This document shows positions 1 to 48,666 of a stretch of 48,666 nt of DNA, one piece after another. The stretch is from a virus: the IMG/VR virus record IMGVR_UViG_3300034684_000139, positions 1 to 48,666 of that record; one strand, given 5' to 3'. Positions within the stretch are counted from its first letter, which is position 1, and each line of letters starts with the position of its first letter. The notes under the pieces were generated by a model. The model had not been told where the DNA came from and searched no databases. It saw nothing but the letters and a program-made list of their open reading frames with translations. Position numbers and translations under genes: made by a program.

Positions 1-197
1 CTATCCAGGTTATCATTAAAAAGGAGCTTTATAGCTTTTTCTCCGAGTTTTCCCTCAAACATTTTCCTTTCTTTATTAGCAAGTCCCCCAGGGTGAAAAT
101 CATGTCTATTTGAAGTGAAAGCTCTTGATTGTTTAGCGTAAGCCACTGCTTCAGCGTATAGATCTCCTTCGATCACATACTTTTCCCTAATTATCAA
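1..197 (-). CDS. Partial gene running off the left edge; possible nuclease N-terminus
   Basis: An open minus-strand frame begins at a TTG (197-195) that overlaps the TGA stop of the upstream gene (196-194) and stays open to the window edge, giving about 65 residues. The visible sequence includes NRHDFHPGG, followed by FEGKLGEKA. An E-x-K-x-G-E-K-A helix of this kind is seen at the start of some restriction-type nucleases, but that is only a resemblance. There is no strong ribosome site ahead of the TTG, so translation is probably coupled to the upstream gene; a GTG a few codons in, followed by GAAGGAG, is an alternative start region. By position it is the last gene of the defence operon. Function not recognised; the reading frame is reasonably sure, the role is not. 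Confidence 0.5.
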   Translation of the reverse strand, partial: MIIREKYVIEGDLYAEAVAYAKQSRAFTSNRHDFHPGGLANKERKMFEGKLGEKAIKLLFNDNLD

Positions 198-1975
198 ATC
201 GTCACACCCGTTTCTGCAAAGTACCTTTTGATGCACTGCGGAGCATTATTGTTTATAATGATGCGGCCGTCATCCGCCAGATAAAAGAGGACCTTTTCGT
301 GAGGAATAGATCTGCAATTCCCGCCGAATATGCTTACACAGCGCATAATTGTCACATTCCCATATTCGGGGTAAATATACTCTTGTTCGATGCTATCATA
401 GTTTTTTATTTCTTCAAGTCCTTGTTGAAGCGTCGAGAGCATTTTACCTTCAACAAGGAGAATGAAGTTTGTATCCTCATCGTATAAAACAACATCAGGC
501 AAATATAAATTAATCCCCTTGCGATCTTTCTTGGGCAAAGTCACAAGACGGCCGGCCTTAGTTCTAAAATATCCTCTTTCACAACCAGCATGGTTTTCAT
601 AAACACAATACATTCCATGATACATTGTTTGAACATGAAGAAGAATATCTGCCATTTTTTCCGACTTCTTTTCGTAATGCCAATACAATTCTGGCAAAGC
701 AACACGGCTGGGCATTCTAATTCCGTCAAGCCGCATGCCAAGGATACTGCATATGTACAAGAACTTGTTCTTTCCTTTTGTTTGATCAACATAAGTTTGT
801 GTAACGCCATGAAGAGTCACAACAATATCCTTATCCCAGCCCAATTTACGAATGCATGCTGAAATCATAGACAATGCACCTATATTCGGATCATGCCCAA
901 TATTACCTGCGTCTGCAGGCTTTGCTAAACGACCAGATACTTCAATTCGGTCGGGATATTTCGTTATAGTGATCGGCACATTTCCAGCAGGAGGTTTTCT
1001 CATTCCCGCCTTAAAACGGATTAAATCGTCAAGGCTGCTAAATGGTTTAAACCATCGAGAAATATCCTTCCCGACGATCGTCACGCCAAGGGTGAGCAAA
1101 ATGTTAGTACCAAATACGCTTGTATCAGACGGTTTCTTTTCTTCTCGGGCCTCTAACTCTTCGTTGTAAAGCATGTACCGCTTTACATTCCGATAATATG
1201 GGGTGATATACACAAACTTAGAGCCTCTTTGATATACACCTGTATTTCTTGACTCATCATCACTTGTTTTTGTCTCTTCGATTGCCATTATCAAGTTGTC
1301 TTGAGTGCTTCCCTCGGTTGGAGCATTTTCTTGTTTGAAAAGCAGGAAATCAAGGAAGCTGGAACTACCACTAACAGTTTTAATATAAATATCAGCAGCT
1401 CCGGCTACAGCAAGCCCCTCAACTTTGTAAACAAACTTGAAAACACCTTCAATAATTATAGGTTTGACTTTAATCTCTTCACGCACGGCGATCTTGTCAC
1501 TAAAATCTTTGCAGTACATTTCTATAATCTGATTTATTACAGATGGTTTAGGTCTTTCCTCCGTGAGAATCCATAAATTATCCATTTTTCTTCCTCCTGT
1601 GTATTTGTCTCTAACTTTTACCTTGATTGAGCGCCTATTATCATTTACAAGTGGAGAGCCCCGTCGTCTAACCTCGTGGATTACTGGAGGCTGTATATAA
1701 TCAACTACATCGCATTCATGATCTTCATAAATAAATTCTCCAGTCCCGGTTCCATAAACCTTTGCGCGAATGAATAGCTTTTCGCCGCAGTCTCTACAGG
1801 TTCGTTCTGCCCAGAAATAATGTTCAAAAATGCCACCTTGTTCCATGACAGTTATATTAAGCGAATACCGATCAATTCGATATTGTTGCCCACATATAAT
1901 GCATTCAACCAACCAGTCCTGCGCCATTTCAAATGTGCCATCGGAACAACCTTCATAGAATTGCATTAAGCCCAC
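194..1975 (-). CDS. Zinc-finger protein with two PD-(D/E)xK-like nuclease motifs, probable restriction/defence nuclease
   Basis: A 593-residue protein starting at GTG 1975, four bases after the DUF262 gene stop; an ATG three codons later is the alternative start. Seen directly: a CxxC...CxxC knuckle (C25/C28 and C60/C63) that would bind zinc; a first nuclease-like set D195 ... E234-T-K236 (in AIEETK); and a second set P493-D494 ... E509-G-K511 near the C-terminus. Both follow the PD-(D/E)xK pattern of Mg-dependent nucleases. Two such motifs in one chain are unusual; one may have lost activity. No methylase-like motif is visible in it. Its place directly behind a GmrSD-like gene suggests DNA cleavage in phage defence, but the substrate is unknown. 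I do not recognise an exact family. Confidence 0.6.
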   Translation of the reverse strand: MGLMQFYEGCSDGTFEMAQDWLVECIICGQQYRIDRYSLNITVMEQGGIFEHYFWAERTCRDCGEKLFIRAKVYGTGTGEFIYEDHECDVVDYIQPPVIHEVRRRGSPLVNDNRRSIKVKVRDKYTGGRKMDNLWILTEERPKPSVINQIIEMYCKDFSDKIAVREEIKVKPIIIEGVFKFVYKVEGLAVAGAADIYIKTVSGSSSFLDFLLFKQENAPTEGSTQDNLIMAIEETKTSDDESRNTGVYQRGSKFVYITPYYRNVKRYMLYNEELEAREEKKPSDTSVFGTNILLTLGVTIVGKDISRWFKPFSSLDDLIRFKAGMRKPPAGNVPITITKYPDRIEVSGRLAKPADAGNIGHDPNIGALSMISACIRKLGWDKDIVVTLHGVTQTYVDQTKGKNKFLYICSILGMRLDGIRMPSRVALPELYWHYEKKSEKMADILLHVQTMYHGMYCVYENHAGCERGYFRTKAGRLVTLPKKDRKGINLYLPDVVLYDEDTNFILLVEGKMLSTLQQGLEEIKNYDSIEQEYIYPEYGNVTIMRCVSIFGGNCRSIPHEKVLFYLADDGRIIINNNAPQCIKRYFAETGVTI

Positions 1976-1978
1976 CCG

Positions 1979-4000
1979 TTACTTTCGTAAAGTCTCGTTT
2001 ATTGTTTGACCGGTTTCAACTTTCCAGTAGTTCCAGCCATTGTTAGAACCCCCAAGCAGGAAATCTGTCGCGGAACTGGGTGAACTAAATGTGTAATCTT
2101 GTGCAAATACATAGCGTCCTCCGTTATACTCGATAATCTCCTGTTCAATGAGCTCGTCCCTAAGCTCTTTTAAGCTGCTTGCATTTGGACTTGTCGTATA
2201 ACGAACTTCGCTTCCCGCAAACACCGTTAGCGAATTATCTTCATTCAAATACCCTAAAGCCATCAAACTTCCCGCACTCAAGGAAATGTGGCGGTTAGCA
2301 TATTCCTTTGTCTCTTTATATGTGCTTTGAACATACGGGAATAATGCTATAATCTGGTCAATCAAGAACTGTGTCCTATCTTCAATGTCTTTAACGTTCC
2401 AACTTGATTTTGTGTAAATATCAGCATTCAACTTTAGATGTTTTGTTGACGCCAAAACCGTCTTTTTATATTCGAAATCATTGTTGCCCATTTTGCTGTT
2501 ATCGCTTGCGGCTGCAAGTGTAAGGTTTCCAATTCGATTAACAACACTTGTGTACTGATCCTCCTCTAATCCGGAAATTGTGGCCCAATAATCATTTATG
2601 GTTTGAGGCATAATATGTTCAATGCTTAGGCTGCTAAGGTCGATACTGATAGGATTTCCGGTCAGTTCAATTTTATCGAGAATCCATCTAATATTAGAGA
2701 GAGCATAAGCGTTTGCCGTAGTAAGGAATGACCGTGTTTGTGAGTCATCAGGCATATAAGCAGCTTTTCCTTTATTCTCATTCACCAAATAGTATACGCA
2801 AACATCGTACATGTTGTTGAAAGACCGAAGGGCCACCTGTGATTCCACATTTCGTAGATATCCGGGGAAAAACCTTGATATTGCGCTTGTGTCCTGATCG
2901 TTAATATAACGGCGAACAAGAAAAGTGTTGATTAACTTGATAATGGAACTGGTTTGCTCTTTGTCGATTTCTGCGACTCGATAGTGCTCCATAATTCGCA
3001 TGACAAACGGAGCGGGCATAAATGACTGCATTCGTCTGAAATCGCTAATATTTTCACCGAGCTCGTCTTTCTTAGTGGATAAATATAGTCGTTCAAAATG
3101 ACGAGCATAATTCAGAAGGTCTTCAAGTATTGAATCTGAGCCACTCGAGTTCTTCTCTTTCCAGTACTGCTTGAATGCTTCGTATAAATCCTTCTCCGTT
3201 ACCAGAAGATAATTCTTTGATGCAAGGAAAAACCTAAAGAACTCTGACAACTTCTTTGACTCCGGGAATATTTTCTCAAGCTTTAGCCAATAGGAATGAT
3301 ATATATGTTCTTGGTCCGTGTTATTACGATTCATCATTATGAAATTACGAATCAAATCTGCGGGAGTTAGTTTTTCGCCGGTAGAATTGATGCTTTCAAA
3401 TATCTGTTGAGCGTCATCACCTGATTCGAGCTCAATACGGACTATGTAAAGATTACGGATCGCATTTATTACTTCCATTAATGTGTGTGAAGCTACAAGG
3501 CCTGCCAATGCAGATTTGATGTATTTGTAATTCTCCATAATTATAGAGCTACCTTCATATTCGGATACGCGATCTGTTGCAATATATAAATATGCGTCAT
3601 CATCAGACACCGAAGGACGAAGGCGGTACTTATACTCACCAGTCTCGTTGTTTTCAAGATAATTATGCACAAGGTAATCGCTGATTTGCGTATCGCCGTT
3701 ATCTGATGCGATTTCTTTAAGCGCATATGTTATCAAAAACATCGTAACAAGGCGTTGCTGTCCGTCTACAACCTCTCGCTCTCTTACGATAAAGTCGGTC
3801 TTCGTGATCACATATACAATCGACCCAAGAAAATGTCTTGAGGTTTCGTGTTTCAGTATTTTCTTAATATCCTCTAATAACTGTTGAGCCTGTTTGTGCT
3901 TTTTCCACGTGTAATTTCTCTGATAAACAGGAATTACGTACTGTGAACCAACAGCACCCTTTATGAATTCCTCAAATAAGCTTAATGGATCCGCCTTCAT
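1979..4000 (-). CDS. DUF262 / DUF1524 (HNH) / DUF4357 protein, GmrSD-like type IV restriction
   Basis: A 673-residue protein. The N-terminal DUF262 domain (about 15-220) carries PVYQRNY (24-30), the DGQQR signature (79-83) used for nucleotide binding in this ParB/Srx-fold family, and FESINSTGEKL with a following DLIRNF (201-220). A DUF1524 HNH nuclease domain follows with EHIMPQ (461-466) and NRIGNLTL (488-495). From about 570 to the end there is a DUF4357-like wing (LMALGYLN ... ELRDELI). GmrSD enzymes cleave modified (glucosylated hydroxymethylcytosine) phage DNA in an NTP-dependent way; whether this one reads modification is inference. The start is well supported by AAGGAG seven bases upstream. 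It sits 78 bases after the radical-SAM-like gene, with a perfect 8-bp hairpin in the gap, and four bases before the next nuclease-like gene, so they are probably one transcript. Confidence 0.85.
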   Translation of the reverse strand: MKADPLSLFEEFIKGAVGSQYVIPVYQRNYTWKKHKQAQQLLEDIKKILKHETSRHFLGSIVYVITKTDFIVREREVVDGQQRLVTMFLITYALKEIASDNGDTQISDYLVHNYLENNETGEYKYRLRPSVSDDDAYLYIATDRVSEYEGSSIIMENYKYIKSALAGLVASHTLMEVINAIRNLYIVRIELESGDDAQQIFESINSTGEKLTPADLIRNFIMMNRNNTDQEHIYHSYWLKLEKIFPESKKLSEFFRFFLASKNYLLVTEKDLYEAFKQYWKEKNSSGSDSILEDLLNYARHFERLYLSTKKDELGENISDFRRMQSFMPAPFVMRIMEHYRVAEIDKEQTSSIIKLINTFLVRRYINDQDTSAISRFFPGYLRNVESQVALRSFNNMYDVCVYYLVNENKGKAAYMPDDSQTRSFLTTANAYALSNIRWILDKIELTGNPISIDLSSLSIEHIMPQTINDYWATISGLEEDQYTSVVNRIGNLTLAAASDNSKMGNNDFEYKKTVLASTKHLKLNADIYTKSSWNVKDIEDRTQFLIDQIIALFPYVQSTYKETKEYANRHISLSAGSLMALGYLNEDNSLTVFAGSEVRYTTSPNASSLKELRDELIEQEIIEYNGGRYVFAQDYTFSSPSSATDFLLGGSNNGWNYWKVETGQTINETLRK

Positions 4001-4033
4001 ATTTTCACTCCTTATCCGGTATAAGAGATACAG

Positions 4034-4056
4034 CCTGCCGATGTGTATTCGGCAGG
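4034..4056. other. Perfect hairpin between defence genes
   Basis: CCTGCCGA (4034-4041) and TCGGCAGG (4049-4056) form an 8-bp stem with a 7-base loop. In the direction of the flanking minus-strand genes it is not followed by a T run; on the plus strand it is followed by TTTTAATT. It could be an mRNA-processing or stabilising hairpin, a weak attenuator, or a terminator against antisense transcription. Confidence 0.5.
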
Positions 4057-4078
4057 TTTTAATTCTCTGGCAATCGTG

Positions 4079-4852
4079 TTATTCTGTGATTGTGCCTTCC
4101 TTTATGTGGTACGCGATTCCATGATCTTCGCAGAAAGCAATCACGACCTGTGCTTGATCGTTATAAAACGCCTTATGCTTTGTATAGGCGGTGACTGCTT
4201 TGCTGTAGTTGGTGCGACCAAAAATTATTTTATCGGCAAACGAAACCGCAGTAAGAAGATCATTAATGTCCTGCTCCACGAGATTTGGCGTTGGGTACGG
4301 TTCTATGCTAATCCACGTGTTGCAACCAGCGTCGTGTAGTGCTCTCAATGCGGCAAGGCGGTTAGCATATGTGGCAGCACCCGGCTCCATTCTTGCTCGG
4401 AAGCCTTCATCGAGCGATACAAGTGTGATGCCATATTCGTTCTCGTGTGAAAGCTCCGCCAGTTCAATTGGTAGAATGCCTTTTGTTAGAATACTGCATT
4501 TGATTCCAGCAGCATTAAGTTTCTTTATTGCGTCTATGCTCATTTTATGGATTTCCGGATACTGATACATAAAAGGGTCTGTTGAAAAGCATAATTGAAT
4601 GGATTTGATTTTGCTCTTTAACCTTGGTATTTCCTTATCCAACAGTTCGAGGGTGTTAGAAACCAGATATGGTTCCAACCATTCATCGTAAGATTCAACC
4701 TGACCGAAACGTTTTTTCAGCATAAAGGCATAGCACGGATATTTGCAGCCGTGAGCACATCCTTGTATGTGGTTCATCGTATAATCGCCATACTCTACAC
4801 CGGTTTTATAGAGCATGGTTTTTCTTTCGATGTAGCCTTTAACCTTTTTCAT
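4079..4852 (-). CDS. Radical-SAM-like three-Cys protein (DUF5131 / phage Gp37-Gp68 family)
   Basis: A 257-residue protein with the cysteine motif C32-x3-C36-x3-C40 (GCAHGCKYPC), the spacing used by members of the phage Gp37/Gp68 (DUF5131) family that resemble spore photoproduct lyase-type radical SAM enzymes. Further family-like segments are CFSTDPFMYQYPE, the ILTKG strand and WISIEPYPTPNL near the end of the barrel. The cluster would bind 4Fe-4S and cleave S-adenosylmethionine; the substrate is unknown. The ATG overlaps the TcmP stop (ATGA-type overlap at 4849-4852), showing tight coupling. Proteins of this family are known to travel with the TcmP family, which is exactly the arrangement here. 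The family call is strong; a defence role is inferred from its neighbours. Confidence 0.8.
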   Translation of the reverse strand: MKKVKGYIERKTMLYKTGVEYGDYTMNHIQGCAHGCKYPCYAFMLKKRFGQVESYDEWLEPYLVSNTLELLDKEIPRLKSKIKSIQLCFSTDPFMYQYPEIHKMSIDAIKKLNAAGIKCSILTKGILPIELAELSHENEYGITLVSLDEGFRARMEPGAATYANRLAALRALHDAGCNTWISIEPYPTPNLVEQDINDLLTAVSFADKIIFGRTNYSKAVTAYTKHKAFYNDQAQVVIAFCEDHGIAYHIKEGTITE

Positions 4853-5970
4853 TCTGCAAATCCTCTACGAGCAAAACTCATTTTTCCTCGCGTCTCTTTA
4901 GCGGCATAGTTTTGCTTTAACTCTTTCTTTATTTGTGACTTGAAACCATCTGATGGAAAAATAGGATGCTCATCAAGAACTGCCCATAAATCATCGAGTG
5001 GAACATCGGTTAGTCCATTAAAACGATTTTGTAGATACTCTGCAATATCCTTTATGTAATAACAGAATTCGTCGGTCATCGTTTTGACGAACCCGTTTCC
5101 TTCAAAATCGAGCATAATCTGATTCTCACTACCGTGAGTATTTTTCGTTGATGACTTGCCACCGAAAGTCTGCCAAGCGGACTGCTTGTACAATTTGAAC
5201 CCTTTGATATTGCTTGTACAGTGGACCATGTTATATACAATGGCATTCTTCTTATTGAAAAACGGGAAAGCAGCAATATAATACTTGCGTATATCGTTCC
5301 TGCGGAGTGCCTTTATGATATCTTCAATGCGCTTCGCATATGCGGTTTTGTCGCTACCATAAGGTATAAGGTTTTCCAGCTCGGTAAGATATGTATGCTC
5401 GTACTTACTGCGGGCTTCGTCTTTCTTAACCATTTTTACAGCTCTTATTGAATCCGAAACCATATGGTTAAGAATGACCTCACTCCAATTATTAATAAAT
5501 GGCATAATGGCATTCCAGTCGATGGTAGCCTCATATGGATCATAAACAAGCAGATAATGCTTGTTGCTTGACATCGCTTGTCCTAACCGCTTTGCGAGAG
5601 AATTTCCGTCTTCTGTTGAGATGTGATAGTGAAAATTACCGCTTTCATTCGGCATTAAGCTCTTAAGATGGGCAGTCTTTGCAGCTGATAAATCACTGAA
5701 GTATAAATCGATTTGCTTGGCGAAATATTGGCCTGCAATATTACGCAGATATTTTGCTACGCGTACTGGTGTGCCGAATACCTGCTTACCATCATCATCA
5801 ACATACTCACCACTGTTGGACATGCAATCAATAAAAACGAGTCCGTTGCAGTACTGGTTCAAAAGAAGAATGTGTGCCCACGCCTCGACATACTTTTCTA
5901 TCAACTCAAACTTCTTTATTGTATGAGGATTTGCGTGGCTGATGATTTCCTCATTGCTCATTTCTTTCAT
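4849..5970 (-). CDS. tcmP: Three-Cys-motif partner protein, TcmP family
   Basis: A 373-residue protein. The N-terminal part (about 40-190) looks like a Rossmann-type methyltransferase fold: FIDCMSNSGEY as a glycine-loop-like segment, YFSDLSAAKT as the acidic second strand, and LLVYDPYEATIDW as a DPY-type motif, then a C-terminal winged-helix-like tail (LDEHPIFPSDGFK). The TcmP family is defined by co-occurrence with the three-Cys radical-SAM-like protein, which lies directly downstream with overlapping codons. Its start overlaps the end of the XRE gene; AGGAGG lies just before two possible ATGs (5970 and 5958), so the exact start is open. The chemistry is not established for the family; a pair that modifies nucleic acid or protein is plausible but inferred. 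Confidence 0.8.
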   Translation of the reverse strand: MKEMSNEEIISHANPHTIKKFELIEKYVEAWAHILLLNQYCNGLVFIDCMSNSGEYVDDDGKQVFGTPVRVAKYLRNIAGQYFAKQIDLYFSDLSAAKTAHLKSLMPNESGNFHYHISTEDGNSLAKRLGQAMSSNKHYLLVYDPYEATIDWNAIMPFINNWSEVILNHMVSDSIRAVKMVKKDEARSKYEHTYLTELENLIPYGSDKTAYAKRIEDIIKALRRNDIRKYYIAAFPFFNKKNAIVYNMVHCTSNIKGFKLYKQSAWQTFGGKSSTKNTHGSENQIMLDFEGNGFVKTMTDEFCYYIKDIAEYLQNRFNGLTDVPLDDLWAVLDEHPIFPSDGFKSQIKKELKQNYAAKETRGKMSFARRGFAE

Positions 5971-6178
5971 CGCCCTCCTCTGGAATCAAATCCATTATGT
6001 CGCCAATGTTGCAATCTAATGCTTTACATATTTTTATGAGAACTTCCATACCTACGGTTTCGCCTTTGGAGAGCTTTGTCACAGAAGTCCAACTTATTCC
6101 CGCAGCTACCTGCAGGTCTTTTTTCTTCATGTCTTTATCAATTAGGACTTTCCATAATTTTTTATAACTTACTTTCAT
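5951..6178 (-). CDS. XRE-family helix-turn-helix regulator
   Basis: A 75-residue protein almost entirely made of a Cro/C1-type HTH: KDLQVAAGISWTSVTKLSKG gives the two helices, followed by MEVLIKICKALDCNIGDIMDL, the usual C-terminal helices of short XRE repressors. I place the start at ATG 6178, which has AAAGGAG eight bases ahead, rather than at an upstream in-frame ATG at 6196 inside the leader. It is the first gene of the minus-strand operon and overlaps tcmP by about 20 bases. It probably represses its own promoter and perhaps the divergent metalloprotease-like gene, the classic layout for mobile-element and defence control. Confidence 0.88.
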   Translation of the reverse strand: MKVSYKKLWKVLIDKDMKKKDLQVAAGISWTSVTKLSKGETVGMEVLIKICKALDCNIGDIMDLIPEEGDERNEQ

Positions 6179-6230
6179 TGAGAGCTCCTTTCGCAATCAT
6201 TCAAAGCTCGTGAAAAATCGGGATGTAATT

Positions 6231-6259
6231 ATCATATCACAGAAAAGTGTAGATTACAA
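6231..6259 (-). promoter_or_regulatory. Promoter of the XRE/TcmP defence operon
   Basis: On the minus strand a -35 TTGTAA (6259-6254), a 17-bp spacer and a -10 TATGAT (6236-6231) lie about 53 bases ahead of the XRE start. Both boxes and the spacing fit vegetative sigma-A. Confidence 0.65.
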
Positions 6260-6271
6260 TAGTTTCTCTCC

Positions 6272-6289
6272 GTAAACGCTGGAATTTAC
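6272..6289. promoter_or_regulatory. Candidate XRE operator between divergent promoters
   Basis: GTAAA (6272-6276) and TTTAC (6285-6289) form a short inverted repeat centred between the two divergent promoters, just upstream of the plus-strand -35 box. The position fits an operator controlling both directions, but the repeat is short and could be chance. Confidence 0.3.
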
Positions 6290-6300
6290 AACGGTACATA

Positions 6301-6329
6301 TTGAAATTTCTCTGAATATGTGCTATAAT
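6301..6329 (+). promoter_or_regulatory. Near-consensus promoter of the ImmA/IrrE-like gene
   Basis: TTGAAA (6301-6306), a 17-bp spacer and a perfect TATAAT (6324-6329) lie 40 bases before the TTG start of the metalloprotease-like gene. This is close to the sigma-A consensus, so the gene should be well expressed unless repressed. Confidence 0.75.
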
Positions 6330-6368
6330 GATGTGTAATTTAACTTATGGAGATAAGGAGGGCTCATT

Positions 6369-8306
6369 TTGGCAAAGTGTTATCGTTCATTCGCTGCCTA
6401 CATCGGAGATGTGTTATACGATGAAATTCACGGCAAACTGAAAAGTTATATCTATCAAAACAAAGACAGATTAAATCTATCTTCCTATAGTATTTCCGAT
6501 CCTTCTTACACCGCCTTGGATGATTTTCATGTAATGAGTGTGACCTTTCACGAATCCGATAACGACAGAATAGATTTTCAAGCAGCAATACAAGCAGACA
6601 TAGAAATCTCCGGTCGTTCCCGTCGAGATTATGACAGCGATATGATTGATCGCTGGTTTTCCGTTTTATGCTCTGCCACACTTCAAGATGGCCTTCATCA
6701 TTTTTGCATCAAGAACATTTTAGAATACTCGTGCGAACGGTTCAAAGCCGAAGACGCTCTTACCAAGTATCTGGTCCCGTATGTCTTTGCAAAGGACCTC
6801 GACAAACATGCTGAAAAGTTCCTTGAGAAATACTGCCCGCAGGCGTTAGAGGAACCAATGCCATTGCCCATCGACGAGATAATTGCCAAAATGGGATTGA
6901 CCGTTTTCTATGCTCCTCTGTCTGATGGGGTTTTCGGTCAGACTTACTTTAATACTGCAACCATCGATACATATTCGAGCCTTGAAAGCCGAGAAGTTCA
7001 ATCAACGGAAATTCAGGCCGGAACAATTCTGGTTAACCCGGATGTTGTATTCATGCGTAACATCGGTTCCCGAAATAACACTATCATCCACGAATGCGTC
7101 CATTGGGACAAGCACAGTAAGTTTTTTGAGCTACAGAAACTTCTCAACCCAGAGCACCAAGCAATATCGTGCGCCGTTGTTGAGGATTACCGAAAAAATC
7201 CAAATCAGCTGGAAGATGAACTTTCATGGATGGAATGGCAGGCAAATGCCATCGCACCAAGAATATTGATTCCTGAAAAGGCCGGTAAAGCAAAGCTCAG
7301 CTCAATCTTGACCAAACTCCGCAGGGGCTTTGGTAAAGGCCTCCGTGAAGGATATATTATGGAGCTTGCAATCAGTGAGTTTGCCGATTTCTTCAAGGTT
7401 TCTACCACGGCAGCTAAAATTCGTGCATTTGAACTAGGATTTGATCAAGCAGCCGGTGTATTTAACTTTGTTGACGGAGTTCATTATCCGCCATTCTCGT
7501 TTAAGAAAGGCTCACTAAAACGCAGTCAGACTTTTATCATCGACCGAAATAATGTAATCGTTGAGAGCTTCTTTAATGTGGATCTTATAGAAGATATCCG
7601 TTCCGGTCATTTTATTCATGCTGGTGGTATGGTCGTTATCAATGACCCGAAGTATGTCCAGAAGGAAGAAGGAAGCGAAGCAACCCTAACAGACTATGCC
7701 TTAGAGCATGTTGACGAGTGTTGCTTGGTATTTGACCGGAACACCAGAGTTAGTACCCACTATGACGACTCCTTCTATCGTATCTGTTTTCTCTGCCGAG
7801 ATGCTGATTCTAAAAGCTTCGTGGAAGCAAAGTATAACCCGAAGGAAGGCAAAAACGAGGATGTTGTAAAGCGTGCTCGTGAAATGGCAGCGATCTCTGA
7901 AGAAGCTAAGCGTGTGTCGGGTATTCTTGCCGATGTCCCTTCTTCGTTCAGTGGCACCCTTGATTATCATATTAACCGTAGAGGCTACACTAACGAAAAG
8001 ATGGAGGAGCGAACAGGGATCAGCGTAAGAATGATTCAGGACTATCGGAATAAAAAGGATGCTAAACCCACTCTGCAAAGTGTCCTCGCTCTTTGTATTG
8101 GCCTCAATCTTCACCCGGATTTTTGTTATGATCTTATAGACAAGGCTGGATATAACATTTTTATTGGGCGTGAAGAAAATATCATCTATCGCTATCTCAT
8201 CAATAATCACCACGTGGAAAACATCTATATGTGGAATGAAAAGCTTCGTGATGCCGGGATTCCTCAGCAATTACCCAGCAACGGGAATAAAAATACTGCA
8301 ATTTAA
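6369..8306 (+). CDS. Large ImmA/IrrE-type metallopeptidase with C-terminal HTH
   Basis: A 645-residue protein starting at TTG 6369 behind AAGGAGGG. The zinc protease motif is H241-E-C-V-H245 (in IIHECVHWDKH), followed by the family's MEWQANAIAPRILIP segment (about 286-300), where the glutamate is the likely third zinc ligand. Around 540-590 there is an XRE-like HTH (EERTGISVRMIQDYRNKKD) and a helical tail. In ICEBs1, ImmA cleaves the repressor ImmR; by analogy this protein may cleave or sense the divergent XRE regulator. It is much longer than ImmA (about 130-170 aa), with an extra N-terminal domain of roughly 180 residues and a long central region that I do not recognise. A strong hairpin terminator follows. 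Confidence 0.8.
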   Translation: MAKCYRSFAAYIGDVLYDEIHGKLKSYIYQNKDRLNLSSYSISDPSYTALDDFHVMSVTFHESDNDRIDFQAAIQADIEISGRSRRDYDSDMIDRWFSVLCSATLQDGLHHFCIKNILEYSCERFKAEDALTKYLVPYVFAKDLDKHAEKFLEKYCPQALEEPMPLPIDEIIAKMGLTVFYAPLSDGVFGQTYFNTATIDTYSSLESREVQSTEIQAGTILVNPDVVFMRNIGSRNNTIIHECVHWDKHSKFFELQKLLNPEHQAISCAVVEDYRKNPNQLEDELSWMEWQANAIAPRILIPEKAGKAKLSSILTKLRRGFGKGLREGYIMELAISEFADFFKVSTTAAKIRAFELGFDQAAGVFNFVDGVHYPPFSFKKGSLKRSQTFIIDRNNVIVESFFNVDLIEDIRSGHFIHAGGMVVINDPKYVQKEEGSEATLTDYALEHVDECCLVFDRNTRVSTHYDDSFYRICFLCRDADSKSFVEAKYNPKEGKNEDVVKRAREMAAISEEAKRVSGILADVPSSFSGTLDYHINRRGYTNEKMEERTGISVRMIQDYRNKKDAKPTLQSVLALCIGLNLHPDFCYDLIDKAGYNIFIGREENIIYRYLINNHHVENIYMWNEKLRDAGIPQQLPSNGNKNTAI

Positions 8307-8350
8307 TAATAATTCGGAAGTGCCGCTTCCGGTAAACGCCCTTGTAAATC

Positions 8351-8391
8351 AAGGCTCTTATGTCGTTTCGACATGAGGGCCTTATTTTTTT
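8351..8391 (+). terminator. Rho-independent terminator after the metallopeptidase gene
   Basis: AAGGCTCTTATGTCG pairs with the imperfect complement GACATGAGGGCCTT around a TTTC loop, followed by an A/T stretch ending in seven Ts. It closes the defence region and separates it from the prophage. Confidence 0.85.
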
Positions 8392-8475
8392 GCCCGTTTT
8401 ACAGGCTTTTTGCGTTTTCGAACCGGAAGTCGCACTTCCTCGTGTAATTCAAGTTTTTCAATAAAATAGTACATG
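8392..8475 (+). promoter_or_regulatory. AT-rich spacer with a possible weak promoter for the early prophage operon
   Basis: After the terminator there is a stretch with no gene. A TAAAAT-like -10 near 8463-8468 precedes the structured leader, but the matching -35 region is poor. The prophage left attachment site could lie here; I could not identify it. Confidence 0.25.
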
Positions 8476-8693
8476 TGAGCTGGTGCTCATGCCATCAAGC
8501 GGTACATCCGCAGGCCTCGGATGATCCAGTGCTGCTTGACGGGACAAGTAAATAAGAACAGCTGCCTACTGGATAAGGAAGCTGCAGCCGGAACGGAGAA
8601 TATCTCCGTCAGGACTGCGGTAGGTATCCTATTGCCTTTTTGCAGCTGACCATGACTTTTCCTCCGTTCCAGGAAATCAACGGAGGAAATTTT
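8476..8693 (+). ncRNA. Structured leader RNA with a Shine-Dalgarno switch ahead of the sigma-like gene
   Basis: About 215 bases without a gene but dense in helices: CAAGC (8496-8500)/GCTTG (8534-8538) enclosing ATCCG (8506-8510)/CGGAT (8518-8522); CAGCTGC (8559-8565)/GCAGCTG (8642-8648) enclosing the perfect hairpin ACGGAGA (8593-8599)/TCTCCGT (8603-8609); and CCTCCGTT (8661-8668)/AACGGAGG (8679-8686), which buries the ribosome site of the next gene. A competing perfect 9-bp helix, GGAACGGAG (8590-8598) with CTCCGTTCC (8662-8670), would break both smaller hairpins and free the ribosome site. This is the architecture of a cis-acting translational switch. The ligand or trigger is unknown. Confidence 0.65.
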
Positions 8694-9221
8694 ATGAACA
8701 GTAATGACAAGCAGTACAAAATCTACATCCGCAGCACCAAACAGTGGGTGCCCGTAACCGAAGAAATCTATCTCACCTATTACCGACCCGTATGGCGTAA
8801 ACAGAAGGCCGCACAAAAAGCCGGTCAGTGCATCTGTCCGAAGAACAAGCTCTGGATATGCGACGGCGATTGCGCTATGTGCGAATACCACGCAGCCGGA
8901 AACACTATTTCACTCGATGCGCCGATGGAAAACGCAGCCGGTGAGGATTTCTGCCTCTTGGATACTCTTGAGGACAAGGACAGCAGCTTTGCCGACGTCC
9001 TTGTGGACAGGCTTCTGCTTGAACAGCTTCTCGACGAGCTTGCGGAGTGTGACCCCGAAGGTAAACGTATCTGTGAACTCATCATGGAGGGTAGCTCCAA
9101 GACGGAAATCGCGGATACCCTTCAGCGCGAGTTCGGTGGCGACTGGTACAAGTCAAAAGCCGTTTATCGTGAAAAGCAGGTGCTCGACCAGCTTCGCAAA
9201 CGCATATTAGGTTTCAAGTAA
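8694..9221 (+). CDS. Sigma-70-like (region 4) protein of the early phage operon
   Basis: A 175-residue protein. The first third has a short cysteine cluster (CICPKNKLWICDGDCAMC, residues about 45-62) that could bind metal. The C-terminal half (about 100-170) resembles sigma region 4: LLLEQLLDELAE, then MEGSSKTEIADTLQREFGGDW with the HTH, then basic YREKQVLDQLRKRI. Such proteins are commonly labelled sigma-70 family in clostridial mobile elements and may direct RNA polymerase to element promoters or act as a DNA-binding regulator. The ATG follows GGAGG, which is held in a perfect 8-bp stem, so its translation is probably regulated. A terminator follows at once, isolating it from the DUF2800 operon. 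Confidence 0.7.
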   Translation: MNSNDKQYKIYIRSTKQWVPVTEEIYLTYYRPVWRKQKAAQKAGQCICPKNKLWICDGDCAMCEYHAAGNTISLDAPMENAAGEDFCLLDTLEDKDSSFADVLVDRLLLEQLLDELAECDPEGKRICELIMEGSSKTEIADTLQREFGGDWYKSKAVYREKQVLDQLRKRILGFK

Positions 9222-9233
9222 TCACACGGTTGT

Positions 9234-9277
9234 GCCCTCTGTCAGAGAAATTTGGCGGAGGGCAAAATTATTTTTCT
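9234..9277 (+). terminator. Terminator after the sigma-like gene
   Basis: GCCCTC (9234-9239) pairs with GAGGGC (9258-9263), followed by a T-rich stretch. The next leader element starts only a few bases further on. Confidence 0.75.
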
Positions 9278-9280
9278 GTT

Positions 9281-9360
9281 TTTTTGTACGAAGGGCTTCT
9301 TTTTTTCCAGTGGGTAGTGAGGACAGGGAAACGAAAAGCCCTCAGATTGGAGGAAGCCCT
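9281..9360 (+). ncRNA. Leader element copy 1 (core CCAGTGGGTAGTGAGGAC)
   Basis: First of three similar leaders in the window, with GTACG at 9286-9290 and the 18-base core at 9307-9324. AGGGCTT (9292-9298) can pair with AAGCCCT at 9336-9342, or, one base longer, AGGGCTTC (9292-9299) with GAAGCCCT at 9353-9360, directly before the start codon. The second pairing, extended by CCAGT (9307-9311) with ATTGG (9346-9350), would bury GGAGG. The two 3' copies of AAGCCCT make a clear either/or choice. Confidence 0.6.
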
Positions 9361-9361
9361 A

Positions 9362-9601
9362 ATGAACGAGAAAAGACAAGTAACCGACACGGACGAGCAA
9401 TTAATTGACATCTTGACTGCAATTTCCGTCGTGTCCAAGCGACTGGCGAGAAACCTCACTATCCTCGCTGCACAAAGCAAATCTAAGGAAGGAGAGAAAA
9501 CGAATGAGCAATATGAGCGAGATGGCATCGACCATCGAAGAATTGCGCAATGTGTGCAACGAACTCGAACAAGTTCGTACTGTTATCAGCGACGCGGCTA
9601 A
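9362..9601 (+). CDS. Small helical phage protein, unknown function
   Basis: A 79-residue frame starting at ATG 9362 behind GGAGG. The first 45 residues (VTDTDEQLIDILTAISVVSKR) form a plausible amphipathic helix and look like a real small phage protein. The last 33 residues overlap the next gene in another frame and have an odd composition (RTRTSSYCYQRRG), so the true functional part may be only the N-terminal half, or the end has drifted. It is the first gene behind leader element 1. Confidence 0.55.
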   Translation: MNEKRQVTDTDEQLIDILTAISVVSKRLARNLTILAAQSKSKEGEKTNEQYERDGIDHRRIAQCVQRTRTSSYCYQRRG

Positions 9602-9839
9602 CTGGCTGGCGGAGCAATTTAGCGGTGATGAAGCACCGGAAGCGCCCACACCCGTGAAAGAACCACCGCTCACGTTGGAAGCGGTCAGAGCCGTCCTTGC
9701 GAATAAGTCCCGTGCGGGCTATACCGCTCAGATTCGCTCTCTGCTCCAGAAGTACGGTGCCGACAAGCTGTCGGGCGTTGACCCCGCTAATTACAAGGCG
9801 CTGCTTGCCGATGCGGAGGAACTGAACAATGCCACCTAA
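9504..9839 (+). CDS. Small acidic phage protein upstream of DUF2800, unknown function
   Basis: A 111-residue protein with GGAG nine bases ahead of its ATG. An N-terminal helical segment (IEELRNVCNELEQVR) is followed by a Pro/Glu-rich linker (about 46-62) and a C-terminal helical domain (LEAVRAVLANKSRAGYTAQI ... LLQKYGADKLSGV). The C-terminal pattern resembles the rRNA-biogenesis Rrp5-like label often given to phage proteins in this position, without proven function. It overlaps DUF2800 by 11 bases, so the two are translationally coupled. Confidence 0.75.
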   Translation: MSNMSEMASTIEELRNVCNELEQVRTVISDAANWLAEQFSGDEAPEAPTPVKEPPLTLEAVRAVLANKSRAGYTAQIRSLLQKYGADKLSGVDPANYKALLADAEELNNAT

Positions 9840-10968
9840 AGGACACGCAGTACTATCTGCATCATCTTCTGAGCGCTGGCTTCACTGTCCTCCCTCCGCT
9901 CGGCTCTGCGAGAGCTATGAGGATAAAGGCTCGGACTACGCCGCTGAAGGCACCGATGCTCACGAGCTTTGTGAATATAAGCTCCGCAAAGCGCTGGGTA
10001 TGGAAGCACAGGACCCAACTGAAAACCTTACATGGTTCAACGAAGAAATGTCGGACTGTGCCAATGGTTATGCTGCCTATGTTCTTGAACAGATGGAAGC
10101 CGCAAAGCAGACCTGCGCTGACCCCGTCGTCTTGATTGAACAGCGCGTAGACTTTTCCCGCTGGGTTGAGTCAGGCTACGGCACCGCCGACTGCATCATT
10201 ATCGCGGACGGCACCTTGCAGATCATTGACTACAAGCATGGGTTGGGCGTGCTCGTAAGCGCAGAGGAAAACCCGCAGATGCAGTGTTACGCACTCGGTG
10301 CACTGGAGCTTTTCGACTACATTTACGACATCGACTCGGTGCGCATGACCATCTACCAGCCCCGCCGCGACAATGTCAGCACCTACGAAATCTCAAAGGA
10401 CGAGCTCTACCGCTGGGCGGACGAAGTGCTCAAGCCCACAGCCGACCTTGCTTTCGCCGGTGATGGTAACTTCCTCTGCGGGGAATGGTGCGGCTTTTGC
10501 AAGGCAAAGCACGATTGCCGAGCCAGAGCCGACGCCAACATGGAGCTTGCCCGCTATGACTTTAAGCTGCCTCCTCTGCTGACAGATGAGGAGGTCGAAA
10601 AAATTATCTCCCGTGTTGATGACCTTGTCGCATGGGCATCGGATATCAAGGACTACGCACTGCAACAGGCTATCAGCGGTAAGGAATGGAACGGCTGGAA
10701 ACTGGTCGAAGGTCGCTCCAACCGCAAATACACAAACGAAACAGCAGTCGCCGGTGCTGTCACCGACGCTGGCTTTGACCCTTACGAGCGCAAGGTGCTC
10801 GGTGTCACCGCCATGCAGAAGCTGCTCGGCAAATCCCGCTTTGAAGAACTCCTCGCGGCGCATATCGAAAAACCGCAGGGTAAACCCACGCTCGTCCCGG
10901 AGAGTGATAAGCGTCCGGCGATGAACACAGCCAAGAATGATTTTATGGAGGAAAACGATTATGAATAA
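9829..10968 (+). CDS. DUF2800 protein, Cas4/RecB-like nuclease fold
   Basis: A 379-residue protein. The start MPPKGHAVLSASSSERWLHC is typical of DUF2800, as is GTADCIIIADG...IIDYKHG (about 120-140), which supplies the D ... D-Y-K pattern of PD-(D/E)xK nucleases. A cysteine set, CGEWCGFCKAKHDC (about 218-231), together with the early SERWLHCPPS cysteine, matches the 4Fe-4S cluster of Cas4/AddB-like enzymes. In phages it stands beside the DUF2815 protein and the polymerase, suggesting exonuclease activity in recombination or replication. It overlaps the start of DUF2815 by 8 bases. Family call strong; exact activity inferred. Confidence 0.88.
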   Translation: MPPKGHAVLSASSSERWLHCPPSARLCESYEDKGSDYAAEGTDAHELCEYKLRKALGMEAQDPTENLTWFNEEMSDCANGYAAYVLEQMEAAKQTCADPVVLIEQRVDFSRWVESGYGTADCIIIADGTLQIIDYKHGLGVLVSAEENPQMQCYALGALELFDYIYDIDSVRMTIYQPRRDNVSTYEISKDELYRWADEVLKPTADLAFAGDGNFLCGEWCGFCKAKHDCRARADANMELARYDFKLPPLLTDEEVEKIISRVDDLVAWASDIKDYALQQAISGKEWNGWKLVEGRSNRKYTNETAVAGAVTDAGFDPYERKVLGVTAMQKLLGKSRFEELLAAHIEKPQGKPTLVPESDKRPAMNTAKNDFMEENDYE

Positions 10969-11536
10969 CAACACAAACAAGGTAAGCAACCCGATGAAGG
11001 TTATCACTGGTCCTGACACCCGCTGGTCTTACGCCAACGTCTGGGAGGCAAAGTCTATCAACGGCGGCACTCCGAAGTTCTCGGTCAGCCTCATCATCCC
11101 GAAGTCCGATACCAAGACGGTCGCAAAGGTCAAGGCTGCGATTGAAGCTGCCTACCATGAAGGTGAGTCCAAGCTCAAGGGCAACGGAAAGTCCGTGCCT
11201 CCGATGGCGGCTCTCAAGACCCCTCTCCGCGATGGTGACTCAGAACGTCCCGACGATGACGCTTACACCAATGCTTACTTTATCAACGCCAATGCGACTA
11301 CTGCTCCCGGTATCGTGGATGCTGACCGCAATCCTATCCTGACCCGCTCCGAGGTGTATTCCGGTGTGTATGGCAGAGCCAGCATCAGCTTCTATGCCTT
11401 TAACAGCAACGGCAACAAGGGCATTGCCTGTGGTCTCAACAACCTGCAGAAGGTGCGCGACGGCGAGCCTCTCGGCGGTAAGATAAGTGCTGAGTCCGAC
11501 TTCGCCACTGACGATGACGACGAGTTCTTGAACTGA
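10961..11536 (+). CDS. DUF2815 protein, probable single-strand DNA-binding or annealing partner
   Basis: A 191-residue protein starting at ATG 10961 behind ATGGAGG. It carries the DUF2815 pattern: KVITGPDTRWSYANVW, FSVSLIIPKSDTKTV, YTNAYFINANATTAPGIVD and YGRASISFYAFNSNGNKGIA, and an acidic C-terminal tail ending DDDDEFLN. An acidic tip is typical of SSB-like proteins that recruit partners, and the family's structure is OB-fold-like as far as known. It is always next to DUF2800 in such phages, so the two probably act on the same DNA end. High confidence in the family, moderate in the role. Confidence 0.88.
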   Translation: MNNNTNKVSNPMKVITGPDTRWSYANVWEAKSINGGTPKFSVSLIIPKSDTKTVAKVKAAIEAAYHEGESKLKGNGKSVPPMAALKTPLRDGDSERPDDDAYTNAYFINANATTAPGIVDADRNPILTRSEVYSGVYGRASISFYAFNSNGNKGIACGLNNLQKVRDGEPLGGKISAESDFATDDDDEFLN

Positions 11537-11548
11537 TGAGGTGCTGAT

Positions 11549-11707
11549 ATGGAATTCTACGAATTTGCAAAGCACTTTGTTGTATGCGGAGCTTTCGGAG
11601 CACTTGTCGGCTTGATGAGCTGGTCTTTTGGATACTGGATTTACCAGTTGGTTGCCTACATCTGCAAAAAGGTCAAAGCACATAAAGAGAAAAAAGCTGT
11701 TAAATAG
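11549..11707 (+). CDS. 52-residue single-span membrane protein
   Basis: ATG 11549 follows GAGGTG after a short gap from DUF2815. The product has one hydrophobic span (about 12-37, VCGAFGALVGLMSWSFGYWI) and a strongly basic tail (KKVKAHKEKKA), so it would sit in the membrane with its tail in the cytoplasm. It lies inside the replication operon. Possible roles include anchoring replication to the membrane or superinfection exclusion; neither is shown. Confidence 0.6.
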   Translation: MEFYEFAKHFVVCGAFGALVGLMSWSFGYWIYQLVAYICKKVKAHKEKKAVK

Positions 11708-11729
11708 CTGGACAACAACTAAAAGGATT

Positions 11730-11762
11730 CAGGGCGGCGGCGACTTGTTCAATGCCGCCCTG
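11730..11762 (+). other. GC-rich hairpin before the DNA polymerase gene
   Basis: CAGGGCGGC (11730-11738) and GCCGCCCTG (11754-11762) form a perfect 9-bp stem with no T run, nine bases before the GGAGG of the polymerase gene. It may stabilise or process the transcript, or lower translation. Confidence 0.5.
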
Positions 11763-11780
11763 TCCGTATAGGAGGACGAA

Positions 11781-13721
11781 ATGAAATCACTCAGTATAGA
11801 TATTGAGACATTTTCCAGTGTGAGCCTTGCCAAGTCAGGCGTTTACCGCTATGTCGAAGCGCCGGATTTTGAAATATTGCTGTTCGGTTATTCTGTGGAC
11901 GGTGGCGAAGTACAGGTCGTCGATCTTGCCTGCGGCGAGAAGATACCAGATACGATTATCGCCGCTCTCATTGATGGAGCAGTTACAAAATGGGCCTTCA
12001 ACGCAAACTTTGAGAGGATCTGCCTGTCTCGCTTTCTTGGACTCCCTACCGGCGAATACATCAACCCTGCCTCATGGAAATGTTCGATGGTATGGGCAGC
12101 GACGATGGGATTGCCATTGTCGCTGGAAGGCGTCGGCTCGGTGCTTAAGCTGGACAAGCAGAAACTCACCGAAGGCAAGGACCTCATCAAATTTTTCTGT
12201 CAGCCTTGTACGCCCACAAAAGCTAACGGTGAACGAACCCGTAATTATGCGCATCACGCTCCGGACAAGTGGTCAGCGTTCAAAAAATATAACATCCGCG
12301 ATGTTGAGGCAGAAATGTCGATACAGGCGCGGCTTGCCAAGTTTCCAGTGTCGGAGTCCATTTGGGACGAATATCACCTCGACCAAGAGATAAATGACCG
12401 AGGTGTTGCGCTGGATATAGCGCTGGTACAGGAAGCCATCGAAATAGACGGTCGCTCCCGCTCCGAGCTCACTGCCGCTATTAAGCACATTACCGAGCTT
12501 GATAATCCTAACTCAGTACAGCAGATGAAGCAGTGGCTTGCCGAAAACGGCATGGAGACCGACACACTCGGCAAAAAGGCTGTCGTGGATCTGCTCAAGA
12601 CCGCGCCGCCGGTACTCGCCGATGTGCTTCTGCTCAGGCAGCAGCTTGCAAAATCGTCGGTGAAAAAGTATCAGGCGATGGAAAACGCGGTCTGCGCCGA
12701 CGGTCGTGCTCGTGGGATGTTTCAGTTCTACGGTGCAAATCGTACCGGGCGCTGGGCAGGTCGGCTCATCCAGATGCAAAACCTACCGCAAAACCATCTG
12801 GAGGATTTAGCTGAAGCCCGCAGCCTCGTTCGTGTCGGCGACTTTGATGCTCTTAAAATGCTCTACGAGGATGTGCCGGATACCCTCTCTCAGCTAATAC
12901 GCACTGCTTTTATTCCGAGAAATGGTGCAAAGTTTATCGTTTCCGACTTCAGTGCCATCGAAGCCCGCGTGATTGCGTGGCTTGCCGGAGAAAAATGGAG
13001 ACAGGAAGTGTTTGAGGGCGGCGGTGACATTTACTGTGCGTCCGCGTCGCAGATGTTCAAGGTGCCGGTCGAGAAGCATGGCATAAACGGTCACTTAAGG
13101 CAGAAAGGCAAAATTGCAGAACTTGCACTCGGTTATGGCGGCTCAGTTGGTGCGCTCAAAGCAATGGGCGCTCTTGATATGGGCTTGAACGAAGATGAGC
13201 TTCAGCCGCTGGTCACAGCGTGGCGGCAAGCTAATCCGCACATTGTGCAGTTCTGGTGGGACGTTGACCGTGCTGCTACAGAGGCAGTTCGGGACAAGCG
13301 CATCAGCGTCACTCACGGCATCAAGTTCTACTGCCAGAGTGCGATGCTGTTCATCGTGCTCCCGTCCGGCAGACAGCTCGCCTATGTAAAGCCGCGCATG
13401 GGTGAAAACCAGTTCGGTGGGTATTGCATCACCTACGAAGGCGTCGGCGGCACAAAGAAATGGGAGAGGCTTGATTCATACGGTCCGAAATTTGTGGAAA
13501 ACATTGTTCAGGCGACCGCCCGCGATATTCTCTGCTATGCCATGCAGACGCTCCGCTGCTGCTCCATCGTCATGCATATACACGACGAACTTGTTATCGA
13601 AGCGGACCCGCGTATGTCTTTAGCAGCGGTTTGTGAGCAAATGGGTAGAACTCCGCCGTGGGCAAAAGGCTTACTGCTACGCGCCGATGGCTACGAAACA
13701 GATTTTTATAAAAAAGATTAG
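11781..13721 (+). CDS. Phage family A DNA polymerase with 3'-5' exonuclease domain
   Basis: A 646-residue protein. The exonuclease domain begins with SIDIETF (D7, E9) and continues with FNANFE (about 74-79), the ExoI and ExoII-like motifs. The polymerase domain has motif A VSDFSAIEARV (about 388-398), motif B-like KIAELALGYGGSVGALK (about 443-459) and motif C HIHDELVIEAD (about 598-608). It lacks a 5' nuclease domain, as usual for phage enzymes of this type. It would copy the phage genome at the fork together with the VapE primase-helicase downstream. SD GGAGG five bases before ATG. Intact and full-length by eye. Confidence 0.95.
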   Translation: MKSLSIDIETFSSVSLAKSGVYRYVEAPDFEILLFGYSVDGGEVQVVDLACGEKIPDTIIAALIDGAVTKWAFNANFERICLSRFLGLPTGEYINPASWKCSMVWAATMGLPLSLEGVGSVLKLDKQKLTEGKDLIKFFCQPCTPTKANGERTRNYAHHAPDKWSAFKKYNIRDVEAEMSIQARLAKFPVSESIWDEYHLDQEINDRGVALDIALVQEAIEIDGRSRSELTAAIKHITELDNPNSVQQMKQWLAENGMETDTLGKKAVVDLLKTAPPVLADVLLLRQQLAKSSVKKYQAMENAVCADGRARGMFQFYGANRTGRWAGRLIQMQNLPQNHLEDLAEARSLVRVGDFDALKMLYEDVPDTLSQLIRTAFIPRNGAKFIVSDFSAIEARVIAWLAGEKWRQEVFEGGGDIYCASASQMFKVPVEKHGINGHLRQKGKIAELALGYGGSVGALKAMGALDMGLNEDELQPLVTAWRQANPHIVQFWWDVDRAATEAVRDKRISVTHGIKFYCQSAMLFIVLPSGRQLAYVKPRMGENQFGGYCITYEGVGGTKKWERLDSYGPKFVENIVQATARDILCYAMQTLRCCSIVMHIHDELVIEADPRMSLAAVCEQMGRTPPWAKGLLLRADGYETDFYKKD

Positions 13722-13728
13722 AAGATTT

Positions 13729-13799
13729 TTGTACGACGGGGCTTCTTTTTTCCAGTGGGTAGTAGAGACGGACAAGAAGCCCGTCGTGAAAGGAGCGTT
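13729..13799 (+). ncRNA. Leader element copy 2 (core CCAGTGGGTAGTAGAGAC)
   Basis: Second copy, beginning seven bases after the polymerase stop. GTACG lies at 13731-13735 and the core at 13752-13769. ACGACGGGGCTTC (13733-13745) pairs with GAAGCCCGTCGT (13776-13787): 12 bp with a single bulged G. In this copy the long hairpin leaves AAAGGAG of the next gene outside, although the CTTCTTTT side could pair with GAAAGGAG as an alternative. Confidence 0.6.
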
Positions 13800-13803
13800 C
13801 CCA

Positions 13804-14229
13804 TTGAGTATAAACAAATTCAACAGCGAGGGCTATTACGACCCTACCGCCTTTGAAGCTATGACAAGGATTGAAAAAGAGGAACGTGCGCTTCGTGCCT
13901 TCCGACCTATCGTATATATCTGTTCGCCGTTTTCAGGTGACGTGGAAGGCAACGTGAAAGCCGCGCAAGGCTACAGCCGGTATGCCGTTGACAAAGGTTA
14001 TATCCCTATCGCGCCACATCTGTTGTTTCCGCAGTTTCTGGACGACAACAATCCGAAGGAGCGCGAGCTGGGGCTATTTTTCGGAAATGCCCTGATGAGC
14101 AAGTGCTCGGAGGTCTGGGTATTCGGCTGCAACATCTCATCCGGCATGGAAGCCGAAATCAAGCGGGCAAAGTGGAAAAGCTACCGCCTGCGATACTTTA
14201 CCGAAGAATGTGAGGAGGTAACAGAATGA
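13804..14229 (+). CDS. DUF4406 protein, nucleoside 2-deoxyribosyltransferase-like
   Basis: A 141-residue protein. I choose TTG 13804 because AAAGGAG lies eight bases upstream; no ATG fits better. The core RPIVYICSPFSGD ... NVKAAQGYSRYAVDKGYIPIAPHLLFPQFL ... MSKCSEVWVFGCNISSGMEAEI is the DUF4406 / nucleoside deoxyribosyltransferase-like fold, with the YICSPFSG loop for the sugar-phosphate and SSGMEAE carrying the family's glutamate. Phage members may alter the nucleotide pool or remove base analogues; the substrate is not known. The stop overlaps the next start (ATGA). Confidence 0.8.
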   Translation: MSINKFNSEGYYDPTAFEAMTRIEKEERALRAFRPIVYICSPFSGDVEGNVKAAQGYSRYAVDKGYIPIAPHLLFPQFLDDNNPKERELGLFFGNALMSKCSEVWVFGCNISSGMEAEIKRAKWKSYRLRYFTEECEEVTE

Positions 14230-15350
14230 ACAGCACTTATAACAGGCAGGAAGTTCAGGAATGCTTGATTGTCAATATGGCGCAAGTCCTGTCCAGAGAA
14301 GAATATGCAAAATTTAAATCCGCTTTAGAGGAAATGACAGATGAGGACTTCTGGCAGTTTGTTGCAGAGGGTCTCGCTACCGCTCCTAAGGGTGTGGGTT
14401 ATAAGGAGCAAGCAAAACTGGTCAATGAAATCAGAAGCATTAACGGAATAACTCCTAAAAATTCAGCTATGAACGACGTGAAGCTACAGGTGGTGTCAGA
14501 AGAAATGAGCCGACAGGTGTGGAACCGTATAATCGCATCACGCCCCAGCGATGTAATAAAGCTGACTGGCGATGAAGATAGTCGGCTTATTCACTTGTGG
14601 GAAAAGAGCACCGAAAACGTCTCTATCCCATCTGACCTCTTTTTTGCAGGTACGATTCCGCTTTTGGATTGCAGAATCGTTATCGACGAAACCGAATGCT
14701 GTAGTAACGGCAAGGTCGTGTCCTACAGAGTAGTCATTTTCTCAGACTATGCAGAACGGCTTCGTTTGGCTGAGATTGACGAGCCGGTTACAGTTGGCGC
14801 TATCGTCAACGACCCTATCAACGGTGCATATTCTTTTATTCCTTTTCATGTGGTAAAAGGCGTAGACAGTATCCTGTTCAGTGGGATGGCTTATCATGGC
14901 TTGCCCGAAAAATACATTCAGCAGGCCAAGGAAACTGTAACTATGCAGCAGGTAACGCAAATGGCCATAGCCTTTTTGGAAACGTGGTACGGAATTCAGA
15001 TTGCTCTCCTGCACCCGACCATGCGTGAGGTGTTTCGCCACCCAAGAACAGCGCCGGACACTACTGATGTACCCACGCGGACAGGCAAACGTAAGAATCG
15101 CGTAAAGTACATCAAGGTGCACGTTATCAACAGTGATGAAATGAACGCTGCTATGTATGGCGAGTCCAAGACCTTCACCCGCCATGCCCTTGTTTGGTAC
15201 GTTATAGGACATTGGCGTAATTTTGCCGACGGAAGAAAAGTCTTTGTGAAGCCCTTCTGGAAAGGGCCGCTCCGCGAACTTAAAGAAAAAATTGAAATGA
15301 GAGAACGAGAAATAGTTCAGGCTACAGGAGGTGTCTGCAATGCTGGTTAA
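14226..15350 (+). CDS. Phage protein of unknown function in the replication operon
   Basis: A 374-residue protein that I do not recognise with certainty. The N-terminus is helical (QEVQECLIVNMAQVLSREEY), the middle looks beta-rich (DCRIVIDETECC ... SYRVVIFSDY), and the C-terminal third has a basic stretch (TRTGKRKNRVKYIKVHV) followed by ESKTFTRHALVWYVIGHWRNF, whose Trp/His pattern recurs in small phage proteins of unknown function. There are no clear catalytic motifs. It is coupled to the DUF4406 gene by a 4-base overlap and overlaps the first codons of vapE, so it belongs to the replication operon. Confidence 0.75.
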   Translation: MNSTYNRQEVQECLIVNMAQVLSREEYAKFKSALEEMTDEDFWQFVAEGLATAPKGVGYKEQAKLVNEIRSINGITPKNSAMNDVKLQVVSEEMSRQVWNRIIASRPSDVIKLTGDEDSRLIHLWEKSTENVSIPSDLFFAGTIPLLDCRIVIDETECCSNGKVVSYRVVIFSDYAERLRLAEIDEPVTVGAIVNDPINGAYSFIPFHVVKGVDSILFSGMAYHGLPEKYIQQAKETVTMQQVTQMAIAFLETWYGIQIALLHPTMREVFRHPRTAPDTTDVPTRTGKRKNRVKYIKVHVINSDEMNAAMYGESKTFTRHALVWYVIGHWRNFADGRKVFVKPFWKGPLRELKEKIEMREREIVQATGGVCNAG

Positions 15351-17679
15351 AATATCTGTCTGCAATCGCAGGACGGACAAGAAATATAAGAACAAGGAGC
15401 TGGAATGGGCATATATCACCGACCGTAACCGTAATCCCATCCGCACCTCTGAAACGGCGGAGGAATACCCGAAGCTGTCAAAAGCACAGCGCGGTGAGCT
15501 CAAGGACATCGGCGGTCTGGTCGGCGGCTGGCTGAAGGACGGAATCCGCAAAAACGGGAACGTGACCTTTCGCACATTGGGCTTGCTCGACGCAGACATT
15601 GTACCCGCCGATGCGGATTTCCAAAACATCGTCCGCACGGCACTCGACGGCGTTACCTATTTTCTCTATTCCACACATAGCCACACACCCGAAACGCCGC
15701 GCTTCCGCATCGTCATTCTTTTCGACCGTGAGGTCAGCGAGGACGAGTATCCCGCAGCTATGAGGATGGTCGCAAAGCAAATCGGCATGGACTATTTTGA
15801 CGATTCCACCTATGAAGCCAATCGCATGATGTATTGGGCTTCCTGCCCGTCGAACGGCGAGTTCGTTTTCGATGAGCAATCCGGCGACCCGCTCAAGGTG
15901 GATAAGTATCTCGGTATGTACGCCGATTGGCGCGATGTTTCTCAATGGCCTACCTCCTCACGACAGTCGGAAGCGGTGAAACGTGAGGTGGCAAAGCAGG
16001 AAGACCCGCTATCGAAGCGAGGTGTGGTCGGCGCGTTCTGTCGTGCCTACTCAATTACATCGGCAATCGAGAAGTTTCTGCCGGAGGTTTATTCGCCCTC
16101 GGTTATAGAAAGCCGTTACGATTATATCCTCGGTGAGGGCACTGCCGGTGTCGTTGTTTACGATGACAAGTTCACCTACAGCCATCATGCGACAGACCCT
16201 GCTTGCGGAAAGTTACTAAACGCCTTTGACCTCGTGCGCATACACAAATTCGGTGGCGACGACGAGAAAAAGTCCTTTGCCGCTATGACGGATTTTGCAA
16301 TAAAGGATGATGACGTAAAGTCGCAGCTTGCGACGGAGCGCATGGAACAGGCAAACACCGACTTCTCCGATGCCGATTGGCAGAAGGCTCTGGTGCTGGA
16401 CAAACAGGGACACGTCAAGGATACGCTCGACAATCTCGTACTTATCCTGCGCCATGATGAGGCTCTGCAGCATATCGCGTTCAACTGTCACCGTGATGGC
16501 ATCGACGCAAAGGGCGGTCTGCCGTGGGAGCAGCTCAAAGAAGGCTGGAACGACTCCGACAACGCTGCGCTCAAGGTGTATCTGTCAAACACGTACGGCC
16601 TCTATTCACCTACCAAGACGAAGGATGCTGTGTTGGCGGTCGCCGCTGAAAAGGCATATCACCCCATAAAGGAGTACCTGGAGGCGCTGCCAGCTTGGGA
16701 TGGCACTCCCCGTGTGGAGACACTGTTCATTGATTATTTCGGCGCGGCGGACACTACTTACACAAGAGCAGTCAGTCGCAAATCTATGGTGGCGGCGGTA
16801 GCTCGAATCTATCACCCCGGCACAAAGTTCGACAGTGTTCCAATATTGAACGGACCTCAGGGCATCGGCAAATCGACCTTCTTTGCAAAGCTGGCTGGCG
16901 AGTGGTTTTCGGACAGCCTGACACTTACGGATATGCGCGATAAGGCAGGACCCGAAAAGCTGCAGGGCTATTGGATACTGGAGCTTGGCGAACTTGCCGG
17001 AATGCGCAAGGCGGATGTCGAAACAGTGAAGTCCTTCATCTCCCGTGTGGACGATAAGTATCGCGCCAGCTACGGCGTGAGCGTGGAGAGCCACCCTCGG
17101 CAGTGCGTCATTGTCGGGTCGACAAATGCGGAGTCCGGCTTTCTTCGAGACATCACTGGCAACAGGCGCTTTTGGCCTATTCCAGTCAGCGGTAGCTCGC
17201 GTAAAAAGGCATGGCAGATTACACAGGACGAGGTTGCTCAGATATGGGCCGAAACACTCATGCTTTATCACCGTGGCGAAAAGCTCTATCTTGAAGGCGA
17301 CGATGCGATTCAGGCAGTAGCGGAGCAGGCGGATGCTATGGAGACAGATGAGCGCGAAGGGCTGGTGCGGCAGTACCTTGATACCTTGCTGCCGGACAAC
17401 TGGGATGAGCTCGACATTTTTGAGCGCCGCAACTTTTTGAGCGGCACTGGTGTTGCTGACATCGGCAAACAAGGCACAGTGCAGCGCAAGCTGGTATGCA
17501 ATCTGGAAATCTGGTGCGAGTGCTTTGGTAAAGACCCGTCAGCACTAAAGAAGGTGGACTCCTATGAACTCGGCTCTATCATGCAAAAACTGGAGTCTTG
17601 GGAGAAGTACACTGGAACAAGACAAGGAACAAGCAACTTCACCCACTACGGAAAACAGCGAGCTTATTCCAGAAAGTAA
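15340..17679 (+). CDS. vapE: VapE-type primase-helicase
   Basis: A 779-residue protein; the start is ATG 15340 behind AGGAGGTG (an in-frame GTG nine bases earlier lies inside that ribosome site). The N-terminal ~200 residues resemble an archaeo-eukaryotic primase domain (LLDADIVPADADFQ ... TYFLYSTHSHTPETPRFRIVILFDR ... ANRMMYW). The C-terminal VapE/superfamily 3-like ATPase has Walker A GPQGIGKST (about 505-513), Walker B-like YWILELGELAGM (about 545), and the arginine-finger region TGNRRFWPIPV (about 607). It would open and prime the origin. In staphylococcal pathogenicity islands related proteins bind iterons just beside their own gene, and an iteron-rich region indeed lies at this gene's end. 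Confidence 0.92.
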   Translation: MLVKISVCNRRTDKKYKNKELEWAYITDRNRNPIRTSETAEEYPKLSKAQRGELKDIGGLVGGWLKDGIRKNGNVTFRTLGLLDADIVPADADFQNIVRTALDGVTYFLYSTHSHTPETPRFRIVILFDREVSEDEYPAAMRMVAKQIGMDYFDDSTYEANRMMYWASCPSNGEFVFDEQSGDPLKVDKYLGMYADWRDVSQWPTSSRQSEAVKREVAKQEDPLSKRGVVGAFCRAYSITSAIEKFLPEVYSPSVIESRYDYILGEGTAGVVVYDDKFTYSHHATDPACGKLLNAFDLVRIHKFGGDDEKKSFAAMTDFAIKDDDVKSQLATERMEQANTDFSDADWQKALVLDKQGHVKDTLDNLVLILRHDEALQHIAFNCHRDGIDAKGGLPWEQLKEGWNDSDNAALKVYLSNTYGLYSPTKTKDAVLAVAAEKAYHPIKEYLEALPAWDGTPRVETLFIDYFGAADTTYTRAVSRKSMVAAVARIYHPGTKFDSVPILNGPQGIGKSTFFAKLAGEWFSDSLTLTDMRDKAGPEKLQGYWILELGELAGMRKADVETVKSFISRVDDKYRASYGVSVESHPRQCVIVGSTNAESGFLRDITGNRRFWPIPVSGSSRKKAWQITQDEVAQIWAETLMLYHRGEKLYLEGDDAIQAVAEQADAMETDEREGLVRQYLDTLLPDNWDELDIFERRNFLSGTGVADIGKQGTVQRKLVCNLEIWCECFGKDPSALKKVDSYELGSIMQKLESWEKYTGTRQGTSNFTHYGKQRAYSRK

Positions 17680-17885
17680 CGGAACGAGCGGACTCGTTCC
17701 CACGCTTGTTCCAGTGCTTGTTACGGCTTAATCCCTTATAGAATGGAGGTTTTCGGGCATTGCGGAACAAGAGAACAAGAATTTACCTATTGGTATATAT
17801 CATAAAAAAAGAGGTAGTAAAGGAACGCAAATATGGGTGCGTGCGCGTGTATAGGAAATGTTGTTCTTCTTGTTCCGCTTGTTCC
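17614..17885. repeat. GGAACAAG iteron cluster with AT-rich core: candidate phage replication origin
   Basis: Copies or near-copies of GGAACAAG, in both orientations: 17614, 17626, 17681 (GGAACGAG), 17693 (CTCGTTCC), 17705 (CTTGTTCC), 17717 (CTTGTTAC), 17764, 17772 (AGAACAAG), 17869 and 17878 (CTTGTTCC). Between the last left-hand copies and the right-hand pair is an A/T-rich stretch (about 17780-17820) that could melt. The region starts in the last codons of vapE and runs through the 217-base gap to the VRR-NUC gene, which otherwise holds no clear gene. Layout and position match the origins of replicons whose primase-helicase binds iterons next to its own gene. Confidence 0.55.
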
Positions 17886-17896
17886 GGCAGAAAAAT

Positions 17897-18178
17897 ATGA
17901 GAGAAAAAACGATAGAACACAAGTTGACAATCGCGGCAAAAAACATGGGAGGCATCGCGCTGAAGTTCGTAAGTCCGGGTATTGACGGAATGCCTGACCG
18001 CATCGTGCTTTTGCCGGACGGTCATGTGGGCTTCGTGGAAGTAAAGTCAATGGGCTGCAAGCCACGACCGCTTCAATTGGCAAGACACCGGCTCCTGCGA
18101 GGACTTGGCTTCAAAGTATACGTGCTGGATCATGAACAGCAGATTGGAGGGATTCTTGATGAAATACGAACCACATAA
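17897..18178 (+). CDS. VRR-NUC domain nuclease
   Basis: A 93-residue single-domain protein: REKTIEHKLTIAAKNMGG, then KFVSPGIDGMPDRIVLLPDG and VGFVEVKSMG. PDR and E-V-K form the PD-(D/E)xK active site of the VRR-NUC family, which cleaves branched DNA and in phages usually stands beside an SNF2-type helicase, as here. Start at ATG 17897; the ribosome site is weak (AGAAAAAT). Its end overlaps the helicase start by 20 bases. Confidence 0.88.
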   Translation: MREKTIEHKLTIAAKNMGGIALKFVSPGIDGMPDRIVLLPDGHVGFVEVKSMGCKPRPLQLARHRLLRGLGFKVYVLDHEQQIGGILDEIRTT

Positions 18179-19517
18179 CTACCAGACCTTTGCTATCAAT
18201 TACATCGAGGTACACCCAATCGCCGCTGTTCTGCTTGACATGGGTCTTGGCAAAACGAGCATCACGCTTACCGCGCTAAATGACCTACTGTTTGACAGCT
18301 TCGAGGCACATCATATTCTGGTCATTGCACCACTGCGAGTAGCGCGGGACACATGGCCTGCTGAAGTAGATAAGTGGGATCACCTACAGAGCCTCATTTA
18401 CTCCGTGGCAGTAGGCACCGAGGCAGAACGCCGGTCAGCACTTTTGAAGCCCGCCGACATCTATATCATCAACCGCGAAAATGTCCAGTGGCTTATTGAG
18501 GGCAGCAAGCTGCCATTCAATTATGACACCGTTGTAGTGGACGAACTTTCCTCCTTCAAGAATTATCAAGCAAAGCGGTTCAGGGCGATGATGAAAGTCC
18601 GACCGACCGTTAAACGCATCATCGGGCTGACCGGCACCCCTTCTGCAAACGGACTCATGGATTTATGGGCGGAATTCCGGCTTCTGGATATGGGTGCTCG
18701 GCTCGGACGGTTCATCAGCCACTACCGGCTTGAATACTTCCAGCCGGACAAGCGTAACGGGCAGGTCATATTCAGTTACAAGCCACTACCCGGAGCGGAA
18801 CAGCGGATATATGACAAAATCTCCGACATCACCATCAGCATGAAATCCACCGACCACCTAAAAATGCCGGAGCTGGTCAGCAGTGAATATACTGTCCACC
18901 TGTCCGACGAGGAGCTCCAGCGTTACGATGAGTTAAAAAGCGATCTCGTGTTGCAACTCCCTAATGGCGAAATCACAGCGGCAAATGCTGCCGCTCTCAC
19001 CGGCAAGCTGTGCCAGATGGCAAACGGCGCTATTTATTCCGACGATAGCAGCACCATCACGATTCACGACCGAAAGCTGGACGCACTGGAGGACATTATT
19101 GAAGCCGCTGGTGACAAGCCACTTCTGGTGGCGTACTGGTTTAAGCATGACCTCGCCCGCATTACCGAGCGGCTGCAAAAGCTCCATATTCCGTTCTCCA
19201 AGCTGGACAGTGCCGAAAGCATCAAACGATGGAATGATGGTGAGCTTCCCGTGGCACTGGTACATCCCGCCTCTGCCGGTCATGGGCTAAACCTGCAAAG
19301 TGGCGGTTCCTGCATCGTCTGGTTCGGGCTGACCTGGTCACTGGAGCTTTATCAGCAGACCAATGCACGCCTTTGGCGACAGGGACAGAGTGCCAAAACA
19401 GTTGTGGTGCAGCACATCGTTACCAAAGGCACTATCGATGAACGCATCCTGAAGGTGTTATCCAAGAAGGACAGCACACAGGCTGCGTTAATCGAAGCGG
19501 TAAAAGCCGACCTGTAA
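18159..19517 (+). CDS. SNF2-family DEAD/DEAH-type helicase
   Basis: A 452-residue protein starting at ATG 18159 behind GGAGGG, inside the end of the VRR-NUC gene. Motif I DMGLGKTS (about 27-34), motif II VVVDELSSF (about 125-133), motif III-like LTGTPSANG, and motifs V-VI QTNARLWRQGQ near the C-terminus identify an SNF2 ATPase. The minimal size, without accessory domains, is normal for phages. With VRR-NUC it probably forms a DNA-translocating structure-specific nuclease used for processing replication or recombination intermediates. Confidence 0.93.
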   Translation: MKYEPHNYQTFAINYIEVHPIAAVLLDMGLGKTSITLTALNDLLFDSFEAHHILVIAPLRVARDTWPAEVDKWDHLQSLIYSVAVGTEAERRSALLKPADIYIINRENVQWLIEGSKLPFNYDTVVVDELSSFKNYQAKRFRAMMKVRPTVKRIIGLTGTPSANGLMDLWAEFRLLDMGARLGRFISHYRLEYFQPDKRNGQVIFSYKPLPGAEQRIYDKISDITISMKSTDHLKMPELVSSEYTVHLSDEELQRYDELKSDLVLQLPNGEITAANAAALTGKLCQMANGAIYSDDSSTITIHDRKLDALEDIIEAAGDKPLLVAYWFKHDLARITERLQKLHIPFSKLDSAESIKRWNDGELPVALVHPASAGHGLNLQSGGSCIVWFGLTWSLELYQQTNARLWRQGQSAKTVVVQHIVTKGTIDERILKVLSKKDSTQAALIEAVKADL

Positions 19518-19525
19518 ATCTGAGA

Positions 19526-19550
19526 CAATCAACGACAATCCGTGCCAATC
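19526..19550 (+). repeat. Three CAATC repeats in exact 10-bp phase
   Basis: CAATC occurs at 19526-19530, 19536-19540 and 19546-19550, mostly within GACAATC or GCCAATCC. Equal spacing of one helical turn puts all three on the same DNA face, as for a protein-binding array. It lies between the helicase stop and the next small gene. Confidence 0.45.
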
Positions 19551-19582
19551 CGAGAGAAATAAAAATATCGGAGGTACAGATT

Positions 19583-19777
19583 ATGAATCCATACGAAGAA
19601 CTGGCAAACGCCATCGTGCTGCAAGCTGTCAAGGACTACCGGCTACATGACGATGAACAGGAGCTTGCCAGCATCGAGCGCTTCTTCCGTTCCGGCTGGT
19701 TTAGCACCCTGACAAGCATCAACCCAGAAATGCTGATCTCCAAGCTGAGAAAGGAGAAGGTTCGCTATGACTACTAA
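19583..19777 (+). CDS. Small phage protein before the DUF1492 regulator
   Basis: A 64-residue protein with a good GGAGGT site. The sequence NPYEELANAIVLQAVKDYR then LASIERFFRSGWFSTLTSIN and MLISKLRKE recurs in clostridial phages directly ahead of the late regulator, but no function is known to me. It overlaps the regulator by 11 bases and is probably co-translated with it. Confidence 0.8.
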   Translation: MNPYEELANAIVLQAVKDYRLHDDEQELASIERFFRSGWFSTLTSINPEMLISKLRKEKVRYDY

Positions 19778-20201
19778 AACCTACCTTTCACAGGCGCGTT
19801 ATCTGGACATGCGTATCAAGTCCAAGCTCCAGCAGGTTGATTCCCTGAATGAACTGGCGACGACCTGCACTTCTGTATTGACGGGTATGCCGCGCAATCC
19901 CAGCGGCTCTGTCTCCCGCATGGCTGACGCTGTATGTAAAATCGTTGACCTGCAGAACGACATCAACCGTGACATTGATACGCTTGTTGACCTTAAGAAA
20001 GAAATCATGGGCGTCATCAAAGCTGTGGTAAATCCGGAGCACCAGACCCTTTTGGAGAAGCGTTACCTCTGCTTCCTTTCTTGGGAGAAAATTGCGGTGG
20101 ACATGGGCTACGACCTGCGCTACACACACAAGCTCCACATTCGGGCGCTGGAGGAATGTATTATCCCCGCTCCTCCTGAAGTGGACACGAAAAGACACTG
20201 A
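19767..20201 (+). CDS. DUF1492 / ArpU-like late transcription regulator
   Basis: A 144-residue protein. The N-terminal half is a coil (QARYLDMRIKSKLQQVDSLN); the C-terminal half is a sigma region 4-like HTH (HQTLLEKRYLCFLSWEKIAV, then YDLRYTHKLHIRALEE). ArpU/DUF1492 proteins stand at the border between replication and packaging genes and are thought to switch on late transcription. Here the gene's last codons contain phased GACAC repeats leading to a TATAAT box, consistent with the protein acting at a promoter that begins inside its own gene. Confidence 0.82.
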   Translation: MTTKTYLSQARYLDMRIKSKLQQVDSLNELATTCTSVLTGMPRNPSGSVSRMADAVCKIVDLQNDINRDIDTLVDLKKEIMGVIKAVVNPEHQTLLEKRYLCFLSWEKIAVDMGYDLRYTHKLHIRALEECIIPAPPEVDTKRH

Positions 20202-20233
20202 AAGACACCTGCCTCTTATGATAGTATTATAAT
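20184..20233 (+). promoter_or_regulatory. Candidate activator-dependent late promoter
   Basis: GACAC occurs at 20184-20188, 20194-20198 and 20204-20208, exactly 10 bp apart, and a perfect TATAAT lies at 20228-20233. The last GACACC occupies the -35 position with an 18-bp spacer but is a poor -35 box, the pattern expected of a promoter that needs an activator on one DNA face. It overlaps the stop codon of the DUF1492 gene and precedes the packaging genes. Confidence 0.55.
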
Positions 20234-20253
20234 AGGAAAACAGAATCCAAGAG

Positions 20254-20287
20254 AGCCTTGTGGGAGCAATCCCGCAGGGCTTTTCTT
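20254..20287 (+). terminator. Terminator or attenuator at the head of the late operon
   Basis: GCCTTGTGGGA pairs with the near-complement TCCCGCAGGGC around GCAA, followed by TTTTCTT. It sits just after the candidate late promoter, so it may stop early transcripts or act as an attenuator for late ones. Confidence 0.7.
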
Positions 20288-20309
20288 ATGCCCGCAAGGA
20301 GGTGAACCA

Positions 20310-20672
20310 ATGCCCTACAAACCCAAACGTCCCTGTGCTTACCCCGGCTGCGGTCGGCTCGCTGAGCGTGAGCAATACTGTGCCGAGCACCAGAAGGTCA
20401 TGGACAAACAGTACAACCAGTACGAACGCGACCCTGCATCCAATAAGCGGTACGGTCGTGCTTGGAAGCGTATCCGTGACCGTTATATAAAAGCGCATCC
20501 ACTCTGCGAGGAGTGTCAGAAGCAAGGCAAGCTTACGCCTGCTGAGGAAGTCCACCACATCCTTCCGCTCTCCAAAGGTGGTAGCAGCAGTGCCGACAAT
20601 CTCATGGCGCTGTGCCATAGCTGTCACGCCCGCATCACTGTGGAGATGGGTGACCGCTGGCACGACCGATGA
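20310..20672 (+). CDS. HNH endonuclease of the packaging module
   Basis: A 120-residue protein with an N-terminal zinc knuckle (CAYPGCGRLAEREQYCAEH) and the HNH core EEVHHILPLSKGG ... ADNLMALCHSCHARIT. SD AAGGAGG. Phage HNH proteins directly upstream of P27-type terminases are needed for efficient cos cleavage in several HK97-like phages, which points to cohesive-end packaging here. Confidence 0.92.
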   Translation: MPYKPKRPCAYPGCGRLAEREQYCAEHQKVMDKQYNQYERDPASNKRYGRAWKRIRDRYIKAHPLCEECQKQGKLTPAEEVHHILPLSKGGSSSADNLMALCHSCHARITVEMGDRWHDR

Positions 20673-20683
20673 TTGGAGGAACA

Positions 20684-21550
20684 ATGGAATACAAAAGAAC
20701 CTGTGCTGCCTGTGGCAGCTTTTTTGTTACCCAAAACGAGAATCAAAGTTGTTGTTCTTCTGAATGCGGGCTGCAGCTCGGGCGGCGTAATAAAAAGAAA
20801 TATTACACCTGCCAGTATTGTGGTGAGCAGTTTTGGAAGCCAGATGCTTTTTGTAAAAAATACTGCAGCAAGGAGTGCCAGATGGCCGCCAGACGTGATG
20901 AGGCTATGAAACGTCACCTGAATCTGTCTCCGGCCTCTGAGCCGGAAGTATATCAGCATGAGTGTTTGTGGTGCAAAGAACAGTTTGAAACGCCGTATCC
21001 GAATAAACTGTACTGTTCTCCTGAGTGCGCCTACGAAGGAAACAAGCGCATGAAACGACAGCAATGGACTGACGCGTACGCACCACACATTTTTACCTGT
21101 TTAGAGTGTGGTGTGGAAGTCAAAACGGAATGCGGTGACAAACATTCGCTTTTCTGTTCGGAAAGGTGCATGGAGAAGTATCATTCGCGGATTTATAAAA
21201 AGCAGCGCAAGCAACAAATGCGGAGCGCTTGGGTAGAACCTGTGACTTTTGATGCTGTTTATTATCGCAGTAACGGCGTTTGTGGCATCTGTGGTTTGCC
21301 TGTTTCTTATGACAAATCACCATCTGATATCTGGGCGGCTACAATCGACCACATTGTTCCGTTGTCACGCGGCGGTAAACATGAGCTATCTAATTGCCAG
21401 CTTGCACACAGGCTATGTAATTCAACGAAGCAGGACGACATCGAAGACTACCATATTGATTGGGCAGAGAAAAATAAGTTAGACAATGGGAGATGGACAG
21501 ATGCCCTCACGAAGTATTCTCTTCATACGAGAATGCAAGCTGCGCTATAG
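20684..21550 (+). CDS. Second HNH endonuclease with four tandem zinc ribbons
   Basis: A 288-residue protein; ATG 20684 has GGAGG ahead of it. The first 180 residues hold four repeats of the type CxxC ... C(S/C)xxC: CAACGSFF...CCSSEC, CQYCGEQF...YCSKEC, CLWCKEQF...YCSPEC, CLECGVEV...FCSERC. The C-terminus is an HNH domain with a further CGICG: ATIDHIVPLSRGGKHELSN then LAHRLCNSTK. The four ribbons would give extended DNA recognition. It may be a homing-type nuclease inserted next to the packaging HNH, or a second packaging factor; the intact frame and spacing do not decide. Confidence 0.85.
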   Translation: MEYKRTCAACGSFFVTQNENQSCCSSECGLQLGRRNKKKYYTCQYCGEQFWKPDAFCKKYCSKECQMAARRDEAMKRHLNLSPASEPEVYQHECLWCKEQFETPYPNKLYCSPECAYEGNKRMKRQQWTDAYAPHIFTCLECGVEVKTECGDKHSLFCSERCMEKYHSRIYKKQRKQQMRSAWVEPVTFDAVYYRSNGVCGICGLPVSYDKSPSDIWAATIDHIVPLSRGGKHELSNCQLAHRLCNSTKQDDIEDYHIDWAEKNKLDNGRWTDALTKYSLHTRMQAAL

Positions 21551-21670
21551 GCGGGCTGGGGTCAATCCATCCTGAAACTTAAAATTGAAGGACAGCGGCG
21601 TGGGGCTTCGTGTTGAAAAACGCAGTTTCAAAGGGTTGAATAGCCCAAGTTAAAAAGGAGTGTGATGAAT

Positions 21671-22222
21671 ATGGCGAAAGACGGCACCTGTAGAGGCGGT
21701 GCCAGAGTCGGTGCTGGCGCTAAAAAGAAGCCTCTCGCCGATAAAATATCCGCCGGTAATCCGGGCGGCAGGAAGCTGACGGTAATGGAGTTCACTGATG
21801 CGCCCGCGCTCGAAGGCTATGAAATGCCGGAGCCAAACAAAATGCTGTCAGCAGAGCAAAAGGATGGTACGACACTTGCCGCCGCTGAAATATATAAAAA
21901 CACATGGGAGTGGCTTAATGCACGAGGCTGCGCTGCGCTCGTTTCTCCACAGCTACTGGAACGTTACGCTATGAGCGTGGCTCGATGGATTCAGTGCGAG
22001 GAAGCGGTGTCAAGTTTCGGCTTTCTGGCGCGGCACCCTACCACCGGCAATGCTATCCAAAGCCCGTATGTGGCGATGGGACAAAACTACATGAGCCAAA
22101 CAAACCGCCTGTGGTATGAAATATTCCAGATTGTGAAGGAAAACTGCACCGGCGAATACAGCGGCTCGAATCCGCAAGATGACGTTATGGAACGGCTTTT
22201 GACCGCTCGGAGAGGAAAATAA
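21671..22222 (+). CDS. Terminase small subunit, P27 family
   Basis: A 183-residue protein. Its Gly/Ala-rich start (GGARVGAGAKKKP), PNKMLSAEQKDGTTLAAAEI, and the helical segment LLERYAMSVARWIQCEEAVSSFG fit the P27/phage_terminase small-subunit family, which binds cos DNA and recruits the large subunit. AAAGGAG precedes two close in-frame ATGs (21665 and 21671); I use the second because its spacing is more usual, though the first would add only two residues. Unusually, metK and a methyltransferase stand between it and the large subunit. Confidence 0.85.
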   Translation: MAKDGTCRGGARVGAGAKKKPLADKISAGNPGGRKLTVMEFTDAPALEGYEMPEPNKMLSAEQKDGTTLAAAEIYKNTWEWLNARGCAALVSPQLLERYAMSVARWIQCEEAVSSFGFLARHPTTGNAIQSPYVAMGQNYMSQTNRLWYEIFQIVKENCTGEYSGSNPQDDVMERLLTARRGK

Positions 22223-22225
22223 AAT

Positions 22226-23410
22226 ATGACTACTTACAAAACCGCCGAAAGTGTATGCATGGGGCACCCGGATAAGCTGTGCGACCTCATCGCCGACAGC
22301 ATTCTGGATGCATGTCTCAGAAAAGATAAATCCGCTCGCGTCGCCTGCGAAGTAATGGCGACCAAGGGAAAAATCATCGTTGCGGGCGAAATCACCTGTG
22401 ACGGCAAAGTGGATATCCGTTGGGAGGTGCGCGAAGTCCTCCGAAAGGTCGGCTACAATCCGTGGAAGTTTACTGTCTTTGTGTTTGTCCACAAGCAGAG
22501 CGCAGACATCAGCGCAGGAGTTACCACTGCGCTCGAAGCCAGAAATGGCAGCGAGGAACGTTACGCTTCCATCGGCGCTGGCGATCAAGGCACTGTTTAC
22601 GGTTACGCCACCAGCGAAACCCGCGAGATGCTGCCGCTTCCTGTGGTGTTGGCACATCGTATTTGTAAACGCGTAGATACCGTCCGCAAGGATAAAATCG
22701 TGAAAGGCATTCTGCCGGACGGCAAGGCGCAGGTCACGGTTGAATACAAGGATGGAAAGCCGAAGCGCGTGAAAACAATCGTAGTTTCCGTTCAGCATGA
22801 AGCCAGCAAGACACAGGAGCAGCTTTGCTCCGACATCAAGCAGAACGTGCTCTGGCAGTGCTTCGAGGACTTTCCGTTTGATGATGACACAGAAATCCTC
22901 GTCAATCCCTCCGGCAGATTTGTCGAGGGTGGACCCGCAGCTGACACTGGCTTGACTGGTCGAAAGATGATGGTGGACACCTACGGAGGGCTTGCTCTCC
23001 ACGGCGGAGGAGCGTTCAGTGGAAAAGACCCAACGAAGGTCGACCGCAGCAGCGCTTATATGGCGCGGTACATCGCAAAGAATATCGTCTGGAGCGGCCT
23101 CGCGAATAAATGCGGAGTCGCTCTTTCTTATGCCATCGGAAAGGCTGATCCCGTGGCTGTGGACATCGACACATTTGGCACGAGCGCTCTTTCCAACGAG
23201 GCTCTGCGTGAGATTGTGATGTCAGTGTTCAACCTGCGTCCGGCGGCGATCATCGAGAAACTGCACCTGCGTAACGCCATCTACGAGGACACCGCGACCT
23301 ACGGGCACTTCAATTCCTGCTTGTTCCCGTGGGAGGATACCAGCATGAGTCTATACAACGAACTAAGAAAGGCGGCTGAAGCGTATGCAGATAGAAAAAT
23401 TGAAAATTGA
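22226..23410 (+). CDS. metK: Phage-carried S-adenosylmethionine synthetase
   Basis: A 394-residue MetK of normal length. Motifs: GHPDK (13-17) for ATP and Mg, ASIGAGDQGTVYGYA (about 114-128), NPSGRFVEGGPAADTGLTGRK (about 230) and GGGAFSGKDPTKVDRS, the loop that binds triphosphate. All key glycine and lysine motifs are present, so it should be active, making S-adenosylmethionine from ATP and methionine. The neighbour overlapping its last 26 bases is a DNA methyltransferase that would use this product. A host copy is expected elsewhere, so this is an auxiliary gene. Confidence 0.94.
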   Translation: MTTYKTAESVCMGHPDKLCDLIADSILDACLRKDKSARVACEVMATKGKIIVAGEITCDGKVDIRWEVREVLRKVGYNPWKFTVFVFVHKQSADISAGVTTALEARNGSEERYASIGAGDQGTVYGYATSETREMLPLPVVLAHRICKRVDTVRKDKIVKGILPDGKAQVTVEYKDGKPKRVKTIVVSVQHEASKTQEQLCSDIKQNVLWQCFEDFPFDDDTEILVNPSGRFVEGGPAADTGLTGRKMMVDTYGGLALHGGGAFSGKDPTKVDRSSAYMARYIAKNIVWSGLANKCGVALSYAIGKADPVAVDIDTFGTSALSNEALREIVMSVFNLRPAAIIEKLHLRNAIYEDTATYGHFNSCLFPWEDTSMSLYNELRKAAEAYADRKIEN

Positions 23411-24620
23411 GCAGCTTATCCCGTCTGACTACAATCCACGTAAAGACCTGAAGCCCGGTGATGCCGAATACGATAAGCTAAAGCGCTCCATTGAACAATT
23501 CGGATACGTCGAGCCGGTCATCTGGAATAAGACCACCGGGCGTGTCGTTGGCGGACATCAGCGTTTAAAGGTGCTCATCGATATGGGCATCACCGAGGTG
23601 GAATGTGTCGTCGTCGAGCTGACGGAGACAAAGGAAAAGGCGCTCAATGTGGCGCTCAATAAAATATCCGGCGATTGGGATAAAGATAAGCTGGCGCTGC
23701 TTATTGCGGACCTGCAAGGCTCCGATTTCGACGTTTCGCTCACGGGCTTCGACCCATCCGAACTGGATGACCTATTCAAAAGCAGCATCAAGGATGGTCT
23801 GCACGATGACAATTTTGATGTTGATGAGGAGCTCAAGCAGCCGCCGGTCACTAAGCTCGGCGACCTCTGGATACTCGGTCGGCATCGACTGGTTTGTGGA
23901 GACAGTACTAAAGCAGAAACTTTCGCCGTTCTTATGGATGACCGCAAGGCGAATCTGGTCATCACAGACCCGCCTTATAATGTAAACTACGAAGGCAGCG
24001 CCGGAAAAATCAAGAACGACAACATGGCAAACGATGCTTTTTACAATTTCCTGCTGGCAGCTTTCCAGAACACTGAGGCGGTCATGGCGGATGACGCCAG
24101 CATATACGTTTTCCATTCCGACACCGAAGGACTCAATTTCAGAAGAGCTTTTTCGGATGCCGGCTTTTATTTGTCCGGTTGCTGTATATGGAAAAAGCAA
24201 TCGCTGGTGCTGGGGCGTTCTCCGTATCAGTGGCAGCACGAGCCTGTGCTCTACGGCTGGAAGAAAAGCGGCAAGCATCAGTGGTACAGTGGACGCAAGG
24301 AAACGACCATCTGGGAGTTTGACAAACCCAAAAAGAATGGCGACCACCCTACAATGAAGCCTATCCCGCTGCTGGCTTATCCTATTATGAACAGCAGCAT
24401 AACAAATACGCTGGTGCTCGACCCCTTCGGTGGCTCAGGCTCCACGCTCATCGCCTGTGAACAGGCCGACCGCTCCTGCGCCACCATTGAGCTTGACGAG
24501 AAGTTCTGCGATGTCATCGTGAAGCGGTATATCGAGCAGGTCGGTGCGGCGGACAAGATATTCGTCCAGCGTGACGGACTGACCTATTGCTACGCTGAAG
24601 TGGCTGTAAAATCGGACTGA
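23385..24620 (+). CDS. ParB-domain fused to N4/N6 DNA methyltransferase
   Basis: A 411-residue protein. The ParB/sulfiredoxin-like N-terminal domain (about 1-140) has IPSDYNPRKD and RVVGGHQRLKVL. The methyltransferase part has DPPY (about 195-198), the catalytic motif for exocyclic amino methylation of A or C, and the SAM motif LDPFGGSGSTLIA (about 345-357): DPPY before FGGSG is the beta-class order. Such proteins methylate phage DNA and probably protect it from host restriction. It overlaps metK and sits between the terminase subunits, so methylation may be timed with packaging. The target sequence cannot be read from here. Confidence 0.93.
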   Translation: MQIEKLKIEQLIPSDYNPRKDLKPGDAEYDKLKRSIEQFGYVEPVIWNKTTGRVVGGHQRLKVLIDMGITEVECVVVELTETKEKALNVALNKISGDWDKDKLALLIADLQGSDFDVSLTGFDPSELDDLFKSSIKDGLHDDNFDVDEELKQPPVTKLGDLWILGRHRLVCGDSTKAETFAVLMDDRKANLVITDPPYNVNYEGSAGKIKNDNMANDAFYNFLLAAFQNTEAVMADDASIYVFHSDTEGLNFRRAFSDAGFYLSGCCIWKKQSLVLGRSPYQWQHEPVLYGWKKSGKHQWYSGRKETTIWEFDKPKKNGDHPTMKPIPLLAYPIMNSSITNTLVLDPFGGSGSTLIACEQADRSCATIELDEKFCDVIVKRYIEQVGAADKIFVQRDGLTYCYAEVAVKSD

Positions 24621-24652
24621 ATTACACAGGCGATGCCGCTTCTATTTGGTAC

Positions 24653-24704
24653 ATATATATCGCGGAATTGTCTTGCTATATACAGGCTTTAGAGTGATAT
24701 ATGT
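24653..24704 (+). repeat. Repeat R1: promoter-like element (TTGCTATA ... TTTAGAGTGATATATG)
   Basis: First of three copies. It contains TGCTATATA (an extended -10-like TGnTAtaaT pattern) and the downstream block GCTTTAGAGTGATATATG. It lies in the 130-base gap before the next gene, about 50 bases before its start, the usual place for a promoter and leader. Confidence 0.55.
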
Positions 24705-24750
24705 ACGTACAAAAGCCGAAGCATCGGCTCAAAGAAAGGCGGCAGACACA

Positions 24751-25602
24751 ATGGAAAACAAGGATTTTAAACTCAGGTACAATCTGACCGGCAGCGACCG
24801 CAAGCGGCTCGTAACATCGATTGCGGAGATTTTGAACAGCCCTGCAAAGTACAAAGGCGCTCCTTCCTTCGGCTATGAGGTGGACTACTTCACCATCGAC
24901 AAGAATGGCACGATCCGCTTCGACGACCGCGCCGACAGCGAGGAAATCGAAAAGCTCATCGAGCGGCTGCACGAGCAGGGCTTTGAAGCGGAACCGCGCT
25001 TCGAGGATTTGCAGATGACCGAGGAAGAAGAACTGGGGCTTGGCAGACAGCACCGCGACCCGGTTGGCGAAGATGGTATGCAGGCAAGTGATGTGCCGGG
25101 CGAGGGCATCGGGCTGGTGATTGAGATGCCCCGTTCCTCATTTACCGACACTGCGCTCGAAAATCTCAAGCGGTTGGTGGAAAGCAAGAAAAGCCTCATA
25201 AGCAAGGCTCTCGGATGTCAAGACATCGACCTTGATATTGCCGATGAGAGGGTACGGTTCCCGTGGTTTGAGGACGGCACCGACCCGGACGCGGTCAAGG
25301 CATACACACATTTCGTCACAGCGCTTTGCGAGATGGCAAAGACTCAAAAGCGCGTTACCGCAAAGGAAAAAGATACAGACAATGACAAGTACGCATTCCG
25401 CTGCTTTCTGCTCCGTCTGGGCTTCATTGGTGATGGGTACAAGGAGGCGCGAAAGATACTGCTCCGCAACCTTTCTGGAAGCGGCGCATTCAAGAGCGGA
25501 AACCCGAAGGTGCAGGAACTGGTCGAGTGCATCAATGCAGATGCCGGTCTCTATGATGATGTGATGAGCCTACAGGACAAGGAGGTGGGCAGCGATGAAT
25601 AA
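24751..25602 (+). CDS. Conserved mobile-element protein of unknown function
   Basis: A 283-residue acidic protein. I start it at ATG 24751 because AAAGGCGG precedes it and the upstream part of the open frame runs through repeat R1. The N-terminus (DFKLRYNLTGSDRKRLVTSI, then PAKYKGAPSFGYEVDYFTID) is a compact alpha/beta unit; later VIEMPRSSFTDTALENLKRL and LVESKKSLISKALG are helical. The ending CFLLRLGFIGDGYKEARKIL is characteristic of a protein often seen beside DUF4314 in clostridial prophages. No catalytic motif is visible. It overlaps the DUF4314 gene by 8 bases. Confidence 0.8.
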   Translation: MENKDFKLRYNLTGSDRKRLVTSIAEILNSPAKYKGAPSFGYEVDYFTIDKNGTIRFDDRADSEEIEKLIERLHEQGFEAEPRFEDLQMTEEEELGLGRQHRDPVGEDGMQASDVPGEGIGLVIEMPRSSFTDTALENLKRLVESKKSLISKALGCQDIDLDIADERVRFPWFEDGTDPDAVKAYTHFVTALCEMAKTQKRVTAKEKDTDNDKYAFRCFLLRLGFIGDGYKEARKILLRNLSGSGAFKSGNPKVQELVECINADAGLYDDVMSLQDKEVGSDE

Positions 25603-25831
25603 CCGCTTCCCTTCGAGGGAGCTTGTTGAGAGCCTCCGCAAGCGTTACCCGGTTGGCTGCCGTGTAGAGCTTGTCCGAATGGAGGACCCACAAGCGCCGC
25701 CGGTCGGCACAAAAGGCACCGTGCGCGGCGTGGACGACATCGGCTCGGTCATGGTCGCGTGGGACAACGGCTGCGGCCTGTCCGTGGCTTACGGTGAGGA
25801 CGCCTGCAAGGTGGTGAGCGGCGATGAGTGA
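25595..25831 (+). CDS. DUF4314 small protein
   Basis: A 78-residue protein matching DUF4314: VESLRKRYPVGCRVELVRM, GTKGTVRGVDDIGSVMVAWD, GCGLSVAYGEDACKVV. The all-beta pattern resembles an SH3-like barrel. Function unknown. It overlaps both neighbours and is translationally coupled. Confidence 0.88.
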   Translation: MNNRFPSRELVESLRKRYPVGCRVELVRMEDPQAPPVGTKGTVRGVDDIGSVMVAWDNGCGLSVAYGEDACKVVSGDE

Positions 25832-26000
25832 AACGGTCAAGAAGCAGATTCTTGCCATCCGCGACACTGGGCTGACGAATATGTTCGATGTACGAACGGT
25901 GCAGCGCATCGCCAACGACATGGAATTCTACGAGCTGGTGGTGTATCTGGAGGAGCATCGACGCGAATACGCGCATTTCATTCTCACCGGCGAAGCGTAA
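25824..26000 (+). CDS. DUF5049 small protein
   Basis: A 58-residue protein, too short for many gene finders. KKQILAIRDTGLTNMFDVRT then VQRIANDMEFYELVVYLEEH matches the DUF5049 helical family, which follows DUF4314 in many phages. ATG 25824 overlaps the DUF4314 end by 8 bases. Function unknown. Confidence 0.82.
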   Translation: MSETVKKQILAIRDTGLTNMFDVRTVQRIANDMEFYELVVYLEEHRREYAHFILTGEA

Positions 26001-26054
26001 ACTACACAATTTCGGCGGCGAAATTCGCTGTAAAGATCGTATAGTTTATGCCGG

Positions 26055-26104
26055 TATATATCGCAGAATTGCCTTGCTATAGTGTGCTTTTAGAGCGATT
26101 ATGT
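26055..26104 (+). repeat. Repeat R2: promoter-like element
   Basis: Second copy, with TATATATCGC, GAATTGCCTTGCTATAGTG and GCTTTTAGAGCGATTATG. It lies in the 135-base gap after DUF5049, about 30 bases before the next gene. Confidence 0.55.
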
Positions 26105-26135
26105 GTATAACAAAACAAAGGAGGCACACCCCACC

Positions 26136-26315
26136 ATGACAGACAAGCAGTTGAAACAGGCAAAAAGCCAGCTCCCGCAGGGCGAGCGCTTCGACCGAGC
26201 CTACAGCGCCTTTGAAGGCGGCATACGCCTGATTTCAAAGAAGCCGGGCGGCGAGGAAACCCGCTACAAGGTACACTTCGATGCGGACGGAAACGTCAGC
26301 CTCGAAAAGTTCTAA
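26136..26315 (+). CDS. Small phage protein, unknown function
   Basis: A 59-residue, Lys/Gly-rich protein (TDKQLKQAKSQLPQGERFDR, then FEGGIRLISKKPGG). ATG 26136 has AAAGGAGG about eleven bases ahead. A helix followed by a small beta sheet is suggested. It is served by repeat R2 and followed by two hairpins. Function unknown. Confidence 0.7.
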   Translation: MTDKQLKQAKSQLPQGERFDRAYSAFEGGIRLISKKPGGEETRYKVHFDADGNVSLEKF

Positions 26316-26373
26316 GCACAGCAACCGGGAACAGCCCTTGACGGGGCTGTATCTCGTACAAATAGATTATGAA

Positions 26374-26397
26374 GGCACCGCAGGGTGTCTATTTTTA
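26374..26397 (+). terminator. Weak terminator or attenuator before the terminase large subunit
   Basis: GGCACC-GCA-GGGTGTC is a 6-bp stem followed by TATTTTTAT. A T-less hairpin (ACAGCCC/GGGCTGT) lies just upstream at about 26331-26350. Together they may reduce read-through or shape the leader of the large terminase gene. Confidence 0.4.
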
Positions 26398-26420
26398 TGC
26401 CCGAAAGGAGGCGGCGACCA

Positions 26421-28022
26421 TTGCGAAAACTGAAAAAGTACAAACAGACACGCTTCAAAGTGCAGGATTCGACCTATGACAAAGAAGCCGCCGACTACGC
26501 CGTGGCGTTCATTGAATCTCTCTGTCACACCAAAGGGACGTGGGCCGGAAAGCCCTTCGAACTTATCGACTGGCAGGAACAAATTATCCGTGACATCTTT
26601 GGAACACTGAAACCCAACGGTTACCGGCAGTTCAATACGGCCTATGTAGAGATACCAAAGAAGATGGGCAAGAGTGAACTTGCCGCCGCCATAGCTCTGC
26701 TACTGACTTGTGGCGACAACGAAGAACGCGCCGAGGTTTATGGCTGTGCTGCTGACCGAAACCAAGCGTCCATCGTTTTCAATGTGGCGGCGGACATGGT
26801 GCGGATGTGTCCGGCTTTGTCGAAGCGTGTCAAAATCCTCGACGCTACAAAGCGGCTCATCTTCCAGCCGACCGGGAGCATCTATCAGGTGCTTTCGGCC
26901 GATGTGGGCAACAAGCACGGCTTCAATACCCACGGCGTGGTGTTCGACGAGCTACATACGCAGCCGAATCGTAAGCTCTACGATGTCATGACAAAAGGCA
27001 GCGGCGATGCGAGAATGCAGCCGCTGTATTTTTTGATCACTACCGCCGGAGATAACCAACACAGCATCTGCTGGGAGGTTCATCAAAAGGCGCTGGACAT
27101 TATTGATGGAAGAAAGCACGACCCCACTTTCTATCCCGTCATTTACGGTGCGGCGCAGGAGGACGACTGGACAGACCCCAAGGTGTGGAAGAAGGCAAAT
27201 CCCTCTCTCGGCATCACAGTCGGCATGGATAAGGTTAAGGCGGCGTTTGAATCAGCTCGGCAAAATCCAGCCGAAGAGAACAGTTTCCGTCAGCTCCGCC
27301 TCAATCAGTGGGTCAAACAGGCGGTGCGCTGGATGCCGATGGACAAGTGGGATAAATGCGCGTTTGCGGTTGACCCGGAGGTTTTACGTGGCAGGGTTTG
27401 TTATGGTGGTCTTGATCTTTCCAGCAGCACCGACATCACGGCTTTTGTGCTGGTGTTTCCTCCTGCCGACGAGGAAGATAAGTACTGCGTTCTGCCGTAC
27501 TTCTGGATACCAGAGGATAATATCGACCTGCGTGTTCGGCGCGACCATGTAAATTATGATGTTTGGAAAAAGCAGGGCTTTCTGCAAACTACCGAGGGCA
27601 ATGTGGTGCATTACGGCTATATCGAGCAGTTCATTGAATCCCTCGGTGAGAAATACAACATCCGTGAGATTGCTTTCGACCGCTGGGGCGCGGTACAGAT
27701 GACGCAAAACCTCGAAACGCTCAGCTTCTCGGTTGTGCCGTTCGGTCAGGGCTTTAAAGATATGTCTCCACCGACCAAGGAACTCATGAAGTTAACACTG
27801 GAGGAAAAAATCGCTCACGGCGGACACCCCGTCCTACGCTGGATGATGGACAACATATATATCCGCACCGACCCTGCAGGAAATATCAAGGCGGACAAGG
27901 AGAAATCAACCGAAAAGATAGACGGCGCGGTCGCCACCATTATGGCGCTCGACCGTGCAATTCGGTGCGGTAACGATTCGGGCGAGAGTGTTTATGACAA
28001 ACGCGGCTTGCTCATTTGGTAA
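26421..28022 (+). CDS. Terminase large subunit
   Basis: A 533-residue protein; TTG 26421 is chosen because AAAGGAGG stands nine bases ahead, while upstream in-frame starts run through the hairpin. Walker A-like IPKKMGKSELAAA (about 77-89), Walker B VVFDELHTQPN (about 173-183) and coupling motif LITTAG (about 205) define the packaging ATPase. The C-terminal nuclease half has YGGLDLSSSTDITAF and EIAFDRWGAVQM with the acidic metal ligands. It is the HK97/P27-associated type that cuts cos ends. Full length. Confidence 0.94.
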   Translation: MRKLKKYKQTRFKVQDSTYDKEAADYAVAFIESLCHTKGTWAGKPFELIDWQEQIIRDIFGTLKPNGYRQFNTAYVEIPKKMGKSELAAAIALLLTCGDNEERAEVYGCAADRNQASIVFNVAADMVRMCPALSKRVKILDATKRLIFQPTGSIYQVLSADVGNKHGFNTHGVVFDELHTQPNRKLYDVMTKGSGDARMQPLYFLITTAGDNQHSICWEVHQKALDIIDGRKHDPTFYPVIYGAAQEDDWTDPKVWKKANPSLGITVGMDKVKAAFESARQNPAEENSFRQLRLNQWVKQAVRWMPMDKWDKCAFAVDPEVLRGRVCYGGLDLSSSTDITAFVLVFPPADEEDKYCVLPYFWIPEDNIDLRVRRDHVNYDVWKKQGFLQTTEGNVVHYGYIEQFIESLGEKYNIREIAFDRWGAVQMTQNLETLSFSVVPFGQGFKDMSPPTKELMKLTLEEKIAHGGHPVLRWMMDNIYIRTDPAGNIKADKEKSTEKIDGAVATIMALDRAIRCGNDSGESVYDKRGLLIW

Positions 28023-28036
28023 GGAGGTAAAAGCCT

Positions 28037-29335
28037 ATGGGCATATTACAAGGTATATTCAAACCCCGCGACAAGCCTAAAAACCTCGGCAGCGGCAACA
28101 GCTTTTTATGGGGTGGCTCGACCTCCGGCAAGGTGGTAAATGAAAAGACCGCCATGCAGATGACAGCGGTGTACTCCTGCGTCCGAATTCTTTCAGAGGC
28201 AATCGCAGGACTCCCGCTGTTTGTGTATAAATACGGCGATGACGGCAGTAAGGAAAAGTGCCTCGAACATCCATTATGGCGGGTCCTGCATGATGAGCCA
28301 AATCCTGAAATGACGAGTTTCGTATTCAGAGAAACTATGATGAACCACCTGCTTCTCACCGGCAACGCCTATGCTCAGATTATCCGCAACGCCCGTGGCG
28401 AGGTTATAGCACTCTATCCGCTCATGCCAGACCGCATGGCCGTGGACAGGGATTCGCAGGGACGACTGTATTACCGTTATCGGAAAAATAGCGATGACGC
28501 ACCGGAAGTCGGCAAAAACAAGCAAAGCGACATTATCTTCGCTCCCTCTGACATTCTTCATGTGCTGGGGCTTGGCTACGACGGTCTGGTCGGCTACTCA
28601 CCGATAGCGATGGCAAAAAACGCTGTGGGCTTGGCAATCGCCGCTGAGGAATACGGAGCTAAGTTTTTTGCCAATGGTGCGGCACCAAGCGGCGTTCTCG
28701 AACATCCCGGCACGATTAAGGACCCGGAGCGCATACGGGAAAGCTGGCAGTCCACCTTCGGTGGCAGCTCTAACAGCAACAAAATAGCCGTGCTGGAGGA
28801 AGGACTCAAGTACACGCCGGTCGCCATCTCGCCGGAACAAGCGCAGTTCCTCGAAACGCGCAAGTTCCAGATCAATGAAATCGCTCGAATTTTCAGAGTG
28901 CCGCCACATATGCTGGCTGACCTCGAAAAGTCGAGCTTTTCTAATATTGAGCAGCAGTCGCTGGAGTTCGTGAAATACACGCTCGACCCGTGGGTGATCC
29001 GCTGGGAACAAGCGATGAACAAGGCGCTACTGCTCGACAGCGAAAAACGCTCGGTGTTCACAAAGTTCAACGTGGACGGACTGCTTCGCGGCGACTATGC
29101 ATCGCGCATGACAGGCTACGCGACCGCTCGACAAAACGGCTGGATGTCGGCAAATGACATACGAGAGCTTGAGAACCTCGACCGCATCCCTGCCGACCTC
29201 GGCGGCGACCTTTACCTTATAAACGGTGCGATGACCAAACTGCAGGACGCAGGTGCATTCGCAAATACAACTACAACAGAAACGGAGGGAACCTCAGATG
29301 GACAAAACAAAACGAAGTCCCGCAAAGGCGCGTGA
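28037..29335 (+). CDS. Portal protein, HK97 family
   Basis: A 432-residue protein with AAGGAGG at a good distance. MQMTAVYSCVRILSEAIAGL, HPLWRVLHDEPNPEMTSFVF, LTGNAYAQIIRNARG and ILHVLGLGYDGLVGYSPI are diagnostic. It would form the dodecameric ring at the capsid vertex through which DNA passes. Its end overlaps the protease start. Confidence 0.95.
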   Translation: MGILQGIFKPRDKPKNLGSGNSFLWGGSTSGKVVNEKTAMQMTAVYSCVRILSEAIAGLPLFVYKYGDDGSKEKCLEHPLWRVLHDEPNPEMTSFVFRETMMNHLLLTGNAYAQIIRNARGEVIALYPLMPDRMAVDRDSQGRLYYRYRKNSDDAPEVGKNKQSDIIFAPSDILHVLGLGYDGLVGYSPIAMAKNAVGLAIAAEEYGAKFFANGAAPSGVLEHPGTIKDPERIRESWQSTFGGSSNSNKIAVLEEGLKYTPVAISPEQAQFLETRKFQINEIARIFRVPPHMLADLEKSSFSNIEQQSLEFVKYTLDPWVIRWEQAMNKALLLDSEKRSVFTKFNVDGLLRGDYASRMTGYATARQNGWMSANDIRELENLDRIPADLGGDLYLINGAMTKLQDAGAFANTTTTETEGTSDGQNKTKSRKGA

Positions 29336-30059
29336 AAAAACGCATTTCTGGAACTGGGACAGTGATGAGGATACAGGCGTCCGCACCCTGTACCTCGACG
29401 GCACCATTGCGGACGAAAGCTGGTGGGATGATGAAATCACACCTCGAATGTTCAAAGACGAGCTGATGTCCGGCGACAGCGATATTGTCGTGTGGATAAA
29501 TTCACCCGGCGGCGACTGCGTAGCGGCAAGTCAAATCTACGCTATGCTCATGGATTACCCGCATGAAGTGACCGTCAAGATTGACGGTATCGCTGCTTCG
29601 GCGGCATCAGTCATCGCAATGGCGGGCACGCAGGTGCTCATGGCACCTACGGCGCTTATGATGATTCACAATCCACTCACAGTAGCAATCGGTGATACCG
29701 AGGAAATGCAAAAAGCCATTGCCATGCTGGACGAAGTCAAGGAATCCATTATCAACGCCTATGAAATCAAGACCGGGCAGTCTCGCGCAAAAATCTCTCA
29801 TCTCATGGACGGCGAAACCTATATGAACGCAAACAAAGCGGTGGAGCTTGGCTTTGCGGACGGCATCTTGGAAGACGCCAAGCGCGACCATAGCGACGAT
29901 GTGGTCTTTGCTTTCAGCCGCAGGGCAGTCACCAACGCACTATTCAACAAGCTCATCACGAAACACGCTCCGAAGTCGGAGCAAAAGAAGCCGGATGCGC
30001 CGACTGGCGTTTCTATCACAGAGGCTATGCAGAAATTGCAAGCCCGTAAATACATTTAA
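29298..30059 (+). CDS. Prohead protease, ClpP family
   Basis: A 253-residue protein starting at ATG 29298 behind GGAGGG. VVWINSPGGDCVAASQIYAM, the nucleophile region IDGIAASAASVIAMAG (Ser at about 102) and the histidine in LMMIHNPLT (about 123) match ClpP-type S14 peptidases used by HK97-like phages to mature the head. The last third is a disordered Lys/Pro region typical of scaffold-linked proteases. It stands between portal and capsid, as usual. Confidence 0.93.
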   Translation: MDKTKRSPAKAREKTHFWNWDSDEDTGVRTLYLDGTIADESWWDDEITPRMFKDELMSGDSDIVVWINSPGGDCVAASQIYAMLMDYPHEVTVKIDGIAASAASVIAMAGTQVLMAPTALMMIHNPLTVAIGDTEEMQKAIAMLDEVKESIINAYEIKTGQSRAKISHLMDGETYMNANKAVELGFADGILEDAKRDHSDDVVFAFSRRAVTNALFNKLITKHAPKSEQKKPDAPTGVSITEAMQKLQARKYI

Positions 30060-30074
30060 CGGAGGTATTTGATA

Positions 30075-31256
30075 ATGAAAAAAGTACTCGAAATGCGTGA
30101 AAAACGCGCAAAAGCATGGGACGCTGCGAAGGCGTTTCTTGATATTCGTGCGAAGGACGGTGTCCTTTCTGCAGAAGACAATGCTACCTATGACAAAATG
30201 CTCGCGGACGTAGACGCAATGGCTCGTCAGATTGCCATTGAGGAAGATCGTGTGGCAAGGGATGCGGCTATGGCACAGCCCACCAGTTCTCCAATCACTG
30301 AAAAGCCTGTGGCGCAGAACGGCAAGCCTCTCATTCCCAGAGCGACCGCCGAATACCGTGAGGATTTCTATAATCTCATTCGCGGCAAGCGCCCTGTCCA
30401 CAATGTCATGGAGGAAGGCACTTCTTCCACCGGTGGTTATCTTGTTCCGCTGGAGTTCGACGACACTCTCGTTAAGGCACTTGCCCGCGAGAACGTCATT
30501 CGTTCTCTGGCAAAGGTCATCACAACTGCTGCGCCGCACAGAATTAATGTGGCGCTTACTGATGTTTCTGCCGATTGGGTAGCTGAGTCCGGCGTGTTTA
30601 CGCCCTCCACTCCTACCTTCAACCAGCTCTCTCTCGATGCATTCACGCTTCGTGCGGCAGCACTGGTCTCCGAGGAACTGCTTGAGGACTCCATGTTCGA
30701 CCTTCAGGCCTACCTCATCGACAACTTTGCCCGCGCTTTTGCGGCGAAAGAGGAACAGTCTTTCTGCATCGGCACCGGCAGCGGTCAACCTACCGGCATC
30801 TTCACCGCAAACGGCGGCGATCTCGGCGTGACCACCGCTACTGCCGGAGACATCAAGGCGGACGAGCTTATCGACCTGACCTACGCGCTCAAGGATGGCT
30901 ACAAGAAGAACGCCGTGTTCGTGCTTGGCAGTGGCACTCTCGCAAGCGTCCGCAAGCTCAAGGACGGTAACGGTGCATATATGTGGCAACCCTCTCTGCA
31001 GGCTGGTCAGCCTGACCGTCTGCTCGGTTTCCCTGTATATGTTTCTCAGTATGCTCCTACCATCGCGGCAGGTGCCTACACAGTCGCTTTCGGCGATTTC
31101 CAGAACTACTGGATTGCGGACCGTACCGGCAGAACCGTTCGCCGTGCAGACGAGCTCCACATCGCCAACCTTCAGACCGGCTTCTACGCTTTCCAGCGTG
31201 TTGACGCTAAGACGGTACTGCCTGAAGGCATCAAGCTGCTCAAGCAACACGCCTAA
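30075..31256 (+). CDS. Major capsid protein, HK97 family
   Basis: A 393-residue protein; ATG 30075 has GGAGG upstream. The first ~100 residues are charged and helical (REKRAKAWDAAKAFLDIRAK), the delta domain removed by the protease; the shell domain follows with GTSSTGGYLVPLEFDDTLVK, ISEELLEDS-like LVSEELLEDSMFDLQAYLID and FCIGTGSGQPTGIFT. Self-assembles into the icosahedral head. Confidence 0.95.
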   Translation: MKKVLEMREKRAKAWDAAKAFLDIRAKDGVLSAEDNATYDKMLADVDAMARQIAIEEDRVARDAAMAQPTSSPITEKPVAQNGKPLIPRATAEYREDFYNLIRGKRPVHNVMEEGTSSTGGYLVPLEFDDTLVKALARENVIRSLAKVITTAAPHRINVALTDVSADWVAESGVFTPSTPTFNQLSLDAFTLRAAALVSEELLEDSMFDLQAYLIDNFARAFAAKEEQSFCIGTGSGQPTGIFTANGGDLGVTTATAGDIKADELIDLTYALKDGYKKNAVFVLGSGTLASVRKLKDGNGAYMWQPSLQAGQPDRLLGFPVYVSQYAPTIAAGAYTVAFGDFQNYWIADRTGRTVRRADELHIANLQTGFYAFQRVDAKTVLPEGIKLLKQHA

Positions 31257-31268
31257 GGAGGTAGCGAT

Positions 31269-31637
31269 ATGAGCGAATATAACGCAAAAAACTACACCGA
31301 ACAAGGCGGCGAAAGGACCGTCATCGGCGGAACATTGGAAATCAAGGAGGGAGCCTCGGTAACGGGGCTTCCTTCTTCTCAAGTACCCGCCGCTACAGAA
31401 ACCACACTTGGCGGAGTTAAGGCAACTGCTAAAACTGAAACGGATACCGTCCCGGCGAAAATCGGTACGGACGGAAACCTCTATGTTCCGACTTACCCAA
31501 CTGTGCCGGAAGTACCCGTTGCGGTAAACCAGGCGGTAAGTACGGCTGAGGATATCACTACACTCCTTGCCGATTTCAATGCACTGCTCGTAAAACTGAA
31601 AATCGCCGGGCTTATGGCTCCGGACGCGCAGGAATAA
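31269..31637 (+). CDS. Head fibre protein
   Basis: A 122-residue protein with KNYTEQGGERTVIGGTLEI and GASVTGLPSSQ, then LGGVKATAKTETDTVPAKIG and a helical C-terminus. This matches the head fibre family (phi29 gp8.5-like decorations) found right after the capsid gene. It would decorate the capsid surface. It is dispensable in relatives, so its conservation here suggests host interaction. Confidence 0.75.
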   Translation: MSEYNAKNYTEQGGERTVIGGTLEIKEGASVTGLPSSQVPAATETTLGGVKATAKTETDTVPAKIGTDGNLYVPTYPTVPEVPVAVNQAVSTAEDITTLLADFNALLVKLKIAGLMAPDAQE

Positions 31638-31655
31638 AGAAAGGATGGTGGCGGC

Positions 31656-31964
31656 ATGACACTGCTTGAAAAAGTCAAAGCAAATCTCATCATGGAACAC
31701 ACGGCGGATGATGAACTGTTGCAGTTGTACATATCCGCCTCTGTGTCCTACGCTGAGAGCTATCAGCATCTCACTGAATTCTACTACACCGACCATCAGA
31801 TGCCGCCTACCACAGAACAAGCCGTTATCATGCTGTCATCTCATTTCTATGAATCAAGGGACGGCAGCACGGGTGGCTTTTTTGCGGACAATGTCAATGC
31901 TGGGCAGCAAGTCTGGAATACGGTCAACCTCTTACTTCGGCTTGACCGTGATTGGAAGGTGTGA
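31656..31964 (+). CDS. Head-tail connector (gp6-like adaptor)
   Basis: A 102-residue helical protein: LEKVKANLIMEHTADDELLQ, LYISASVSYAESYQ and EQAVIMLSSHFYESRDG are the pattern of DNA-packaging/head-tail connector adaptors. It joins the portal ring to the stopper. Confidence 0.85.
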   Translation: MTLLEKVKANLIMEHTADDELLQLYISASVSYAESYQHLTEFYYTDHQMPPTTEQAVIMLSSHFYESRDGSTGGFFADNVNAGQQVWNTVNLLLRLDRDWKV

Positions 31965-31966
31965 GC

Positions 31967-32299
31967 ATGAGCTTTGGTAAGATGAACACCCTCATCGACA
32001 TTGTCGAAAAAGTGACCATAAAAGATGCAGAAGGATTCCGAACCGAGGTTGACAATATTGTCGCCTCGGTTAGAGCATACCGGGAAGGTCGGCACGGTAA
32101 CGAGAAATGGGCAAACCGTGCTCAATTCTCCGAAGCCACCGACCTTTTCTGCTTTCGTCGAATTCCTAATGTGACCGTTACGACTGCAATGGTTGTGGTG
32201 AACAACGAAGGTCGTTTTGAAATCACCTCAGTTGAGGATGTCAAAGGGCGCGGGATGTATATCGAGGTGCTCGCCAAGGAGGTGAAGCCGAGTGGCTAA
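31967..32299 (+). CDS. Head closure (stopper) protein
   Basis: A 110-residue beta-rich protein, ATG 31967 almost directly after the connector. DIVEKVTIKDAEGFRTEVDN, SVRAYREGRHGNEKW and RRIPNVTVTTAMVV resemble phage head-tail joining/stopper proteins (SPP1 gp16-like). It overlaps the next gene by 8 bases. Confidence 0.8.
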   Translation: MSFGKMNTLIDIVEKVTIKDAEGFRTEVDNIVASVRAYREGRHGNEKWANRAQFSEATDLFCFRRIPNVTVTTAMVVVNNEGRFEITSVEDVKGRGMYIEVLAKEVKPSG

Positions 32300-32723
32300 A
32301 GCAGCATTTAAAATGCCGGAGGACTTCCTTCTGAAGCTTTCACGGCTTGGAGAAAAAACGGATGAAATCATCCCAAAGGTGCTGGAAGCGGGTGGCGAAA
32401 TTGTGGAAGCAAAAGTAAAGTCCAACCTGCAAGCCGTTATCGGCAGCGGCACAAAGGAAGAAAGCCGTTCCACAGGCGAGTTGGTCTCGGCGCTGGGTGT
32501 TTCCTCCGCAAGACAGGATAAGGACGGGAATTTCAATGTTAAAGTTGGATTTTCCGAGCCTCGTTCCGATGGCAAAAGCAATGCAATGATTGCGGGAGTA
32601 TTGGAATACGGGAAAAGCGGTCAACCTCCGAAGCCCTTTCTCAAGCCTGCAAAATCAGCAAGTAAAAGCGCCTGTGTTGACGCAATGCTCGCAGCGTTTG
32701 AGAAGGAGGTTGAGACAATATGA
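32292..32723 (+). CDS. HK97 gp10-family tail-joining protein
   Basis: A 143-residue protein: FLLKLSRLGEKTDEIIPKVL, AGGEIVEAKVKSNLQAV, and the C-terminal YGKSGQPPKPFLKPAKSASK are the HK97-gp10 signature. It caps the tail during joining. It overlaps its neighbours by 4-8 bases. Confidence 0.88.
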   Translation: MAKAAFKMPEDFLLKLSRLGEKTDEIIPKVLEAGGEIVEAKVKSNLQAVIGSGTKEESRSTGELVSALGVSSARQDKDGNFNVKVGFSEPRSDGKSNAMIAGVLEYGKSGQPPKPFLKPAKSASKSACVDAMLAAFEKEVETI

Positions 32724-33058
32724 GCCTGCTTCAAGAACTGAACACTCTCCTCTCACCGATTGTACCCGTTGAGACAGGCGTTTTTTCGGAATCCGCCCCG
32801 AACAGATACGTTGTGATTACACCGCTGGCGGATACCTTTGAATTGTATACCGACGATAGTCCTCGCCATGAAACACAGGAAGCGCGGCTGTCTCTTTTTG
32901 ATAAGGGCAGCTACACAGCTATGAAGAACCAAATTGTCCGCGCTCTGCTGGCGGCGGACATCACCATAACTGACCGCCGGTATGTAGGTCATGAGGACGA
33001 TACCGGCTATCACCACTACGCCATCGATGTGGCGAAAATTTACGAACTGGAGGAATAA
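32720..33058 (+). CDS. Tail terminator / completion protein (DUF3168-like)
   Basis: A 112-residue protein (LLQELNTLLSPIVPVETGVF, YVVITPLADTFELYTDDSPR, RRYVGHEDDTGYHHYAIDV) with the size, position and alpha/beta pattern of tail completion proteins that cap the tail tube at the head-proximal end. Family assignment by pattern and context. Confidence 0.75.
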   Translation: MSLLQELNTLLSPIVPVETGVFSESAPNRYVVITPLADTFELYTDDSPRHETQEARLSLFDKGSYTAMKNQIVRALLAADITITDRRYVGHEDDTGYHHYAIDVAKIYELEE

Positions 33059-33061
33059 CAA

Positions 33062-33652
33062 ATGGCTACTATCGGGCTTGATAAGCTGTTTTACTCAAAA
33101 ATCACGGAAGCTGCGGACGGAACAGAAACCTACAGCGCTCCAATCTCTCTTGCCAAAGCAATGAAAGCGGATCTGTCGGTCGAGCTTGCTGAGGCGACGC
33201 TTTATGCGGACGACGGTCCCGCCGAGGTCGTGAAGGAATTCAAGAGCGGCACGCTCTCGCTTGGTATCGACGATATCGGCGTGACAGCGGCCGAGGACCT
33301 GACAGGTGCAAAACTTGACGATAACAACGTCGTAGTGTCCGGCAGTGAGGACGGCGGCACTCCCGTTGCGGTAGGCTTCCGGGCAAAAAAGGCAAATGGA
33401 AAGTACCGGTATTTCTGGCTTTACCGGGTGAAATTCGGTATCCCGGCGACCAACCTCGCCACCAAGGGCGACAGCATTACCTTCTCCACCCCGACCATCG
33501 AGGGCACGGTGTTCCGCCGCAATAAGCTGGACGGAAATGGCAAGCACCCATGGAAAGCGGAAGTGAATGAGGACGATACAAGCGTACCGGCTTCCGTTAT
33601 CTCCGGCTGGTACACGCAGGTCTATGAGCCTGTGTTCGGAGGTGAAATCTGA
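33062..33652 (+). CDS. Major tail tube protein
   Basis: A 196-residue protein: TIGLDKLFYSKITEAADGTE, LAKAMKADLSVELAEATLYA, then KYRYFWLYRVKFGIPATNLA is the phi13-type major tail protein pattern. It polymerises around the tape measure. Its stop overlaps the chaperone start by one base. Confidence 0.9.
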   Translation: MATIGLDKLFYSKITEAADGTETYSAPISLAKAMKADLSVELAEATLYADDGPAEVVKEFKSGTLSLGIDDIGVTAAEDLTGAKLDDNNVVVSGSEDGGTPVAVGFRAKKANGKYRYFWLYRVKFGIPATNLATKGDSITFSTPTIEGTVFRRNKLDGNGKHPWKAEVNEDDTSVPASVISGWYTQVYEPVFGGEI

Positions 33653-34038
33653 TGGCTGATGAAAGAAGCTCCAAAATTACCATCGGCGGTGCAGAGTATG
33701 AGATGCTCCTCACCACCAAGGCGACGAAGGAAATCGCTGGGCGCTACGGCGGGCTTTCCAATCTCGGCGAAAAGCTGATGAAAAGCGAGAATTTCGAGAT
33801 GGCTCTCGATGAAATCGTATGGCTCATTACGCTGCTCGCCAATCAGTCGGTACTGGTACACAATCTGAAAAATCCCACAAAAAAGCGCGAACTGCTCACG
33901 GAGGAAGCCGTTGAACTTCTCACTTCGCCCTTTGAGCTTTCGGATTACAAAAACGCCATCATGGACGCGATGTATAAAGGAACGAAGCGGAATGTGGAAA
34001 GTGAGGACGAACCCTCAAAAAACGCACCGGTCGGGTAA
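33652..34038 (+). CDS. Tail assembly chaperone, short (zero-frame) form
   Basis: A 128-residue protein starting with ADERSSKITIGGAEYEMLLT and ending EDEPSKNAPVG. It corresponds to the gpG-like short chaperone that coats the tape measure during tail assembly. Its second-last codons contain the slippery A-AAA-AAC heptamer (34017-34023), from which a longer product is made by -1 frameshifting. Confidence 0.85.
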   Translation: MADERSSKITIGGAEYEMLLTTKATKEIAGRYGGLSNLGEKLMKSENFEMALDEIVWLITLLANQSVLVHNLKNPTKKRELLTEEAVELLTSPFELSDYKNAIMDAMYKGTKRNVESEDEPSKNAPVG

Positions 34039-34226
34039 GCGACGAAGAGTTGTTTGCCCGGCTGATTTTTTATGGAACAACCCTCCTCGGTCGGGCGGAG
34101 CACGAAGTATGGCTGATGCCGATCGGACATCTGCTCGACCAGTGGGAGGTGTACAAGCAGTTTAACGGTTTGGCTAAACCAAAGCGTGAGTATTACATTG
34201 ACGAAATCATTCCTAACGGCATCTGA
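33652..34226 (+). CDS. Tail assembly chaperone, -1 frameshift fusion (gpGT-like)
   Basis: Join of 33652-34023 with 34023-34226, about 191 residues. After the slip the ribosome reads RTGRVSDEELFARLIF, then LLGRAEHEVWLMPIG and HLLDQWEVYKQFNGL to a TGA at 34224-34226. The C-terminal part has no good start or ribosome site of its own, and its composition is plainly protein-like, so fusion by frameshifting is the natural reading. In lambda-like tails a set ratio of short and fused chaperone is needed for correct tape-measure folding. Confidence 0.8.
34017..34062 (+). promoter_or_regulatory. Programmed -1 ribosomal frameshift signal
   Basis: Slippery heptamer A-AAA-AAC at 34017-34023 in the zero frame, a 6-base spacer, and a 9-bp stem (34030-34038 with 34054-34062, including two G-U pairs). 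The zero-frame TAA stop (34036-34038) lies within the stem. This is a standard layout for tail chaperone frameshifting. Confidence 0.85.
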
Positions 34227-34240
34227 GGAGGTGGTGAGAT

Positions 34241-36511
34241 ATGGCTGACAATTTCGGCTTGAAGATTGGAGTCGAGGGCGAAAAAGAGTTTAAAAAGGCG
34301 CTCTCCGACATCAACCAGTCGTTTAAGGTACTCGGCTCGGAGATGAAGCTGGTCGAATCCGAATTTGGCAAAAACGAAAATAGCGTCCAGTCCCTCACCT
34401 CCAAAAATGAGGTTCTGACCAAACAAATCGATGCGCAGAAAGATAAAATCGAAACGCTCCGCAAAGCGCTGGAAAACGCCTCCGACTCCTTTGGCGAGAA
34501 CGACCGCCGCACACAGCAGTGGGCAGTGCAGCTGAATAACGCGCAGGCGGAACTCAACGGCATGGAGCGCGAACTGAAGGACAACGAAAAGGCTCTGGAC
34601 AATGTGGCCGACAATTTTGACGATGCCGAAAAGCAAGCCGACCAATTCGGAGACGAGCTTGAAAAAACGGGCAAGGAAGCCGATTCCTCCGGCGGCAAGT
34701 TTGAAAAGCTCGGTTCGGTTGTCAAAGGCATCGGTGCTGCAATGGGTGCGGCTTTTGTTGCTGTTGGAGCAGCTGCTATAAGCGCAGGCAAAGCTCTGGT
34801 TGACATGACCGTTGAAGCCGCCGCCTATGCGGATGAAATGCTGACCCAAAGTACTGTTACGGGTATGTCAGTGGAAAGCCTGCAGGCTTACTCCTACGCC
34901 GCCGATCTGGTGGATGTTTCTCTGGATACGCTTACAGGCTCGATGGCTAAAAACGTTAAGTCGATGTCCAGTGCGGCGGACGGCTCGGCAAAATATGCGG
35001 ATGCCTACGCACAGCTTGGTGTTGCCGTCACCGATGCCAACGGCAATTTGCGAGACGGCGAGGATGTTTACTGGGAAGCCATTGATGCTCTGGGTAAAAT
35101 TCAAAACGAAACCGAACGTGATGCCCTCGCCATGCAGCTCTTCGGAAAATCAGCACAAGATTTAAATCCCCTCATTGCTCAGGGCAGTGAGGGGATTGCT
35201 GCACTCACGGAGGAAGCAAAACGCATGGGTGCGGTTCTCTCGGAGGAGAGCATTGCAAAACTCGGTGCATTTGACGATGCCGTCCAACGGCTCAAGCAAG
35301 GCGGTGAAGCTGCAAAGCGTGTGATGGGCACGGTGCTTCTCCCACAGCTTCAAACACTGGCGGAGGATGGTGTCGCCTTGCTCGGTGATTTCACCACTGG
35401 ACTGGCAGAAGCCGGGGATGACTTTGACAAAATCAGCGAAGTCATCGGCAACACGGTCGGTGGTGCGGTTCAAATGCTGATGGACAGCTTTCCGAAGTTC
35501 ATTAAAATAGGGCTTGATCTGGTGATGTCCCTCGGCGGCGCGATGGTAGAAAACTTACCTGTCTTAATTGACGGCGCATCCCAAATCGTCATGACAATCC
35601 TGTCCGGTCTGCTTTCTGCTCTGCCGCAAATCACAGAAGGCGCATTTGCTCTGGTATTAACGCTTGTGCAGGGCATTTTGGATAACCTGCCTGCGCTCGT
35701 TGAAGCAGCAATCAACATGATTGTGACCCTCGCCACAGGGCTAGCAGATGCGCTGCCGCAGCTCATTCCCTCTATCGTAAAAGCCGTTATCTTAATGTGT
35801 CAAACGCTGATTGACAACATGGACAAAATTCTGTATGCAGCTTTCAAGATTATAGAAGGTCTTGCGAAAGGGTTGCTGGACTCATTGCCCGCTCTCATTG
35901 CCGCGCTGCCACAAATCATTTCTGCCATCACTACTTTCATTGCAAACAATTTGCCGGTCATCATTGATATGGGCATCAAAATTCTGCTGGCGCTTGCAAA
36001 AGGGCTGATTCAGTGCATTCCTGCACTGGTGGCAAGCCTGCCGCAGATTGTTACCGCAATTTTGAATGGCATCGGGCAGGCGGCTGTCGCTATTTTTGAT
36101 GTAGGCAAAAATATTGTGGCAGGACTCTGGGACGGGATTTGCAGCAGCATTGACTGGCTGAAAAACAAAATAGCGGGTTGGGTCGGGGATGTGCTGTCTT
36201 TCATCAAAGGGCTGTTTGGTATTCATTCACCCTCTACGGTATTCCGTGATGAAATCGGCAAAAATCTTGCGCTTGGTCTTGAGGAAGGCTTTGTAAAAAG
36301 CATGAACGGCGTGAGCAAAGCGATGGCGGCTGCCATTCCAACAAGTTTTGATGTTGCCGCAAATCTTCATGGTTCTGCATCCGTTTCTTCCGCTGGCACG
36401 GCTACTGCTGCCGGAACGGTCATCAACATCTATCCGCAGCAACTGACCGAATCGACCATCGACTATCTTTACACCAAATTCAACTTGAGAATGGGGGCAC
36501 AGCTTGCTTGA
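34241..36511 (+). CDS. Tail tape measure protein
   Basis: A 756-residue protein. Residues about 1-160 form a coiled coil (NQSFKVLGSEMKLVESEFGK, LTKQIDAQKDKIETLRKALE); then a Gly/Ala hydrophobic segment (about 166-190). From about 405 to 640 there are repeated hydrophobic blocks of the form LPxLI...LxxALPQI (for example LPVLIDGASQIVMTILSG, LPALVEAAINMIVTLATG, LPALIAALPQIISAITTF), which would form membrane-active helices during DNA injection. The end, FGIHSPSTVFRDEIGKNLA, is a common tape-measure C-terminal motif. Its length sets tail length: by the usual 1.5 angstrom per residue rule, roughly 110 nm, an inference. Confidence 0.93.
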   Translation: MADNFGLKIGVEGEKEFKKALSDINQSFKVLGSEMKLVESEFGKNENSVQSLTSKNEVLTKQIDAQKDKIETLRKALENASDSFGENDRRTQQWAVQLNNAQAELNGMERELKDNEKALDNVADNFDDAEKQADQFGDELEKTGKEADSSGGKFEKLGSVVKGIGAAMGAAFVAVGAAAISAGKALVDMTVEAAAYADEMLTQSTVTGMSVESLQAYSYAADLVDVSLDTLTGSMAKNVKSMSSAADGSAKYADAYAQLGVAVTDANGNLRDGEDVYWEAIDALGKIQNETERDALAMQLFGKSAQDLNPLIAQGSEGIAALTEEAKRMGAVLSEESIAKLGAFDDAVQRLKQGGEAAKRVMGTVLLPQLQTLAEDGVALLGDFTTGLAEAGDDFDKISEVIGNTVGGAVQMLMDSFPKFIKIGLDLVMSLGGAMVENLPVLIDGASQIVMTILSGLLSALPQITEGAFALVLTLVQGILDNLPALVEAAINMIVTLATGLADALPQLIPSIVKAVILMCQTLIDNMDKILYAAFKIIEGLAKGLLDSLPALIAALPQIISAITTFIANNLPVIIDMGIKILLALAKGLIQCIPALVASLPQIVTAILNGIGQAAVAIFDVGKNIVAGLWDGICSSIDWLKNKIAGWVGDVLSFIKGLFGIHSPSTVFRDEIGKNLALGLEEGFVKSMNGVSKAMAAAIPTSFDVAANLHGSASVSSAGTATAAGTVINIYPQQLTESTIDYLYTKFNLRMGAQLA

Positions 36512-37368
36512 GGAAACTGTATCTGCAAAATGAATCGGGCGAGCGGTACGCGCTCAATGGCAATGGCGTGCTCATGACCAACGTCTCCGGGTTTGGATAT
36601 GCAAAAAGCCCCGCCTATTCCGATTTAAGCTACGGCTTTTATCAGAAAGTGGAGGATGTGTCCGAGCCGCAAGGGGTGCTTGTCGGCGATGTGAACTTTT
36701 ATCGCAAAGGCACAATCAAAGAACCATATGCCGCCTACCGTGCGTTTGTGAACTGGGTCAACAGTGGCTCATCGCTCGCTTTTGTCTACTGTCCGTTTGG
36801 CGGAGAGGAGTATTACCGAGATGTCGATGTCACGCTGCTTTCCAAAGGCGAAAAAGAGGTCTGCGGCATCTTGACCGTACCGATGACCTGCACGGCAAAA
36901 ACACCATGGTATCGCAACAGCCCGATTTCCATCACGATTGAACCCAATCAAGGGCAAAATGCCAAACGGTACTCTTTTTGTTATCCGCATTTGTACGGTC
37001 AGAACGGCGAAAATATAGGCTGCGAAATTTCCGGTGGCGGGCAGATGGAAAGCGGTCTGAAAGTCAGCATTCCGGGGCCGGTGCTCAATCCGGTGATCCG
37101 GCTCACGGATGTTGTCAGCGGCGCAGAATATGGACGGCTGCAACTGGTGGCAGATATTCCTCGCGGCAGCACTCTTTTCTATTCGACCCTGCGCTACGAT
37201 GCCTATGTTCGCATTGACGGCGAGGATGCGATCGATCTTGTGAATTTGGAATATGCGCCGCTGTTTGGCGTGCCGGTGGGGCGGCTGTGCCGATTGGAAA
37301 TTTCAGCAGATGCTGCGCTGCCGGATTCGATTCAGGTGCAGCTTTATGACTTTTTCAGGAGCGTGTAA
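36508..37368 (+). CDS. Distal tail protein (Dit)
   Basis: A 286-residue protein with TTG start 36508 overlapping the tape-measure stop. KLYLQNESGERYALNGNGVL, GFGYAKSPAYSDLSYGFY, VLVGDVNFYRK and YAAYRAFVNWVNSGSSLAF are typical of the siphovirus Dit / phage tail family. It forms the hexameric hub that connects the tube to the baseplate. Confidence 0.88.
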   Translation: MRKLYLQNESGERYALNGNGVLMTNVSGFGYAKSPAYSDLSYGFYQKVEDVSEPQGVLVGDVNFYRKGTIKEPYAAYRAFVNWVNSGSSLAFVYCPFGGEEYYRDVDVTLLSKGEKEVCGILTVPMTCTAKTPWYRNSPISITIEPNQGQNAKRYSFCYPHLYGQNGENIGCEISGGGQMESGLKVSIPGPVLNPVIRLTDVVSGAEYGRLQLVADIPRGSTLFYSTLRYDAYVRIDGEDAIDLVNLEYAPLFGVPVGRLCRLEISADAALPDSIQVQLYDFFRSV

Positions 37369-37370
37369 CC

Positions 37371-38339
37371 ATGGAAGGATATATCAAGCAAAAAAGTAAC
37401 TTCAAAACGCTGGCAATGGTGCAAATTACAGCCTATTCGCTTACAAAACAGTCCATCTACGACACCAATTCCTCTGTCACCATCGTGGGAACACCTTCGG
37501 TTCGTGCGGGGGATTTCTTTTACTGCGATGGCTGCGTTTTCGTCATCAAGGAAACTGCCACCGACCACGGCACGACCCAAATCACGCTGGAATCCATTTT
37601 GTCGGCATTTGCGCGTCCGCTCCGCTATACCGCTCCGGCAGCAGGCACAACCATTGAGCAGTTTATTAAAAAATGCTTTGAAACCCAATATGCCGCCGTT
37701 TCAGATGAAGTGTACCGCATGCCGTATCTTGACCTTCACATCAAAGATACCGCCACACCCTTTCTTGCGCCGGATGTGGAAGATGGGCTGTTCTCTTTAA
37801 AAAGCTATATCAGTAAAGTGCGGCGGCTCAAAAATGTCTTTGTGGATTTTTCTTTGGGGCAAGCCACACTGGACATCTGGATTGAGCAGCGCACACCGCC
37901 TTTGCATCAGATCGATTTCACGGAAACAGCGCAGGAACTGCTGGAAGAGAATTACTCGGATGACAGCATTGCAAAAATCACCGCGATATCGAATGGCATC
38001 GCGACCGACTATTACCGACTTGCAGATGGCAGCGTGTCGAAAACACCGGGCGAAAATGCCCGCGCCACCGGCAAATGGAGCGTGATCGCCATCAAAAATG
38101 CCGCCGACGAAGAAACTGCCGTGCTGGACGAGTTTTCTAAGAGCAGCTACAGCCACAGCATTGTGTTTAAGTCCACAAAGCAGTATGGATTTTTCGATCG
38201 GGTGGTATTGCGGCGAAACGGCAGGCTGCTTTCTTCGTATCTTTCGAGCATCACGGTGAGCAGTGAGGACACGAGAACGCTTTACAAATCCGGCGAGCTT
38301 CGCTGCTCCATGACCGACAAACTAAGGGGGAATTTGTAA
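37371..38339 (+). CDS. Tail hub / baseplate protein (Tal- or gp27-like)
   Basis: A 322-residue protein just after Dit. EGYIKQKSNFKTLAMVQITA then FYCDGCVFVIKETATDHG and TIEQFIKKCFETQYAAV resemble the N-terminal hub domain of tail-associated lysins and gp27-like proteins, but no lysin or peptidase domain follows, so it is a short form. It probably closes the tail tube. Family call from context and pattern. Confidence 0.7.
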   Translation: MEGYIKQKSNFKTLAMVQITAYSLTKQSIYDTNSSVTIVGTPSVRAGDFFYCDGCVFVIKETATDHGTTQITLESILSAFARPLRYTAPAAGTTIEQFIKKCFETQYAAVSDEVYRMPYLDLHIKDTATPFLAPDVEDGLFSLKSYISKVRRLKNVFVDFSLGQATLDIWIEQRTPPLHQIDFTETAQELLEENYSDDSIAKITAISNGIATDYYRLADGSVSKTPGENARATGKWSVIAIKNAADEETAVLDEFSKSSYSHSIVFKSTKQYGFFDRVVLRRNGRLLSSYLSSITVSSEDTRTLYKSGELRCSMTDKLRGNL

Positions 38340-39214
38340 TGGCATCCATTTCCGGCATTACCTTTGACAATCAGAACGTCACGGCGGCAGAAGATGCCGT
38401 CATGCAAAAGCTGCTGTTCCCGGACGGCATTGTGTCGGGATTGACAATCACCCATACCGACCGGGCAGTTCTCATTGCACCCGGGCGCTTTTTCATCTGC
38501 GGCAGACGCGTGAAAATTCTTTCCGCTATTACGGTGCCTATCGTCAGCACGGTATCCGAAGGATATGCGCGGGTGAAATGTGTGGTCGATCTTTCAAAAG
38601 AAGCGAGCAGCAGCGTATTTGACCAGGTGCGGTTTGAAGCGGAAGTCTCTGCCGCCAATGTATTTCCGGCGCTCGTGACGGATGACATCAATGCCGGTGG
38701 AACGGTGTATGAGCTGGCAGTGGCTTTTGTAACGATCGCAAACTACAAAATCACGGGCGTTACAAAAGCAATATCCGAAACGCAGTATCGCAAGGATGGC
38801 ATTACCACCTATGCGCACAGCCGTTCCGGCACGGTTCATGCGCTGATTGGAACCGGCTACAACATCCGTTTTCGCGCAACAGCAGATTTTGTGAACGGCG
38901 ATACCTTTACCGTGAACGGCACGGCGGTGACAGCAAGCACTCCAAATAAAGAGAGCGTGGTAAATGCGTTCAAATCCGGCAGTATGGTCACTGCACAGCT
39001 CAATGGGACGGTGCTCACGATTTACAGTGATGCGCAAACCACAGCAAACACGGCGCTCGCCAATGCCGCCACGGCACAGACCACGGCAAATAACCATATC
39101 GCAAACAAATCCAATCCGCATGGTGTCACAAAATCGCAGGTGGGACTTTCCAAGGTTGCAAATGTAACGACAACGATGGGATACGATGGCAACCTGTGGA
39201 TTTCCTATTCTTAA
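38339..39214 (+). CDS. Baseplate/tail fibre protein with fibre repeat
   Basis: A 291-residue protein. ASISGITFDNQNVTAAEDAV then FPDGIVSGLTITHTDRAVLI and APGRFFICGRRVKI form an N-terminal attachment domain; the C-terminal part has the phage tail-fibre repeat NHIANKSNPHGVTKSQVGLS followed by KVANVTTTMGYDG, used for trimer shaft assembly and usually ending before the receptor-binding tip, which is the next gene here. Confidence 0.78.
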   Translation: MASISGITFDNQNVTAAEDAVMQKLLFPDGIVSGLTITHTDRAVLIAPGRFFICGRRVKILSAITVPIVSTVSEGYARVKCVVDLSKEASSSVFDQVRFEAEVSAANVFPALVTDDINAGGTVYELAVAFVTIANYKITGVTKAISETQYRKDGITTYAHSRSGTVHALIGTGYNIRFRATADFVNGDTFTVNGTAVTASTPNKESVVNAFKSGSMVTAQLNGTVLTIYSDAQTTANTALANAATAQTTANNHIANKSNPHGVTKSQVGLSKVANVTTTMGYDGNLWISYS

Positions 39215-39226
39215 AGGTGGTGTGCT

Positions 39227-39772
39227 ATGGCTATTTTTATCAATGGCAACAATGTGCCCGCGAGCAATCGTGTTTATTGGAACAACCAGTCTGCGCAAAA
39301 TGTCTATTACAACAACGCACTGGTGTGGAAGCGAGAACTGGGTCTATGGAATAACGGCTCTGCCGGGGGTTCGTGGGGCTTTGCAGCAAATCAATCCGAC
39401 GGCGGTGGCGGCAGTGGAGCGAACGCATATGCGTCTGGAGCAAATCTTGTTGTAACAAACGGAATGAATGGCGCATCGGCACGCGCGTATTGCTGGTTTG
39501 ATGCATCCCCATGGTCGACATTGTCGTTCACCTTCAGCGGCTCGGCGCAATACTTCCAACTGCGCTGGGGTGTTTACAGTTCCACCTACACTGGCATTCT
39601 TGGCGCCAGTGAAGTACGCGTCACAAGAGCCGATGGCGCATCCGGAAGTTGGAATGGAACTTACAGCATTAATGTGACTGACCTTTCCGGTGGTTATTAT
39701 GCAATGCTGTATTTTTATTCCGGATCTATATATTCTGGCACTATCAATATCAGTAAAGTTATTTTGTCTTAA
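39227..39772 (+). CDS. Tail tip protein, probable receptor binding
   Basis: A 181-residue Gly/Ser/Tyr/Trp-rich protein (NNVPASNRVYWNNQSAQNVY, NGSAGGSWGFAANQS, SGANAYASGANLV). The first 40 residues look like an attachment segment; the rest looks like a carbohydrate-binding beta sandwich ending in YSGTINISKVILS. Position after the fibre gene and the composition suggest host receptor binding. No close family recognised. Confidence 0.65.
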   Translation: MAIFINGNNVPASNRVYWNNQSAQNVYYNNALVWKRELGLWNNGSAGGSWGFAANQSDGGGGSGANAYASGANLVVTNGMNGASARAYCWFDASPWSTLSFTFSGSAQYFQLRWGVYSSTYTGILGASEVRVTRADGASGSWNGTYSINVTDLSGGYYAMLYFYSGSIYSGTINISKVILS

Positions 39773-39787
39773 AAGGAGGACTCCCAA

Positions 39788-40159
39788 ATGCTAACCATTA
39801 CCCTTGCAAATGGCAGAACTTATCCCGTTTTACAAAACACCGCTGTTTATCCAAGCGGCAGTAGCGCCGTACGCAGTTACATGGAAATCTATATGGAAGA
39901 AACCGCTATGACAAGCACGGCTTTTGAAAAGCTGTTTACCGTTTCAGAAAACACAGCAGAAATTCATATTGTGAACGAGGAAAGCGGCAGTGACATCGGA
40001 TATTTCAATTATGCCATTTTGGCAAACGTAGGTAAAAAACGAATCAGTCGTACTGATTCAACTACAGGCGAAACCGCCGAAACCATGGCGCTGTATGTGC
40101 GGCTAGAACAGCTTACGTATATTGAGCAGAAGCTTGCAAAGCTTGGCATTTCGGTGTAA
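39788..40159 (+). CDS. Small tail or tail-fibre accessory protein
   Basis: A 123-residue protein behind AAAGGAGG. LTITLANGRTYPVLQNTAVY, SYMEIYMEETAMTSTAFEKL and MALYVRLEQLTYIEQKLAKL suggest a small beta domain with a C-terminal helix. It is the last gene before the late terminator and could be a fibre chaperone or tip accessory; unproven. Confidence 0.7.
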   Translation: MLTITLANGRTYPVLQNTAVYPSGSSAVRSYMEIYMEETAMTSTAFEKLFTVSENTAEIHIVNEESGSDIGYFNYAILANVGKKRISRTDSTTGETAETMALYVRLEQLTYIEQKLAKLGISV

Positions 40160-40175
40160 GGCAACTAGGTTTCGC

Positions 40176-40205
40176 AGGCACTCTGAAAACAGGGTGCCTT
40201 TTTTT
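40176..40205 (+). terminator. Strong terminator at the end of the tail operon
   Basis: AGGCACTCTG and CAGGGTGCCT form a 10-bp stem (one G-T pair) with an AAAA loop, followed by at least five more Ts. It separates tail from lysis genes. Confidence 0.9.
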
Positions 40206-40235
40206 GTGCTAATTTTGAAAGTGAGGACTGTGAAG

Positions 40236-40652
40236 ATGAAAGAATTTTGGAATGTGGTCCAGCTTGCCTTTGCCGCTATCGGCGGCTGGCTCGGTTGGTT
40301 TCTCGGAGGGGCTGACGGCTTTCTCTATGCGCTCATAGCATTCGTGGTTATCGACTACATCACCGGCGTTATGTGCGCAATCGTAGACCACAAGCTATCC
40401 AGCGAGGTCGGCTTCAAAGGCATCTGTAAGAAGGTGCTCATTTTTATGATGGTCGGTATCGGAAACATCATCGACGTGCAGGTACTCGGACAGGCCGGTG
40501 TACTGCGCACGGCGGTCATCTTCTTTTATCTGTCCAATGAGGGCGTGTCGATGCTGGAAAACGCCGGACATCTGGGACTGCCTATCCCGGCAAAACTGAA
40601 GGAGGTCTTGGAGCAGCTCCATGACCGCACCGAGAAGGAGGACACAAAATGA
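40236..40652 (+). CDS. Phage holin (phage_holin_4 / TcdE-like family)
   Basis: A 138-residue protein starting at ATG 40236. Hydrophobic spans: about 11-28 (FAAIGGWLGWFLGG), 30-46 (LYALIAFVVIDYITGVM), 67-82 (VLIFMMVGIGNIID) and 92-106. DYITGVMCAIVDHKLSSEVG is the diagnostic motif of the family. The charged C-terminus (EQLHDRTEKEDTK) is typical. It makes membrane holes that release the amidase, whose start overlaps its stop. Confidence 0.92.
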   Translation: MKEFWNVVQLAFAAIGGWLGWFLGGADGFLYALIAFVVIDYITGVMCAIVDHKLSSEVGFKGICKKVLIFMMVGIGNIIDVQVLGQAGVLRTAVIFFYLSNEGVSMLENAGHLGLPIPAKLKEVLEQLHDRTEKEDTK

Positions 40653-41353
40653 ACCTGCACAAGCTATTTCTGACGAACAATGAGTGCTACAAAGTCGGTC
40701 GCACCATCACGCCGAAGGGCATCATGGTACATTCGACAGGCGCGAACAATCCTAACATCAAGCGGTATGTCGGACCCGACGACGGTCTGCTCGGCGTCAA
40801 CCAGTACGGAAACCACTGGAACGTCGAGCGTCCGGGCGGTCGACAGGTTTGCGTCCACGCTTTCATCGGTAAGCTCAAGGACGGCACTATCGCCACCTAC
40901 CAGACGCTGCCGTGGAATATGCGCGGCTGGCATGGCGGCGGCAGCTCCAACAATACGCATATTGGCTTTGAGATTTGCGAGGACGGTCTGACCGATGCCT
41001 CGTATTTTTCTGCCGTTTACAAGGAAGCGGTCGAGCTGTGTGTGTATCTCTGCAAGCAGTATGGGCTGACGGAGAAAAATATCATCTGTCACTGCGAGGG
41101 CTACAAGCAGGGCATTGCGTCCAATCACGGCGATGTCATGCACTGGTTCCCGAAGCATGGAAAGTCGATGGATACCTTCCGCACCGATGTGAAGGCTGGA
41201 CTGGCGGCAGATGCTCCCGTAACGCCTGCCACGCCGAAGAAGTATTACCGTGTCCAGCTCGGTGCATTTTCCGTTAAGGCGAACGCTGACGCCATGCTGG
41301 GAAAGGTCAAAGCGGCTGGCTTCACCGACGCCTTTGTGAAGTACAGCGAGTAA
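40649..41353 (+). CDS. N-acetylmuramoyl-L-alanine amidase endolysin with SPOR-like domain
   Basis: A 234-residue protein. The amidase_2/PGRP domain has GIMVHSTGANNPN (zinc histidine), WHGGGSSNNTHIGFEIC and NIICHCEGYKQGIASNHGDVMHWF with the later zinc ligands. The C-terminal ~45 residues (YYRVQLGAFSVKANADAMLG, then KVKAAGFTDAFVKY) form a SPOR-like peptidoglycan-binding domain. No signal peptide, so export depends on the holin. Confidence 0.92.
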   Translation: MNLHKLFLTNNECYKVGRTITPKGIMVHSTGANNPNIKRYVGPDDGLLGVNQYGNHWNVERPGGRQVCVHAFIGKLKDGTIATYQTLPWNMRGWHGGGSSNNTHIGFEICEDGLTDASYFSAVYKEAVELCVYLCKQYGLTEKNIICHCEGYKQGIASNHGDVMHWFPKHGKSMDTFRTDVKAGLAADAPVTPATPKKYYRVQLGAFSVKANADAMLGKVKAAGFTDAFVKYSE

Positions 41354-41414
41354 AGAGTACGCCGTAGCAGCGCGAACGTCCATAAACCAGCGGTCAAGTT
41401 GTTGACTTACAGTT

Positions 41415-41457
41415 AATGCCCATCGGAGAATTTTCTCTGGTGGGCATTATTTTTTTG
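41415..41457 (+). terminator. Terminator after the lysis genes
   Basis: AATGCCCA (41415-41422) and TGGGCATT (41441-41448) form an 8-bp stem with a further inner GAGAA/TTCTC stem, then seven Ts. Leader element 3 starts immediately after it. Confidence 0.88.
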
Positions 41458-41461
41458 CTTA

Positions 41462-41533
41462 TTTTTTGTACGGCGGGCTCCTTTTTTTCCAGTGGGTAGT
41501 GAGGACAAGGGTTCTCGGACTGGAGGAAATCTC
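41462..41533 (+). ncRNA. Leader element copy 3 (core CCAGTGGGTAGTGAGGAC)
   Basis: GTACGG lies at 41468-41473 and the core at 41489-41506, identical to copy 1. The first five bases of the core, CCAGT (41489-41493), pair with ACTGG (41519-41523), and the T run before them can continue pairing along the AGGAAA, so the ribosome site of the next gene would be hidden. The strong GC hairpin of copy 2 is not present. Confidence 0.6.
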
Positions 41534-41956
41534 ATGACAAATGAGCAAAGAGAACACATCACTACCATGCGACTGGGCGGCATCGGCTATACAGCCATTG
41601 CTAAAGCGGTCGGGCTGTCAAAGGACAGCGTGAAGGCCTATTGCCGCACTCATGGCCTTGCCGGGATAAAAGCACAAAGCAATACTCGAATCTCACCGAC
41701 GCAAAGATTTTGCTTGAATTGTGGAAAGTCGCTGGTACAGCTACCGCATCGGAAAGCTGCGAAGTTCTGCTGTGGCGAATGCCGTCAGGTATGGTGGAAT
41801 GCGCACCCAGAGCAGGTCAATAAAAAGGCATTCTACTCCTTCACCTGCGTTTGCTGTGGTAAGCCCTTTACAGCATACGGCAATTCGTCACGAAAATATT
41901 GTTCTCATGATTGTTATATTGCAGATCGTTTCAAAGGCGGTGAGCAGCATGACTGA
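41534..41956 (+). CDS. HTH protein with two zinc ribbons, beside the recombinases
   Basis: A 140-residue protein starting at ATG 41534. The N-terminal HTH (REHITTMRLGGIGYTAIAKA, VGLSKDSVKAYCRTHGL) resembles resolvase or sigma region 4-type HTH. Two zinc ribbons follow: CLNCGKSL...CCGECR and CVCCGKPF...YCSHDC, the same design as the four ribbons of the HNH protein at 20684. Its place before the recombinases and under leader element 3 suggests a regulator or directionality factor for integration and excision; this is inference. Confidence 0.75.
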   Translation: MTNEQREHITTMRLGGIGYTAIAKAVGLSKDSVKAYCRTHGLAGIKAQSNTRISPTQRFCLNCGKSLVQLPHRKAAKFCCGECRQVWWNAHPEQVNKKAFYSFTCVCCGKPFTAYGNSSRKYCSHDCYIADRFKGGEQHD

Positions 41957-42125
41957 AGGCCAGTTCACCGCCGAAAAGCAATATCAAACTTCGCTGCTTC
42001 TGGCAAAAGAGCTTCTTGAAAAAGGGCTTTTGACGCGGGAGGAATACACCGTAATTAATACAATTCTGCTTCAAAAATACGGACCACCGTTGGGCACATT
42101 ATTCTCCGAAATTGCCTTGCTATAA
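41949..42125 (+). CDS. SHOCT-like small protein
   Basis: A 58-residue protein whose ATG overlaps the previous stop by 8 bases. LLLAKELLEKGLLTREEYTV followed by INTILLQKYGP has the SHOCT pattern (a short helical oligomerisation motif, -L-x-G-x-L-T-x-E-E-). Such small proteins regularly precede serine recombinases in clostridial elements. Its last codons lie in repeat R3. Confidence 0.72.
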   Translation: MTEGQFTAEKQYQTSLLLAKELLEKGLLTREEYTVINTILLQKYGPPLGTLFSEIALL

Positions 42126-42147
42126 TCCGCTTTTAGAGTGATATATA
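42100..42147 (+). repeat. Repeat R3: promoter-like element before the recombinase genes
   Basis: Third copy: GAAATTGCCTTGCTATAATCC and CGCTTTTAGAGTGATATAT. It contains a perfect extended -10-type TGCTATAAT. It ends 24 bases before the TTG start of recombinase 1 and overlaps the end of the SHOCT-like gene. Confidence 0.6.
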
Positions 42148-42170
42148 GTAGTGGAAAGGAGTGATTTTTC

Positions 42171-43940
42171 TTGAAAAATGTAACAAAAATCGAGCCGACC
42201 GTACCGCAAATGCCGGAGCGCAAAAAGGTCGCCGCCTACGCAAGAGTATCAATGGAGTCCGAGCGGCTGCAGCATTCCTTGTCGGCGCAGGTCAGCTATT
42301 ACAGCGAGTTTATTCAAAAGCACACCGATTGGCAGTATGTCGGTGTTTATGCGGATAATGGCATCAGCGGTACCGGAACAGCCAAACGCGATGAGTTCCA
42401 GCATATGCTCGACGATTGCGAAGCGGGTAAAATCGATATCATTCTCACAAAGTCCATTTCCCGTTTTGCAAGAAATACGGTTGACCTTTTGAAAACTGTC
42501 CGGCACCTGAAGGAGCTCTGCATTTCCGTCCGCTTTGAGAAGGAAAACATCGACTCGCTTTCGGAGGACGGGGAATTGATGCTCACATTGCTTGGCTCCT
42601 TCGCACAGGAGGAGAGCCGCAGTATTTCGGATAATGTCAAATGGGGTACGGTCAAGCGCTTTCAGCAAGGCATACCGAATGGGCATTTTCCTATCTACGG
42701 CTATCGGTGGCAGGGCGACACGCTAGTCATTGAGCCAGAGGGAGCGAAAATTGTGCGGTTGATTTACGACAACTTCCTGAAGGGTCTATCGGCCGAGACC
42801 ACAGAAAAACAGCTTGAAGCGATGGGCGTAAAATCCTATAAGGGGATGCATTTTGGCAACACGTCAATCCGGCAGATTCTCCGGAACATCACCTATACCG
42901 GAAACCTGCTGTTCCAGAAAGAGTATACCGTTGACCCTATCAGTAAGAAAAGCCGTATCAATCGCGGCGAGTTGCCGCAGTACTGGGTCGAGAACACACA
43001 TGAAGCCATCATCGACATGGAGACCTATAACGCAGTCCAAGCGGAAGTGGCGCGGCGGCGGGAGCTTGGCGTGTTTGCAAACTGGACGATTAACACGACC
43101 TGCTTCACAAGTAAAATCGTCTGTGAAGCCTGCGGCAGGCCATTTCACCGTTCGACGCGTAGTCGGACAAACGGGAAATTCAAAGTGTGGGTATGCGCCA
43201 ATCGCAAAGAAGGAAAGCCCCACGACTGTAAGGTCAGCGACCTACCGGAGTACATTCTGGAGCGTGTTGCAGCAGAGGCGCTTGGGCTGGACGAGTTTGA
43301 CGCAGATACTTTTGCCGAGCAAATTGAAAAGATCGTGGTGCCGTCAGCGAATGTGCTCGTGTTCCATTTTTACGATGGGCGCATTATCTCCAAGGAGTGG
43401 GAATCCATTGCTAAAAAGGATTGGTGGACACCTGAACGACGGCGGCTTTGGGGCGAACGACACAAGCGCAAAGACACCAATCCGAATAAGAATACCTACT
43501 ACGAGTTCACCGGCTTTATTAAGTGCGGTCGGTGCGGCTCAAATTATCGCTGCCAATCCACCACCTTGAAGGACGGGACGAAAACACGCTCATGGTACTG
43601 CACAGCGCCGTCCGGCACCTGCGATAAGATTTCGATCAAGGATGATACCATGAAAACGCTTGTGACTGATGTGCTCGGTTTGGCAGAGTACGATGAAGCC
43701 GTGATGGACGAGCAAATGGAATACGCTACCATCCTTGATAACACGGTCACCTTCCATTTCCGCGACGGGCATGAAGTATCCAGAGAATTTCATGACAAGC
43801 GTCACGGCACGAAGTGGACCGAGGAGCGCAGAGTCAAACAATCTCAAGCCATACGGGATAGCTGGACGGAGGAACGCCGAGCTGCCGTAGGAGAAAGGAT
43901 GAAGCAGATAAGGAGCGAAAAGAAATGGCCAAAACGGTAA
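42171..43940 (+). CDS. Large serine recombinase 1
   Basis: A 589-residue protein, TTG start with AAAGGAG nine bases ahead. Catalytic domain: AAYARVSMESER with S27, GVYADNGISGTGTAKRDEF, ILTKSISRFARNTVDLL and ESRSISDNVKWG. A recombinase domain and a zinc beta ribbon follow (CEACGRPFHRSTRSRTNGKF ... CANRKE) and then a second Cys set (CGRCGSNYRCQS). It would integrate or excise the element at short att sites with a two-base core, with strand exchange through a phosphoserine link. Its end overlaps recombinase 2 by 16 bases. Confidence 0.95.
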   Translation: MKNVTKIEPTVPQMPERKKVAAYARVSMESERLQHSLSAQVSYYSEFIQKHTDWQYVGVYADNGISGTGTAKRDEFQHMLDDCEAGKIDIILTKSISRFARNTVDLLKTVRHLKELCISVRFEKENIDSLSEDGELMLTLLGSFAQEESRSISDNVKWGTVKRFQQGIPNGHFPIYGYRWQGDTLVIEPEGAKIVRLIYDNFLKGLSAETTEKQLEAMGVKSYKGMHFGNTSIRQILRNITYTGNLLFQKEYTVDPISKKSRINRGELPQYWVENTHEAIIDMETYNAVQAEVARRRELGVFANWTINTTCFTSKIVCEACGRPFHRSTRSRTNGKFKVWVCANRKEGKPHDCKVSDLPEYILERVAAEALGLDEFDADTFAEQIEKIVVPSANVLVFHFYDGRIISKEWESIAKKDWWTPERRRLWGERHKRKDTNPNKNTYYEFTGFIKCGRCGSNYRCQSTTLKDGTKTRSWYCTAPSGTCDKISIKDDTMKTLVTDVLGLAEYDEAVMDEQMEYATILDNTVTFHFRDGHEVSREFHDKRHGTKWTEERRVKQSQAIRDSWTEERRAAVGERMKQIRSEKKWPKR

Positions 43941-45502
43941 CCACAATTCCAGCGACACTGACACGCTTCACCGCAGCGCCGCTGAACGAAGTCAAAAAAC
44001 GCCGCACAGCCGGTTATGCCCGCGTTTCCACCGACAGCGAGGAGCAGCAGACCAGCTATGAGGCGCAGGTTGATTATTACACCAACTACATCAAAAGTCG
44101 TGAGGACTGGGAGTTCGTGGAGGTCTATACCGATGAAGGTATCAGTGCCACGAACACGAAACACCGCGAAGGCTTCAAACGTATGATAGCCGATGCCCTC
44201 GCCGGAAAAATTGACCTTATTGTTACAAAATCGGTCAGCCGTTTCGCCCGCAACACCGTAGACAGCCTGACAACCGTTCGCAAGCTCAAAGAAAAAGGTA
44301 TCGAGATATTTTTCGAGAAGGAGAACATCTGGACGCTCGACAGCAAGGGCGAACTGCTCATTACGATAATGTCCTCACTGGCGCAGGAGGAATCCCGCTC
44401 CATTTCTGAAAACTGTACATGGGGACAAAGAAAACGATTCGCGGACGGAAAGGTCACTGTGCCGTTCAATCGGTTTCTCGGCTACGACCGAGGCGAGGAT
44501 GGCAATCTGGTCGTTAATCCGGAACAAGCAGCCACAGTCAGACGCATTTACAGTATGTTCCTACAGGGCATGACACCCTTCGGCATCGCTTCCAAGCTGA
44601 CCGCTGACGGTGTACTCTCGCCGGGCGGCAAAGAGCGCTGGAACGCCGGTGCAGTGCGGAGCATCCTCACGAATGAGAAATATCGCGGCGATGCGCTGCT
44701 ACAAAAGAGCTATACCGTGGATTTTCTCACAAAAAAGAAAAAGCCCAACGAGGGCGAGATACCACAATATTATGTTGAGAATAATCATCAAGCGATTATC
44801 CAGCCTGATGTTTTCGATATGGTGCAACGCGAGTTGGCGCGACGCGGGCAGAACCGCAGCCATCACAGCGGCGTTCACCTTTTCTCCGGCAAGATAAAAT
44901 GCGGACAGTGTGGAAACTGGTACGGTTCAAAGGTCTGGCACTCCACCGACAAATACCGCTGCACGATATGGCAGTGCAATCATAAGTTCGGCGGCGACGA
45001 AAAATGCGGTACTCCGCATCTTACGGAGGAGGATATTCAGCGTTACTACCTATCGGCGGTCAACAAGCTGCTCACGGACAGGGACGACATCATCAGCACA
45101 TTCGAGCTTGCCAAGAGCGCAGCCTTCGACACAACGGCGCTGGCTACAGAGCGGGATGAGCTGCAAAGTGAACTGTTGGTGGTCTCCGAGCTCCTGCAGC
45201 AGTGCATTCAGGAAAACGCTCATGTAGCGCTCGATCAGACGGAATACCAGAAACGCTACGACGGGCTGACCGCCCGGTTCAACAAATCCAAAGCTCGGCT
45301 GGACACGGTCACAGTAACCATAAGTGACAAAGCCACTCGGCAAGCGACAATTGAGGATTTCCTGAAAGAACTGCAGTCGCTGGATAGCATGATCACAGAG
45401 TTCGACCCAATGCTCTGGGTCAGCCTTGTGGATTTCATCACGGTCCACAGCAAGGACGATGTGCGGGTCACCTTCAAGGACGGGACCGAGATAAAAGCAT
45501 AA
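43925..45502 (+). CDS. Large serine recombinase 2
   Basis: A 525-residue protein with AGGAG upstream. AGYARVSTDSEEQQTSYEAQ gives the catalytic S35; then EGISATNTKHREGFKRMIAD, IVTKSVSRFARNTVDSL and EESRSISENCTWGQRKRF; zinc ribbon CGQCGNWYGSKVWH ... CGTPHL; and a C-terminal coiled coil (about 410-465). It is a complete copy and differs clearly from recombinase 1, so this is a functional pair and not a recent duplication. Tandem pairs of this kind are known in clostridial elements, where both may be required for movement. Confidence 0.95.
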   Translation: MAKTVTTIPATLTRFTAAPLNEVKKRRTAGYARVSTDSEEQQTSYEAQVDYYTNYIKSREDWEFVEVYTDEGISATNTKHREGFKRMIADALAGKIDLIVTKSVSRFARNTVDSLTTVRKLKEKGIEIFFEKENIWTLDSKGELLITIMSSLAQEESRSISENCTWGQRKRFADGKVTVPFNRFLGYDRGEDGNLVVNPEQAATVRRIYSMFLQGMTPFGIASKLTADGVLSPGGKERWNAGAVRSILTNEKYRGDALLQKSYTVDFLTKKKKPNEGEIPQYYVENNHQAIIQPDVFDMVQRELARRGQNRSHHSGVHLFSGKIKCGQCGNWYGSKVWHSTDKYRCTIWQCNHKFGGDEKCGTPHLTEEDIQRYYLSAVNKLLTDRDDIISTFELAKSAAFDTTALATERDELQSELLVVSELLQQCIQENAHVALDQTEYQKRYDGLTARFNKSKARLDTVTVTISDKATRQATIEDFLKELQSLDSMITEFDPMLWVSLVDFITVHSKDDVRVTFKDGTEIKA

Positions 45503-45517
45503 TCCCGGATAAGCAGA

Positions 45518-45556
45518 GCTCCTCGCTACCATTACGGCTGGGAGGCATTTTTACTT
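45518..45556 (+). terminator. Terminator after the recombinases
   Basis: An imperfect stem, GCTCCTC ... GGGAGGC with one mismatch and CTACCATTACGG inside, is followed by ATTTTTACTTT. It may serve both the recombinase operon and the convergent TetR gene. Its sequence resembles the terminator at 48195. Confidence 0.6.
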
Positions 45557-45573
45557 TATAAACGGAAATATTG

Positions 45574-46140
45574 TCATAAGACCAGTACAGGATTTATCAC
45601 GGCTACGAAGTATCTCTCCATTTCCTCCGGCGTTTGCTTCATATCGTTTTGTATCCACCAGTTGATCATCTCGACAAAGCTCGAAGAAATATGACTGAGA
45701 AGCAGGTCGGTTGGCAATCTACGGCAGTGTTGTATCTGCTTACCGTAATATTCCATGAAAACGCCGTTCAAATACTGCTTAAAGTACCGCAGAAACAGTT
45801 CGCCGCTTTCGCAGGTCAAAATACCGATGATGTTTTTGCTGTTGTCCTTCAAGTGATAGAGAATATGCGTGATGATGGAGTCGGTATCGTCGTTCTTCTC
45901 TGAAAAATCGTGCGTTTCCTCGCTGGTCAGATGGTCAGATACCACATGGGTAAATATCTCGCTGCACATTGCTTTTAGGAGCTCGTCCTTTGTCTCAAAA
46001 TGCGCGTAAAATGTGCTGCGCCCGACATTCGCCTCATCAATGATTTCTTGCACGGTAATATTTGAATATCGCTTTTTTGAAAGGAGACAATTGAATGCAC
46101 TAAAAATCGACTCCCTTGTTTTTTGTTGACGCCTATCCAT
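45574..46140 (-). CDS. TetR/AcrR-family repressor
   Basis: A 188-residue protein; ATG 46140 has GGAGC six bases ahead. The DNA-binding domain is clear: TRESIFSAFNCLLSKKRYSN, ITVQEIIDEANVGRSTFYAH and FETKDELLKAMCSEIF. The rest is the ligand/dimer domain (LSHISSSFVEMINWWIQND). Being divergent from the heavy-metal ATPase gene, it probably controls it, although metal sensing by TetR proteins is unusual; ligands may be indirect. Convergent with the recombinase operon. Confidence 0.9.
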   Translation of the reverse strand: MDRRQQKTRESIFSAFNCLLSKKRYSNITVQEIIDEANVGRSTFYAHFETKDELLKAMCSEIFTHVVSDHLTSEETHDFSEKNDDTDSIITHILYHLKDNSKNIIGILTCESGELFLRYFKQYLNGVFMEYYGKQIQHCRRLPTDLLLSHISSSFVEMINWWIQNDMKQTPEEMERYFVAVINPVLVL

Positions 46141-46168
46141 GTTGCTCCTTTCCGTACAAATCGCACAT

Positions 46169-46246
46169 ATTGTTCAGTAACGTACATTGCCGCCTCTTTG
46201 ATTATTGCCTCATCAGGGATTTGTAGCTATAATAATATTGAACAAT
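46169..46246. promoter_or_regulatory. Candidate TetR operator half-sites in the divergent promoter region
   Basis: ATTGTTCA (46169-46176) and its exact reverse complement TGAACAAT (46239-46246) lie at the two sides of the intergenic region; the second follows the -10 box of the ATPase promoter. They could bind TetR and control both genes. Confidence 0.4.
46205..46233 (+). promoter_or_regulatory. Promoter of the heavy-metal ATPase gene
   Basis: TTGCCT (46205-46210), a 17-bp spacer and a perfect TATAAT (46228-46233) lie about 90 bases before the likely start. The candidate operator half-site overlaps the expected transcription start. Confidence 0.7.
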
Positions 46247-46322
46247 GTGTTCCGTATCGAATTTACTGTACTACATAATTGGGCTGATTGCAAGAGCCAA
46301 TTGTGTAGAGGGGATGGTCAAT

Positions 46323-48185
46323 ATGATTTTCAAGAAGTGGCTGACAAACGAGCCGAAGCCGACGCTTGTTTGCGTCGCGGTATCCGTGGTAGCTTTGGTA
46401 CTCAGTCTCGGAGGGTGGCCGAAAACGGTCTTTCCGATAGATATAGCGTGGATCGCCATTGTGCTGTGCGGAGTGCCGATTGTGGTCGGTGCTGTGACGG
46501 CGCTCATCACGGAGCATAACATCAAGGCGGACGTTCTGGTTTCCATCGCTCTGATCGCTTCGGTGGCGACAAGCGAGTTTTTTGCCGCCGGTGAAGTGGC
46601 GCTTATCATGCAGATAGGTTCTTTGCTTGAAGATTTCACTGCCAACCGTGCGCGAAAGGGCATTGAAAGCCTTATCAAGCTCACGCCGAAAACTGCGCGG
46701 GTAAAGCGTGAAGGTAAGGATGTAACTATCCCCGTTGAGGAAGTGGCCGTCGGAGACATCGTGAGTGTGATTGCCGGTGAGACAATCCCTGTAGACGGCA
46801 TTCTGCTTTCCGGCGAAACCTCAGTTGATCAGTCCGTGATGACTGGTGAATCCATCCCCGTGGATAAAAAAGCCGGTGACGAGCTGACCAGCGGCACGGT
46901 CAATCAGTTTGGGATATTTGAAATGCGGGCGACAAAGGCTTGCGCGGACAGCTCCTTGCAGCGCATGATTGCCCTTGCGGAAGAAGCCGACGCAAACAAA
47001 GCACCTATTGTCGGTCTTGCAGACCATTGGGCTTCGTGGATGGTCGGTCTTGCTCTGGTGTGTGCGGTCGCCGTGGGACTGTTAAGTGGTGAGTTTATGC
47101 GGGCTGTCACCGTACTTGTGGTATTCTGCCCCTGCGCCTTTATTCTGGCAACGCCCACCGCTGTGGCTGCCGCCATCGGCAATCTTACGAAGTACGGTAT
47201 TCTTATCCGCACCGGCGACGCTTTGGAGCGCCTGTCCAAAATAGATTGCATTGCCTTCGACAAGACCGGCACACTGACTTATGGCAAGCCGGATGTCGTG
47301 GGCGTGGAGAGCTTTTCAGATACTGTTCCAACCTCTGAAATACTCAGGCTGACCGCTCTTGCGGAGCAGCGTTCCGAGCATCCGTTGGGAAAAGCTATAG
47401 TGAAACGCTACACAGAACAAGGCGGAACACTCACCGATGTTTCGGAGTTTAAGGTGCTTGCTGGACAGGGCATTTCCGCTGTTGTTGACAAAGTCCGTAT
47501 CGTTGTCGGGAAACCAGAACTGCTGAAAACGCAAGGCATTGATTTGGCAGGTACAAAGGCGCTTATGGCAAAATACTATGAGCAAGGTGCGACGGTAATA
47601 CTCGTTGCTGCGGGTGATATACCTCTCGGACTCATCGCGCTTGCGGACACGGTGCGCGGCGACTCGCCAGAAGCAGTTTCCAAGCTGAATGCACTTGGCA
47701 TCACGCCGATGCTGCTCACAGGCGACAACGGCAAAGCAGCCGTAAGTATAGCGGCAAAAGTCGGTATTACCGAAGTCAAAGCCAATCTCCTGCCGGAGAA
47801 CAAGATGCAGATCATCAAAGAAAGCGCTGAGAGCAACAAAAAGATTTGCATGGTCGGTGACGGCGTGAACGACGCGCTGGCGTTGAGTTCTGCTTACGCC
47901 GGTATTGCAATGGGTGGCGTAGGCAGCGACATCGCCGTTGAATCCGCTGATGCCGTGCTTGTCAGCGACGATATAAAGAGACTGCCGTACCTTTTCTGCA
48001 TCACGCGCAAATCCATGGCAAAGGTGAAGCAGAACATCATCATATCGCTTATTATCAACTTCACGGCAATTATTCTCTCCGGCTTTGGAATACTGACGCC
48101 GGTAACGGCTGCTCTGGTACATAACTTTGGCTCTGTGTTCGTGGTTGTAAACGCCGCGCTGCTGCTGCGAGAAAGGGATAAATAA
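46323..48185 (+). CDS. Heavy-metal-transporting P1B-type ATPase
   Basis: A 620-residue protein starting at ATG 46323, which has AGAGGGG at a normal distance; the upstream in-frame ATGs at 46245 and 46314 are less likely because the first lies in the candidate operator. Motifs: actuator TGES in MTGESIPVDKK, membrane metal-binding CPC (269-271) in VVFCPCAFILATP, phosphorylated D313 in DKTGTL, EHPLG, and hinge GDGVND. No N-terminal CxxC metal-binding domain is present. The last membrane segment reads HNFGSVFVVVNAALLL. It pumps metal out of the cell; CPC fits Cu, Ag, Zn, Cd or Pb and the metal cannot be fixed from sequence alone. Confidence 0.92.
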   Translation: MIFKKWLTNEPKPTLVCVAVSVVALVLSLGGWPKTVFPIDIAWIAIVLCGVPIVVGAVTALITEHNIKADVLVSIALIASVATSEFFAAGEVALIMQIGSLLEDFTANRARKGIESLIKLTPKTARVKREGKDVTIPVEEVAVGDIVSVIAGETIPVDGILLSGETSVDQSVMTGESIPVDKKAGDELTSGTVNQFGIFEMRATKACADSSLQRMIALAEEADANKAPIVGLADHWASWMVGLALVCAVAVGLLSGEFMRAVTVLVVFCPCAFILATPTAVAAAIGNLTKYGILIRTGDALERLSKIDCIAFDKTGTLTYGKPDVVGVESFSDTVPTSEILRLTALAEQRSEHPLGKAIVKRYTEQGGTLTDVSEFKVLAGQGISAVVDKVRIVVGKPELLKTQGIDLAGTKALMAKYYEQGATVILVAAGDIPLGLIALADTVRGDSPEAVSKLNALGITPMLLTGDNGKAAVSIAAKVGITEVKANLLPENKMQIIKESAESNKKICMVGDGVNDALALSSAYAGIAMGGVGSDIAVESADAVLVSDDIKRLPYLFCITRKSMAKVKQNIIISLIINFTAIILSGFGILTPVTAALVHNFGSVFVVVNAALLLRERDK

Positions 48186-48194
48186 AAGGCGAAC

Positions 48195-48230
48195 GCCTCT
48201 CTACCATTGTGGCAGGGAGGCATTTTGTTT
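48195..48230 (+). terminator. Terminator after the metal ATPase gene
   Basis: GCCTCTCT (48195-48202) pairs with AGGGAGGC (48214-48221), with an inner CCA/TGG, followed by ATTTTGTTTT. Resembles the terminator at 45518 in sequence as well as shape. Confidence 0.82.
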
Positions 48231-48253
48231 TACAAATGAAAGTTTGCATCATG

Positions 48254-48433
48254 CTACTTCTGTGGGCAGACCTTCATCAGCAGTTCCAAGAATTGCTTAC
48301 CTATGGCCTCGGCGTCGTATCCGTTTGCCTCGCAGATGAAGCGGATGCCGTCCGGCGTCAAGAGTTGTCCGTTATTGCGCAAGTGGCAGAGCTTCTCATA
48401 GTCCGTTTTCTGTTCCTTTGTTATCTGTGCCAT
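48254..48433 (-). CDS. Small conserved mobile-element protein (59 aa)
   Basis: A 59-residue protein on the minus strand: AQITKEQKTDYEKLCHLRNN, GQLLTPDGIRFICEANGYDA and EAIGKQFLELLMKV. ATG 48433 has GGAGGT eight bases ahead. I recognise the GQ(I/L)LTPDGIRFICEANG pattern as common in clostridial conjugative or mobilisable elements, but no function is known to me. It shows that DNA right of the ATPase belongs to a mobile element too. Confidence 0.72.
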   Translation of the reverse strand: MAQITKEQKTDYEKLCHLRNNGQLLTPDGIRFICEANGYDAEAIGKQFLELLMKVCPQK

Positions 48434-48453
48434 TCGGCCATACCTCCATATAT

Positions 48454-48473
48454 AAAAACCGGGCAGTCCCGGC
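48454..48473 (-). terminator. Minus-strand hairpin with T run
   Basis: Read on the minus strand, CCGGG-ACTG-CCCGG is followed by TTTTT. It lies immediately upstream of the 59-aa gene, so it may end a minus-strand gene to the right or act as an attenuator. Confidence 0.55.
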
Positions 48474-48480
48474 TTCTACA

Positions 48481-48513
48481 AAGTTACCCTGCATAACTAA
48501 AACTTACCCTGCA
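48481..48513 (+). repeat. Two 20-bp-spaced direct repeats, iteron-like
   Basis: AAGTTACCCTGCA (48481-48493) and AACTTACCCTGCA (48501-48513) differ by one base and start exactly 20 bp apart, about two helical turns. They could be binding sites for a replication or control protein of the right-hand element. Confidence 0.5.
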
Positions 48514-48542
48514 AGAGGGAGAATGTCAAAGGGAAAATTAAA

Positions 48543-48666
48543 TTGTATCAAACTCTGCATGATTATATCAAAGAAGGTAAGTCCGGTGGGGTCAAGCGAT
48601 TCGTCTACTCGGGTGATATGGCCATCCTTTGGCGTAACGAAAAACTCCAGTTTTTCCGCCAGCTTG
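48543..48666 (+). CDS. Partial gene running off the right edge, unknown function
   Basis: A frame from TTG 48543, with AAAGGG nine bases ahead, is open to the window end (41 residues, including YQTLHDYIKEGKSGGVKRFV and YSGDMAILWRNEKLQFF). Its composition is like a soluble protein. The opposite strand is also open (from the edge to a TAA at 48504-48506), and a minus-strand terminator follows it, so the true direction is uncertain. Confidence 0.4.
   Translation, partial: MYQTLHDYIKEGKSGGVKRFVYSGDMAILWRNEKLQFFRQL

Follow-up and report, generated by a model that had tools for sequence, protein, structure and literature searches.

The early-operon leader RNA of a gut-type phage contains a strand that can enter either of two mutually exclusive helices, one burying the Shine-Dalgarno (SD) site of a sigma-like gene and the other predicted to leave it free. 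Judged by sequence comparison, both pairings are conserved, with the SD lying within one of them. The 5′ part of this leader is DUF2800 RNA (Rfam RF02960), a family already on record that is still a functional orphan. We consider it likely that the whole acts as a translation gate, set during transcription, with which the Candidatus Heliusvirales early operon opens. Leaders with mutually exclusive SD helices are of a known kind, and the 5′ RNA is known too; the output part appears to be new on the checks made here.

On this reading an Rfam family without a function would acquire a mechanism open to test, together with a defined output part, and would do so in phages from a group that is widespread in the gut (PMC9226167). 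Since the gene behind the proposed gate is the first of the replication region and encodes a sigma-like regulator, lytic growth could be decided at this point.

The four segments and the SD

The source is a virus contig of 48,666 bases, the whole of which is termed the window; positions are those of the window, on its plus strand except where marked. Segment 1 (AACGGAGA, 8592–8599, with its pairing stretch beginning at 8590) has two alternative partners: with the SD hidden, 8593–8599 pairs with segment 2 (TCTCCGT, 8603–8609), the 3′ arm of the 1-2 hairpin, and with the SD free, 8590–8598 pairs with segment 3. Segment 3 (CCTCCGTT, 8661–8668, within the pairing stretch 8658–8670) also has two, 8658–8668 pairing with segment 4 and 8662–8670 with segment 1. 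Segment 4 (AACGGAGG, 8679–8686, pairing on to 8689) carries the SD, GGAGG, at 8682–8686.

On reading the sequence, the four segments, the outer helix and the SD all lie where an earlier note on this DNA had put them, and the 9-bp helix that it gave between segments 1 and 3 is there too. The note was also right that pairing of 3 with 4 buries the SD in a perfect stem, for which it gave 8 bp; the stem has 11 bp, uninterrupted (8658–8668 with 8679–8689; −14.7 kcal/mol at 37°C). The leader stretch folds to −59.3 kcal/mol, against −35.9 ± 4.2 kcal/mol for its shuffles (z = −5.65, 0/200), and the 1-3 complementarity of the window was matched by 0/300 shuffles of the upstream region. The observation is confirmed as real and beyond chance.

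The 5′ part of the leader is DUF2800 RNA

The 5′ part of the leader, 1-2 hairpin included, is a member of a known family because RF02960 matches 8492–8652 over the whole model, positions 1–158, with 122.9 bits (E = 1.5e-21), above the curated gathering cut-off of 60.2. A DUF2800 gene begins at 9829, downstream of the leader and past the sigma-like gene. With all helices counted, 92.8% of cells in the family alignment are paired and 29 pairs show two-sided changes, a result reached in 0/500 shuffles. DUF2800 RNA is an orphan cis-regulatory candidate, and the novelty that the earlier note implied for the leader does not extend to this part, which the Rfam search it had proposed finds already described.

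The Rfam structure, which is the same in the window, consists of P1, P2, P3 and the 1-2 hairpin. P1 is a long 5′ hairpin (8492–8542) with two-sided changes at 14 of its 17 pairs among 28 sequences. The outer helix P2 joins CAGCTGC (8559–8565) to GCAGCTG (8642–8648), the inner helix P3 joins 8581–8587 to 8615–8621, and immediately before the 3′ arm of P2 comes a conserved U-run (8637–8641), only weakly terminator-like in the window. The alignment of relatives also shows a conserved A-rich linker, ACAAGTAAATAA (8544–8555). An extra hairpin, GTGAGC TGGT GCTCAT (8475–8490), lies just 5′ of the Rfam model, and hairpins at the equivalent site can be read by eye in the leaders of relatives. Whereas the structure line printed for RF02960 has no pseudoknot, the window leader has a covarying one, AUCCAG/CUGGAU, formed by 8524–8529 and 8569–8574, with 98.8% of cells paired and two-sided changes in all six of its pairs.

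The compact fold proposed earlier, starting at 8559, holds for its outer CAGCTGC/GCAGCTG helix and the helix nested in it; it overlooked the pseudoknot and placed the leader's start too far downstream, the Rfam match running from 8492. At the other end the model stops at 8652, so that segments 3 and 4, and hence the switch and the ribosome site, are beyond it. Within the reach of the present checks, neither the output part nor the alternative pairing has an earlier description.

Covariation of the alternative pairings

Leaders were gathered via the sigma-like protein, via RF02960 and via DNA patterns, and 64 distinct leaders of sigma-like genes form the compared set. RF02960 was found above its cut-off in 4/391 genomes of one class; a DNA-pattern scan of genome contigs, like a scan of viral contigs for the CGGATGATCCAGTGC pattern, yielded mostly chance matches. 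The core DUF2800 alignment holds 28 leaders aligned with MAFFT. Because MAFFT misaligned segment 1 in two of them (L039, L044), the segments were also extracted by sequence anchors, which gave 36 distinct DUF2800 leaders from all loci, with 22 segment combinations.

In the 28-leader alignment 95.6% of cells of the 1-3 helix can pair and three pairs show two-sided changes; the covariation score was reached by no shuffle and collapsed when the partner was slid by 1–3 columns. In the anchor-extracted set 192/198 cells are Watson-Crick and two more are G-U, against a mean of 170.9 and a maximum of 182 in 5000 permutations, a comparison that is not a probability since permutation keeps relatedness. 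The two-sided changes are G-C/A-U, C-G/U-A and G-C/A-U at three positions, the second of which has changed in several backgrounds (L039/L043 and L044, L058, L067) and also in other leader classes (L127, L068, L131). That such columns are few is due to the SD complement, which constrains the remaining ones.

Over the same 22 combinations the 3-4 pairing is Watson-Crick in 160/198 cells, and segments 1 and 4 are identical in 161/198. Both figures are below 192, so segment 1 is kept as a complement of segment 3, not as a copy of segment 4. Segments 1 and 3 have changed together in L021/L038 (CGGAACGAAG with CTTCGTTCCG), where segment 4 is still AACGGAGG; wherever segment 4 diverges (L021/L038, L091, L106, L281), segment 1 tracks segment 3. 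The check for covariation among homologues that the earlier note had called for thus finds it in all three pairings, 1-2, 1-3 and 3-4, and the mutually exclusive SD-hiding and SD-freeing helices proposed there are supported, the more so as the arrangement is re-created in unrelated leaders of the sigma-like gene family.

Leaders outside the core family

An SD-covering helix with a score of at least 18 occurs in 73% of 63 sigma-like leaders and in 5% of the 228 genes taken from those loci as controls, where two of the high-scoring controls are in fact DUF2800 leaders missed by the protein search (L065, L067). Among the controls, the window gene starting at 41534 (plus strand) has a strong SD-covering helix, of score 22.

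The loci L002–L011 encode sigma-like proteins 78–87% identical to that of the window, and their leaders, save those of L005 and L006, are without an RF02960 match. The leaders examined all carry the SD hairpin, mostly together with a segment 1, and their 1-3 pairs differ in sequence: GAAGCGGAG with CTCCGCTTC in L002–L004, CGAAACGGAG with CTCCGTTTCG in L007, and ATCCGCCAG with CTGGCGGAT in L009/L010. The unrelated leaders of these proteins have only the output part in common. Leader modules have here been swapped wholesale, and such exchange of input modules before nearly identical proteins offers a ready-made set in which to look for the signals that they sense. Conversely, the DUF2800 leader is followed by a sigma-like gene in nearly all loci, and some of these sigma-like proteins are very divergent.

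Beyond the core, a significant segment 1 (p ≤ 0.02 each) was found in 10 of 25 representatives of leader classes, where 0.5 would be expected; some of the 25, L068, L080, L082 and L084 among them, are themselves related to RF02960, weakly or as divergent members. The rest of the classes have no significant segment 1, which is therefore frequent and not universal, and some leaders (e.g. L014, L046, L059, L107) have the SD hairpin with no significant segment 1.

In many leaders hairpins resembling intrinsic terminators lie ∼45–75 nt before the start codon (L007, L009, L014, L051, L074, L082, L084, L124, L128, L129 and L136), and L073 has one too; each comes with a U-run, shortly before the SD hairpin of the sigma-like gene. 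In a separate group of loci, from bacterial genomes (L107–L121, L123), distant sigma-like genes that barely differ from one another recur across many genomes of a single family. All of them have a long hairpin close to the SD and, ∼105–120 nt upstream, another that resembles a terminator; these loci are possibly mobile elements.

Energetics and the proposed gate

Fold energies were computed with the pseudoknot left out of the model. For the full-length RNA they favour the hidden-SD fold by 10.7–23.7 kcal/mol in 28/28 leaders. If the transcript is cut off directly behind segment 3, no more than 3 kcal/mol separates the 1-3 fold from the energy minimum in 24/28, and before segment 4 is made the 1-3 and 1-2 pairings are near balance. 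On these fold energies it appears unlikely that a ligand switches the RNA between the 1-3 and 3-4 folds at equilibrium, and a choice made during transcription would be the natural reading.

The gate that we favour would work as follows. The early-operon mRNA would begin with DUF2800 RNA as a pseudoknotted input domain, holding segment 1 in an apical hairpin. With the domain normally folded and 1-2 paired, 3-4 would pair and bury the ribosome site of the sigma-like gene, as the stable end state. Should the apical hairpin be held open, or lose the race, while segment 3 has been made and segment 4 has not, segment 1 would capture segment 3, the SD would emerge free and ribosomes could load. The 1-3 fold would then be the translation-competent ON state in the cell, with the choice between folds falling co-transcriptionally, before segment 4 exists. 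We infer that the DUF2800 domain biases this choice by keeping or freeing segment 1, and that some factor, be it protein, small molecule or transcription machinery, tips it. Given the large gap at full length, 1-3 may instead be just a brief folding intermediate of no regulatory use.

A broader scheme, which we put forward tentatively and think rather unlikely, is that of double locks across these phages: DUF2800 RNA would be one of several exchangeable inputs, the hairpin holding segment 1 would often be a terminator, segment 1 would free the SD solely in transcripts where this hairpin had failed to form, and only antiterminated transcripts would be translated. Segment 1 lies within a terminator-like hairpin in L007, L051, L073 and L082, and L051, L073, L082 and L084 have stronger terminator-like hairpins than the U-run site of the window. 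DUF2800 RNAs have a U-run at the equivalent place, with a closing stem of only 4 bp and an internal loop, and for this reason we do not claim termination there; if it did occur, opening of the SD would be tied to antitermination.

Alternative explanations

The near-balance of the truncated transcript and the overwhelmingly hidden SD at full length would also suit a pure kinetic timer working without a ligand, in which 1-3 delays the SD hairpin and only fresh mRNA is translated before shutting itself off. There is precedent in the MS2 leader, which permits translation while still in a transient structure, ahead of the stable fold (PMC6733600). Timing alone would not need a conserved, pseudoknotted domain of 150 nt, however, and would leave conserved unpaired letters such as those of the A-rich linker unexplained; we regard the timer as possible and doubt it. 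The likeness of segments 1 and 4 in the core family (161/198 identical cells) suggests another reading, that a single protein-binding hairpin is present twice, as 1-2 and as 3-4, with a repressor sitting on both and 1-3 a by-product. This mimicry was rejected on the greater complementarity of segment 1 to segment 3 (192/198), which it follows where segment 4 changes; moreover, the hairpins that contain segment 1 in L009, L073, L133 and L051 are of quite different shape, and it still matches segment 3 there. Twin protein-binding hairpins are accordingly improbable.

The regular position of sigma-like genes behind the leader in nearly all loci could point to autogenous control, with the sigma-like protein binding its own leader. 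That is quite improbable, because near-identical proteins (78–87%) carry unrelated input modules, and the same DUF2800 leader stands before very divergent proteins. The SD-hiding hairpin by itself is what an RNA thermometer, one of the options named in the earlier note, or a ribosome-stalling leader peptide would have, and both are scarcely credible here. A thermometer was discarded because its SD helix should be imperfect and the one found is an uninterrupted stem of 11 bp at −14.7 kcal/mol. A leader peptide is disfavoured because a search of the 28 leaders for a shared leader ORF with its own SD found none (0 conserved).

Comparison with known systems

In translational riboswitches an input domain and a shared strand govern two mutually exclusive helices, one hiding the SD and the other freeing it. 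The window leader has an equivalent layout; it differs in that its input domain is swapped wholesale among close relatives and a ligand is only hypothetical. Translational attenuators of the erm type use four segments, with 1-2 and 3-4 paired or, alternatively, 2-3, under control of a leader peptide. The four-segment logic is found here too, whereas the alternative is 1-3 and not 2-3, and a conserved leader peptide is absent from the 28 leaders. In the MS2 leader and hok mRNA a transient structure times the opening or closing of the ribosome site relative to a more stable fold (PMC6733600). The likeness is that a metastable fold would govern access to the ribosome site here too; there is no homology, and here the transient partner lies inside a large conserved domain.

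Operon context and phage group

A strong intrinsic terminator (8351–8383), with a 15-pair stem followed by ATTTTTTTGC, sets the leader apart from the upstream gene; no sigma-70 promoter was recognised. The sigma-like gene (8694–9221, ATG at 8694) encodes 175 amino acids and belongs to phrog_13787. Its product has weak similarity to sigma-70 region 4 in the C-terminal half and a weak structure model (pLDDT 55), whose best neighbours in the PDB are sigma factors, none of them significant. The DUF2800 gene (9829–10968; PD-(D/E)XK exonuclease-like) and replication genes come next in order, and this context agrees with the earlier placing of the leader at the head of the early operon.

Nine genes are common to all Ca. 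Heliusviridae (PMC9226167). Eight of the nine were recognised in the window, the Clp protease being outside the comparison: DUF2800, DUF2815 (Enc34 ssDNA-binding), DNA polymerase A, an endonuclease (phrog_93), SNF2 helicase, terminase, portal and major capsid protein. Relatives of the sigma-like protein are encoded in eight annotated phage records, each of them classed as Ca. Heliusvirales.

Two further features flank the early region on its upstream side. Just upstream of the leader, 6369–8306 (plus strand) encodes a 645-aa protein of phrog_4031, perhaps an ImmA/IrrE-type regulator; it matches a metallo-protease weakly, contains an HExxH-like motif and has an apparent C-terminal helix-turn-helix. 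Upstream of the early region, 4079–5970 on the minus strand encodes a radical-SAM-like protein beside the three-Cys-motif partner protein TcmP.
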